From the NCBI GenBank assembly GCA_013204605.1, contig JABMNI010000077.1:1-32471 (forward strand): a stretch of DNA of 32,471 nucleotides, in the 5' to 3' direction. The stretch comes from Ignavibacteria bacterium (GTDB lineage Bacteria > Bacteroidota > Ignavibacteria > Kapaibacteriales > Kapaibacteriaceae). Both the position numbers and the translations under genes were made by a program. Below are positions 1 to 32,471 of this stretch, one piece after another; within the stretch, counting starts at the first letter, position 1; each line of letters starts with the position of its first letter. A model generated the notes under the pieces. It worked only from the letters and a program-made list of their open reading frames with translations, was not told the DNA's origin and made no database searches.

Positions 1-344
1 AATCACAATGGATCAGCAATGAACTGATTCTACAATCCTCTTAACTTTGTGTACCTGTTTTTGGAGCGGGATCACTTGTGACCACATATTTCTTAAAGTG
101 TTACTAGAGCGTCACATGGATATGTGTCGTTGCGTTGCAAGGATATGCGTCGTTGCGTTGCAAGGTTATAGGACATTGAGCCGCTGTGTGCCCGGTGGGT
201 TTTACCCGAGCTGGCGCCTACCAGGATCACTCATTAGGGTATGATGTATAAGAATTGGGCGCTCCAGCATCAGACTATTCAACCACGTGAGCTTGTCGGC
301 TAAAATGCGACCAACCAGGAATTTGATGTGGTTTTGGCACACCG
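1..344. other. Non-coding stretch downstream of dnaA
   Basis: No reading frame here looks like a gene: the only open frame of note (about 65 codons on the plus strand near 47-244) is low in complexity and partly made of the tandem repeat at 118-163. I see no tRNA or known RNA gene. It is best read as the 3' flank of dnaA plus whatever lies to the left of the window. Confidence 0.6.
118..163 (+). repeat. Tandem duplication, 23-bp unit, two copies
   Basis: Positions 118-140 and 141-163 are the same 23-bp string (GGATATG then a GTTGCGTTGCAA end) with a single T/C difference. The two copies are directly adjacent. They lie in non-coding DNA about 300 bp downstream of dnaA. Function unknown. Confidence 0.85.
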
Positions 345-378
345 AAAAAGAGGCTGCCCGCTTTTGCGAACAACCTCT
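345..378 (-). terminator. Intrinsic terminator of dnaA
   Basis: Read on the minus strand, 377 to 350 forms a 12-bp stem (GAGGTTGTTCGC against GCGGGCAGCCTC, with three G-U pairs) closed by an AAAA loop and followed by TTTTT at 349-345. It lies about 90 bp past the dnaA stop in the right orientation. On the plus strand the G-U pairs become mismatches, so it should act only for leftward transcription. Confidence 0.75.
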
Positions 379-381
379 CAT

Positions 382-440
382 TAAAGTCTTCTTCCTACAT
401 TCGTAATTGCTAATTCACTTTAAAAGTCTTCTTCCTACAT
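382..440. repeat. Direct repeat, 40-bp period, in dnaA 3' flank
   Basis: The 17-bp string AAGTCTTCTTCCTACAT occurs at 384-400 and again at 424-440, each followed by a T/A-rich tail built from TAATT and CTTAAT words. It lies between the dnaA stop and its terminator, so it is probably transcribed in the dnaA 3' UTR. Confidence 0.75.
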
Positions 441-468
441 CCTTAATCTTTAATCCTCAATCCTTAAT

Positions 469-1962
469 TCATTTATTAAGCGCTTTGCGTAAAAACTCCA
501 CATCCTGCCGAATATTCTTATCCGTATCGATGTAGTTCAGGATTTGTTGACAAGAATGGAGAACGGTGGTGTGGTCGCGTCCGCCAAAGTGGGCACCAAT
601 GCTCTTCAGACTCATCCTCGTTAGCTTTTTGGCGAGGTACATGCACATCTGCCGTGCCAGCACCACTTCGTGCTTACGCGTCTTGGCGGATAGCTTGGCA
701 ATTTCCTGCTTGTAGTAGGCACTTACTTCGCGTTTGATGTCTTCGATGGTTATCTCGATGGCCGATGGCGAGTTGGTGATGTTTCGCACCACGTCGCGCG
801 CTAGGTCGAGCGTCAGTTCGCGTCCGTCAAGGGTGACCTTGGCAAGCAGCGAAATCAGGCATCCTTCAATCTCTCTGACGCTAGAAGCAACGTGACGTGC
901 AATATGCTCGAGCACATCGCCCGGCAAATCCACGCCTTCTTCCATGCTTTTCTGCTGCAGGATGGCCATTCTTGTTTCGAAGTCAGGGGGCTGCATGTCT
1001 GCAACTAGACCCCATTGGAAACGAGAAATTAGCCGCTCATCAACATCCGCCAAATCCTTTGGCTGCCTGTCGCTGGTAAGAATTACCTGTTTTCCGGCCT
1101 GGTGCAATGCGTTAAACGTGTGGAAAAACATGTCCTGGGTACGTTCTTTGCCACCCAGAAACTGTATATCATCAACTACAATTACATCAACTCCGCGGTA
1201 GAAGTTGGTGAACTCCGACATCTTATTAGCCTGAATGGCATTGATGTATTCCATTGTGAACCGCTCGGAGCTTGAGTACAACACCTTTGCATGACGGTTG
1301 CGCTGGAGGATTCGGTTGCCTATGGCTTGTACAAGGTGGGTCTTACCTAGACCTGTTGGACCATATATCACCAACGGATTATACCGTGTTTTTCCCGGGT
1401 TATCTGCCACGGCCATGGCCGCAGAGGTTGCCAACTGGTTGTTCTCGCCTCGGATAAAATTCTCGAACGTATACCGAGGGTTGAAGTACGAAGGATAATA
1501 GATGGCATTCTTAATCGGGGCTTCGGCCGAAAACGGCAATGCCGGCTGCGCAGGTGTGCCACGTGAGCCCGGAAGCCGAATGGTGCTCTGCGTCTGATCC
1601 TCAGCACTCTCGTCCATTACCACCTGGTACTGGAGCTTCGACTTCGTGCCCAGTACTTTTTGGATGGTTTTTTGCATCAACGATGAATAGTGTTGCTCTA
1701 TCCACTCGTAAAAAAACTGACTAGGAACTTCTATGGTCAGTTGTGATCCATCGTAGCTCATGGGGCGCATCTGTTCGAACCAGGTCTTAAATACCTGCCC
1801 CGATACATTATCACGGATGATTTCCAAACACCGAGCCCAAAGGGTCTCGACATCTGAAGATCCGCCGTTCTGTTCAGAACGTCCCATTCTTTTCTCTACG
1901 GTGGCAGCCGGTAACTCTTCATTTGAGCTAGAAAATAGGTTTAACGTCTCAGTCTTTCTCAC
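469..1962 (-). CDS. dnaA: Chromosomal replication initiator protein DnaA
   Basis: DnaA is the AAA+ ATPase that binds DnaA boxes at the origin and opens it for replication. The 497-residue product has the normal layout: domain I (about 38-110), a short linker, the AAA+ core with Walker A GPTGLGKTH (201-209) and Walker B VIVVDDIQF (260-268), and domain IV with the DNA-recognition signature GGRDHTTVLHS (460-470). The start is a GTG at 1962 preceded by a very strong ribosome site (GGAGGAGG, 1979-1972) about nine bases upstream; the next in-frame ATG (residue 26) has no such site. The N-terminal ~35 residues before domain I are a polar extension. The gene is divergent from tatC; the spacer carries a perfect DnaA box and a candidate promoter, so autoregulation is plausible. 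Certain as to identity. Confidence 0.98.
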   Translation of the reverse strand: MRKTETLNLFSSSNEELPAATVEKRMGRSEQNGGSSDVETLWARCLEIIRDNVSGQVFKTWFEQMRPMSYDGSQLTIEVPSQFFYEWIEQHYSSLMQKTIQKVLGTKSKLQYQVVMDESAEDQTQSTIRLPGSRGTPAQPALPFSAEAPIKNAIYYPSYFNPRYTFENFIRGENNQLATSAAMAVADNPGKTRYNPLVIYGPTGLGKTHLVQAIGNRILQRNRHAKVLYSSSERFTMEYINAIQANKMSEFTNFYRGVDVIVVDDIQFLGGKERTQDMFFHTFNALHQAGKQVILTSDRQPKDLADVDERLISRFQWGLVADMQPPDFETRMAILQQKSMEEGVDLPGDVLEHIARHVASSVREIEGCLISLLAKVTLDGRELTLDLARDVVRNITNSPSAIEITIEDIKREVSAYYKQEIAKLSAKTRKHEVVLARQMCMYLAKKLTRMSLKSIGAHFGGRDHTTVLHSCQQILNYIDTDKNIRQDVEFLRKALNK

Positions 1963-1999
1963 TCAACAAGTCCTCCTCCGCGTGCTGCGGTGTTTATTC

Positions 2000-2028
2000 A
2001 ATTTATGTTCGTAATAGGTGGGGTGCAA
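2000..2028 (-). promoter_or_regulatory. Candidate sigma-70 promoter of dnaA
   Basis: On the minus strand, TTGCAC (2028-2023) and TAAATT (2005-2000) stand 17 bp apart, followed by the dnaA ribosome site at 1979-1972. The match to a housekeeping promoter is good but found by eye only. Confidence 0.4.
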
Positions 2029-2047
2029 AAATGGCGTTTTATTTATG

Positions 2048-2056
2048 TTATCCACA
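2048..2056 (+). promoter_or_regulatory. DnaA box (TTATCCACA) in the dnaA-tatC spacer
   Basis: The nine bases at 2048-2056 match the strongest known DnaA box exactly. It lies about 20 bp upstream of the candidate dnaA promoter in an AT-rich spacer (about 2035-2160). I found no second perfect box in the spacer, so it may be an autoregulatory site, part of oriC, or both. Confidence 0.65.
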
Positions 2057-2181
2057 AGAAAAATATTTGGTCCAAGTGAACATTTATTTCTTGCATAATT
2101 CAAAAGAAGTTTAACGAGTATTTAATTAACCAGTCTTTTTCGCTCCGTATCTTCGTATTCAATCAATCGTCGCAAAGAAAC

Positions 2182-2934
2182 ATGAGCAGCAATCAGGAGA
2201 CTGACACCAACAAAGGTAATGAAATGAGTTTTCTTGGTCATCTGGAAGAACTTCGTTCCAGAATTACCAAGGCGGTCGTATTCATATTGATAGGCGCAGG
2301 CATCGCGGCTTTCTTCCGCGATTGGATAATGAACGAAGTGTTGTTGAGTCCCGCAACTAACGCAAATATTAAACTTCAAAACCTCGAACCATTTGGTCAA
2401 GCGTTTCTTTTGTTTAAAGTAATATTTTTTTCGGGACTGGTTATTTCGTTTCCGTTGGTCATTCATCAGGTTTGGCGTTTTGTTACCCCCGGATTGCATT
2501 CACACGAACGCGCGTATGCCCGGTGGATTACCTTATTTACATCGTTGTGTTTTTTAGCCGGTGTTGCATTCGGATACTTCATGCTCATTCCAAGTATGAT
2601 GGACTATATCAACGTTGTTTCAAATCCGAATATCTCAGATAATATTTCAACCTCGGCATACTTCTCGTTTTTCATCAATATGGTTCTTGCATCGGGAATG
2701 ATTTTTGAGTTGCCAATGGTAACGTGGGTTTTGGCGCGCATGGGAATTGTTACTTCGAAGTTGATGATTCGGTACCGCCGACATTCCATAGTTGCCATTT
2801 TAATTATTGCTGCTGTTATTACTCCTACTCCCGATCCAATTACGCAACTTATGGTTGCAGTTCCGCTGTATATTCTGTATGAAATTAGCGTGGGTATTGC
2901 TGCGGCAACGCAAAAGAAACGAGAAGCGAAATGA
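2182..2934 (+). CDS. tatC: Sec-independent (Tat) protein translocase subunit TatC
   Basis: TatC is the inner-membrane receptor of the twin-arginine pathway, which exports folded proteins. The 250-residue product has the family's six-helix pattern and its signature sites: MSFLGHLEELRSR at residues 15-27, a TPGLHSHERAYAR segment after the second helix, a conserved FE pair in the middle, the RYRRH stretch, and ITPTPDPITQ before the last helix. An alternative start at residue 15 (2224) has an AAAGG site and would begin right at the family's conserved N-terminus. It heads a plus-strand run and overlaps the next gene by 4 bp (ATGA). A probable Tat substrate, the glycosylasparaginase, lies in the same window. 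No tatA is visible here. Confidence 0.96.
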   Translation: MSSNQETDTNKGNEMSFLGHLEELRSRITKAVVFILIGAGIAAFFRDWIMNEVLLSPATNANIKLQNLEPFGQAFLLFKVIFFSGLVISFPLVIHQVWRFVTPGLHSHERAYARWITLFTSLCFLAGVAFGYFMLIPSMMDYINVVSNPNISDNISTSAYFSFFINMVLASGMIFELPMVTWVLARMGIVTSKLMIRYRRHSIVAILIIAAVITPTPDPITQLMVAVPLYILYEISVGIAAATQKKREAK

Positions 2935-3917
2935 CAATACCGTCGTCGCTTAGTCACATTGTAGAACCCGTTGCCGATCACCTTGAAGAGTTCGACGGAT
3001 TTCTAAAAGCGCAACTGAAATCGAACGCCGCTTTGTTAGACACTGTAATCAGATACATTTTGCGGCAGCGCGGCAAACGAGTGCGTCCTACGTTGGTATT
3101 TCTCGCAGCAGGGATGTGCGGTAGTATTACGCGCAGAACCTACGTTGCAGCAACCATGGTTGAGCTACTGCATACAGCAACGTTGGTGCATGATGATGTG
3201 GTGGATAGTAGCAACGAACGGCGCGGCATGGCGTCCATAAATGCCGTATGGAAAAACAAGATTGCTGTTTTAGTGGGCGATTTTCTTTTGTCAAAGGGGC
3301 TTCTCATTGCGGTGAATAACGGTGAATATGATTTTTTGAAAATCACATCCGATGCTGTGCGACGCTTAAGCGAGGGCGAGTTATTGCAGATACAGAAGAG
3401 CAGACAAAAAACAATCGACGAAGCCACATACTTCAAAATCATTTCCGACAAAACTGCATCGTTGATATCCACTTGCTGTGCTATTGGTGCTGTAAGCGCA
3501 ACTGAAAGTGAAATCGAGCGAAATGCACTTTCGCAGTACGGTGAGTTAGTTGGCCTAGCGTTTCAAATTCGAGATGATGTTTTAGATTATACGTCTCGAA
3601 CCAAAATTCTGGGAAAGCCCGTTGGCAATGATATCCGCGATCAGAAAATCACGCTTCCACTTTTGTATGCGTGCAAGAATGCTGAGCCATCGGCAGCGCG
3701 TGCAATAGTGCGGTTAGTTAAGGGTAAAAAACCAACAGATGCAGTGGTTCAAAGAGTTATGGATTTTGTTAACACATATAACGGCGTAGTGGATGCCCAA
3801 GCAAAGGCGCAGGAATTATCAGACCAGGCGAAGAAATTGTTGTCGGAATTCCCCGATAGTGAGCACAAAAGCGCCTTGATTGATTTTTCTAATTTTGTTG
3901 TAAGTAGAACGTCTTAA
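2931..3917 (+). CDS. Long-chain polyprenyl diphosphate synthase (IspB-like)
   Basis: This trans-prenyltransferase adds isopentenyl diphosphate units to an allylic primer to make the side chain of a respiratory quinone. The 328-residue product has the GKRVRP substrate motif (48-53), the first Asp-rich motif DDVVD (88-92) and the second DDVLD (215-219) inside FQIRDDVLDY. Small residues (Ala/Thr) stand four to five positions before the first motif, where bulky aromatics would stop chain growth, so a long (C35-C40 type) product is likely; the exact length cannot be read from sequence. The start overlaps the tatC stop by 4 bp, so translation is probably coupled. Confidence 0.93.
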   Translation: MTIPSSLSHIVEPVADHLEEFDGFLKAQLKSNAALLDTVIRYILRQRGKRVRPTLVFLAAGMCGSITRRTYVAATMVELLHTATLVHDDVVDSSNERRGMASINAVWKNKIAVLVGDFLLSKGLLIAVNNGEYDFLKITSDAVRRLSEGELLQIQKSRQKTIDEATYFKIISDKTASLISTCCAIGAVSATESEIERNALSQYGELVGLAFQIRDDVLDYTSRTKILGKPVGNDIRDQKITLPLLYACKNAEPSAARAIVRLVKGKKPTDAVVQRVMDFVNTYNGVVDAQAKAQELSDQAKKLLSEFPDSEHKSALIDFSNFVVSRTS

Positions 3918-3946
3918 CTCGTTCAAATCTTTTTAGAGGTTCAAAT

Positions 3947-4648
3947 ATGCAAGACATGAAGGCTAACACTTTTAGCCACGCAATAACGCCCGACGTTTTA
4001 AGCGCGTATGTTCAAAAAGTTTACGCCTGGATGGTTGGCGGGCTAATCATCACGTCGCTCACTGCTCTTGGAGTGTCCAGTTCACCCGAAATTTTGGCGG
4101 CCGTGTTTGGAACACCACTCCGTTGGGTTGTAATGTTAGGTCCGCTGGCCATGGTGTGGATTCTTGCGTCGCGCGTAGACAACATGAAACCCAGCACCGC
4201 TGCCGGAATGTTCATCGGTTTCTCCGCGTTAATTGGCGTTAGTTTGTCGTCGATCTTTGTGGTCTACGAGCTTGGAAGCATCTTCCAAGTATTTCTAATT
4301 GCCGCAGGAATGTATGGCACTGCTGCCGTGTACGGATTTGTTACTAAGCGAGATCTAACCGGCATGGGCTCGTTTCTGTTCATGGGTTTGATAGGCATTA
4401 TACTTGCATCGGTAGTAAATATATTTATGAACTCTGGTGCACTCGATTGGGCCATCAGCCTAATTGGAGTTGCAATTTTTACTGGGCTTACTGCTTACGA
4501 CATGCAGCGGATTAAGGATCAAGCCATAGTAATGTATGCCGGCAACGAGCTGGCAACGAAGCGGTCAATTTTGAGTGCGTTATCGTTGTACCTGAATTTT
4601 ATAAACCTATTCTTGTTCCTACTGCGTATGTTGGGCAGTCGCCGCTAA
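3947..4648 (+). CDS. Bax inhibitor-1 / YccA family membrane protein
   Basis: A 233-residue integral membrane protein with about seven hydrophobic helices, matching the BI-1/YccA/YbhL family (UPF0005). The family hallmark AYDMQRIKDQ lies near the C-terminus, followed by the typical last helix ALSLYLNFINLFLFLLRML. Bacterial members include pH-gated calcium-leak channels and FtsH-associated proteins; the role here is not known. An AGAGG ribosome site (about 3933-3938) precedes the ATG. It is third in the tatC run, separated from the gene before it by 29 bp. Confidence 0.9.
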   Translation: MQDMKANTFSHAITPDVLSAYVQKVYAWMVGGLIITSLTALGVSSSPEILAAVFGTPLRWVVMLGPLAMVWILASRVDNMKPSTAAGMFIGFSALIGVSLSSIFVVYELGSIFQVFLIAAGMYGTAAVYGFVTKRDLTGMGSFLFMGLIGIILASVVNIFMNSGALDWAISLIGVAIFTGLTAYDMQRIKDQAIVMYAGNELATKRSILSALSLYLNFINLFLFLLRMLGSRR

Positions 4649-4672
4649 TAGCGCGCACACGAAATCAGCCCA

Positions 4673-5689
4673 ATGGAAATTACCACACCAGCCCTTGCCT
4701 CTTTCGCCGTAACCGCATCAGAACTTCTGATGCTGGGTAAGACGGAGGAGGCCCTCCAACTCTCCGCCGATGGTGTACGCACCTTCCCGGATTATGTAGG
4801 GGGCTATGTGTTACTCGCACGCGCGTATCAGGCCATTGGATACACTGATGATGCCCGCGTAATTCTTACCGAAGCTCAGCGTCGGTTTCCGTGGTATCAG
4901 CTAGATGATGCTGTTCTACGCGCAGAACCTGTCTCTGAATTGAATGCCCCGTCAGTGCCAGTCACTGAGAATATTTCTCACACTGAATCTGCACCTGTTG
5001 AAATCTACCAACAGTCTGTGCCCGCTATGCGTCCGGCCGTGGCTGGTCCATTTTCACATCACAGTCCGCTTCGCATTATCGAAATGGCGCAGCCAACTTC
5101 CGATACTCGAATTATCCGCAGCTCGAGCGTGAGAGTAATTCCGGGTTTGGAGTTTACATCGCTAACCGTACAAACGCACGGACAGCGCACTAAAAGATCG
5201 CCGCTTCTTCTGCCCGAGCTGAAGCCAATGCGGAGATTCGAGCCAACGCCGACAGCCAAGCCAATACCGGCAGCCAAGTCAACAACGACAGCCACGCCAG
5301 CAACGGCAGTGGCAAATTCGATGTCACCTGCGCTTACTTCATCACCTGCGCAAACGAGTACTGCCCAGCCTGATGTTGTTAAAGAGCAACAGCAAACACA
5401 AGGCGCATCGACGGAACAGAAAATTGTTAGCCTGGAAGAATTGGCAGAACGAATTAGTAAGGCGCGAATAAATGCCGATGAGTTGGTTGACCGCAAACCT
5501 GCGCCCGATCCTATTGCCGAACATAGGCAGCGAGTTGTTACCGAAACCTTGGCTAACATTTATATGAGTCAGAAAAATTACACCAAGGCAATTGAATCAT
5601 TCCGAATTCTCAAGAAGAACAAACCAGATCAAGCGGCAAAATTTGAGGCGCGCATTCAGGAATGTCTAAAACTCGACGCAGCCCAATAG
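4673..5689 (+). CDS. Tetratricopeptide-repeat protein with Pro/Thr/Ala-rich linker
   Basis: The 338-residue product has TPR-like helices at the N-terminus (about 10-75: leucine/alanine-rich repeats ending in a PDYVGGYVLLARAY stretch) and one clear TPR at the C-terminus (about 285-330: ETLANIYMSQKNYTKAIESF). Between them is about 200 residues of low-complexity linker rich in Pro, Thr, Ala and Ser, with runs such as PTPTAKPIPAAKSTTTATPA. No signal peptide is seen, so it is probably cytoplasmic or peripheral. It lies 17 bp before the Lpt permease gene and is probably co-transcribed. TPRs imply a scaffold or adaptor role; the partner is unknown. Confidence 0.75.
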   Translation: MEITTPALASFAVTASELLMLGKTEEALQLSADGVRTFPDYVGGYVLLARAYQAIGYTDDARVILTEAQRRFPWYQLDDAVLRAEPVSELNAPSVPVTENISHTESAPVEIYQQSVPAMRPAVAGPFSHHSPLRIIEMAQPTSDTRIIRSSSVRVIPGLEFTSLTVQTHGQRTKRSPLLLPELKPMRRFEPTPTAKPIPAAKSTTTATPATAVANSMSPALTSSPAQTSTAQPDVVKEQQQTQGASTEQKIVSLEELAERISKARINADELVDRKPAPDPIAEHRQRVVTETLANIYMSQKNYTKAIESFRILKKNKPDQAAKFEARIQECLKLDAAQ

Positions 5690-5706
5690 CCCCCTAGCCA
5701 ATACAC

Positions 5707-7071
5707 ATGATTTTATGGCGCTACATATTACGCTCATTAACTGCGCCTTTCTTTTTTGGCACATCGGTTATCATGGCCGTGTTCCTGCTTACCCACCTAA
5801 TTCGATACGTTACTGACCTTGCCAGCAAGGGCATAGAGGTGATGGTGATTGCGGAATTCGTGGTGCTAAACCTTTCGTGGATTGTGGTGCTGGCCATTCC
5901 CATAGGCGTGCTGTTTGCAACGGTAATGGCGTTCGGTGCAATGTCCGCCGCTAACGAAGTAACAGTAATGAAGGCCAGTGGTATGGGGCTGTTTAAAATG
6001 ATGGCGCCCGTGCTGGTGGCTGGTTGTATGTTATGGGGCTTTACGTTTTGGTACACAGATAATGTGTTGCCCGACACGAATTTGCGTTTGAGTACGATGA
6101 TGCGCGATATTCAACGATTGAAGCCCACGTTTGCAATTGAGGCGGGAAGATTTACTACGCAGGTAGATGGATACACTATTCTTGCGCGCCGTGTGGATTC
6201 GGCTGGGGTGATGTACGGCGTAACGATTTACGATAAATCCCGAACAAACCGAATGAACGTAGTGAATGCCGATACCGGTCGCCTGGCATTTTCGCCGTCG
6301 CTCACACGTTTGGTGCTGCAGTTGTATCACGGTGAAGTTCATCAGTCGAGTAAGATGAGTCCGAACGAGTATCGTGTGGTGGAATTCGACCGACATCAAA
6401 TCACAATGCTTGCCGACAGATTTTTCTTCGAGCAAACAGATGCAAATGGAACGTCGCGCAGTGACCGTGAAATGAGCATTGCTGATATGAAGGCCATTGT
6501 GGCGCGCACCGATAGCAGTTACAACGTTAGTTCGCAGCGGTTCGATTCGGTGTTGCACCGGCACGTTAGTACAATTCTTACGCCGTCGGTTTTTGTGACC
6601 GACACCAGCAGTCGTGCCAACAAAAATATTAACGCACTCAACAGAGCATTGGCGCTAACATCCACAGCTCGTGCCGAACTCGAAGGCGAAACCAGCAGAA
6701 GAGATGCTGACTTCAACATTTCTAATAAGTACCTTGTTGAGATTTATAAGAAGTACGCAATTCCTGCAGCGTGCATTCTATTTGTGTTAGTAGGATGTCC
6801 GCTGGGAATCCTTACAAAGGGCGGCAATTTTGGACTCAGCTCAGCCATTTCACTTGGCTTTTACATCCTGTATTGGATTGCGCTGATTGGAGGTGAGAAG
6901 CTTGCCGATCGTGGCATTCTCTCACCGGCAGTTGCAATGTGGCTAGGCAACTTTGTGATGTTGGTAATCGGAATTCTTGTAACGCTTAAGGTGAATTACG
7001 AGTTGAATCTTACGCAGTGGGTGAAGAATCTTTTCGCTAAGAGTGCCCGACGCAAACCACTCCCGCTGTAA
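5707..7071 (+). CDS. LptF/LptG family LPS export permease
   Basis: LptF and LptG are the inner-membrane permeases of the LptB2FG transporter that pulls lipopolysaccharide from the membrane towards the outer membrane. The 454-residue product shows the YjgP/YjgQ layout: three N-terminal helices (about 10-125) starting with LWRYILRSLTAPFFFGT, the conserved NEVTVMKASGMG segment (about 80-91), a periplasmic domain of about 200 residues with the ILARRVDS strand, and three C-terminal helices with PLGILTKGGNFGLS. Length is longer than E. coli LptF/G (about 360) because the periplasmic part has a Ser/Asn-rich insert. Whether it is LptF or LptG cannot be settled here; no lptB lies nearby. It ends the plus-strand run, convergent with purK. 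Confidence 0.9.
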   Translation: MILWRYILRSLTAPFFFGTSVIMAVFLLTHLIRYVTDLASKGIEVMVIAEFVVLNLSWIVVLAIPIGVLFATVMAFGAMSAANEVTVMKASGMGLFKMMAPVLVAGCMLWGFTFWYTDNVLPDTNLRLSTMMRDIQRLKPTFAIEAGRFTTQVDGYTILARRVDSAGVMYGVTIYDKSRTNRMNVVNADTGRLAFSPSLTRLVLQLYHGEVHQSSKMSPNEYRVVEFDRHQITMLADRFFFEQTDANGTSRSDREMSIADMKAIVARTDSSYNVSSQRFDSVLHRHVSTILTPSVFVTDTSSRANKNINALNRALALTSTARAELEGETSRRDADFNISNKYLVEIYKKYAIPAACILFVLVGCPLGILTKGGNFGLSSAISLGFYILYWIALIGGEKLADRGILSPAVAMWLGNFVMLVIGILVTLKVNYELNLTQWVKNLFAKSARRKPLPL

Positions 7072-7118
7072 CCACCCAATCAGCCCGACGCAACACTTTC
7101 AGCGAAACACACAGCCCC

Positions 7119-8282
7119 TTACCAGACAAATTTTTCGAGCGCGGCGTTTGCTTTTTGGAACGCCTCGTCTACGGTGTTTGCGGTGGCGGTTAGGTGACCC
7201 ATCTTGCGTCCAACGCGGACATCTTTCTTGCCGTACAAGTGCAACGAAACATCGTGCACTTTTAGCATCTCCACCACACTATCCGGAATGCCGCTACCTG
7301 TGCGTTCGCCCAGCAGATTAATCATGCAGGCAGCAGGAACGCGCATGGCTGCCGAGCCGAGGGGCATATTGGTGACGGCACGAATACAGTTTTCGAATTG
7401 CGAAGTGTAACAGGCCTCGATGGTGTAGTGTCCGCTATTGTGCGGCCGCGGCGCGATCTCATTAAACACAATCTCACCGTCATCGCGTAAAAACATTTCA
7501 ACACCAAAAACACCCACGCCACTAATTGCCTCAACACACTGCACAGCAATTTGCTGAGCACGTTCCTGTTGTTCAACTGGGATTTGTGCTGGCGCAATAA
7601 CTGTCACGCAAATGTGACCCTGTTGAATTGTTTGCACGCACGGATACACCTGAATTTCGCCGCGCTTATTACGTGCAACCATTACGGCCAATTCCTTGGT
7701 GAACGAAACAAACTCTTCGGCCATCAAGTCGCGTTGCGTTTCGCCCTCTTTAAATTTTCGCCAAACCAAATCAAATTCCGTCTCACGCTTCACAGTGTAA
7801 TTACCATATCCATCGTAACCATACTTCCGCGTTTTAATCATGAACGGATAACCAAATTCCTCCGCAGCTTTTGCAAGATCAGCCTTGGTTTGAATTTCCA
7901 TAAACCTCGGTACGGGCACACCGGCATGTTGAAACGTTGTTTTTTGCGTGAATTTATCTTGCACTAACTCCATCGTTTCGGCCGTTGGAAAAACAAACCG
8001 CGACTCTCCAATTCTTCGTAGAATGCTCGGATCGATAAACTCATTTTCGAGCGTAATCATATCCGACGCTTTAATAAACGCCAAAAGATCAGCCTCGTTC
8101 TCCCACCCATCAGTGAACTCCAACTTTGTCATTACCCCTGCCGGCGAATCGGCACCATTCTCGATTACAGCAACACGAAGCCCCATTTTATAAGCTTCTT
8201 GCGCAATCATTTTTGCCAGCTGTCCGCCGCCAAGAATTCCCAACGTAAAAGTTTCAGACGGATTATAGATTGATGGTAACAT
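7119..8282 (-). CDS. purK: N5-carboxyaminoimidazole ribonucleotide synthase PurK
   Basis: PurK is an ATP-grasp enzyme of de novo purine synthesis that uses ATP and bicarbonate to convert AIR to N5-CAIR, which PurE then rearranges. The 387-residue product opens with the Rossmann-like LGILGGGQLAKM (about 14-25), has the ATP-grasp nucleotide-binding strands (YPFMIKTRKYGYDGYGN), the central acid residues (EMFLRDDGEIVFNEIAPRPHNSGHYT) and the usual C-terminal domain with LHLYGK and GRKMGHLT. The signature NEIAPRPHNSGH is diagnostic. It is the last gene of the leftward prfB-sirtuin-acpS-purK run, 49 bp after acpS. purE is not in this window. Confidence 0.97.
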   Translation of the reverse strand: MLPSIYNPSETFTLGILGGGQLAKMIAQEAYKMGLRVAVIENGADSPAGVMTKLEFTDGWENEADLLAFIKASDMITLENEFIDPSILRRIGESRFVFPTAETMELVQDKFTQKTTFQHAGVPVPRFMEIQTKADLAKAAEEFGYPFMIKTRKYGYDGYGNYTVKRETEFDLVWRKFKEGETQRDLMAEEFVSFTKELAVMVARNKRGEIQVYPCVQTIQQGHICVTVIAPAQIPVEQQERAQQIAVQCVEAISGVGVFGVEMFLRDDGEIVFNEIAPRPHNSGHYTIEACYTSQFENCIRAVTNMPLGSAAMRVPAACMINLLGERTGSGIPDSVVEMLKVHDVSLHLYGKKDVRVGRKMGHLTATANTVDEAFQKANAALEKFVW

Positions 8283-8331
8283 AGGTTGTGTTGATTTCTG
8301 TGTTTTGTTGCATTCTTTTGAAAGGGGCTTT

Positions 8332-8709
8332 TCAGTTTACCGATTCAATTACCACTACGGCCACCGCAATTGTGGCAGTATGCGAAAGTGTGACGTGAAT
8401 TTTGTGATTATGCCAGCGTTCGTGCATGAGACCAGAGAGTTCGATTTCCGGTAGACCACTTTTTTGATTCTTTATTCCAACAACTTTAAAACTCATTCCA
8501 TCGCGCATGCCCGTACCGATAGCTTTCGAAAAAGCTTCTTTAGCGGCGAAGCGCGCTGCATAGTGTAAAAATTTTGTGTCGCCAAAATGCTCACAGTAGT
8601 CTATTTCCGTCTGATTAAATACCTTGGTCAAAAACCTTTCGCCGTATTCTTCAAACGAATGTTTGATGCGTGCTACATCCACAACGTCGGTTCCAATTCC
8701 AACTATCAT
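8332..8709 (-). CDS. acpS: Holo-[acyl-carrier-protein] synthase AcpS
   Basis: AcpS transfers the 4'-phosphopantetheine of coenzyme A to acyl carrier protein, activating it for fatty acid synthesis. The 125-residue product is of normal size and carries both family motifs: GIGTDVVDVARI with metal ligand Asp8, and RFAAKEAFSKAIGTG with Glu58. The C-terminal HVTLSHTATIAVAVVV strand is also typical. Its ATG overlaps the stop of the sirtuin gene by 4 bp (ATGA), so it is probably translated from the same transcript. Confidence 0.97.
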   Translation of the reverse strand: MIVGIGTDVVDVARIKHSFEEYGERFLTKVFNQTEIDYCEHFGDTKFLHYAARFAAKEAFSKAIGTGMRDGMSFKVVGIKNQKSGLPEIELSGLMHERWHNHKIHVTLSHTATIAVAVVVIESVN

Positions 8710-9515
8710 AAAACACTCTCAAGCATATTGGCAATCTCTGGTAGTGCAAATGCACTTGTGTTGCGAATTGTATGATGGAAGTACATCGACTGCGCGGTAG
8801 CGTGGGGATTCACCTCCACCATGTACGCGCCCCGCCGTTGTGCCAGCATGGGCAAGCCCGCTGCCGGATACACTTCGGCACTCGTACCAACACTCATAAA
8901 AACATCGGCATTCATTGCGGCATGTTCGGCGTCTGCGAATATCTGCTGCGGAAGTTCCTCACCAAACCACACCACGTTCGGACGCATGAGCGCCCCGCAC
9001 ACCACGCAGGTGGGCAACACAGAGGTAACGAGTTGCACATTTGCACCTTGTGCATCAACTGTTTCTTGTGCATCTACTGTATCGTGCGGCGCATCGGTAA
9101 CCGGTTCGTCACAATTGGTTCGTCCGACCGAACATTTATTTTCTTCTAAATTTCCGTGAACTTCAAGTACGTTCACTGAACCTGCGCGTTGATGCAGTCG
9201 ATCAACATTTTGCGTAACCAGTGTGAATTCTTTTCCAGAAGCTTGGCATCTTTTTTGGAGTTCGGCAATAGCGTAGTGTCCTGCATTAGGCTGGGCGTCG
9301 TTAATCACATTACGTCGGTACTCGTACCACTCCAACACCCGCGTTGGATTAGCCAGAAAGCCATCCATACTTGCCAACTCCTGTGGTGAGAAACGTTGCC
9401 AGAGTCCACCCGGATCACGAAACGTAGCAATCCCGCTTTCGGCACTCATACCCGCGCCGGTAAACACCACAATGTGATTTGCTTGCGTGAGGCGTTCTTG
9501 GAGTGAGTTCTGCAT
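8706..9515 (-). CDS. Sir2-family NAD-dependent protein deacylase (SIRT5/CobB-like)
   Basis: Sirtuins remove acyl groups from protein lysines using NAD. The product (269 residues from the ATG at 9515) has FTGAGMSAESGIATFRD (about 18-34) for NAD binding, TQNVDRLH (101-108), catalytic His120 in EVHGN, and two zinc cysteine pairs (C128/C135 and a later CVVC). Tyr64 and Arg67 in WYEYRR match the Tyr-x-x-Arg of SIRT5 and CobB that reads acidic acyl groups, so desuccinylase/demalonylase activity is likely. An ATG at 9563 would add 16 residues and overlap prfB; I prefer 9515 because family members start close to the NAD motif. The region between the cysteine pairs holds a small TVDAQ duplication. It sits between prfB and acpS. 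Confidence 0.92.
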   Translation of the reverse strand: MQNSLQERLTQANHIVVFTGAGMSAESGIATFRDPGGLWQRFSPQELASMDGFLANPTRVLEWYEYRRNVINDAQPNAGHYAIAELQKRCQASGKEFTLVTQNVDRLHQRAGSVNVLEVHGNLEENKCSVGRTNCDEPVTDAPHDTVDAQETVDAQGANVQLVTSVLPTCVVCGALMRPNVVWFGEELPQQIFADAEHAAMNADVFMSVGTSAEVYPAAGLPMLAQRRGAYMVEVNPHATAQSMYFHHTIRNTSAFALPEIANMLESVL

Positions 9516-9546
9516 TAGAGAAATGTGGACCTTATAATTACGACAA

Positions 9547-10654
9547 CTAGGCAGACAGCTCATCTTCTAAAAGCAAATACGCCTTTATCAATTCATCCAA
9601 ATCGCCATCCATCACTCTGTGAACGTCGTTGATTTTTGTTTCGGTGCGATGATCATTCACCATTGTATACGGTTGAAAAACATAGCTACGAATTTGGGAT
9701 CCCCATTCAATTCGTTTCTTAGCCCCTTCAATAACAGCCTTAGCAGCCTCTTCTTCTTCCTTGCGCAGTTGGTAGAGTCTGCTCTTCAACATTTTCATAC
9801 AGCGTTCTCGGTTGAGGAGCTGTGAGCGTTCCTGTTGGCAGCTAACAACCACGCCCGACGGGATGTGGCGCAACCTAACGGCAGTTTCAACTTTGTTAAC
9901 GTTCTGTCCACCCTTACCGCCAGATCGGAAGGTATCCATTTCAACATCGGCAGGATTGATTTCAATTTCAACGTCATCTTCAACTTCCGGGTACACGTAC
10001 ACGGATGAGAACGAGGTGTGGCGTCGGGCATTTGAATCGAACGGACTTATGCGCACCAACCGGTGCACGCCATTTTCGGCCTTCAAATATCCGTATGCAA
10101 ACTTGCCTTGAATTTCAAGCGTTGCACTTTTTATTCCTGCCGTATCGCCAGATAACTCATCAACGAGAAAAACGGTGTACCCCTTACGTTCAGCCCAGCG
10201 CGTGTACATACGCAACAACATTTCCGACCAGTCTTGAGCTTCGGTTCCACCGGCGCCTGCGTTGATTGTCAGAATGCAGTTCCTATCATCATCTACACCC
10301 GCTAAAATTTTACGCAGCTCCAGTTCATCTACGGCAACGCGGCAACGTTCCACTTCGGCATCGATATCTTTTTCCATCGATTCATCAGCAACTTCTTCGG
10401 CTAATTCTATCAGCGCCTGCGCGTCGGATACGGCTGCACCAGCCCCCTTCCACGTATCTACCCAGTCCTTGAGTGCCGCCGATTCGCGTACAACTTTCTG
10501 AGCCTTCATTGCATCGTCCCAGAAGCCTGGAACCTGCTGCAACATCTCTAACTCGGCTATCGAGTCTTGCTTACGCTCAATGTCAAAGGAACCTCCGAAG
10601 TTGATCCACACGATCACGGAGTTCTGAAATAAGTTGTTTTTGGGGGTCGAACAT
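9547..10654 (-). CDS. prfB: Peptide chain release factor 2 (RF2), programmed +1 frameshift
   Basis: RF2 reads UAA and UGA stops and triggers peptide release on the ribosome. Translation starts at ATG 10654 (MFDPQKQLI...), runs 23 codons to an in-frame TGA (10585-10583), and must slip +1 at CTT-TGA-C to continue to 9547, giving about 368 residues, close to E. coli RF2 (365). The body carries the SPF stop-codon-recognition tripeptide (ISPFDS), [12 protein letters not shown], and the catalytic GGQ in [12 protein letters not shown] naive single-frame reading would start far upstream at 10944 and wrongly translate the 14-bp repeat array and part of the neighbouring gene. It heads the run with the sirtuin, acpS and purK. 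The 14-bp array lies 41 bp upstream of the ATG. Confidence 0.96.
10582..10597 (-). promoter_or_regulatory. prfB programmed +1 frameshift site
   Basis: Read on the minus strand the codons are CGG AGG TTC CTT TGA C. An internal Shine-Dalgarno-like CGGAGG lies three bases before the CTT slip codon, followed by the TGA stop and C, the same geometry as the E. coli site (AGG GGG TAT CTT TGA C). This is the autoregulatory switch: when RF2 is scarce the ribosome pauses at TGA and slips into the RF2 frame. Confidence 0.95.
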
Positions 10655-10695
10655 GGGTTTTTCAGTAAGTAATGAGCCACAAAAATACGGAATGC

Positions 10696-10768
10696 GGCCG
10701 TACCTCCCCGGCCGTACCTCCCCGGCCAATCTTCCCCGGCCAATCTTCCCCGGCCAATCTTCCCCGGC
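10696..10768 (-). repeat. 14-bp tandem array, five copies, upstream of prfB
   Basis: Five head-to-tail 14-bp units plus a partial one fill 10696-10768. On the minus strand the units read GGCCGGGGAAGATT three times, then GGCCGGGGAGGTAC twice. The array lies between the stop of the DUF5686 gene (20 bp away) and the prfB ATG (41 bp away), so it is in the prfB leader or promoter. The same unit family recurs at 20390-20459. Confidence 0.92.
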
Positions 10769-10787
10769 AGGTTTAATTGCAGGTTGG

Positions 10788-13253
10788 TTAGTTGAACGGA
10801 CTCGACAACCCGAGCGTCCACCCAAAGCTTCCCACCTGCATTGCGTACGCACCCACAGGCCACCTGGCATCGAAGCGCAGAAATATTACTTCGCTGACAA
10901 ATGTTGGGATTCGTGAAATACCAAAGCCGGCCTCGGTATACCATTGATTGGTGGAGGCGTATACGGAGTTTTGAATGGCGGCAGTTCCTCGTTGAATCAT
11001 TTGCAAAGCACCGGCGCGAGCTATAATATCCACACCCCTATTGTTGATGAGTGGAATGCCAAGCGCCCGCCACCACAGATCTGAAAAGTTGTGCTCGGCA
11101 ATTATCGAGAGCATTTCAGTACCGCCAAATTGGTTGATTGGGACGGTGTTAAAATCTGTGCGTGGACCCAACACTGGGAAGCTTCTAATAGAACTAAACT
11201 GGTACTGACGTGGGACGTTACTAGTTCCAATCCCGCCACGTAAAAACAAATCCAAAAGCATGGGCGAGTATCCCGTAGCAAAAGTTGGTATCCTAATTCC
11301 AGTTTGAATATCGAAAATTTTAAATGTGGCGTTCGTTTCTTGTTCGTTTCCGAGCAAGGCTTTTACCGATCCGTACACTGGCCATGCCGTTCCAAAAAGT
11401 TCTTGCACAAAGGTTGGTTCACCGATTCCTACAGTGGCGGAAAGAATTTGAAAATTGCCGGGATCCGGCACAACGGATTCACGTCCACGGGGAGCAGCAT
11501 AGATAGGGCGTGCCGACTGACGCGACCATTCTGCGTGCGCATCTAGTGTGTACATTTGGTACTTCGCTCTTACATCCACACTAAATCCATCCTTGCGTAA
11601 AAAATCAAAATAGTCTGCGTACAACAAGTGTTGAATATTTAAACTTCGTAACGCAGAAAAAATAACGCGCGCTTCTTGAATGGTTTTGTATTTACTGAAT
11701 GCCGACACCGTCACATCCACGTCGGTCGACCGAGTGTCTACAATGCGTCCTAACAACGAAACCGCACCCATTCTGGAAGAGCCCCCTCCCCATGCTCCTT
11801 CAGTAATTAACGAGAACTCGTTGAAGTTGGTAACAAGTGCGCCACCAAACATCATTCCGGAAAAAGAAGTGCGATCCAGAATAGGAATAACGCTAAAGCC
11901 AAAATCGCCAACGGTTAGCAAGCCCACAACATTCCGCTGACCCTGCGCATCGGTTGGATTTACTTTTTTCAAACTATCGGCTTCGGCATACGCCTGCTTT
12001 TCTGCGTCGGACTGTTCTGTAAATGAATGTTGCTCCCAATACTCCGGCCGCGCCGAATCTGCACCGGGCGCTACCGTAACCACTTGGCCGCTCTGGCGGA
12101 CGGAAATATTTGTCCTGCCAGATCTTCTAGAAGTCTGCACCACGGTTGTACTATCAATGGTCGGCCGCAGCAACGTATCATCGATCGGCACGTTCACTTT
12201 TACATCCGTAACATACGTTTGCGCCACAAACATTGCATCAACCTCAAGCACGCCCTTTATCACCTCAACTCCCGCCTTCGCACTCGCTTGCTGATACATT
12301 GGTGCCCACACGGAATCGGTCACCTTTTCATACCGCTGCTCATACTTCAACTGCCGCACAAACGGAATGGCCGTCTCGGGTGTTGGCTCAAACTCGGCAG
12401 CAATCACTTGATACGTCCCCTCAATAATCGACAGCTTACCAATCAATCCCGGATACATTCGCGCCTTTGGTTCGAAATGAATTTCGTACACCATCAGGTT
12501 ACCAAGCAATTTTTTCGACATCAACTCAAACTTGTATTCGCTTAATGCATCTTCTGAAAGGGGCGTTACCAGGCGTGTTTGAAAAAGTTTTAATTCATCC
12601 TGCGTAAAATCAAAAAACTGATCGATTACCGTCATGTTGCTCGCCGCCGAAACATTTTTTGTCTGACGTCGGTTCTGAATCACCACGTGCTTCAACGGCT
12701 CCGGTTCACGCTGGTCATACACCGTTGAAAACGTTTCGGTGATTGCATCCTTCGCCTGCTTTCCATCGCCCAAGGCACCCGGATCAAACCGCGTTCGGAG
12801 TTTTGTGTACAGAGTGCTAACAATAGTCTTGATGCGTTTCGCATTTTCGTTCTTGCGTTCGATTGCGTATTTGATAATTACTTCAACCGGGATTTCAGCC
12901 ACAACATCCACCAGTCCTGAGGTGGTGGCATGTGGTGAGAGTTTTACAACTATCTCACCAGATGAGGATGGTATTGGAATAGTGCGTTCGGTGTATCCAA
13001 CGCTTCGCACTTGAATGAACCGCACGCTGTCTGGCATAGGCAGTCGGTAGCGTCCCCCGGTTTGCGTATACGTCCCAACGTGTAATCCCACCGCACGTAT
13101 GCTAGCGCCTGAAATCAATGTACCATCGGCACTGTCTTTCACCACTCCAGAAATTATCTTAGTTTGCGCTGCTAAGGGCGCAGCAGCCATCGTTAAACCA
13201 AGTGCTACTGCGAACGTTCCCACTACGATATCGAGTTTGCCGAGAATTTTCAT
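10788..13253 (-). CDS. DUF5686-like outer-membrane protein with carboxypeptidase-regulatory domain
   Basis: The 821-residue product starts with a signal peptide (about 1-29, ending PLAAQ). A carboxypeptidase-regulatory-like beta-sandwich follows (about 32-108: [20 protein letters not shown] ... GYTERTIPI), the domain found at the N-terminus of many Bacteroidota outer-membrane proteins. Then come about 300 residues typical of the DUF5686 family and a C-terminal half of alternating strands ending in an aromatic-rich tail ([11 protein letters not shown]), as expected for a beta-barrel in the outer membrane. No TonB plug signature is obvious. The function of DUF5686 proteins is not established. 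The gene diverges from the copper monooxygenase (83-bp spacer) and lies upstream of prfB on the same strand. Confidence 0.8.
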
Positions 13254-13336
13254 AAACCGATTTTCTTGTATGCCGAATCAATTACTGATAGAGTCATTTT
13301 ACTCGCCGAATCTTTTAACTCGCAATTGCTGATAAT

Positions 13337-14977
13337 ATGCCAAATCTAAACACTCGTCCCTCAAATGTTGTTTTTGCCACGCACTTTACGCCATCGTTTC
13401 CGAGGTCGGTTGCAACGCTATTTGCGATGTTGCTACTGCTAAGTGCACATTCTGCCTGGGCGCAAACGGCACCTACTTGGTCGAAAGACGTTGCAAGTAT
13501 TGTGTATTCGAAATGCACGCCTTGCCACCGTCCGGGCGAGATTGCCCCATTTGCACTTGAGAATTTTGCTGATGTTGTGAGCAACGCATATTCAATTCAA
13601 CGCGTTGTATCGGAAGGCATTATGCCTCCGTGGCCGCCAACAAAGGGTCACGGAAATTTTATGGGCGATAGGTCGATGACGTCTGAAGAGATTGCAACAA
13701 TCAAAAAATGGATCGAGGCCGGCACCCCAGTTGGCAATATTGCGGAAGCCCCAAAGCCCCCTACCTTTCCAACAGGATCGCAGTTGGGCACGCCAGATTT
13801 AGTGTTGAAGATGCAGGAAGTTTGGAGTGTGAAGGGCAACAACAAGGATGTGTATCGGTTTTTTGTATTGCCGTCGGGATTGCTTCAGGACAAAAACGTA
13901 AGTGCCATTGAGTTTAGGCCGGGGAACAACAAGGTGGTGCATCACGTGTTGTATTATCAGGATACATCGGGTACGGCTAGAAAGCTCGATACGGCAGATC
14001 CTGAGCCGGGCTACAGTGGTTTTGGTGATCCGGGATTTGCGAGTGCTTCTTCGTTTTTGGGTTGGGTACCAGGCGCGCAAATGCGATTTTTTCCGTCGGA
14101 TATGGGTGTTAAGATGTACAAGAATTCCGATTTAGTTATTCAAGTACATTATGCTCCTTCCAGTACCAGTGAAACAGATCAATCATCAGTAAATATTTTC
14201 TTTCAGAAAGCTGCCAATGTTCGCGAGGTGCAGCAGTTTGCATTGTCGCCAAATAATTTGGTGAGCGGCTCATTCGCGATTCCTGCGAATAAGGTTGTAA
14301 AGTTTAAAACGAGTTACACTACGCCGTTAGAAATTAGCGTAATAGCCGTTGCGCCGCACATGCATTTGCTGGGTAGGAATTGTGTTGCGTATGCAGTAAC
14401 GCCGGCTAACGACACTATTCGACTAGTGGCAATTTCTGACTGGGATTTTCATTGGCAGGGCAGTTACGCGTACAAGAATTTGGTGAAGGTTCCGCGAAAT
14501 TCCAAATTGTATTACGAGGCCGAGTACGATAACACTGCAAACAATCCTGAGAATCCAAACAGTCCGCCGCGTTTTGTTACGTGGGGCGAATCGACTACCG
14601 ATGAAATGTTGCTGTGCTATTTTTTCTGGATGCCATACCGCGCCGGCGACGAAGCAATAAATATGAACGTGCTGCCGGTAACTGGCGTAGAAGAGGAAAC
14701 TCCGTTCAAAGCGTTGGCCCTTGTGGTGGGTCCGAATCCCGCCTTGGGCAACTTGAATATTAAATATTCCATTCCTGCACCCGGCACCTACTCAATTCGA
14801 GTGGTGGATGTCCGTGGCAATGTTGTTCAGCAGGTAGCAATCAATTCTGCTTTAGGAGCAGGCGAGTACACCGAAACAATTTCTACCTCGCAATTACCAA
14901 CTGGGGCGTACTTGTTGAGTTTGGTTGGAGACAACGTAAATGAATCGGCACAGTTTGTTGTAAGCACGATGCGATAA
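13337..14977 (+). CDS. Secreted cytochrome c / copper type II monooxygenase-like protein with T9SS sorting domain
   Basis: The 546-residue product has a signal peptide (about 22-43, ending AWAQT), a c-type heme site CTPCH (60-64), and then a fold matching copper type II ascorbate-dependent monooxygenases (PHM/DBM family). The copper ligands can be placed: adjacent His202-His203 in KVVHHVLYY, His271 in VIQVHYAP, His341/His343 in APHMHLLG, and Met424 in TTDEMLL, the same order as CuH and CuM ligands of PHM. The last ~80 residues (about 465-546: VVGPNPALGNLNIKYSIP ... LPTGAYLLSLVG) are a type A T9SS C-terminal domain, so it is exported by type IX secretion and attached to or released from the cell surface. 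Substrate unknown. It ends 14 bp from the convergent alkB. Confidence 0.85.
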   Translation: MPNLNTRPSNVVFATHFTPSFPRSVATLFAMLLLLSAHSAWAQTAPTWSKDVASIVYSKCTPCHRPGEIAPFALENFADVVSNAYSIQRVVSEGIMPPWPPTKGHGNFMGDRSMTSEEIATIKKWIEAGTPVGNIAEAPKPPTFPTGSQLGTPDLVLKMQEVWSVKGNNKDVYRFFVLPSGLLQDKNVSAIEFRPGNNKVVHHVLYYQDTSGTARKLDTADPEPGYSGFGDPGFASASSFLGWVPGAQMRFFPSDMGVKMYKNSDLVIQVHYAPSSTSETDQSSVNIFFQKAANVREVQQFALSPNNLVSGSFAIPANKVVKFKTSYTTPLEISVIAVAPHMHLLGRNCVAYAVTPANDTIRLVAISDWDFHWQGSYAYKNLVKVPRNSKLYYEAEYDNTANNPENPNSPPRFVTWGESTTDEMLLCYFFWMPYRAGDEAINMNVLPVTGVEEETPFKALALVVGPNPALGNLNIKYSIPAPGTYSIRVVDVRGNVVQQVAINSALGAGEYTETISTSQLPTGAYLLSLVGDNVNESAQFVVSTMR

Positions 14978-14991
14978 GCTCGATGCGATAA
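14967..14991 (+). repeat. Short tandem duplication across a stop codon
   Basis: CGATGCGATAA occurs at 14967-14977 and again at 14981-14991, a 14-bp tandem step. The first copy contains the stop codon of the copper monooxygenase gene and the second abuts the alkB stop on the other strand. It looks like a slippage duplication. Confidence 0.7.
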
Positions 14992-15597
14992 CTATTGCGG
15001 TAGCATTGTCCTAAACGTCAAATTCACTCTTGGCTCCGTAATCTTTTTTGTAGGCGGAAGCCTGTGCATCCAATGCGTTTGGGTAGCCCCCTTCATAACA
15101 AGCAAGCTGCCATGTTCGAGAACAGTACAAATAATTTCAGACGACGTTTTGTGTTTGAAACAAAACTTTCTTTCGGCTCCGAGACTCACGGATGCAATGG
15201 TCGTGTCTTTTCCTAGTGACTTTTCATCGTCACTATGCCAAGCCATTCCTTCTGTTCCGTTGTGATACAAATTCAGCAAGCACGAGTTATAGGTAGTGCC
15301 CGTTGCCAACTCAGCTGCAGTTTTCAATTCGAGCAACAGGGGCGTCCAAATTAATGCGCGTTTCGTCGCATTCGAATACGTGTAGCTATACTCCTCGTCC
15401 CCATACCACGCCGCCTTTCGTTTTGTAATAATGTGGCGTCCGAACATCCTGGCCTCATCGTGCCGCCACTCAATCTCGGTCAACAGCTTGCGCAGACACT
15501 CGCTGGCCGCCGATACTTCTATTATAACGCCATGATAGAGCGCCGCGCCGTCGTACGGTAGTAGGTTAGCTTCTCGGGTTGAGTTAGCGTTTATCAT
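14992..15597 (-). CDS. alkB: AlkB-like 2-oxoglutarate/Fe(II) dioxygenase (DNA/RNA alkylation repair)
   Basis: AlkB enzymes oxidatively remove methyl groups from damaged bases. The 201-residue product has the iron ligands His121 and Asp123 in MAWHSDDE, the third ligand His178 in THWMHRLP, and Arg190/Arg196 in EPRVNLTFR for 2-oxoglutarate binding. The NLYHNGTEGMAWHSDDE context and the substrate-lid part (RHIITKRKAAWYGD) place it with the ALKBH2/ALKBH3-type group rather than classical E. coli AlkB. It stands alone, convergent with the copper monooxygenase and divergent from the toxin-antitoxin pair. Confidence 0.93.
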   Translation of the reverse strand: MINANSTREANLLPYDGAALYHGVIIEVSAASECLRKLLTEIEWRHDEARMFGRHIITKRKAAWYGDEEYSYTYSNATKRALIWTPLLLELKTAAELATGTTYNSCLLNLYHNGTEGMAWHSDDEKSLGKDTTIASVSLGAERKFCFKHKTSSEIICTVLEHGSLLVMKGATQTHWMHRLPPTKKITEPRVNLTFRTMLPQ

Positions 15598-15659
15598 ATT
15601 GTATTTATAAATGTCAGACTGGTGTATTCAATTGATTGTGGTCACACCTTGTCAAATAT

Positions 15660-15719
15660 GTCACGATCCAGTGACCCGTAAACACGGTACGCGGAGAATA
15701 TTCACATTTCAAGAATATT
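15660..15719 (+). promoter_or_regulatory. Candidate operator of the higBA-like operon
   Basis: Two repeat systems lie in the spacer before the toxin gene: the inverted repeat GTCAC-6 bp-GTGAC (15660-15675) and two copies of the palindromic word GAATATT(C) at 15696-15703 and 15713-15719, 17 bp apart. Antitoxins of this class usually bind such sites to repress their own operon. Assignment is inference. Confidence 0.4.
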
Positions 15720-15724
15720 AATTT

Positions 15725-15746
15725 GTTGCCCCTTAGGGCAACTTTT
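15725..15746 (+). terminator. Intrinsic-terminator hairpin in the toxin-antitoxin leader
   Basis: GTTGCCC (15725-15731) and GGGCAAC (15736-15742) form a perfect 7-bp stem with a CTTA loop, followed by TTTT (15743-15746) on the plus strand. No plus-strand gene ends upstream (alkB is on the other strand), so the hairpin lies between the candidate operator and the toxin gene, where it could attenuate transcription. Confidence 0.6.
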
Positions 15747-15767
15747 CGTAAACTTGTGAGGGCATTT

Positions 15768-16124
15768 TTGTGGCTGCTAGTAAGAGTAAGACGAATAGTA
15801 TTCTTTAAAATCTATTTCCAAAAATTTTTCTTGCAGCAGAATGAGTCCGTAAAGGAGAAGATTATGTGGACATTGAGTTTAATTGAAGAAACACCTCGTG
15901 TACCAATTCAATTCTTGAAACAGTTAACTGGCACTCCCGGATTGTATGAAGTACGCGTTCAGCACTCTAGAATAGCAGTTCGAATGTTTTGTTTCTTTGA
16001 GAAGAAGAAATTGGTCGTGCTGCACGGTTTTGTAAAAAAGTCTGTTAAAACGCCACGAAAAGAAATCATTTTAGCACTACAATTGAAAAGACAATATGAA
16101 GAAATCAATCACTACAACACTTGA
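15768..16124 (+). CDS. RelE/HigB-type toxin (phage-derived Gp49-like family)
   Basis: The product carries the family body: VKEKIMWTLSLIEETPRVP, then FLKQLTGTPGLYEVRVQ, a RMFCFFEKKKLVVLHGFVKK beta-hairpin and PRKEIILALQLKRQY. Such proteins are ribosome-dependent mRNA interferases paired with an XRE antitoxin. The start is uncertain. Family length needs a start near the RRIVFFKIYFQKFF segment, where the only candidates are GTG 15756 or TTG 15768; I use 15768 because GAGG lies six bases before it. ATG 15864 has a stronger AAGGAG site but would delete the first conserved helix, and that site may be chance because it encodes the conserved VKEKI. The gene overlaps the antitoxin by 29 bp. Confidence 0.8.
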   Translation: MWLLVRVRRIVFFKIYFQKFFLQQNESVKEKIMWTLSLIEETPRVPIQFLKQLTGTPGLYEVRVQHSRIAVRMFCFFEKKKLVVLHGFVKKSVKTPRKEIILALQLKRQYEEINHYNT

Positions 16125-16395
16125 ACAATTCAAGAATACCCACTACGGAAAGCCGGGAACTCCTAAGCGTGATGCACTAGATACTGGGTACGAAGTTTTT
16201 AAAGTGGGTACGCAGATTCAAGAGGCTCGAAAAAAGCTCGGTCTCACACAAGAGGAACTCGCCGACAGAGTTGGAACCACAAAGCAATACATTTCAAAGA
16301 TTGAGAACGACGTTAAAGAAGTTCGTATTTCTACGTTGAAAAAAATAGTTGAATTAGGACTCAATGGAACACTGAGTCTGCAGATTCTACTTTAG
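16096..16395 (+). CDS. XRE-family HTH antitoxin (HigA-like)
   Basis: The 99-residue product has a lambda-repressor-like helix-turn-helix at about 42-92: IQEARKKLGLTQEELADRVG, then TTKQYISKIEND and STLKKIVELG. The N-terminal ~40 residues (LEQFKNTHYGKPGTPKRDALDTGYEV) match the N-terminal extension typical of antitoxins paired with Gp49-like HigB toxins. It should neutralise the toxin and repress the operon. The toxin-first order and overlapping reading frames are normal for higBA. The start ATG at 16096 lies inside the last codons of the toxin. Confidence 0.9.
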   Translation: MKKSITTTLEQFKNTHYGKPGTPKRDALDTGYEVFKVGTQIQEARKKLGLTQEELADRVGTTKQYISKIENDVKEVRISTLKKIVELGLNGTLSLQILL

Positions 16396-16500
16396 CACCA
16401 TTCTCCCACACCAGCATTGCTTGCTTGCGCGTTGAATCAATTTAAACCTCGACATTCAAGTTGTCAGGGAGAACCCATTTCTTGTTATTGTGAATTTTTC

Positions 16501-16541
16501 AAATTGACATTGCCATGCCCACATGATCAAATGATCAAATT
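16501..16541 (-). repeat. AATGTG-type dispersed repeat, copy 1
   Basis: On the minus strand this stretch begins with the last codons and stop of the yggS-like gene and runs on as TGATCATTTGATCATGTGGG then GCATGGCAATGTC. The 17-mer TTTGATCATGTGGGCAT (16531-16515) recurs exactly at 20942-20958. The rest of the 16396-16534 spacer has no gene that I can see. Confidence 0.7.
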
Positions 16542-17224
16542 TTCCTATTTCCAAACACCGCACTCCCAACTCTCACCATCGTAGATCCTTCTTGAACTGC
16601 CCATTCAAGATCGTGACTCATTCCCATCGAGAGTTCAGTTGCACTTTCACGCACCCATTCTTTTTCGATGGCCTGTGCCTGAATTCTTCTGAGTTTTGCA
16701 AAGCCCCTTCTCACAATAACTTCATCATCGGTGTTGGCGCCAATGGTCATGAAACCTACCACATTTAGCACCGACGTATCAATTTGACGGCACAGCTCCT
16801 CAACGCCGTCGGGGGTGCAACCGCTTTTTGAGGCCTCACCCGACACGTTCACCTCGATCATGATATCCATGATTTTGGACGATTTCTCGAGCTCTTTGTG
16901 TAAACTTTTGATAATAGAGGGTCGGTCTACCGACTGGATACACTGCGCAAAACCTATGGCATCGGCCACCTTATTCGACTGCAGATGCCCTATAAAATGC
17001 CACTCCACACCCCGTCCATCAAGGGCTTGCACCTTTGGAAGCGCCTCTTGGATGCGGTTTTCGCCAAATAGAAACATCCCGGAATCCAGTGCTTCTATTA
17101 GTAAAGGGGGCTGAATGGTTTTGGTTGCAAGTAACACTTTTACCTCGGCCGGGTTTCTGTTAATTACGTAACAAGCCGTAGTAATTCGTGTTTGAATAGT
17201 TCTTATGTTCTCGGATATTGACAT
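16535..17224 (-). CDS. YggS-type pyridoxal-phosphate homeostasis protein
   Basis: This is the single-domain, alanine-racemase-fold PLP-binding family (YggS/PLPHP/YBL036C), which controls vitamin B6 and amino acid pools without a known catalytic role. The 229-residue product has the PLP lysine Lys35 in LLATKT, the FGENRIQEA loop (about 53-61), the HFIGHLQSNK strand (about 76-85), IMIEVNVSGEASKSG and the phosphate-binding C-terminus SMGMSHDLEWAVQEGSTMVRVGSAVFG, written here in parts: SMGMSHDLEWA and VRVGSAVFGNR. It is alone on its strand; the stop codon lies inside a dispersed repeat element. Confidence 0.95.
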   Translation of the reverse strand: MSISENIRTIQTRITTACYVINRNPAEVKVLLATKTIQPPLLIEALDSGMFLFGENRIQEALPKVQALDGRGVEWHFIGHLQSNKVADAIGFAQCIQSVDRPSIIKSLHKELEKSSKIMDIMIEVNVSGEASKSGCTPDGVEELCRQIDTSVLNVVGFMTIGANTDDEVIVRRGFAKLRRIQAQAIEKEWVRESATELSMGMSHDLEWAVQEGSTMVRVGSAVFGNRKI

Positions 17225-17282
17225 GTAGCAAACTACTGCACTTTTTTCAACTAGCAGAAATAAACTTCAGGGAGAGAAGCTT

Positions 17283-17771
17283 ATGAATATAGAAGAACTT
17301 GGTCCGTTTGAAGTAGCGTACATTCATCACATTGGACCGTACAAAGAAATAGGTCCTGTTTTTGATGAATTGGCCTCTTGGTGTTCAGTCCGCGGATTAT
17401 TTGGTCCGAACACACAGGCCATTGGAATGTTGCACGACATGATTAAGCCGGTGCCTCCCGAGCACCTACGTTATGACGCGTGTTTTGTGGTGCAAGACGG
17501 CGCAGTTGGTGAAGGAATGGTAAACGTAATGACAATTGCCGTGGGCACCTACGCCACCAAGATTCACGAAGGACCGTACAGTGGATTAACCGACGCGTTT
17601 CACTCGTTAATAGAAGAAGCAACAGCTGCCGAGTTCACGTTGCGTGACACTGGTTGCATTGAGATATACCTGGATGATCCGTCCATTGTCCCTCAGTCTG
17701 AAATCAGAACATTGATTGGAGTTCCAGTAGTTTCTGAGGCAAGTCAAGGCTCTATTTCAAGTGCGGGCTGA
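17283..17771 (+). CDS. GyrI-like small-molecule-binding domain protein
   Basis: The 162-residue product consists of one GyrI-like (AraC effector-binding/SbmC) domain with no DNA-binding part: FEVAYIHHIGPYKEIGPVFD at the N-terminus (about 8-27), the MLHD motif with a conserved Asp (about 50-53), LRYDACFVV (about 62-70) and YATKIHEGPYSGL (about 93-105), ending in EIYLDDP. Stand-alone members bind and sometimes hydrolyse small hydrophobic or cyclopropanoid compounds, or act as gyrase-inhibitor-like factors; the ligand here is unknown. A clear GGGAGAG ribosome site sits just before the ATG. Its 3' end overlaps the convergent unknown gene by 28 bp. Confidence 0.88.
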   Translation: MNIEELGPFEVAYIHHIGPYKEIGPVFDELASWCSVRGLFGPNTQAIGMLHDMIKPVPPEHLRYDACFVVQDGAVGEGMVNVMTIAVGTYATKIHEGPYSGLTDAFHSLIEEATAAEFTLRDTGCIEIYLDDPSIVPQSEIRTLIGVPVVSEASQGSISSAG

Positions 17772-18403
17772 AGCAGCATGTATCTAGTCAAGGTTTCCGT
17801 CATGTGGTAAACTCTTTTCAGCTTCGAATTCTTGTTGTATTCGAAATTTACATCAATAGAACCAGTTGGGCCATCTTCGCTGCCATTAGGGTAACGAACC
17901 TCGCCTTTGTGAATCGACTTGCCTGCAACCTCCATACGGTAGAACTGAAAACACCCGTCTTCTATACGCATAGGCCTTGGCATACCCATGATGTTTGTAG
18001 TATCCAATTTCCCGTCAACGTTGGTTACCCATGCAAACCTAGGAGGTTTGATTTCTTGAGTGTCAATCACTTCGGCATGAAGCAAGTAGAATTGCAATGG
18101 GTTCAAATCTCCTGCAAGAATAGTAGGGTAATCGTTACAGGTTGCAAATTTTTTGGCAAAACAAGTTCCGTTCTTTTTCCATATTAAGATGACAGGTGGT
18201 GGTTCAGAACAAGAATCTCGTCTTGAGGCAAACGCACAGGAAACGCCGTTGACCATAAATGTGTCTATCGCGTTCCGTTTAATGTAGGATTCCATCCTAT
18301 CTTCTGATGTCTGCGCACAAAGTGTACTAGCGCACAATAGCAATGCCAAGAGTATCGGAACACACTTTTTGAATTTTACAACTATAGTAGAATTGCACTT
18401 CAT
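17744..18403 (-). CDS. Secreted protein of unknown function, paralogue 1
   Basis: I do not recognise this family. From the ATG at 18403 the product is 219 residues with a clear signal peptide (positively charged start, then VPILLALLLCASTLCAQT) and a mature domain of about 190 residues. It is a diverged copy of the neighbour at 18680-19348: both share a CAF motif, an SC...P.P..LIWKKN strand, a TC.D.P..LA turn, NPLQFYLL, an IDT..I.PP stretch, an EDGC motif, a D.NF..N stretch and a C-terminal IE. Four or more cysteines are kept in both, so disulfides in the periplasm or outside are likely. An ATG at 18430 would add nine residues. The 3' end overlaps the GyrI-like gene. Confidence 0.75.
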   Translation of the reverse strand: MKCNSTIVVKFKKCVPILLALLLCASTLCAQTSEDRMESYIKRNAIDTFMVNGVSCAFASRRDSCSEPPPVILIWKKNGTCFAKKFATCNDYPTILAGDLNPLQFYLLHAEVIDTQEIKPPRFAWVTNVDGKLDTTNIMGMPRPMRIEDGCFQFYRMEVAGKSIHKGEVRYPNGSEDGPTGSIDVNFEYNKNSKLKRVYHMTETLTRYMLLQPALEIEP

Positions 18404-18610
18404 CCTCAAATCCAATTTACTGAGAACCAATCAAATTCAGTTTTGTTCCAGTCAATTCCATTCACGTCGCCATGCAACCTTGAATCGATTGCGAGAGCAA
18501 TGTTCTTTAAAGGGGCTAGCTGTTTCCGCTGGTATCTAGTTGCAACTGCCAGCAATCTGATCCAACTTGGCGAATGTGGAAAGGTGCCCTTCGCTACGCG
18601 CAGGGTGACA
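18404..18610. other. Spacer between the two secreted paralogues, with a CCTGCGCGTAGCGAAGG element
   Basis: No convincing gene. On the minus strand 18610-18578 reads TGTCACCCTGCGCGTAGCGA then AGGGCACCTTTCC, which resembles the TGTCATCCTGAGCGTAGCGAAGG intergenic element family known from many bacterial genomes (family recalled, not checked). An AAGGGGCT motif lies at 18510-18517. A minus-strand frame stays open for about 60 codons but has no start site worth calling. Confidence 0.45.
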
Positions 18611-18680
18611 GTGAGAATGACAATGTGAGAATACTAATGTGTAAATATGAGAATGACAATGCGAATGTGCAAATGTCAAT
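18611..18680 (+). repeat. AATGTG-type dispersed repeat, copy 2
   Basis: About 70 bp made of AATGACAATGTGAG, AATACTAATGTGTA and AATATGAG words, spaced in steps of about six to eight bases. It ends at the stop codon of the second secreted paralogue, which is on the other strand. Confidence 0.75.
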
Positions 18681-19348
18681 CACTCCTCAATACTGATCTT
18701 AGGATGATCGAGCACTGAGCGGTATAATTTTCTACCGATTTCAAATAGATACGTAAGCATGGTATTTTGATTTCTGGTAAAGTTAATGTCTTTGTCGTCC
18801 ATCTCACCTTCCTTTTGGCGCGGACCATAATCGTCACGAAAATTCATGGTCTTGGTACCAACCGTGACCTTGTAAATACTATGGCAACCATCTTCTACGT
18901 GCATCTCCATCGCGTACGAGGTATCAGTGTTATCACATCCTCTAAGGTTTACATACGTTGGCGGTAAGATGTGCTCCGTATCTATCTGGCTTTGTTTGAG
19001 TAAATAAAACTGCAATGGATTTTGTGGTTCGGCAAGCAAGGAGGGGTGATCATGACATGTACTAAACAACTTCATAAAATACACCGAGTTTTTTTTCCAT
19101 ATCAACAAATTCGGCGCGGGATATTCACATGAATCCGAAATTGCAATGAACGCACAACTTAAGGTGCAGTTCATTGAAGTGTCGATCTGATTCATCTGAC
19201 GGAACTTTATGATGCGTTCTTCAGAGGGTTGCGCTCGGGCGAGACTCGTCAAAAAGAATGCGTGCAATGCACATTGCACACAAAAGAGTAACGTAGTTCT
19301 CTTTATTCTTGATTTCACGTTTAAATTCATTTGCTGGAATTCTTTCAT
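18680..19348 (-). CDS. Secreted protein of unknown function, paralogue 2
   Basis: Unknown family; a diverged duplicate of the gene at 17744-18403, with the same motif order (SCAF, LIWKKN, TCHDHPSLLA, NPLQFYLL, IDTEHILPP, VEDGC, DINF, ending ISIEE). From ATG 19348 the product is 222 residues; ATG 19330 gives a tighter signal peptide (charged KSRIKR, then LLFCVQCALHAFFLTSLARAQ as the hydrophobic part and cleavage site). A TTG at 19363 would overlap the asparaginase stop by four bases. It follows the glycosylasparaginase directly, so the two are probably one transcript. Confidence 0.75.
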   Translation of the reverse strand: MKEFQQMNLNVKSRIKRTTLLFCVQCALHAFFLTSLARAQPSEERIIKFRQMNQIDTSMNCTLSCAFIAISDSCEYPAPNLLIWKKNSVYFMKLFSTCHDHPSLLAEPQNPLQFYLLKQSQIDTEHILPPTYVNLRGCDNTDTSYAMEMHVEDGCHSIYKVTVGTKTMNFRDDYGPRQKEGEMDDKDINFTRNQNTMLTYLFEIGRKLYRSVLDHPKISIEE

Positions 19349-19359
19349 CGCTACACTAC

Positions 19360-20337
19360 TCAACTGCTTGCCTCCAGCATCTTCCCCACGCCGCCTTGGT
19401 GAAGCGCAAACACAAAGCCCCTTTGCAAAGAATGCGCGCCGTGAGATCCGTTTTTGTTGAGGGCTAGAATTCCAATTTGAAAGTCGGCGTAGTTTGGATT
19501 TTTTTCTTTAATGCGTTGGATGGTTTTTTCGCAGGCTTGTTGCGGAGTAGATCCGTTGCGCATGTGCTCGACAGTTAGGAAGGCTGCGGAAGTGCGGATG
19601 GCGGCCTCGCCCAGACCCGTACATGTAGCACACCCGATTTCGCCATCCACATACAGGCCGGCGCCGATGATGGGTGAGTCGCCCACGCGGCCGTGCACCT
19701 TGTACGCCAGACCGCTCGTTGTACACACCCCGGCCATGCGTCCGCCGGCATCAATTCCCAGAAGTCCAATCGTATCGTGATTCTCGATGTTAATTATCGG
19801 CTGATATTTTTTTTCAACGCACCACGCTTCCCATGCTTTTCGCGCAGCATCGGTTAAGGAATTTGGTTGTTGCGCAATTCCGTTTTGCACTGCAAACATT
19901 TCGGCACCTTTTCCGCTCAGCATAATGTGCGGGGTTTTTTCCATCACCATTCGTGCAACAGAAATTGGATGCGTGATTCCTTGAACAAAACACACGGAGC
20001 CAGCACGCAGGTCATGATCCATGATACTTGCATCTAACGTGACCACTCCATCACGGTCGGGTAAGCCCCCAAGCCCCACACTCATATTTGTTGGATCGGC
20101 TTCGATAAGCATCACGCCACGCTCGCATGCATCCAGCACCGAGCCTCCGCTTTTCAAAACGCTATAGGCCTCGTTAACGGCCGGCAGACCATGGTTCCAG
20201 GTGGAAATGAAGGTTGGAAATTCCGACGGCGAATCCGCCTGAATGGTTGGCTTACCCATGGCAAAACTCTTGGATGAAATGAGCGAAGTTGCTATTGCAA
20301 TCTGTTTGATAAAAGTACGGCGTCCGGCGGTTCCCAT
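19360..20337 (-). CDS. Glycosylasparaginase-like N-terminal nucleophile hydrolase with Tat signal
   Basis: The enzyme cleaves the GlcNAc-asparagine bond of N-glycoproteins, or acts as an isoaspartyl/asparagine hydrolase; it is made as a precursor that cuts itself. The 325-residue product has the self-cleavage site NHDTIGLL with Thr189 as the new N-terminal nucleophile, the GRVGDSPIIGAGLYVDG substrate loop (about 219-235) and the TGLGEA(A)IR stretch. The N-terminus AGRRTFIKQIAIATSLIS is a twin-arginine signal (RRTFIK), so export through TatC is expected. I chose ATG 20337 because GAGGG lies just upstream; an ATG at 20370 would bury the signal. It is the first gene of the minus-strand set with the two unknown secreted proteins. 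Confidence 0.9.
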   Translation of the reverse strand: MGTAGRRTFIKQIAIATSLISSKSFAMGKPTIQADSPSEFPTFISTWNHGLPAVNEAYSVLKSGGSVLDACERGVMLIEADPTNMSVGLGGLPDRDGVVTLDASIMDHDLRAGSVCFVQGITHPISVARMVMEKTPHIMLSGKGAEMFAVQNGIAQQPNSLTDAARKAWEAWCVEKKYQPIINIENHDTIGLLGIDAGGRMAGVCTTSGLAYKVHGRVGDSPIIGAGLYVDGEIGCATCTGLGEAAIRTSAAFLTVEHMRNGSTPQQACEKTIQRIKEKNPNYADFQIGILALNKNGSHGAHSLQRGFVFALHQGGVGKMLEASS

Positions 20338-20389
20338 AGTTGCCCTCGTGTGTTGATGTGTGCAACACAAATTTACACCGCGCTGCAGT

Positions 20390-20459
20390 GCCGGGGAGTT
20401 TTGGCCGGGGAATTTTGGCCGGGGAACTTTGGCCGGGGAACTTTGGCCGGGGAACGAAG
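20390..20459 (+). repeat. 14-bp tandem array, five copies, upstream of the VOC gene
   Basis: Five 14-bp units in register: GCCGGGGAGTTTTG, GCCGGGGAATTTTG, GCCGGGGAACTTTG twice and a worn GCCGGGGAACGAAG. It lies in the divergent spacer between the glycosylasparaginase (53 bp away) and the VOC gene (45 bp away) and is the same unit family as the array before prfB. The G-rich strand is the sense strand of the VOC gene. Confidence 0.92.
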
Positions 20460-20460
20460 C

Positions 20461-20492
20461 CCAATGTGTAAATGTGGAAATCTGAGAATGCA
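20461..20492 (+). repeat. AATGTG-type dispersed repeat, copy 3
   Basis: CCAATGTGTAAATGTGGAAA followed by TCTGAGAATGCA, directly against the 14-bp array and just before the ribosome site of the VOC gene. Confidence 0.6.
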
Positions 20493-20504
20493 GGGGAATT
20501 CCCT

Positions 20505-20927
20505 ATGTTTAGCCTCATCAAAAATGCAAGGCTTACTGTGTCACTAAAAATTTCTCCACGTGAATCGGTAATCATGGCAACGGACTTCAAAACGATGGTT
20601 GCATGGTATACCAATGTGCTGGGTCTCAAGTTGGTTACGTTATTCGAAGACCACTACAACTACGCGTATTTGGAATCTGAATCGGGGATCAAGATTGGCA
20701 TTGCCGATGCAAAAGAAATGGGTGTCGACACCAAGGACCGTAAAAACAATTCCGTGGTCTTGCAGTTTGAAGTGAAAAACGTTCAAGAGTTTTTCGATTA
20801 TATACAAGAGAATGGCGGCACACCTACATTCGGTCCATCCCACGACAAAGCGCTCGACTTCTGGTACGGCGGCTTTTCGGACATCGAAGGAAATCCGTTT
20901 TGGGTGGTAGATGAGAAATGCCCGTAA
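20505..20927 (+). CDS. VOC (glyoxalase/bleomycin-resistance/dioxygenase) superfamily protein
   Basis: The 140-residue product is a single vicinal-oxygen-chelate unit of two beta-alpha-beta-beta-beta modules: ATDFKTMVAWYTNVLGLKLV at the start of the first and VQFEVKNVQEFFDYIQENGG-like (here LQFEVKNVQEFFDYIQENGG) in the second, ending FSDIEGNPFWVVDEKC. The closing DIEGNPFWV is a family hallmark. Members range from isomerases to antibiotic-binding proteins; metal ligands are not certain here, so no reaction is assigned. Start 20505 is chosen over 20472 because AGGGGA lies eight bases upstream. Confidence 0.85.
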   Translation: MFSLIKNARLTVSLKISPRESVIMATDFKTMVAWYTNVLGLKLVTLFEDHYNYAYLESESGIKIGIADAKEMGVDTKDRKNNSVVLQFEVKNVQEFFDYIQENGGTPTFGPSHDKALDFWYGGFSDIEGNPFWVVDEKCP

Positions 20928-21315
20928 TACAAATGTGAGAATTTGATCATGTGGGCATTTGAGAATGCCAATGTGGAAATGTCAAAACTCACCCCCATCC
21001 CCATCTCTCACGAGGTGAGAGGGGGCATGAATCTGCACCGTTGGTGGATTAGTAAGAGTAGAATCTCGATGAGTGGGTGAGTTTTAACGTTCGGTGTTAC
21101 GAGTCCTTACGTCCTATGTCACAGGTTTCCGCATCCTGGCTCCCCTCTCGATTCCAAGAGAGTCACGGGGAGAGTTATCTGCACTCGCATATTCTCTGGC
21201 GGTGATTATTAAACAAGGTTGGACTGACCAAGTGTAGATTCACCACCAGAGTTATCTACTTTTGCAGAACTCATGACTGCGCAACAGTTGATTTACTACA
21301 CTTATTCTTCTGCCA
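20928..21315. other. Repeat-bearing spacer before the AbgT transporter
   Basis: No gene seen. It holds an AATGTG-type repeat (20931-20985), a hairpin CTCTCAC-gag-GTGAGAG flanked by C and G runs (20995-21026), a second imperfect hairpin with CTCCCC and GGGGAG ends (21140-21172), and a 10-bp direct repeat AGAGTTATCT at 21171-21180 and 21248-21257 that could be an operator for the transporter. The first hairpin resembles REP-like C/G-rich intergenic hairpins known in many genomes. Confidence 0.55.
20931..20985 (+). repeat. AATGTG-type dispersed repeat, copy 4
   Basis: Begins three bases after the VOC stop. Contains the 17-mer TTTGATCATGTGGGCAT (20942-20958) shared exactly with the element at the end of the yggS-like gene, then GAGAATGCCAATGTGGAAAT. 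Confidence 0.8.
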
Positions 21316-22815
21316 ATGAAACGTTCCCTCTTTATTCGATTTCTCGATGCCGTTGAGCGCGTTGGGAGCAAGCTGCCCGATCCGTTTACCTTGTTCGCTA
21401 TAGCGGCGGCGTTGGTGGTGGTGGTTTCGTGGTTTGCGTTTAATGCGGGCGTGTCAGTTACGCACCCGGGAACGGGCAAGGTGGTTTGGGCAATCAATTT
21501 GCTGTCACCGGAAAATATTCAGCGGATGTTTACAGATGCCGTTACCAACTTTACGAATTTTCCGCCGTTGGGTTTGGTGTTGGTTACCATGATTGGTATT
21601 GCCGTTGCTGAGCGCGGTGGATTTATTGCAGCGCTTCTTCGCACTACGGTTAGCGCAGTTCCCAAGTCATTGCTAACAGCGGCATTGGTGTTTGCCGGCG
21701 TGAATTCTAGCATAGTTGCCGATGCCGGCTATGTTGTGCTTATTCCTCTTGGGGCGGTGATTTTTGCATCCGTCGGACGCCACCCCTTGGCCGGTTTGTC
21801 CGCCACGTTTGCCGGTGTGGCGGGGGGCTTCAGTGCCAACCTGAGTGTGACTTCGCTCGATCCGTTACTCGGTGGCTTAACGCAAGCCGCCGCGCAATTA
21901 GTTCAACCCGACTATGTAGTGAGTGCCGCAGCGAACTGGTACTTTATGATTGCGTCGACGTTTTTTCTGACCATTCTCATCACTGCCGTGTGCGAAAAAC
22001 TTGTCGAACCTCGTTTAGGCGAATGGAAGGGGCTAAGTGATTCTCAAGATGCGAAGCTGAACGAAAAACTTTCCACCGTAGAGAAAAAGGGGTTGAAATA
22101 CGCGGGCATTGCGTTCGCAATTTTAATTGCCGGACTGCTTTGGATTTCCGTTCCCGAAGGTGCAATTCTGCGCGATGTAAATGGGACCCTAAAGCCCCTT
22201 GAAAAAAGTATAGTGCTGATTTTGATGTTGCTGTTTTTAATTAGTGGAATAGTGTACGCCAAGGTTACGGGGTCGGCGCGGAACGATAAAGACATTGCCG
22301 AAATGGCCGGCGATGGCATGGCCACCATGGGCGGATATATTGTGCTGAGTTTTATCATGGCGCAGTTCATCAGCTACTTTGCGTGGTCGAACCTCGGCGT
22401 AGTAACGGCGGTAAATGGGGCGCACATGCTGCAGTCATTACAATTGCAAGGACCCTTCCTACTCGTAATTTTTGTTTTAGTTGCGGCGCTCATCAACCTA
22501 CTCATCGCAAGCGCTTCCGCCAAGTGGGCCATCATGGCACCAGTGTTTGTGCCCATGTTTATGCTTATGGGAATCTCTGCCGAGTCTACCCAACTCGCCT
22601 ACCGCATCGGCGATTCATCCACCAACATGATTGCTCCGCTACTCAGTTACATCCCGCTCATCTTAGTAGCTATGCGACGTTATGTGAAGGGGGCTTCCCT
22701 GGGCACGCTGTTATCGCTCATGCTTCCGTATTCGATGGCGATGATTGTACTGTGGACACTGTTTATGCTAGTGTGGATATTGATGGGGCTGCCGCTGGGT
22801 CCGGGCGTTCAGTGA
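21316..22815 (+). CDS. AbgT-family transporter
   Basis: The 499-residue product is a polytopic membrane protein with about 11-12 helices matching the AbgT family (E. coli AbgT takes up p-aminobenzoyl-glutamate; YdaH and MtrF export sulfonamides). Family signs are the N-terminal VERVGSKLPDPFTLFAIAA (about 13-31), ERGGFIAALLRTTV (about 95-108), the GGFSANLSVTSLDPLLGGLT re-entrant loop (about 172-191), GDGMATMGGYIVLSFIMAQF (about 332-351) and the second hairpin ASAKWAIMAPVFVPMF with YRIGDSSTNMIAPL near the C-terminus. Direction of transport and substrate cannot be told from sequence. It stands alone with a 388-bp upstream spacer. Confidence 0.92.
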   Translation: MKRSLFIRFLDAVERVGSKLPDPFTLFAIAAALVVVVSWFAFNAGVSVTHPGTGKVVWAINLLSPENIQRMFTDAVTNFTNFPPLGLVLVTMIGIAVAERGGFIAALLRTTVSAVPKSLLTAALVFAGVNSSIVADAGYVVLIPLGAVIFASVGRHPLAGLSATFAGVAGGFSANLSVTSLDPLLGGLTQAAAQLVQPDYVVSAAANWYFMIASTFFLTILITAVCEKLVEPRLGEWKGLSDSQDAKLNEKLSTVEKKGLKYAGIAFAILIAGLLWISVPEGAILRDVNGTLKPLEKSIVLILMLLFLISGIVYAKVTGSARNDKDIAEMAGDGMATMGGYIVLSFIMAQFISYFAWSNLGVVTAVNGAHMLQSLQLQGPFLLVIFVLVAALINLLIASASAKWAIMAPVFVPMFMLMGISAESTQLAYRIGDSSTNMIAPLLSYIPLILVAMRRYVKGASLGTLLSLMLPYSMAMIVLWTLFMLVWILMGLPLGPGVQ

Positions 22816-22847
22816 CACCGTGTGGGTCGCTTTGTTGCACACGGTGT
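22815..22847 (+). other. Stem-loop just after the AbgT gene
   Basis: ACACCGTGTG (from 22815) pairs perfectly with CACACGGTGT (22838-22847) around a 13-base loop, starting on the last base of the stop codon. There is no T-run after it, so it is either a weak or factor-dependent terminator or an mRNA 3'-end stabiliser. Confidence 0.5.
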
Positions 22848-22952
22848 GGGTCGCTGCGAAAGGCGCACTGCGCTGTTCGTAACAATTCGCAATGTGTTAG
22901 TTGGTAGTCTTTTGTTCAGCGCTAGGGTTAGGAGTATCATTTCCTAGAATCC

Positions 22953-23143
22953 CGCACTTCGCAAATTATTGGCAGCAAATGCCTGTTTGCTGCCAATAAT
23001 TTGATTATGGGTAAAACCCACGTGACATACTCCCACGTGACATACTAGACACACTATGCACGTGTTACTTGGTGACAGGCACAATACGGACTTTATGTCA
23101 GTGCGAATAGAATTCTTGTTGGGCCACTAAGCAGGCTCCATGG
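22953..23143 (+). repeat. Long intergenic repeat, copy A, with 17-bp perfect hairpin
   Basis: A 191-bp unit whose diverged second copy is at 23175-23342. It opens with a perfect inverted repeat, AAATTATTGGCAGCAAA (22963-22979) against 22986-23002, around the loop TGCCTG. The same order of blocks follows in both copies: TTTGATTATGGGTAAAA, TGACATACT, GGTGACAG, CGGACTTTA, TTGGGCCAC, AGC(A/G)GGCTCCATGG. No reading frame is kept, so it is not a gene. Confidence 0.85.
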
Positions 23144-23174
23144 CCCGACTTTCCCATTGTCAAATCTTAGATTT

Positions 23175-23342
23175 CGCACTTTTCAAATTATTGGCAGCAA
23201 ATGCCTGTTTGCTGCCAATAAGTTTGATTATGGGTAAAATCCGCCTGACATACTATGCGCGTGATACCCGGTGACAGAAACAAAGCGGACTTTACGCCGG
23301 CGCAAAAAAAAATCCGTTTGGGCCACAAAGCGGGCTCCATGG
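23175..23342 (+). repeat. Long intergenic repeat, copy B, with 14-bp hairpin
   Basis: Diverged copy of 22953-23143. The hairpin is kept with the same loop TGCCTG (23202-23207) and a 14-bp perfect stem (23188-23201 with 23208-23221). Copies A and B are separated by about 30 bp, in direct orientation, in the spacer between the convergent AbgT and T9SS genes. Confidence 0.85.
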
Positions 23343-23354
23343 GTGTAGCCCTCG

Positions 23355-23425
23355 GGCGACACGCTAGGCGACACGCTAGGCGACACGGGGGTGTGACAAA
23401 CTCGTAATTCGTAATTCGTAATTCG
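23355..23425 (+). repeat. Two simple tandem repeats at the end of the T9SS gene
   Basis: GGCGACACGCTA is repeated 2.8 times at 23355-23388 (12-bp period), and a GTAATTC heptamer is repeated three times at about 23403-23425, ending eight bases before the stop of the T9SS protein gene on the minus strand. The rest of 22848-22952 shows nothing. Confidence 0.75.
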
Positions 23426-23432
23426 CAATTGA

Positions 23433-26400
23433 CTACCTTGAAATTACTAGCGTTTCACTCCGCGAAAACCCTCCTGCAGTTATTCTAACTATGTAATTTC
23501 CGTTGCTGAGATTTTCGACGTTTAGCGAGCAGTGCCCGTTGAGGATGTGCGAAGATTTTACGATGCGACCCTCTACATTTATAACATCAACAATGGCGTT
23601 GTTGGGCGCAGTTTCTGCTGTGATTGCAACGGAAATTGATACTGGGTTTTGGCTGAATAGAATGGCGTTGCGTTGGTCTTCTTCGTCTTGCACGCCAGAT
23701 ATCGTGCCTGTTACAAACGAAGATCTTTGTGAGTAAATTCCGTGCGATGACAAATCATTGCTTCTTACATGCCAGTAGTAGCGCTTGTTGTTTTCAAGTC
23801 CGGAAATACCTGTAGTGGTGTCGGTTACATCAAAAGCAGAAGTTGTGACGGGATTGAATGTTAGGATGTTACTCAACTCAACATCGTACGAGCTAGCACC
23901 CTCTACCTTGCTCCATGTAAGTTTTACCGGCGACTCCACAATACCCTGCGCATTTGGTGCAGGTAGGATCAGAAATGGCGGAAGTAGCGATGTAGTAAAA
24001 GTCCATGCGGCTGAGAAAGCCCCCTTGCCACCTACTCCATAAGCGGCTACGCGCCAATAGAATTTTACGTTTCCTTGCGTTAGATTTCTTACCGAAGTGA
24101 GAGTGTCGCGGATGCCTTCGGCGAGTTGGAATATGGTACTGAACGATGCGTCGGTTGCTACTTCTACAGTGTACGAAACTGCGCCGTCAACTTTGTTCCA
24201 GACGAGAACTGTATCGACAGATATTCCGCGCGTGCTGTTGGGTGGTGACACTAACTGAACTGAACTTGGGGGTGGCGAAATGGAAGTGATTTTTCCTTTA
24301 AACACTCCCCTGCCATGCGTACCAACAAATATTGTTTTGTCGGAGGCGCGCGCCAGCACCATGTCCACCGGAACATTTCCAATTTCTTCTGCAGCAATTT
24401 GTTGCCACACGGTGCTGCCGCCGTTAAGCTGATTGGTTGCAAACACGCCGGTAGATGTTCCGGCTACATATACAGTTGCTCCATCCGCGTACGGTAAAAT
24501 GGCTGCCCAATTTACCGCAGGACCATCGCCGGCACCGTTCGGCTGTTGCTCCAAATTTCCCGACACCGCACTCCACGTTTCGCCTCCGTCAGTTGTGGCG
24601 TACATACTAATCGCGCCGTAATTCGAGTAGCAAACTATTGCGTGTTGCGCATTTCGCTCGTCGATGGTAACTGAGTTTGCATAAAATCCAACTGGCAGAC
24701 CCCCCGTAAGTTTTTTGGCAAGGGGCTGACCCAGATTTGCACTGTCGATTCTGTAAACATTACCAAAGGTTGTTGCGAAATACACAATGTTCGCAGGACT
24801 ATTCGATACGGCAACAGCTGAAATCAGACCTAATCCACTAGTTGAAAGAAGGCTGTCCCAATTAACATTTGTCGAATCATCTTTACCCAGTGGAATACCT
24901 GAGGCATCGTTATTGCGCCACAACATGAATCCGCCTGCGTGATACACAATGTTGTTGTTGTGAGGATCAATCACGTATGGATTGATAAACAAATAGTCAT
25001 CAGGCAACACTTGCGGATCGATTCTGGTGCGTCCAATTTCAACGCCACTTGCATTGTAAATTATTCTGCGAATTCTTCCTGTCTGCGTGGCCGCATACAC
25101 GGTGCGTTTGCCATCGGCATAATAACAATACGCGCCGTCGCCACCATTTCGTGCTATCCAATCTGATTGCGGATTGTTTGATTCAACCGACCACGTTCCG
25201 TTGTCTTGCATTCCACCCATCACGTTACTGTCGGCACTATCGGCAGTAATTGCAATGGCATAAAACTGCGTTGTGTGATAACCTTTATTTAGGCTCACCC
25301 ATTCAACCGTATCGCGCAAAATATTATCGGTTCGCATTACACCGCCATCATTTACACTGTACATCGAACTTGGATTTTTCGGATGGAACACAACGTTATG
25401 CTGATCAGGATGATGATTAGGATACGTCGGAAAATTCTCTAACGGATTAGGCAACCCATAGCCCCCTATCCATGTATTACTCGTAGCTGTTTTGAATGCG
25501 TTTGTGTTTCTGTACAGATTGGTTCCGCCAATAATTACGAGGTTGCTATCTGTTGGAGAAACTTTTATAAGCAGGTCGTAGCCGCCTTGCGAAAAGAAAT
25601 CGCCATTGCGTCCGCCGAGCAGCGGAATACTCGCCGATCTATTGTCCCACGTTCCGTTCGTATCGGCGCCGTTGCCACCTAGGTGCGAATACTTCCACAA
25701 ACTGTGCCATTGCTCTCGATCACCATCCCGCAATTTGAACACGCCCTTAGCTCCCACGCCGGGAGTTTCAGCAAGTACGAACAATCTGTCCTTTGCGCCG
25801 GCCATTCTATCAAAAACAATTCGGTTGATGTTCAGGGGCATGTCGGTTGGTGAAATGTCTTGCCAGTTAATTCCGTCGGCCGACCTAAACACGCCGTGCT
25901 TTACTGCGAACTGACCCAAGAAGCCCGTAAACGAACTAAGCGATGCATACACCACACCCTGCGGCGTTACCATCACATCGCTGAAGTAACTGTTCGAGGC
26001 CAGCGTTTGTGTAAACGTAGCACCACCATCGGTGCTGCGATAAATTCCGTTTTGCGATGTTGCCACAAATAATTCATCTGCTCCGTTAAGGGGGCTAGTG
26101 GCGACGCGCCAGTTGTAAGCGAAGGCATGGCGCGCTGGAATGCTGGGTGATATCGTGCTAGCTAGTGGCGACCAATCCTTACCACTATTCGTTGACTTCC
26201 AAATTCCATTGCCAGATATCTGCGCAGAGTTTCCGTATGATTCGCCGGTGCCGTAATACCAAATATTCGTTTTACCATTTCGAGTGTCTTGCGCAATACT
26301 CGTAACAGAATGCAATTGGTCAGGTTTTGTCTGCAGCGTCCACGTCACACCCGCATCCTCGCTCCGCCACACCCCACCCGAAACTGACCCAACTATTATC

Positions 26401-26738
26401 ACATTTACATCCGTAACATCTAGCGCCAACGTACGAGTGCGACCGCCTATATTCCAAGGTCCAACCTGCTTGAACTCACTCGTGTTTTGCAATTCGTCTA
26501 AATTATTTTTCCTGCCCAACGCACCCGGCAACGTTGCCACAAATTTTTGTGCGCGCTGCTGAATTCCCTCAGGAATGCGTCCCAGCGCAACATCTCGGTA
26601 CTTCATTTCCTCGAACGCACGCCGTGCTTGTGGGTTGACGTTTGCGTCTGACGATGGCTTGGTGGCACAACCATAAAGCCCCATTCCAACAAAAAAAATA
26701 CTTAGACAAATTTTTATAAAGGGGGCTAGGTGCTTCAT
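23433..26738 (-). CDS. Large Asp-box (BNR/sialidase-like propeller) surface protein with fibronectin-like domains and T9SS sorting domain
   Basis: The 1101-residue product starts with a lipoprotein-type signal (LSIFFVGMGLYGC, Cys24). Residues about 100-850 form a beta-propeller-like region with repeated Asp-box motifs: GGVWRSEDAGVTWT, GIWKSTNSGKDWS, GIYRSTDGGATFT, GVFRSADGINWQ and ATTDGGETWSAV. Two fibronectin-III-like domains follow (about 850-945 and 945-1030), each with a VxWxKVxGAxSYxVE...YWRV or YWHV pattern. The last ~80 residues (SQNPVSISVAITAE ... LSNGNYIVRITAGG) are a T9SS type A sorting domain. A lipobox and a T9SS domain together are unusual. Similar proteins are annotated as glycosyl hydrolases, but no catalytic residues can be named. 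It overlaps the flippase stop by 4 bp. Confidence 0.88.
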   Translation of the reverse strand: MKHLAPFIKICLSIFFVGMGLYGCATKPSSDANVNPQARRAFEEMKYRDVALGRIPEGIQQRAQKFVATLPGALGRKNNLDELQNTSEFKQVGPWNIGGRTRTLALDVTDVNVIIVGSVSGGVWRSEDAGVTWTLQTKPDQLHSVTSIAQDTRNGKTNIWYYGTGESYGNSAQISGNGIWKSTNSGKDWSPLASTISPSIPARHAFAYNWRVATSPLNGADELFVATSQNGIYRSTDGGATFTQTLASNSYFSDVMVTPQGVVYASLSSFTGFLGQFAVKHGVFRSADGINWQDISPTDMPLNINRIVFDRMAGAKDRLFVLAETPGVGAKGVFKLRDGDREQWHSLWKYSHLGGNGADTNGTWDNRSASIPLLGGRNGDFFSQGGYDLLIKVSPTDSNLVIIGGTNLYRNTNAFKTATSNTWIGGYGLPNPLENFPTYPNHHPDQHNVVFHPKNPSSMYSVNDGGVMRTDNILRDTVEWVSLNKGYHTTQFYAIAITADSADSNVMGGMQDNGTWSVESNNPQSDWIARNGGDGAYCYYADGKRTVYAATQTGRIRRIIYNASGVEIGRTRIDPQVLPDDYLFINPYVIDPHNNNIVYHAGGFMLWRNNDASGIPLGKDDSTNVNWDSLLSTSGLGLISAVAVSNSPANIVYFATTFGNVYRIDSANLGQPLAKKLTGGLPVGFYANSVTIDERNAQHAIVCYSNYGAISMYATTDGGETWSAVSGNLEQQPNGAGDGPAVNWAAILPYADGATVYVAGTSTGVFATNQLNGGSTVWQQIAAEEIGNVPVDMVLARASDKTIFVGTHGRGVFKGKITSISPPPSSVQLVSPPNSTRGISVDTVLVWNKVDGAVSYTVEVATDASFSTIFQLAEGIRDTLTSVRNLTQGNVKFYWRVAAYGVGGKGAFSAAWTFTTSLLPPFLILPAPNAQGIVESPVKLTWSKVEGASSYDVELSNILTFNPVTTSAFDVTDTTTGISGLENNKRYYWHVRSNDLSSHGIYSQRSSFVTGTISGVQDEEDQRNAILFSQNPVSISVAITAETAPNNAIVDVINVEGRIVKSSHILNGHCSLNVENLSNGNYIVRITAGGFSRSETLVISR

Positions 26739-28207
26739 TTTCGGAGGACCAATTTTTTGAGTGTGGTAAGAGTGCTGTGGTGGACAATGCCAGTGAGAAC
26801 TAAAATAATAGCATAGGCTGGTAAGGCACTAATGCGGACAACTAAGGCGAGTGAATTTTGATGCGAGGTAAGAATGAAGGTGGTGTAGATCAAGGCGCAG
26901 ATGCCGAAGATTCCGAACACCTTACCCCACTCATATTTCATGGGGTAGATGCGCTGTTGTACCACGTACAGGATGACGGCACTACTAACGTAGGCAGCAA
27001 CCTTGGCCCACGCTGCACCGCCAATATCCATTGATGGTACAAGCGCAAACGTTACTACCACGTTGGCAATAGCGGCAACGCCGGTTGCTAGCGGAAACCA
27101 TTTTGTTTTTTTTGTGATGTGAAAACCAGCGGCCATGTTGATGAACACACCGTTGAAGTAGTACGCAAACATTACTATCGGAACTATGTACAATCCGCTC
27201 CAGTACAACGGATTAATAAATTTTCCGCCAAGAAATGGCAGCGTAACAACGTAAGGCATGAAGGCTGTGGTGACAAGAAATACTGCGCCACACACTATGG
27301 TGAAAATTGTAAACACACGTGCGAACAATTGTTTTGCTTCGGGATCATCACGATGGTTCAAATAGAACGGCTTCCACGCGTATTCGAATACGGTGACAAA
27401 CATCATCATGGGTAAGGCCAACCTGAAATTTGTTTGGTACATTCCTAAAACCGCACTACTGGTTAGCATTAACATGATGGGTCGGTCGGCTACCTGCACC
27501 ATAATCGAACTAAAACTACTCGGTACCGTTGGCAGTCCAAACCGAAGCATTTCTTTAAACAATGTTCCGTTGAATGCGTTGCGAATTGTGGTGGAGTTGC
27601 GCACAATTAGCGGAAGGAAAAATAGCGAAGTAATTCCGCTACTTAGCAGACCGCTTAAAACTACACCCTGTATTGATGTGCCTAACACAACTACAAACAC
27701 AACATTCAACGAGACATTAATTACTATGGCCAACAACCTAAACACGGCAAATTGTTTTGCATTGCGCTGCATGCGTAGTTGCGCAAATGGAATGAGCACA
27801 ATCGAATCGAAGAGCGGAATAAAGGCGGCCATGCGAATCAGATTCGCGCCATCGGCTTCCAATTGTAAGAACGATGATGCTGCAATCCACGGTGCAAACA
27901 ATACTGTCAGTGCTGTAACTACCGCGCCAATTGCCAAGATTATGAAAAGCGAAATACTGAATACGCGTTTGTTTTGGGGCTCATTTTCAGCCTCCCAAAA
28001 CCTCATAAACGCGGGCTCCAAACCAACGGAGTACACAATATTCACAAACGCAATTAGTGCGTAGATGGCCGTTACATCGCCTATCTGACCCGCCGTGAGG
28101 TAGTTCGAATACAGCGGCGTGAGCATGAACGTGAGAAACCTGCCAGCTATGGTGGAAACACCATACACAAGTGTATCTGAGGCAAGTGTCTTAATTTTAT
28201 GCTGCAT
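26735..28207 (-). CDS. Polysaccharide flippase (Wzx/MATE-like, MOP superfamily)
   Basis: The 490-residue product (from ATG 28207) has about 13-14 hydrophobic helices and the MOP-superfamily pattern: TLASDTLVYGVSTIAGRFLT at the N-terminus, PLYSNYLTAGQIGDV after helix 1, an EPAFMRFW loop, FGLPTVPSSFSSIM in the middle and FEYAWKPFYL around residue 310. Such proteins flip undecaprenyl-linked sugars across the inner membrane for capsule, O-antigen or exopolysaccharide. No glycosyltransferase lies beside it, so its substrate is unknown. An ATG at 28252 would cross into the start region of the divergent peptidase gene. The stop overlaps the start of the large T9SS gene by 4 bp (ATGA). Confidence 0.9.
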   Translation of the reverse strand: MQHKIKTLASDTLVYGVSTIAGRFLTFMLTPLYSNYLTAGQIGDVTAIYALIAFVNIVYSVGLEPAFMRFWEAENEPQNKRVFSISLFIILAIGAVVTALTVLFAPWIAASSFLQLEADGANLIRMAAFIPLFDSIVLIPFAQLRMQRNAKQFAVFRLLAIVINVSLNVVFVVVLGTSIQGVVLSGLLSSGITSLFFLPLIVRNSTTIRNAFNGTLFKEMLRFGLPTVPSSFSSIMVQVADRPIMLMLTSSAVLGMYQTNFRLALPMMMFVTVFEYAWKPFYLNHRDDPEAKQLFARVFTIFTIVCGAVFLVTTAFMPYVVTLPFLGGKFINPLYWSGLYIVPIVMFAYYFNGVFINMAAGFHITKKTKWFPLATGVAAIANVVVTFALVPSMDIGGAAWAKVAAYVSSAVILYVVQQRIYPMKYEWGKVFGIFGICALIYTTFILTSHQNSLALVVRISALPAYAIILVLTGIVHHSTLTTLKKLVLRK

Positions 28208-28273
28208 TAACTTCTGTTCCAAGCATTGTTGCGCTGCCGTGGTGGCACGCACCCTGCAAATCTACGATTGCTT

Positions 28274-30091
28274 ATGTTCTACCTACGCCTTTCCGTTGCA
28301 TTTCTTTTCACAACAATTGTTGCGCTAGCACAAAGCCCACTTCAACCGGATTCGGCGCGGGTATTTGAGCGAATAAAAATTCTAGCGTCGCCGGAATTTG
28401 GCGGTCGAGCGCCCGCTACCGACGGTGGACGCAAGGCCACGGCGTACATCGAGCAGGAGTTCAAATCCTTAGGACTCAAGCCCGGAGCAGGCACGGCCTT
28501 CACGCAACCGTTCACATTGACCACCGGCGTAAACCTTGGCGCCGCAAATAGCGTGATGTTCAACATCTACGTGGAGCGTCCGGGAATTCCCATGGAACAA
28601 ATCCGCCCCGTAAAAGTGGGCTGGAAAATCGGCGTCGACTACCAACCCTACGGCTTCACCGAAAGTGGCTCGGCGCAGGGCACGGTAGTTTTTGCCGGCT
28701 ACGGAATTTCCACCGACGCGTACGATGACTACAAAGGCATGGATGTGAAAGGTGCAGTTGTAATTGTGATAAGGGGCTTACCCAACTGGGCAGAAAAAGA
28801 TGACAAGTTGCGCAAGTTACAGGCAATTCGAACTAAGGCAACGGTGGCGCGCGACAAAGGAGCGGCAGCAATTTGTTTTGTAAATCAAGAGGGCGATTCA
28901 TCTGATGTGTTATCGCGTTTTGGAATTGATCGTCTTGGAAAAAACTCCGGCATCATAGCGCTACAAGTGCGCCGTACACCATGCGCACGCATTTTTCCTC
29001 CAAAAGAAACCACATTGTTTGTTGCTGAAACAACGATAAATAAAACCAAGAAGCCAATGAGCTTCGTGCTTAAGAACACAACCGTCGAGCTCGAGGCGAG
29101 CACGGTGTACACCGAGGGTGAAACCGCAAATGTAATTGGCATTGTGCCGGGAACAGATGCGAGTGTTGCGGGTGAGTACGTGGTAATTGGTGGACACTAC
29201 GATCACCTAGGAATGGGTGATGAAAATTCGTTGAGCAGTTCGCGCACTCCGGCAATTCATTTTGGTGCCGATGACAATGCATCGGGTACGGCGGGAGTAA
29301 TTGAGTTAGCACAAATTTTTGCAAGCAATCCGGCGCGACGCACCATGGTATTTATGGCATTCAGTGGCGAAGAGAAGGGTCTATTGGGTTCTAAGTACTG
29401 GGTATCAAATCCCACACAGCCCCTTACCAATGCGGTAGCAATGTTTAACATGGACATGATTGGGCGTCTGAAGGATGACAAGTTAAATATTCAGGGCACC
29501 GGCACATCGGAAAGTTGGACATCGATTATTGATTCCGCAAAATCGGGTTTGGGATTTGTGGTATCAACAACGGCCGACGGGTATGGTCCAAGCGATCACT
29601 CGTCGTTCACGGCCAAGGAAATTCCCGTGATGTTCGTGTTCACCGGCCTACACACGGACTACCACCGTCCAACGGACACGTACGACAAAATCAACGCCGC
29701 CGGCGAAGCGCGCGTACTAACATTTGTAGAGCGTGCCGCACGTTTTGTTGCCGATGCTCCAGCGCGCTTAATTTTCAAGCAAGGGGCTGAGGTAAACACC
29801 AAGCAACAGTCAAGCAGCATGGGCTTGCGGGTAACGTTTGGTGTAATTCCGGACTATGCCGACGATCCACAGGGTCTGCGCATAAGTGGCGTCCGCGCCG
29901 GCTCCCCTGCCGACAAGGCGGGTCTACAGGCCGATGACATTGTAACCCAACTCGGCACCACCCAAATCAAAAACATTTACGACCTCATGGCCGCGCTTGA
30001 AAAGCAAGAGCCGGGGAACACTGTGGAATGCACAGTGATCAGAGATGATAAAGCGGTGAAGATGAAGGTAACGTTTGTCTCTAAGAACTAG
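28274..30091 (+). CDS. Secreted M28-family zinc aminopeptidase with PA and PDZ domains
   Basis: The 605-residue product (from ATG 28274) has a signal peptide (RLSVAFLFTTIVALAQ), a protease-associated-like domain (about 120-240) and an M28 catalytic domain with all zinc ligands visible: GGHYDHLG (His), FGADDNASG (bridging Asp), FSGEEKGLLGS (general base Glu and ligand Glu), NMDMIGR (Asp) and GLHTDYHRPTDTYDKI (His). A C-terminal PDZ domain follows (about 515-600: RISGVRAGSPADKAGLQADD). It should cut N-terminal residues from peptides outside the cytoplasm. An ATG at 28226 would add 16 residues without a signal-like character. It diverges from the flippase (66-bp spacer). Confidence 0.93.
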   Translation: MFYLRLSVAFLFTTIVALAQSPLQPDSARVFERIKILASPEFGGRAPATDGGRKATAYIEQEFKSLGLKPGAGTAFTQPFTLTTGVNLGAANSVMFNIYVERPGIPMEQIRPVKVGWKIGVDYQPYGFTESGSAQGTVVFAGYGISTDAYDDYKGMDVKGAVVIVIRGLPNWAEKDDKLRKLQAIRTKATVARDKGAAAICFVNQEGDSSDVLSRFGIDRLGKNSGIIALQVRRTPCARIFPPKETTLFVAETTINKTKKPMSFVLKNTTVELEASTVYTEGETANVIGIVPGTDASVAGEYVVIGGHYDHLGMGDENSLSSSRTPAIHFGADDNASGTAGVIELAQIFASNPARRTMVFMAFSGEEKGLLGSKYWVSNPTQPLTNAVAMFNMDMIGRLKDDKLNIQGTGTSESWTSIIDSAKSGLGFVVSTTADGYGPSDHSSFTAKEIPVMFVFTGLHTDYHRPTDTYDKINAAGEARVLTFVERAARFVADAPARLIFKQGAEVNTKQQSSSMGLRVTFGVIPDYADDPQGLRISGVRAGSPADKAGLQADDIVTQLGTTQIKNIYDLMAALEKQEPGNTVECTVIRDDKAVKMKVTFVSKN

Positions 30092-30224
30092 AAAATGTGA
30101 AAATGTGTAAATGTGAGAATGGCAATGTCGGAATGCCAATGTGGAAATGTGTAAATGTGTAAATGTGAGAATGCCAATCTGATAATGTGAAGATGTGAGA
30201 ATGGCAATGTGATAATATTGAAAT
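30092..30224 (+). repeat. AATGTG-type dispersed repeat, copy 5 (longest)
   Basis: Starts on the base after the M28 stop codon and runs for about 130 bp as AATGTGAAAATGTGTAAATG, AGAATGGCAATGTCGG and AATGCCAATGTGG words, phased mostly every eight or fourteen bases. The remaining spacer to 30350 shows no gene; it is AT-rich and carries the hicB ribosome site at its end. Confidence 0.85.
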
Positions 30225-30350
30225 AGTGGCAGCGCTGCGGCGCGGAGTAATTGCATCAAACTATCGCGTTGTCCCAACACCTCAATTCACATTGCGATTT
30301 GCCTGCTGTTTGTTTGATTGATATTTTGCGATAATTACCATCAGGAAATT

Positions 30351-30575
30351 ATGTACACGTACAAGATTCGATTGCAAAGAGAGGCTGAAGGGGGCTTTAC
30401 CGTCACAGTTCCGGCCTTGCCAGGTTGCATTACTTTTGGCGAGGATATAGATGAAGCGATAGCTATGGCAAGAGAGGCGATCGCACTTTACATTGAAGAG
30501 TTGCAGGAAAGGAGCGAGCCAATCCCAGATGATGCCGATACTCTGGAGTACTCGTTAATGCTTGAGTCTGTATGA
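30351..30575 (+). CDS. HicB-family antitoxin (short form)
   Basis: The 74-residue product is a single HicB-like RNase-H-type domain: YTYKIRLQREAEGGFTVTVP, then ALPGCITFGEDIDEAIAMAREAI in two pieces, ALPGCITFGED and EAIAMAREAIALYIEEL. No helix-turn-helix or ribbon-helix-helix follows, as in the short HicB type. HicB neutralises the HicA mRNA interferase. ATG 30351 is chosen because AGGAAA lies just before it; an ATG at 30318 would add 11 unrelated residues. The stop overlaps the hicA remnant by 4 bp, as in intact hicBA pairs. Confidence 0.9.
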   Translation: MYTYKIRLQREAEGGFTVTVPALPGCITFGEDIDEAIAMAREAIALYIEELQERSEPIPDDADTLEYSLMLESV

Positions 30576-30679
30576 ACTTGAATCCGAAGTACCTTATAAA
30601 AATATTGATAGCAGCAGGCTTCGTAGAAGAAGGTATATTAAAAGCGTTTACCACACTGAAAGGCAGCTGTATTATCTAG
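30572..30679 (+). pseudogene. Decayed HicA-family toxin
   Basis: A 35-codon frame (MNLNPKYLIKILIAAGFVEE then GILKAFTTLKGSCII) starts in a 4-bp overlap with hicB, exactly where hicA belongs. The LIKILIAAGF helix and a KGS turn match HicA, but the catalytic His of the usual GSHH is Cys-Ile, the spacing before KGS is too long, and a TAG stops the frame about 20 residues short of the family's end. So the toxin is probably dead. Called by reading a frame too short for usual gene lists. Confidence 0.55.
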
Positions 30680-30975
30680 TGACTGGGGGCTACTCGGACC
30701 TACGCAGCATGCGTGGCCAGAACCCGGAAGGAGACTACCTGCAAGCAACAGGAGCCATGATGCGAAGCCTCAACGTGACCAAGTTGACTGAGACTAGCGT
30801 GAGTGTCGGTTTCGACGATCCTGTCCAGGAGCAAAAAGCGCTGTGGCTGTCCGTCACAGGAGCCGGTAGGTCAAGACGCCCGTGGAGGTTTATGGGGCTG
30901 CAAGCAGCGCAAGAGGTAGAGCTAGCCGAGTATGTAGGGCAACTGATCGTTGGCTCAGGCTTGAAGGTCATTTAA
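30679..30975 (+). pseudogene. Phage virion-morphogenesis/tail-like protein fragment
   Basis: From a GTG at 30679 that overlaps the hicA stop, the frame gives 98 residues: a YLQATGAMMRSLNV motif, then TSVSVGFDDPV, and SRRPWRFMGLQAAQEVELAE. The order TG.M..SL, VGF.DP, RPW.FMGL and ELAE resembles the C-terminal part of phage virion-morphogenesis proteins (Mu gpG/Phage_tail_S type), which read TG.L..S...VG...RPFLGLS.....EL. The normal N-terminal half is missing. Local base and codon use is more GC-rich than the genes around it (for example CTGCAAGCAACAGGAGCC). It is most likely a piece of a lost prophage. Identification is by motif only. Confidence 0.5.
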
Positions 30976-31017
30976 AAAAAAATACTATATTTACTTTTCA
31001 TCATTACGGAAAGAGTT

Positions 31018-31446
31018 ATGGGTGACTCCCGGGAATCTGAAGCAACGCACGATATGTTTCAATCTGAATTCTTTAAAGCAGCATTGTCTAACCAACGTGA
31101 GTATGACAAATCTATTCTCACTCTATCGAGCGGTCTCATTGCAGCTGCCGTTCTGTTTATTAACGCTATACTTAGTAAAGGGTATTGCATTTCCCACTAT
31201 GGTTTTCTGATTGTAGCTTTGTGGTTGTGGGTTATAGCTATTGTAACCGTTTTACTAGGATTTCAGCTTTCTGCTAACAATTATATCGACGCCCTTTTTA
31301 TTGCGCGTAACCAAGGTGACTTTGTTGCCGGTAAGTTGGATAGCCGTGCGCGTTTCGTTGAAAAGCTGAACTATGCGAGTGGGTTGTTTTTCTTTTTGGG
31401 AGTATTGGCATTTGTAATTCTTGCATCGCTGAACATCCACTACTAA
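31018..31446 (+). CDS. Small membrane protein of unknown function
   Basis: I cannot name this family. The 142-residue product has a polar N-terminus with ALSNQREYDKSILTLSSG (about 24-41) leading into the first of three hydrophobic segments (about 36-54, 62-84 and 116-138), and a charged loop between the second and third (NQGDFVAGKLDSRARFVEKL). The REYDKSILTLSSG start is shared with small membrane proteins I have seen in accessory regions (recollection, not checked). A CGGAAAG ribosome site lies before the ATG and a TATATT-containing AT-rich stretch upstream is a possible promoter. It lies between the phage-like fragment and the convergent dinD. Confidence 0.7.
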   Translation: MGDSRESEATHDMFQSEFFKAALSNQREYDKSILTLSSGLIAAAVLFINAILSKGYCISHYGFLIVALWLWVIAIVTVLLGFQLSANNYIDALFIARNQGDFVAGKLDSRARFVEKLNYASGLFFFLGVLAFVILASLNIHY

Positions 31447-31468
31447 TGATTTGGCAAACTACAAGGAC

Positions 31469-31491
31469 AAAAAAAGGACCCGCAGGTCCTT
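31469..31491 (-). terminator. Intrinsic terminator of dinD
   Basis: On the minus strand, AAGGACC (31491-31485), a TGCG loop and GGTCCTT (31480-31474) form a perfect 7-bp stem followed by a run of T to 31469. It lies 38 bp past the dinD stop. On the plus strand no T-run follows, so it serves dinD mainly. Confidence 0.8.
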
Positions 31492-31529
31492 AGTAATATA
31501 TCTTATACAGATATTGTTGGCTGGCACTG

Positions 31530-32393
31530 CTATTTCCCATCCTTTTGGGGATTATCTCCTTCACCGATTTCATTTTTTTGCGAATCGCGAATTGGCTCAA
31601 GACGAGACATGTGCTTTTTTGTGCTCTTCAAATTCTTCTTAATGCCGGGTAGTTCACGCCTAACCGGTAGATCCTCAGGGTTTTTCCCCGTATTCAACTT
31701 CACCATCTTCCTGACTTGGGAGCCTACTTCTTTATGAGCATCCTCTAGTATTTTTTGGCCTTGCAACTTTTCTAATTTTATCTTTTCTTCTGTCATAGTT
31801 GCGCGGAACAAATTTGCGGCCAGCTCCGACCGCCCCATATAATCCATTAGTTTGTTAGAAGGAACGTTGCGCTGTTTTGCCAATCTCGTATGATACATGT
31901 TATACATGCCCAAGTATCCTGCCGTCGTAAACTTTCCGAAATCTATCACACCAGCTTGCTTCGCGGTTGAGTTAAGCGATTTTGTTGCTTCTGAGACTTC
32001 ACGTCGAACAATGAGTCTGTCTATCTCTTCTGGTGCCTGCGTAGCAAGGAACTGCTCTGTCATGCTCGCAAAGAAGAATTGAGCTTCAGCCACTTGAGGA
32101 ATGTTTGGATCTGCGTTCATTACTATCATGTAGCACGCCATCCGAGACAACTTCCAATCTGTAACGCCCTGTCTGTCGTAATTACGGAAGTCGTTTTGCC
32201 ATTCCATATCGGTAGCAATATATGCCGCGATTGCGCGCTTGTTAATCAGTGCATCAAACTCTTTCTTATCCGACAAACCTATCATTTTCATGATGTCAGT
32301 ACCCCACCAGTAAGGCGCACCGTTTTCTTGTCTAAAGTCCTCAAAAGACAACTGGGAGTAGTCCTCTACACTATTGCTGTTATTGTTGACCAT
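31530..32393 (-). CDS. dinD: DNA damage-inducible protein D (DinD)
   Basis: The 287-residue product matches DinD over its full length (E. coli 274). The N-terminal half is a BRO/KilA-N-like domain (GAPYWWGTDIMKMIGLSDKK, about 25-44; LSRMACYMIVMNADPNIPQV, about 83-102, where DinD has SRYACYLVVQNGDP). The C-terminal half has the hallmark GYLGMYNMY followed by LMDYMGRSELAANLFRATMT and EEKIK (E. coli: LDHMGSTELAANLFRATQTEEKLK) and an EDLP motif. E. coli DinD is SOS-induced and inhibits RecA-mediated strand exchange. Here the 78 bp upstream that are visible show no clear LexA box. The gene is often carried on mobile DNA, in line with the phage-like and toxin-antitoxin remnants beside it. Confidence 0.92.
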   Translation of the reverse strand: MVNNNSNSVEDYSQLSFEDFRQENGAPYWWGTDIMKMIGLSDKKEFDALINKRAIAAYIATDMEWQNDFRNYDRQGVTDWKLSRMACYMIVMNADPNIPQVAEAQFFFASMTEQFLATQAPEEIDRLIVRREVSEATKSLNSTAKQAGVIDFGKFTTAGYLGMYNMYHTRLAKQRNVPSNKLMDYMGRSELAANLFRATMTEEKIKLEKLQGQKILEDAHKEVGSQVRKMVKLNTGKNPEDLPVRRELPGIKKNLKSTKKHMSRLEPIRDSQKNEIGEGDNPQKDGK

Positions 32394-32471
32394 AACTACT
32401 AGCAGTTACTAATCGTTCTAGACCCCTAAATAACTGGACTGATAATTCTACTTTTGAATAACCATTAAAGT
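32394..32471. other. Upstream region of dinD, cut by the window end
   Basis: AT-rich, no gene. It should hold the dinD promoter on the minus strand; I see no convincing operator. Confidence 0.4.

Follow-up and report, generated by a model that had tools for sequence, protein, structure and literature searches.

The window, by which we mean the whole 32,471-nucleotide stretch analyzed here, is one contig (C77) of a 2.69-Mb draft genome of an Ignavibacteria bacterium in 86 contigs, the sole genome of its genus. Between two convergent genes, an AbgT-family transporter gene that ends at 22815 and a gene for a T9SS-sorted protein with its stop at 23433, it carries a diverged non-coding repeat unit in two copies, each of which contains a palindrome. 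The features of this region are:

21316..22815, forward strand: neighboring gene outside the feature, AbgT-family transporter (PF03806), ending 147 bp 5' of palindrome 1
22953..23143, forward strand: copy 1 of the diverged repeat unit, with 73-77% identity to copy 2 outside the palindrome
22962..23003, no strand assigned: palindrome 1, two inverted 18-bp half-sites CAAATTATTGGCAGCAAA around TGCCTG, operator-like
23017..23046, forward strand: 15-bp tandem doubling CCCACGTGACATACT in copy 1
23175..23342, forward strand: copy 2 of the diverged repeat unit, with 73-77% identity to copy 1 outside the palindrome
23184..23226, no strand assigned: palindrome 2, half-site and centre as in palindrome 1, right half with an inserted G (AATAAGTTTG)
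23433..26738, reverse strand: neighboring gene outside the feature, large secreted protein with a T9SS C-terminal sorting domain (PF18962), convergent

The original prediction had described a diverged tandem unit of about 190 bp located between convergent genes, and both the unit and its location were confirmed. The two copies are 73% identical across 192 bp in a BLAST alignment, and their flanks are 77% identical across the 3' 96 bp. Palindrome 1 is 42 bp long (CAAATTATTGGCAGCAAA-TGCCTG-TTTGCTGCCAATAATTTG) and forms a perfect stem of 18 bp, rather than the 17 bp first proposed, around the loop TGCCTG. Palindrome 2 shares the left arm and the loop, and because one G is inserted in its right arm its perfect stem is only 14 bp, so that the identical loop and the shorter stem were as predicted. 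The spacing between the copies is 222 bp when measured at their 5' ends and 199 bp at their 3' ends, a difference that is partly due to the 15-bp tandem doubling in copy 1. Since the pair lies between convergent genes, there is no annotated promoter under its control. Short tandem repeats of 7-15 bp adjoin several palindrome units, in the window at 23355-23387 and 23402-23430 and also beside copies on contigs C39, C51 and C7. Similar arrays, often with a period of 14, are present elsewhere in the window, and the short repeats may therefore be a general trait of this genome.

BLAST searches of the genome with the repeat unit identified 11 palindromes, five pairs and one single, all of them intergenic. 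The members of the five pairs are 172-355 bp apart. The genome search proposed with the original prediction, for which a lack of further copies would have counted against it, thus found nine copies in addition to the window pair:

Contig C39, positions 7635, 7990 and 15133: a pair and a single copy
Contig C51, positions 55664 and 55990: a pair upstream of a DUF6577 gene
Contig C7, positions 304 and 476: a pair close to the contig end
Contig C84, positions 11475 and 11792: a pair, one copy degenerate and of ambiguous orientation

A covariance model built from the 11 copies revealed no further copy in the same genome (next best E = 0.37). Eight of the 11 match a strict pattern, in which the half-site is CAAAT-N4-GNCA and the GNCA cores are separated by 15-16 bp; in the remaining three (the second window copy, one copy on C51 and one on C84) 1-2 outer positions differ or there is a 1-nt insertion. 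When the genome was searched for half-sites with up to three mismatches, each of the 22 half-sites in the 11 copies was recovered, and only one other match had as few as two mismatches. The same search showed 16 isolated degenerate half-sites with 2-3 mismatches, against three with the reversed pattern, which may reflect coding bias or weak sites. Outside this genome, DNA of the window unit had no match in 59 relatives, and the exact core had only three matches in 84,980 GTDB genomes, judged by eye to be unrelated. Searches for plasmid homologues of the unit and for phage homologues of the palindrome returned none that were convincing.

Different loci are similar only in the palindrome and in a few to some 20 bases next to it; the C39a and C51a copies alone share a longer stretch. 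Because little else matches, we regard the palindrome as the conserved unit. Its 42 bp are mostly near or above 90% identity, whereas the flanks are about 25% diverged or unrecognizable. In the window, the core shows 41 matches, no mismatches and one 1-nt indel, whereas some 25% of flank positions are mismatched (Fisher p = 8e-5, an approximate value with end gaps unpenalized); for core versus flank divergence in the window and C39 copies, p ranges from 3e-5 to 6e-4. The earlier observation that the hairpin is better conserved than its flanks therefore stands, and it argues for continued binding of the core. Extended outer stems are seen at C39c (L022:15073-15240), C39a, C51a and C7a, where the sequences differ and the pairing is kept (TTAGTAGTAT / ATACTACTGAC and others). 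This pairing exceeds that of shuffled sequences at C39a, C39c and C7a only.

The better conservation of the hairpin had initially been attributed to selection on structure, with a non-coding RNA or a two-sided transcription barrier among the suggested functions. An RNA hairpin or two-sided terminator between genes would agree with the very stable fold (z of -3 to -5) and with the position of the window pair between convergent genes, but several lines of evidence speak against it. No Rfam family reached its gathering score in the window. Alignment of the 11 genome copies, which had been proposed as a check for covariation, gave no case in which both sides of the stem had changed in a compensatory way; the changes are mostly one-sided and pair-breaking. 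In relatives, positions 7-9, 11 and 14-18 are mismatched between the arms, while either half by itself still fits the motif. The raw covariation count of a mixed alignment (A4) looked strong, but this alignment pools lineages whose half-sites differ, and the one-base gap of the 41-bp sites is misplaced in it; a symmetric protein site, moreover, yields the same signal. The palindromes lack a T tract, in line with the initial view that they are not simple terminators, and a terminator scan was at chance, with one weak terminator-like call against 1.1 expected from shuffled sequences; we therefore rejected an intrinsic terminator. Copies on C39, C51 and C84 lie between co-directional genes, which also argues against a two-sided barrier. 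With the Rfam, covariation and folding results, and with a related site on a viral contig (L093, described below) lying upstream of the inferred transcription start, we rejected a non-coding RNA as well, and we consider it most improbable that the palindromes act as an RNA hairpin or a two-sided terminator.

The gene context at C51 offers a different function. Its pair of palindromes precedes an open reading frame for 250 amino acid residues, with 12 bp between the end of the second palindrome and the ATG, and the product is a DUF6577 protein (Pfam PF20217, E = 5e-55). In other Bacteroidota, DUF6577 genes are usually followed by a gene for the type IV toxin AbiEii (PF08843), so that DUF6577 takes the position of the antitoxin-repressor AbiEi. 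The C51 gene is solitary: no AbiEii toxin lies beside it, and the gene order of a type IV toxin-antitoxin (TA) system of the AbiE type, an antitoxin gene followed by AbiEii, is not seen at this locus. The genome contains two DUF6577 genes, and the second one, on contig C4, precedes the only AbiEii gene. The site upstream of the C4 gene, which served as a control, is different, weaker and not dispersed, an indication that the dispersed sites have the C51 protein as their partner. At the gene-less loci (those of the window pair and of every other copy outside C51), we found neither a DUF6577 gene or remnant nor a remnant of AbiEii. Comparison of DUF6577 with the AbiEi fold gave only sub-threshold matches to AbiEi_4, sequence searches of the PDB found no relative of DUF6577, and its structure model was of low confidence and gave no useful matches.

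Palindromes are associated with DUF6577 throughout the phylum. We searched 240 bp upstream of the domain and considered a palindrome unusual at p < 0.05 against 60 dinucleotide shuffles per locus. Unusual palindromes were present at 16 of 25 loci from many families (the C51 gene included), although one of them (L054) is off-position and probably unrelated; about nine of the 25 loci have no clear palindrome upstream. Most of the palindromes are centered 140-235 bp before the DUF6577 domain, i.e. in the promoter region. The search pattern derived from them, CAAAT-N4-GNCA-N15/16-TGNC-N4-ATTTG, matches 18 of 395 genomes of the phylum, compared with about one site expected from base composition, and the reversed pattern, used as a control, has matches in two genomes of this set. 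Ten of the 18 cellular sites outside the genome studied here have a DUF6577 gene directly downstream. Another four look real without being DUF6577 promoters: three are located just after higA, and the fourth is 3' of an AbiEi-AbiEii operon. Two further sites are chance matches inside der genes. At the remaining two of the 18, L076 and L077, the double-palindrome promoter of L075 is kept (83% identity over 286 bp) and the DUF6577 gene is gone. In one family (f32, 92 genomes), all four sites are DUF6577 promoters. Overall, the type of site found upstream of DUF6577 recurs in distant genera, mostly in a single copy. In one genus, operator-like palindromes at 1501-1541 lie directly 3' of higA antitoxin genes (L079, L080 and L086).

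Operator-like palindromes also accompany DUF6577-AbiEii operons on viral contigs (L093:2040-2080 and L095:2953-2997). The L093 palindrome is perfect and has the same geometry (CTAAATAACGGCA...TGCCGTTATTTAG). A -7 box, TAACTTTG, follows 3 bp after it, and a -33 TTTG lies in its centre, 20 bp before the -7 box; by the general promoter consensus of the phylum, these two elements form a clear Bacteroidota promoter. With the -7 box directly after the palindrome and the -33 element in its centre, the site covers part of the promoter and is located 5' of the transcript. The L095 site keeps the GNCA-N15-TGNC geometry and differs in its outer bases. The total number of viral pattern matches is near that expected from base composition, by a rough estimate, and those on L128, L104 and L111 look real. 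Two IMG/VR contigs carry the same type of palindrome with no DUF6577 nearby (L128:10423-10464 and L104:12826-12866). Phage tyrosine integrase genes adjoin both, at 289 bp upstream in L128 and 11 bp upstream in L104, and the centre of the L128 palindrome is identical to that of a C84 copy.

From these comparisons of sequence and gene order, we consider it fairly probable that the palindromes are DNA operators of DUF6577 proteins that act as AbiEi-like antitoxin-repressors, and that in this genome the operators are mostly dispersed without the gene. The solitary DUF6577 protein encoded on C51 probably continues to bind the dispersed operators. In this model, a pair of repressor subunits would occupy the inverted 18-bp half-sites, with the GNCA cores about two helical turns apart, and binding would repress a promoter that overlaps the site, as we propose by analogy with the AbiEi and Rv2827c operators. 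The nine gene-less operators would be copies or remnants of the DUF6577 promoter region, around which the DNA would have drifted while the site itself stayed, probably through continued binding of DUF6577. The extended outer stems of several copies are left unexplained by this mechanism. The gene-less pairs may represent a regulon, decoys, looping sites or relics. A further step is possible, and we propose it only tentatively: a toxin-less AbiEi-type antitoxin may have turned into a stand-alone DNA-binding protein that has dispersed, paired operators of its own (regulatory, looping or decoy), away from TA operons.

Some of the same observations could arise if the gene-less pairs were functionless relics of lost DUF6577-AbiEii promoters, either young or gene-converted, and neither bound nor selected. 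The L076 and L077 loci are examples of a promoter left after gene loss, and at the gene-less loci no remnant of DUF6577 or AbiEii is recognizable, which agrees with relics whose former gene is long gone. Neutral relics, however, should drift evenly, and the contrast between the 42-bp palindrome and its strongly diverged flanks disfavors them; in addition, a DUF6577 gene is kept only at C51 and at C4, where the site is of another kind and not dispersed. We thus find functionless relics unlikely. As for a self-spreading small palindromic element, MITE- or REP-like, that incidentally contains a DUF6577 operator, the original prediction was right in that the palindromes form a dispersed repeat family, and scattered copies with little shared flank, the inverted outer arms TTAGTAGTAT / ATACTACTGAC in some copies and the presence of two Y1 transposase genes in the genome would suit such an element. 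However, the palindrome is near neither Y1 gene, and we therefore rejected a REP/RAYT system. No target-site duplication and no common ends were seen among the copies, both the window pair and the C39 copies represent duplications that share long flanks, and the mostly single sites upstream of DUF6577 in distant genera are likewise at odds with self-spreading, which we regard as quite improbable.

The proposed DUF6577 operators have clear parallels in known systems. In the promoter of its own gene, AbiEi of Streptococcus agalactiae recognizes two inverted repeats of 23 bp separated by 3 bp, and Rv2827c of Mycobacterium tuberculosis is known to bind two such repeat pairs (PMC7319586). AbiE operators are likewise inverted repeats over the promoter of an antitoxin-repressor (PMC7319586) and have a similar span (23+3+23 bp versus 18+6+18 bp here), and the two repeat pairs of Rv2827c resemble the two palindromes at C51 and at L075. 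However, the sequence and the protein family (DUF6577) differ, and most sites in this genome are without an antitoxin gene. The DUF6577 (PF20217)-AbiEii (PF08843) operons of Bacteroidota share the palindrome type, CAAAT-N4-GNCA with cores 15-16 bp apart, but elsewhere each gene has a single site or two neighboring ones, whereas here there are 11 and the matching gene is toxin-less. REP/BIME elements with RAYT are also short, intergenic, dispersed and often paired palindromes; in contrast to them, no RAYT gene carries the palindrome here, the copies are few and the link to DUF6577 promoters is clear. To our knowledge, dispersed operators are not known for AbiEi of Mesorhizobium huakuii. In an abiEi mutant of that species, the expression of 116 genes was changed, a precedent for wider regulation by an AbiEi-type antitoxin, and the part of the description considered here contains no mapped binding sites (PMC8436566).

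With these sites, the uncharacterized DUF6577 family would gain a defined operator motif, and therefore a ready binding test, and the AbiE-style operator would be extended to a large part of Bacteroidota. The findings suggest that operators of antitoxins can persist after their operons are lost or exceed them in number, and they bear on how TA repressors may turn into general regulators or be titrated by decoy sites, including those on phage contigs.
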